From: Pseudomonadota bacterium
Lineage (GTDB): Bacteria; Pseudomonadota; Gammaproteobacteria; Pseudomonadales; UBA5518
NCBI GenBank assembly: GCA_022705125.1
Contig: JAKJFB010000183.1
Location: 1 to 6,144, forward strand
Reading direction: 5' to 3'
DNA: 6,144 nt
Position 1 is the first letter of the stretch. Each line of letters begins with the position of its first letter. Made by a program: the position numbers and the translations under genes. This document shows positions 1-6,144 of this stretch, in pieces. The notes under the pieces were generated by a model. That model was not told where the DNA came from, did not search any database, and saw nothing but the letters and a program-made list of their open reading frames with translations.

Positions 1-1
1 A

Positions 2-1646
2 GACATGCTGCTGGAACTGCTCGGGCGAAACTCGTTGCTCTGCAATGATGCCGAGCTGTTCGAGGTGGAAGGAAAGTGGAAGGTCGAGGGCGACCCGACC
101 GAGGGCGCGCTCTATCCGTTTGCGAGCAAGCTCGGCATGACGCGCGAAGCCGAGCAGGCGGCCTACCCGCGCATCGACGCGATCCCGTTCGAATCCGAGC
201 ACAAGTTCATGGCGACGCTGCACCGCGCAGCCGACGGCAGGGAGCTGCTGTTCGTCAAGGGGGCTCCCGAGGTCGTGATGGCCAACTGCGACCGCCAGCA
301 ACTGTCCGACGGCGGGCACGCCCCGCTCGACCGGGAGCATTTCCAGCAGGTTTCCGACCAGTTCGCCGGCCAGGGCGAGCGCGTGCTCGCACTCGCCTGG
401 CTGGAAAACCCCGGCCTGCAGGCGGGAAAGTCCGGCGGTCAAGAGCGGCGGTCTCACCGCCGCCGATCTGCCGAAGAATCTGGTCCTGCTGGGGCTGATC
501 GGCCTGCTCGACCCGCCGCGCAAGGAGGCGATCGAGGCGGTGGCCGAGTGCCACGCGGGCGGTATCCGCGTGACCATGATCACGGGCGACCACCGCATCA
601 CCGCGGCCGCGATTGCGAGGATGCTCGGCATCGGCGACGGCAAGACGGCCATCGTCGGCGCCGAGATCGAGGAGATGAACGAGGCGCAACTGCAGGAGGC
701 GGTGCGCAACGTCGACGTGTTTGCGCGCACCAGCCCGGAGCACAAGCTGCGGCTCGTCAAGGCCGTGCAGGCCAACCGGCAGATCTGTGCGATGACCGGC
801 GACGGCGTGAACGATGCGCCGTCGCTAAAGCAGGCCGACATCGGCGTTGCGATGGGCATCAAGGGCACCGAGGTCACGAAGGAAGCCGGGGACATGATCC
901 TCGCGGACGACAACTTCGCCTCGATCAGCGCGGCGGTCAAGGAAGGCCGCACGGTCTACAACAACATCGAGAAGGCGATCCTGTTCCTGTTCCCGACCAA
1001 CGTCGCGCAGGCGCTCGTCATCGCGATGGCGATCTTCCTCGGCTTCTCGATGCCGATCACGGCGCCGCAGGTGCTCTGGGTCAACATGGTGACTTCGGTC
1101 GCGCTCGGCCTTGCCATCTGTTTCGAGCCGCACGAGGCCGACGTGATGAGCCGCCCACCGCGAGCGGTCGACCGGCCGATCCTGACGGGCTTCGGCATCT
1201 GGCGCGTGATTTTCGTCGGCCTCGCGCTGCTGGCCTTCACGCTCTGGGCCTTCTTCTGGATGAAGGACCAGGGCGCATCCGAGGGGCTCGCCCGGACCGT
1301 CGCCGTCAACGCGATCACCATCGGCCAGTGCTTCTTCCTGCTGAACAGCCGCTACCTGACCGACAGCTCGCTGTCGTTCAAGGCGCACATGGAGAACAGG
1401 TACGTCGGCTTCGGCATTGGCGCGGTCATCGTCCTGCAACTGCTCTTCACCTACGCGCCACCGCTGCAGGCACTGTTCGGCAACGAGTCCGTCCCGGCCT
1501 ACCTATGGCCGGTCCTGCTCGCCGGCGGCCTCGTGTTCTTCCTCGTCGTCGAGCTCGAGAAGATGATCATCCGTTCCAGTGTCACCCTCAAGACGCTCGT
1601 GACCGGCGTCGAGGCGGGCGCGGGAGCCCCGGAGCGGGCGATCTAG
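2..1646 (+). CDS. P-type cation-transporting ATPase (P2/Ca2+-ATPase-like), 5'-partial and frameshifted
   Basis: This is the C-terminal part of an inner-membrane ion pump that couples ATP hydrolysis to cation transport. It starts outside the window, so the actuator domain and the DKTGT phosphorylation motif are absent. The first frame (codons from base 2) shows nucleotide-domain motifs GDPTEGAL (from base 89) and KGAPE (from 257). The second frame (codons from base 423) continues with LLGLIGLLDPPR, MITGD, the hinge motif TGDGVNDAP (about 795-821) and AMGIKGTEV. About six hydrophobic segments follow (roughly 970-1045, 1060-1125, 1190-1260, 1290-1350, 1395-1455, 1490-1560), as in the Cation_ATPase_C region. 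Joining the halves requires removing one base near 421-431. The ion is uncertain: in the segments matching SERCA M5/M6, N768, N796 and T799 are kept, but E771 is Gln and D800 is Ser. The family is certain, the substrate is not. It could be a pseudogene or an intact gene with a sequence error. Confidence 0.9.
421..435 (+). other. Frameshift site in the P-type ATPase gene
   Basis: Upstream of here the protein reads ...LALAWLENPGLQAG in one frame. Downstream the homologous reading ...SGGLTAADLPKNLVLLGL lies one base later. The switch equals one surplus base. It falls next to two adjacent homopolymers, GGG at 424-426 and AAA at 427-429. Removing one base from either run gives a smooth ...LQAGSPAVKSGGLTAADL... 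reading. Because the region is GC-rich, the original frame does not hit a stop until 1778-1780, so the shifted product would be a long chimera with no membrane segments. A homopolymer miscall and a genuine +1 mutation look the same from sequence alone. Confidence 0.85.
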
Positions 1647-1718
1647 CCCGTAGGTCGGTATTCATGCCGACATTTGCGTTTCCGGATGCCTCTGTCGCCA
1701 TGAATGGCGACCTACGGG
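1647..1718. repeat. BIME-like pair of inverted REP hairpins with GTAG heads
   Basis: Two 26-base arms (1647-1672 and 1693-1718) are inverted copies of each other with only three differences, separated by 20 bases. Each arm is also its own hairpin: 1654-1671 has an 8-bp stem with a TC loop and one G-T wobble, and 1694-1711 has a perfect 8-bp stem. Directly outside each stem is the tetranucleotide GTAG (1650-1653 on plus; 1712-1715 as CTAC, so GTAG on minus). That is the head-plus-hairpin layout of REP elements mobilised by RAYT (TnpA-REP) transposases. It begins at the base after the ATPase stop codon, so it could also protect or end that transcript, although no T-run follows. Assignment to the REP class is by structure, as genome copy number cannot be seen here. 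Confidence 0.8.
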
Positions 1719-1812
1719 GCCACGGCGCGGAAGATCGCCCGGTGCGCTCGAGTCTGCTGCGTAGCCTATATGGGTCATGACGACGTGCAGAATGTGTCCG
1801 CCGGCTTCACGC

Positions 1813-1839
1813 TTGCGCGAGTGACTGCATTTGTATATG
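1813..1839 (+). promoter_or_regulatory. Putative sigma-70-type promoter of the toxin-antitoxin operon
   Basis: A possible -35 box TTGCGC (1813-1818) and -10 box TATATG (1834-1839) are separated by 15 bases, shorter than the ideal 17. The -10 sits inside an AT-rich patch that stands out in this GC-rich sequence and lies between the two arms of the inverted repeat at 1822-1849. Transcription would start near 1845, about 30 bases before the antitoxin start codon. The match to consensus is modest. The placement and the enclosing repeat are better evidence than the boxes themselves. Confidence 0.4.
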
Positions 1840-1849
1840 GTTGCAGTCA
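1822..1849. promoter_or_regulatory. Inverted-repeat operator, probable FitAB autorepression site
   Basis: A perfect 8-bp inverted repeat TGACTGCA (1822-1829) and TGCAGTCA (1842-1849) is spaced by 12 bases, so the half-site centres lie 20 bp apart, about two helical turns on one DNA face. It ends 27 bases before the antitoxin start codon and brackets the likely -10 element. FitAB and VapBC complexes are known to bind inverted repeats in their own promoters through the ribbon-helix-helix antitoxin. Binding here would occlude RNA polymerase. The repeat is seen directly; the binding is inferred from family behaviour. Confidence 0.6.
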
Positions 1850-1876
1850 TAGAAGGCAAACGAGAGGATTTGAAGT

Positions 1877-2131
1877 ATGGCAATCCTGACCGTAAGGAAT
1901 GTGCCGGATGACGTGCATCGCGCTTTGCGCGTGCGGGCGGCCCAACACGGCCGTAGTACGGAAGCGGAGGTGCGCGAGATTCTGGCCGCCGCGGTCAAGC
2001 CGGAGAAGCGCGTGCGTGTGGGCGAAGCCCTCGCCGCCATCGGCCGCAAGATCGGCCTGGCCAATGAAGATTTCGCTGTCTTCGAGAGCGTGCGCGACAA
2101 GACGCCGGCCAAACCGTTGAGCTTCGACTGA
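1877..2131 (+). CDS. FitA-like ribbon-helix-helix antitoxin
   Basis: An 84-residue antitoxin that should neutralise the PIN toxin encoded immediately downstream and repress their shared promoter. The N-terminus (residues 2-8, AILTVRN) is the DNA-contacting beta strand, followed by helices at about 11-24 and 28-40. The VPDDVHRALRVRAAQHGRS and EVREIL segments are typical of the FitA-like/plasmid-stability RHH family. The C-terminal tail, about residues 65-84 with FAVFESVRD and ending in SFD, fits the region that wraps the toxin and covers its active site in FitAB-type complexes. The ATG at 1877 is preceded by a GAGAGG Shine-Dalgarno (1862-1867) at a suitable distance. Its TGA directly abuts the ATG of the toxin gene, which implies translational coupling. 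Length is normal for the family and no defect is visible. Confidence 0.9.
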   Translation: MAILTVRNVPDDVHRALRVRAAQHGRSTEAEVREILAAAVKPEKRVRVGEALAAIGRKIGLANEDFAVFESVRDKTPAKPLSFD

Positions 2132-2560
2132 ATGATCGTCCTGGATACGAACGTCGTTTCCGAGGCAATGAAACCGGAGCCAGACGCGGCCGTGAGGGCT
2201 TGGCTGAACGACCAGGCGGCGGAAACCCTGTACCTGTCCAGCGTCACGCTGGCCGAGTTGCTGTTTGGCATCCGGGCGCTGCCGGCGGGCAAGCGCAAGA
2301 ACATGCTCGACCGCGCCCTGAACGAACTGCTGGAACTGTTCAAGGATCGGGTGCTGCCGTTCGACACGGATGCAGCGCGCCATTATGCAGACCTGGCCGT
2401 GACGGCCAGGGTCGGCGGGCGCGGATTCCCGACGCCAGACGGCTACATCGCGGCCGTCGCGGCATCGCGGGGCTTCATCGTGGCATCACGCGACACATCG
2501 CCCTATGAAGCGGCCGGCGTGACTGTCATCAACCCTTGGGAGGAGGGTGGCGCGACGTAG
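2132..2560 (+). CDS. FitB/VapC-like PIN-domain ribonuclease toxin
   Basis: A 142-residue PIN-domain toxin, predicted to be a Mg2+-dependent endoribonuclease that halts growth by cutting RNA when free of antitoxin. PIN acidic residues are present: D5 in LDTNVVSE, E42 in LAELLFGI, D103 in TPDGYIAA and D121 in ASRDTSPYE. The protein ends with the INPWE motif usual in FitB/VapC proteins of this subgroup. Length is normal and the active site looks complete, so the toxin should be functional. The start ATG immediately follows the antitoxin stop codon, and only a weak purine stretch lies upstream, so translation probably depends on the antitoxin reading frame. The many VapC-family relatives make the RNA target unpredictable; tRNA or rRNA is known for some, and it is unknown here. 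Confidence 0.9.
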   Translation: MIVLDTNVVSEAMKPEPDAAVRAWLNDQAAETLYLSSVTLAELLFGIRALPAGKRKNMLDRALNELLELFKDRVLPFDTDAARHYADLAVTARVGGRGFPTPDGYIAAVAASRGFIVASRDTSPYEAAGVTVINPWEEGGAT

Positions 2561-2739
2561 CAAAGCGTGCTCTCGGGCGCGTGATCGACTCTTGCACCGA
2601 TGTTCAACAAATCGCGCGGCGTCAATTCGACCACGCGGCTGGCCGGAATGCGCAGCTTGGCGTTCCTGCGTCGCCCTGGCATCGATGCGCGCCGCGCGCA
2701 TGTGGCCGCCGCGGCGCCCGTAGACAGCAACTCCGGCGC
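2561..2739. other. Convergent intergenic gap between toxin and jetD-like genes
   Basis: These 179 bases separate two gene ends that point at each other. I find no strong stem-loop followed by a T-run on either strand. The best palindrome is CGCCGCGGCG at 2707-2716, which has no T-tract. On the minus strand, an ORF starting at ATG 2682 and ending at 2503 (59 residues) crosses the gap and overlaps the toxin end. Its middle part (NAKLRIPASRVVELTPRDLL) has coding-like third positions but matches nothing I recognise. It may be a gene remnant or chance. Confidence 0.4.
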
Positions 2740-3933
2740 TCATCGTTGCCGCAGGTCGCCGAGTAGCACTTCGGCGATTGCTTCCTCGTCGATGGCGAGG
2801 CGTTCGGCAAGCATCGCGCCCGCCAGTGCGTCGTCCCACAGCGCTCTGACGGCGGCATCGTCGAGGCGACGCCCGGGGCGCGGCGCGCCGACGAGGGCTG
2901 CGCGATAGTCGGCTGCCGAAAAGCGCCACGGCCGGGCGTCGTGCTCACCGACGAGCTGGTTGCCGATGCGAAGGCCGGGCCAGTCGAAGTCGCCGTGGTA
3001 ATGCAGCGTCGCGCCGGCCGCGCGCAGCTGCGTGAGCAGGACGCGCTGGGCCGCGGCCGGCATGCCGTCGGTGCACACCAGCGGCGCACAGCGTGGCCCC
3101 AGCTGGTCCGCGGCGATCGCCAGCAGGTTCGGGTTCTCGCACACGAAGACCGGGCGGCCCGTGATGGTCCAGGCTGGCGGCGAACGCAGCAGGCGGCGCA
3201 GCGAGAGATAGGCCGGTTCGCCCGGGTCGGCACCCGTCGGCCCGGGGAGGTTTAGCGCCAGCGCCGGTCGTGCGAGTTCGTTGACCAGCACGCCGGCAGA
3301 GGCCCACACGTCGCGCACGCGTTCGCCGTCGTCGTCGGCCGCGGCCCCATGGCGCAGCGCCATGAGGACCAGCGTGCCGACTCGGGTACCGGCGTCGAGC
3401 GCGTGCGCATCGCCGAGCGCGGTAACGGCCAGCTGTGCCCGCGGCATAGCTGCCGCGGGCAGCAGCCGCAACACCTGGTCGGCCTCGCGCACGAGGCGGG
3501 CGCCGGTCTCGGGTCGCCTGGCACCGAGCCGCTTCAGCAGCCCGAGTCCGGTGGACGTTTGCAGGGTCGCACGCAGGCCGGCATGTTCGCAGCTCTCGAC
3601 CACCTGCTCCCAGTGCGAGCGAACGCGCAGGCGTTCGGCAGCCCCGTCGATGATCGGCCCGTCGAGCTGCTCGAGCGCATCGCGCAGGGACGTGGCGAGA
3701 CCCGCACGGGCGAGCGCGGCGTCGATCTCCGCCACGTCGATCTGCATCGATCGCACGTAACGCGCAGGGCGCCCGGCGAGTGCCGCAAGCGCCGCGTGTT
3801 CGGCTTCGTTCAGCGCGCCGAGGCGCACGACCGCGGTCGGTGCGCCGCCCTCGTAGCGCTGGCGAAGCCGCTTGCGCAACGCCGCCAGCGCGTCGCCGCC
3901 CAGGAGCCGTTGCAGCCGCGCATTCATCATCAT
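2740..3933 (-). CDS. jetD: JetD-like Wadjet nuclease subunit (TIGR02679 family; DUF3323/DUF2399, Toprim)
   Basis: A 397-residue protein, full length for TIGR02679. It is predicted to be the DNA-cleaving subunit of a Wadjet SMC complex, related to topoisomerase VI-type proteins and acting on plasmid DNA in the cytoplasm. The N-terminal half matches the DUF3323 style (residues about 10-215, with GALNEAEHAAL and an alpha-helical middle). The C-terminal half is DUF2399 with a Toprim core: VFVCENPNLLA places the catalytic Glu at 266, and HYHGDFDWPGLRI gives the DxD pair D315/D317. These metal-binding residues are intact. The gene lies 3 nt after the jetC-like stop codon. Its first three codons are all ATG (from 3933), so the exact start is ambiguous by two residues. 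A GGGAAG stretch at about 3942-3947 is a plausible ribosome site. Family assignment is from motifs and gene order. Wadjet type (II or III) is left open. Confidence 0.88.
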   Translation of the reverse strand: MMMNARLQRLLGGDALAALRKRLRQRYEGGAPTAVVRLGALNEAEHAALAALAGRPARYVRSMQIDVAEIDAALARAGLATSLRDALEQLDGPIIDGAAERLRVRSHWEQVVESCEHAGLRATLQTSTGLGLLKRLGARRPETGARLVREADQVLRLLPAAAMPRAQLAVTALGDAHALDAGTRVGTLVLMALRHGAAADDDGERVRDVWASAGVLVNELARPALALNLPGPTGADPGEPAYLSLRRLLRSPPAWTITGRPVFVCENPNLLAIAADQLGPRCAPLVCTDGMPAAAQRVLLTQLRAAGATLHYHGDFDWPGLRIGNQLVGEHDARPWRFSAADYRAALVGAPRPGRRLDDAAVRALWDDALAGAMLAERLAIDEEAIAEVLLGDLRQR

Positions 3934-3936
3934 CGT

Positions 3937-6144
3937 TCAGGCTTCCCGCCCGGCCGTCGCGGGCAAGTCCTGCGCGCCCTCGGGCGGGAAGCGTCGATCC
4001 GGATCGTCGTCGCGCCGACGAGCCCGACCGTCCCAGCTCCAGCGCGAGACGTGCACCGCGTCGATGCCCTCGCGTCGCTGCAGCTGGCAGATCGCCACGC
4101 CCGGCAGATCGGCGTAGCAGGCCCACTCACGCTCGCTGGTGATGACGAAATCCAGATCGAATTCGCGGATCAGTCCCATGCAATGCGCGCGCGCGGCGTC
4201 GTCGATGCCGGCGAAGGCTTCGTCGAGCAGCACCAGGCGTGGCGCGAAGGCGTAGCTGGCCTGGCTGTAGAAACTCGAAACCGCGGCAAAGAGCGGCACC
4301 GTGAGGCCGAGCGCGCGTTCGCCGCTCGAGGCGGGGCCTGAGAGCGGGCGCCACTGCCCGTCCTGCCAGCGCTGGACGCGAAAGCGATGCCAGCGCCGAT
4401 AGTCGAGCGCGCGGGCGAGCTGCTCGAGCAGGCTGCCGCCGGCCGCGTCGGCCTTCAGGCGCTCGGCCGCGATACGCTGGTGCAGCATCTCGCCGACCAC
4501 CCGCCGGTCCTCGGCCGACCACAGGTCGGTGCTGGTATTGAGCAGGCGCTTGCGTGCGGTCTCCAGGCCCACCGGCGCGCCTTCGCTGCCCTCGGGCAGC
4601 GGTTGCCACAACAGGCGGAACCTGACTCCGGTGGAGGTCGGGCGCTTGTGCAGCTCCTTGTTGATCGCATCGACCTGGCGCTCGGCCGCCTGCAGGAGCC
4701 GCTGCACTTCGGCGGCGATTTCGGCCTGCAGGTGGTTTTCGAGCAGCGTGCGCTCGCGCGCCGTCAGGAGCTCGCGCCGCTGGGCGATCTCGGCGTCGAG
4801 GCGGGTCATCAGCTGGTCGGGGCGTTCCGGGCGGTTCTGGTAGATGACGCCGACGACGAGGCCGTAGTCGCTGGTGTCGGCCTGGGCCTGATGCCCGAGC
4901 GCGGTGAGGGAGCGCCCCAGATCGGCGTAGTCGTGCGAGATCTGGCTCTGGATGCGCGTCCACGCCTCGTCGTCGTCCGCCACCTGCGCGAGGGCCTGCT
5001 CGGTGCGGCGCGCAAGGCTGAGCGCCGGTTCGATCGTCCACGGTGTACGCAGGTCGGGCACGTCGGCCCCGGGCAGTGCGACGGACAGCAAGCCCGTTGC
5101 GGCAAAGCCCTGCAGCTGCGCGATGGTGCGTTGGCGCGCCTCGGCGCGCTCCTGCAGGGTGGCGTCGGCGTCCTGCATCTTCTGCTCGCCGCGGGCGCGT
5201 GCTTCGCCGGCCGCGCGGAGGGCTTCGCCTTCCGCCTTCGAGCGGCGCTCGCCATCGCTCACGGCATGGCGCGCCTCGCGCAGCCGTCGTTCGAGCTCCT
5301 CGACCCGGGCGCCGATCGATTCGCGCAAGGTGCTGAGCCGCACCTGAGCTTCCTCGGCCTGGCGGCGGCGCTCGGCGAGTTGGTCGGCGCGCTGGCGCGC
5401 GTCGGCCTCGGTTTCCCGTGTCCGTTCCTGCTGCCGTGCTAGTTCCGCTGCCGCCAAACGCAGTTCGTGTGCTGCCTGGAAGAGCGCATGCGAAGTCTCG
5501 CCGAAGTGCGTCAGCGCGGCGCCGACGGCCTCCAGTGCCTCGGGCGTGGTGGGCAGGTGCAGGTCGGTCGCGTCGGTCGCCAGCGCATCGCGGCAAAGCT
5601 GCAGGGCGTCGGCCGTGGCGCGCAGTTGCCTTTCGGCTTCGCCGAGCCGGCTGCGCGCGGCCTGCAACTCGCGCTCGCCGGCCGCGGCATCGGCGTGGGC
5701 GGCGCGCAGGCCCTCGTCGGACGGCGCACCCTGCCATTCGGCGGCCGCGCGCTCTTGCCGTCGCGCCAGCTCGGCCAGCGCCTCGTCGATCTGGTCTGTT
5801 GCTTCGGTGATCTCGCCCAGGCGCAGCTCGATCCCGGCGAGCCGTCGCGCACGCGCGGCGGCACGTGCGGCGTAGCCGATGTAGGCGGCCTGCGATTTCT
5901 GCCAGGTTCCGGCCAGTGCACCGAGGCGAAAACGCCCGTCGGGCGAGATCCAGCCTTCGGCCCGGCCGTCGTCGTGCGCGCAGCAGGCGATGCCTTCGAG
6001 CAGGCGCGTGAGCAGCGCGGCATCGACGCCGGGCGTTGCGGCAACGGCCGACGGCTCGAGCCAGGCGGCGAGCGAAGCGCTCTGTCGCGGCCGTTCTGTC
6101 CACCGCGTGTCGTGCACGAGCGGCGCGCCGTCGGCCCCCTGCAG
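3937..6144 (-). CDS. jetC: JetC-like Wadjet SMC ATPase, C-terminal part (TIGR02680 family), 5'-partial
   Basis: The C-terminal 735 codons of a large SMC-like ATPase; the frame is open to the right edge, so the start is outside. Family members are about 1,300-1,400 residues with Walker A at the far N-terminus, not visible here. Counting from the internal GTG at 6117, coiled-coil-like segments rich in Glu, Arg, Ala and Gln run over about 85-180, 205-340 and 440-490. The C-terminal ATPase lobe has the signature SSGERALGL (597-605; bases 4303-4329), Walker B LVLLDE with D632/E633, D-loop AGIDD (636-640), and FVITSEREW (657-665) in the switch region, then SRWSWDG. This follows the SbcCD_C/TIGR02680 pattern, so ATP-driven DNA loop extrusion is inferred from studied Wadjet complexes. 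The stop is 3 nt before jetD, showing one operon. MukB or SbcC are alternatives; the adjacent TIGR02679 gene argues against both. Confidence 0.88.
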   Translation of the reverse strand: MQGADGAPLVHDTRWTERPRQSASLAAWLEPSAVAATPGVDAALLTRLLEGIACCAHDDGRAEGWISPDGRFRLGALAGTWQKSQAAYIGYAARAAARARRLAGIELRLGEITEATDQIDEALAELARRQERAAAEWQGAPSDEGLRAAHADAAAGERELQAARSRLGEAERQLRATADALQLCRDALATDATDLHLPTTPEALEAVGAALTHFGETSHALFQAAHELRLAAAELARQQERTRETEADARQRADQLAERRRQAEEAQVRLSTLRESIGARVEELERRLREARHAVSDGERRSKAEGEALRAAGEARARGEQKMQDADATLQERAEARQRTIAQLQGFAATGLLSVALPGADVPDLRTPWTIEPALSLARRTEQALAQVADDDEAWTRIQSQISHDYADLGRSLTALGHQAQADTSDYGLVVGVIYQNRPERPDQLMTRLDAEIAQRRELLTARERTLLENHLQAEIAAEVQRLLQAAERQVDAINKELHKRPTSTGVRFRLLWQPLPEGSEGAPVGLETARKRLLNTSTDLWSAEDRRVVGEMLHQRIAAERLKADAAGGSLLEQLARALDYRRWHRFRVQRWQDGQWRPLSGPASSGERALGLTVPLFAAVSSFYSQASYAFAPRLVLLDEAFAGIDDAARAHCMGLIREFDLDFVITSEREWACYADLPGVAICQLQRREGIDAVHVSRWSWDGRARRRDDDPDRRFPPEGAQDLPATAGREA

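Follow-up and report, generated by a model that had tools for sequence, protein, structure and literature searches.

Two adjacent genes of a gammaproteobacterial contig, probably the 3' half of a Wadjet operon (JetABCD) of type II

Do the two minus-strand genes that fill positions 2740 to 6144 of this contig belong to a Wadjet operon, and if so, to which type and in what state of preservation? Wadjet has been described as a defence system of bacteria, and its presumed role is the destruction of plasmids and other small circles of DNA. The window that we have analyzed is the whole stretch of 6,144 nt. The initial annotation had described an SMC-type C-terminus followed after 3 nt by a Toprim protein, and the frames do lie in this way. 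The JetC frame is open at 3937-6144 (735 aa visible) and continues past the right end of the window, its N-terminal half with the Walker A falling to the right of 6144, while the JetD frame runs from ATG to stop at 2740-3933 (397 aa). Only 3 nt (3934-3936) separate the JetC stop from the JetD ATG. The pair very probably forms the 3' half of a JetABCD operon (Wadjet type II), encoding by homology its motor and its circle-cutter, and seems to be an ordinary case of this type in a good state of preservation.

The profile matches carry most of the identification. JetC (3937..6144, minus strand), predicted to be an SMC-type ATPase and represented by its C-terminal 735 residues, matched the NCBIfam profile TIGR02680 with 906.4 bits (cut-off 462.85) along profile positions 647-1356 of 1356. 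JetD (2740..3933, minus strand), complete with 397 aa and predicted to be a Toprim nuclease, matched TIGR02679 with 459.1 bits (cut-off 196) along positions 2-382 of 382. Such scores are far from chance. Pfam located PF13558 in JetC, and PF11796 and PF09664 (DUF3323 and DUF2399) in JetD, and with these all four profiles that had been proposed for checking the pair (TIGR02679, TIGR02680, PF09664 and PF11796) gave matches. A literature search on the TIGR and DUF family names found nothing related.

The PF13558 match (SbcC_Walker_B, a 90-position domain of SMC-like ATPases; 67.9 bits) could also be expected of a type I Wadjet (MksBEFG) or of a housekeeping SMC such as MukB or SbcC; besides, JetC gave weak matches of up to 45.8 bits to the type I model JetC1, and the fold of JetD is common to type I JetD and MksG. 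This reading has next to no probability beside the TIGR02680 score, the 752.2 bits of JetC2, the 436.5 bits of JetD2 and the DUF2397 and DUF2398 partners found in a relative, Azoarcus sp. Aa7 (locus L001). The best chromosome-SMC model, SMC_prok_B, reached 28.7 bits with JetC, below its cut-off of 567.35 and to be set against the 906.4 bits of TIGR02680, and no MukB or SbcC model was among the four NCBIfam rows; the MukB/SbcC alternative named in the initial annotation fails. Type was assigned by the PADLOC defence-system models, among which JetC2 and JetD2 were the best for the window proteins; of the rival types JetC1 was weak, as said, JetD3 reached 10.5 bits, and JetD1 was missing from the rows that the JetD of the window gave at E up to 1. 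In Azoarcus sp. Aa7 the four genes all scored best with JetA2, JetB2, JetC2 and JetD2, and correspond to TIGR02677 (JetA, DUF2397), TIGR02678 (JetB, DUF2398), TIGR02680 and TIGR02679. The only credible PDB sequence match of the window proteins was the JetC of 9qe0/9qe1 (E 2.7e-37); 9qe0 we take, from its molecule name, to be the Neobacillus vireti nvJET entry. On this evidence the predicted system is of type II, which narrows down the "type II or III" proposed at first.

Both the signature and the Walker B are present in the C-terminal head of the window JetC, and the motifs quoted in the initial annotation were found in the fragment: GPASSGERALGL from residue 603, RLVLLDEAFAGIDD from residue 636 and FVITSEREW from residue 666. 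The first, at 4303..4338 on the minus strand (fragment residues 603-614), would be the ABC signature or C-loop, and the second, at 4198..4239 on the same strand (residues 636-649), the Walker B with the loop after it; both assignments come from the sequence and the relatives. The type II JetC of Neobacillus vireti nvJET (9qe0/9qe1) aligns to fragment residues 435-710, and weakly to 24-296, and at the C-loop has SGGEK in 9qe0 where the window JetC has SSGER. Actually, the signature loop reads ASSGE and not (L)SGGE in every one of the 78 JetC covering this site (3 of the 81 sequences lacked coverage); this constancy across the relatives sampled means that ASSGE is not damage in the window copy. 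The whole of GPASSGERALGL was identical in 77 of the 78, the exception being L043 with an R-to-G change. The D and E of the Walker B were kept in 77 of 77 covered JetC (of 81), and the Walker A of the relatives was GNNG(T/S/A)GKS in 77 of 78 covered, again with L043 apart (GNNGTSKS). Among plasmid-borne JetC, the ASSGE form was also found in one from Cupriavidus (L081), and the LSGGE form in two from actinobacteria (L082, L083). We consider the ASSGE variant, constant in the relatives sampled, a modest lead.

For JetD, the residues predicted to be catalytic are E266 (3136..3138, minus strand), the first acidic residue of the Toprim domain, and the DxD formed by D315-F316-D317 (2983..2991, minus strand). 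E266, D315 and D317, whose numbering agrees with that given at first, were invariant in all of the 81 sequences, which argues for a nuclease function. Replacement of acidic residues in MksG (E236A and D279A) is reported to impair this protein drastically (PMC10123090). The AlphaFold model of JetD (pTM 0.49; low confidence at residues 173-182 and 212-220) resembles JetD of 7til, MksG of 8b7f and topoisomerase VI-A of 1d3y, suggesting that a Toprim nuclease fold is common to the window JetD, the type I JetD of Pseudomonas aeruginosa (7til) and the MksG of Corynebacterium glutamicum (8b7f). By sequence, JetD gave no match to PDB chains, 7til and 8b7f included, at E up to 1, and its profile retrieved just five PDB rows (E 0.083 to 2.5), none of them a JetD; JetC scored much lower with JetC1 than with JetC2.

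The genes expected upstream of JetC fall outside the window, and the pair could thus be a degraded or orphan remnant that has lost JetA, JetB or the N-terminal head of JetC and is inactive. In order to see how the operon is built elsewhere, we aligned 25 JetD sequences and searched genome contigs with them, which gave at least 547 relatives, and used the best 80 loci; JetD was required by this search and its presence in the loci therefore carries no weight. Judged by their titles, all belonged to Pseudomonadota except L017 (Frankia) and L049 (Acidobacteriaceae). JetA, JetB, JetC and JetD were found in this order on one strand in 73 of these best 80 loci. Six of the other seven (L002, L012, L022, L025, L048 and L063) end at contig ends. 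The seventh, L043, has JetB, JetC and JetD, and the 992 bases that precede its JetB gave no match to JetA. A close comparison is again Azoarcus sp. Aa7, with a JetD 82% identical to that of the window and a full JetABCD in one operon, where JetC and JetD share 4 nt, in contrast to the 3-nt gap of the window.

Some copies in the relatives may be degraded. About 309 Jet gene copies were seen in the relatives, and 15 of them were flagged as split or interrupted (some of these may be extraction artefacts), so that any given copy may be dead; besides, in L043, the locus with the changed Walker A, JetC and JetD lie about 1.65 kb apart. Nevertheless, both window frames are open, every visible motif is kept, and all four genes stand together in the great majority of the relative loci counted above, so we regard a remnant as rather improbable. 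The initial description of the system as "probably active" appears reasonable by homology, from the visible half of JetC and from JetD.

With an intact type II operon as the preferred reading, its action can be sketched from the published relatives. JetABC is reported to extrude DNA, and JetD to cut once a small circle has been fully extruded (PMC10586767, PMC12647877), and for nvJET, of type II, cleavage of naked circular DNA is described, with obstacles not being bypassed (PMC12647877). By analogy, the window JetC together with JetA and JetB would form an ATP-driven SMC motor that extrudes DNA loops. The completed extrusion of a plasmid-sized circle would then activate a JetD dimer, each subunit with an N-terminal arm and a Toprim domain, and the activated JetD would cut the circle, leading to plasmid exclusion. 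The same literature notes that Wadjet research has been mostly on type I and that types II and III may recognise other substrates (PMC10586767). This statement, and the C-loop that is atypical in the relatives sampled, would fit a type II complex with another duty, e.g. chromosome organisation or phage exclusion, plasmid cleavage being secondary. We hold such a duty to be very unlikely in view of the invariant acidic residues of JetD and of the cutting of naked circular DNA by the type II nvJET (PMC12647877). For type II, which has been studied less, the window supplies one more JetC/JetD pair that looks intact.

As for the spread of the system, we surveyed 399 genomes from the order to which Azoarcus sp. 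Aa7 belongs (the centre included), with at most a few candidates scored per genome. TIGR02679 passed its cut-off in 3 of them and reached E 0.001 or better in 8; in the 14 control genomes it never passed the cut-off. The distribution of type II Wadjet is sporadic, as expected of a defence gene. Relatives of JetD were found in 24 plasmid records, in none of which a single place covered 80% of JetD, and phage records held no JetD relative. Carriage by viruses was also considered and discarded, as none of the 26 pattern stretches found in viral contigs was a JetD relative.

On the JetD side, the window contains a FitA/VapB-like antitoxin gene (1877..2131, plus strand; PF22513, 75.5 bits) followed by a gene for a VapC-like PIN-domain toxin (2132..2560, plus strand; PF01850, 67.1 bits) that is convergent with JetD, and beyond them a P-type ATPase gene (Pfam), represented by its 3' part. 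We regard these as neighbours outside the Jet operon. A VapBC block 91.5% identical lies after JetD in L003, with the stop codons about 8 nt apart and the DNA match stopping at the VapC C-terminus; in L006 a block 76-80% identical is found about 1.2 kb after JetD. Weak VapC matches alone (29-35% identity) appeared in L005, L017, L021 and L039, those of L021 and L039 being PIN-domain proteins. With both genes matched in only L003 and L006 of the 80 loci, VapBC was rejected as a fifth component of the operon. None of the 80 loci gave a match to the P-type ATPase, which was therefore rejected as a companion of the operon, and so was a HigBA-like regulator conserved upstream of JetA (matches in L001 only). 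In the window no known RNA element reached gathering score, and between 1600 and 4200 we found no promoter-like sites and a single terminator-like site (1654-1671), which is no more than the mean of the shuffles. Further on, L003 carries RES-domain, Xre-antitoxin and HipA genes.

A different neighbour was recurrent among the relatives. In 14 of the 80 loci, a guaA match was located beyond JetD and tail-to-tail with the operon, being encoded on the other strand with the 3' end towards JetD. The distance between the two varied from about 25 nt (L067) to about 9.7 kb (L033). The gene was initially named by eye, and the five of the 14 run through NCBIfam were all GMP synthase. As a rough reference from genome sizes, chance would place a given gene no more than 10 kb away in well below 1% of loci; the loci compared here are related and not independent. 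The guaA end of these loci contains an 8-base core reported as an integration site of islands (PMC7775301, PMC9376610). An 18-base pattern of the guaA end, with 2 mismatches allowed, was found in 15 of the 80 loci, namely the 14 plus L044, a locus without a guaA match; single-base shuffles (one per locus) gave 0. A second copy of the pattern, resembling an att repeat, was located beyond JetA in L001 and L039, where about 12.6 and 13.3 kb lie between the two copies; it was absent from the stretch examined in the other guaA loci. Adjoining guaA in L039 and L042 is a gene for a tyrosine integrase that contains the Arm-DNA-bind_3 domain. Between the repeats of L001, Pfam detected no integrase among the three non-Jet frames listed there, so none is visible in that island. 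Transfer RNA genes were rejected as the integration target, one being found in only 5 of the 56 loci scanned (of the 80).

The window differs in its surroundings. The operon of Azoarcus sp. Aa7 is flanked by guaA, a SNF2-type helicase and a HigB toxin gene whose partner resembles PD-Lambda-2_B of PADLOC, where the window has VapBC and the P-type ATPase; these occupy its left flank, with no guaA there and the guaA-end pattern absent from the window even with 4 mismatches. A guaA-flanked defence island has been described in Stenotrophomonas maltophilia (PMC11680222), so the site is already known for defence genes. Our literature search aimed at guaA, Wadjet and islands found no link between this site and type II Wadjet. 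The recurrent guaA island site is a modest lead, and could help to explain the sporadic spread of type II Wadjet (3/399). One might go further and propose, tentatively and with more doubt than confidence, that the type II Wadjet of Pseudomonadota may be cargo of tyrosine-integrase islands at the guaA 3' end, together with toxin-antitoxin modules. The VapBC of the window would then be left over from an island of this kind, and the constant ASSGE would mark a derived motor, with an ATPase timing perhaps unlike that of type II systems with (L)SGGE. One of the two loci with repeats, L039, also carries a PIN-domain gene and an AbiEi-like gene.

The gene guaA was found tail-to-tail with the type II Wadjet operon in 14 of the 80 loci compared, which are the best 80 of at least 547 relatives (for example L001:14420, from Azoarcus sp. 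Aa7, L004:9480 and L039:14628, the number after the colon being the position in the locus). Passages of two papers describe guaA as a known integration site for islands (PMC7775301, PMC9376610). A second att-like copy was present on the far side of JetA in L001 and L039, and an integrase gene was adjoining in L039 and L042. At L044:20646 we found the 18-base pattern of the guaA 3' end with one mismatch and no guaA match in the stretch of this locus that was scanned; this copy may be the distal end of an island.

The operon also occurs on a plasmid. The 578-kb replicon NZ_CP016951.1 of Cupriavidus taiwanensis, typed as conjugative, is annotated with the whole TIGR02677-TIGR02678-TIGR02680-TIGR02679 set, so that a plasmid itself bears the putative anti-plasmid system. 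In the window, JetD is convergent with a FitA/VapB-VapC-like toxin-antitoxin pair (1877-2560). A block 91.5% identical to this pair lies beside JetD in L003, the match being weaker in L006, and among the plasmid records searched, one of 2.5 Mb from Variovorax paradoxus contains a stretch 87.5% identical. Beyond the VapBC that follows JetD in L003, more genes of toxin-antitoxin type were seen (L003:9271-12154), namely a RES domain, an Xre/MbcA/ParS antitoxin and HipA.

The Accumulibacter copy (L043:2111-9316) has an altered JetC Walker A, GNNGTSKS, and a JetC to JetD spacing of about 1.65 kb with a small DUF3990 gene inside, and is possibly a decaying system. At the left end of the window (2-1646), domain matches identified a gene for a P-type (calcium-type) ATPase, of which the 3' part is present. 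Here PF13246 (to about 296) is in a different frame from the hydrolase and C-terminal domains (from about 549), a change that may be a real frameshift or an assembly error.
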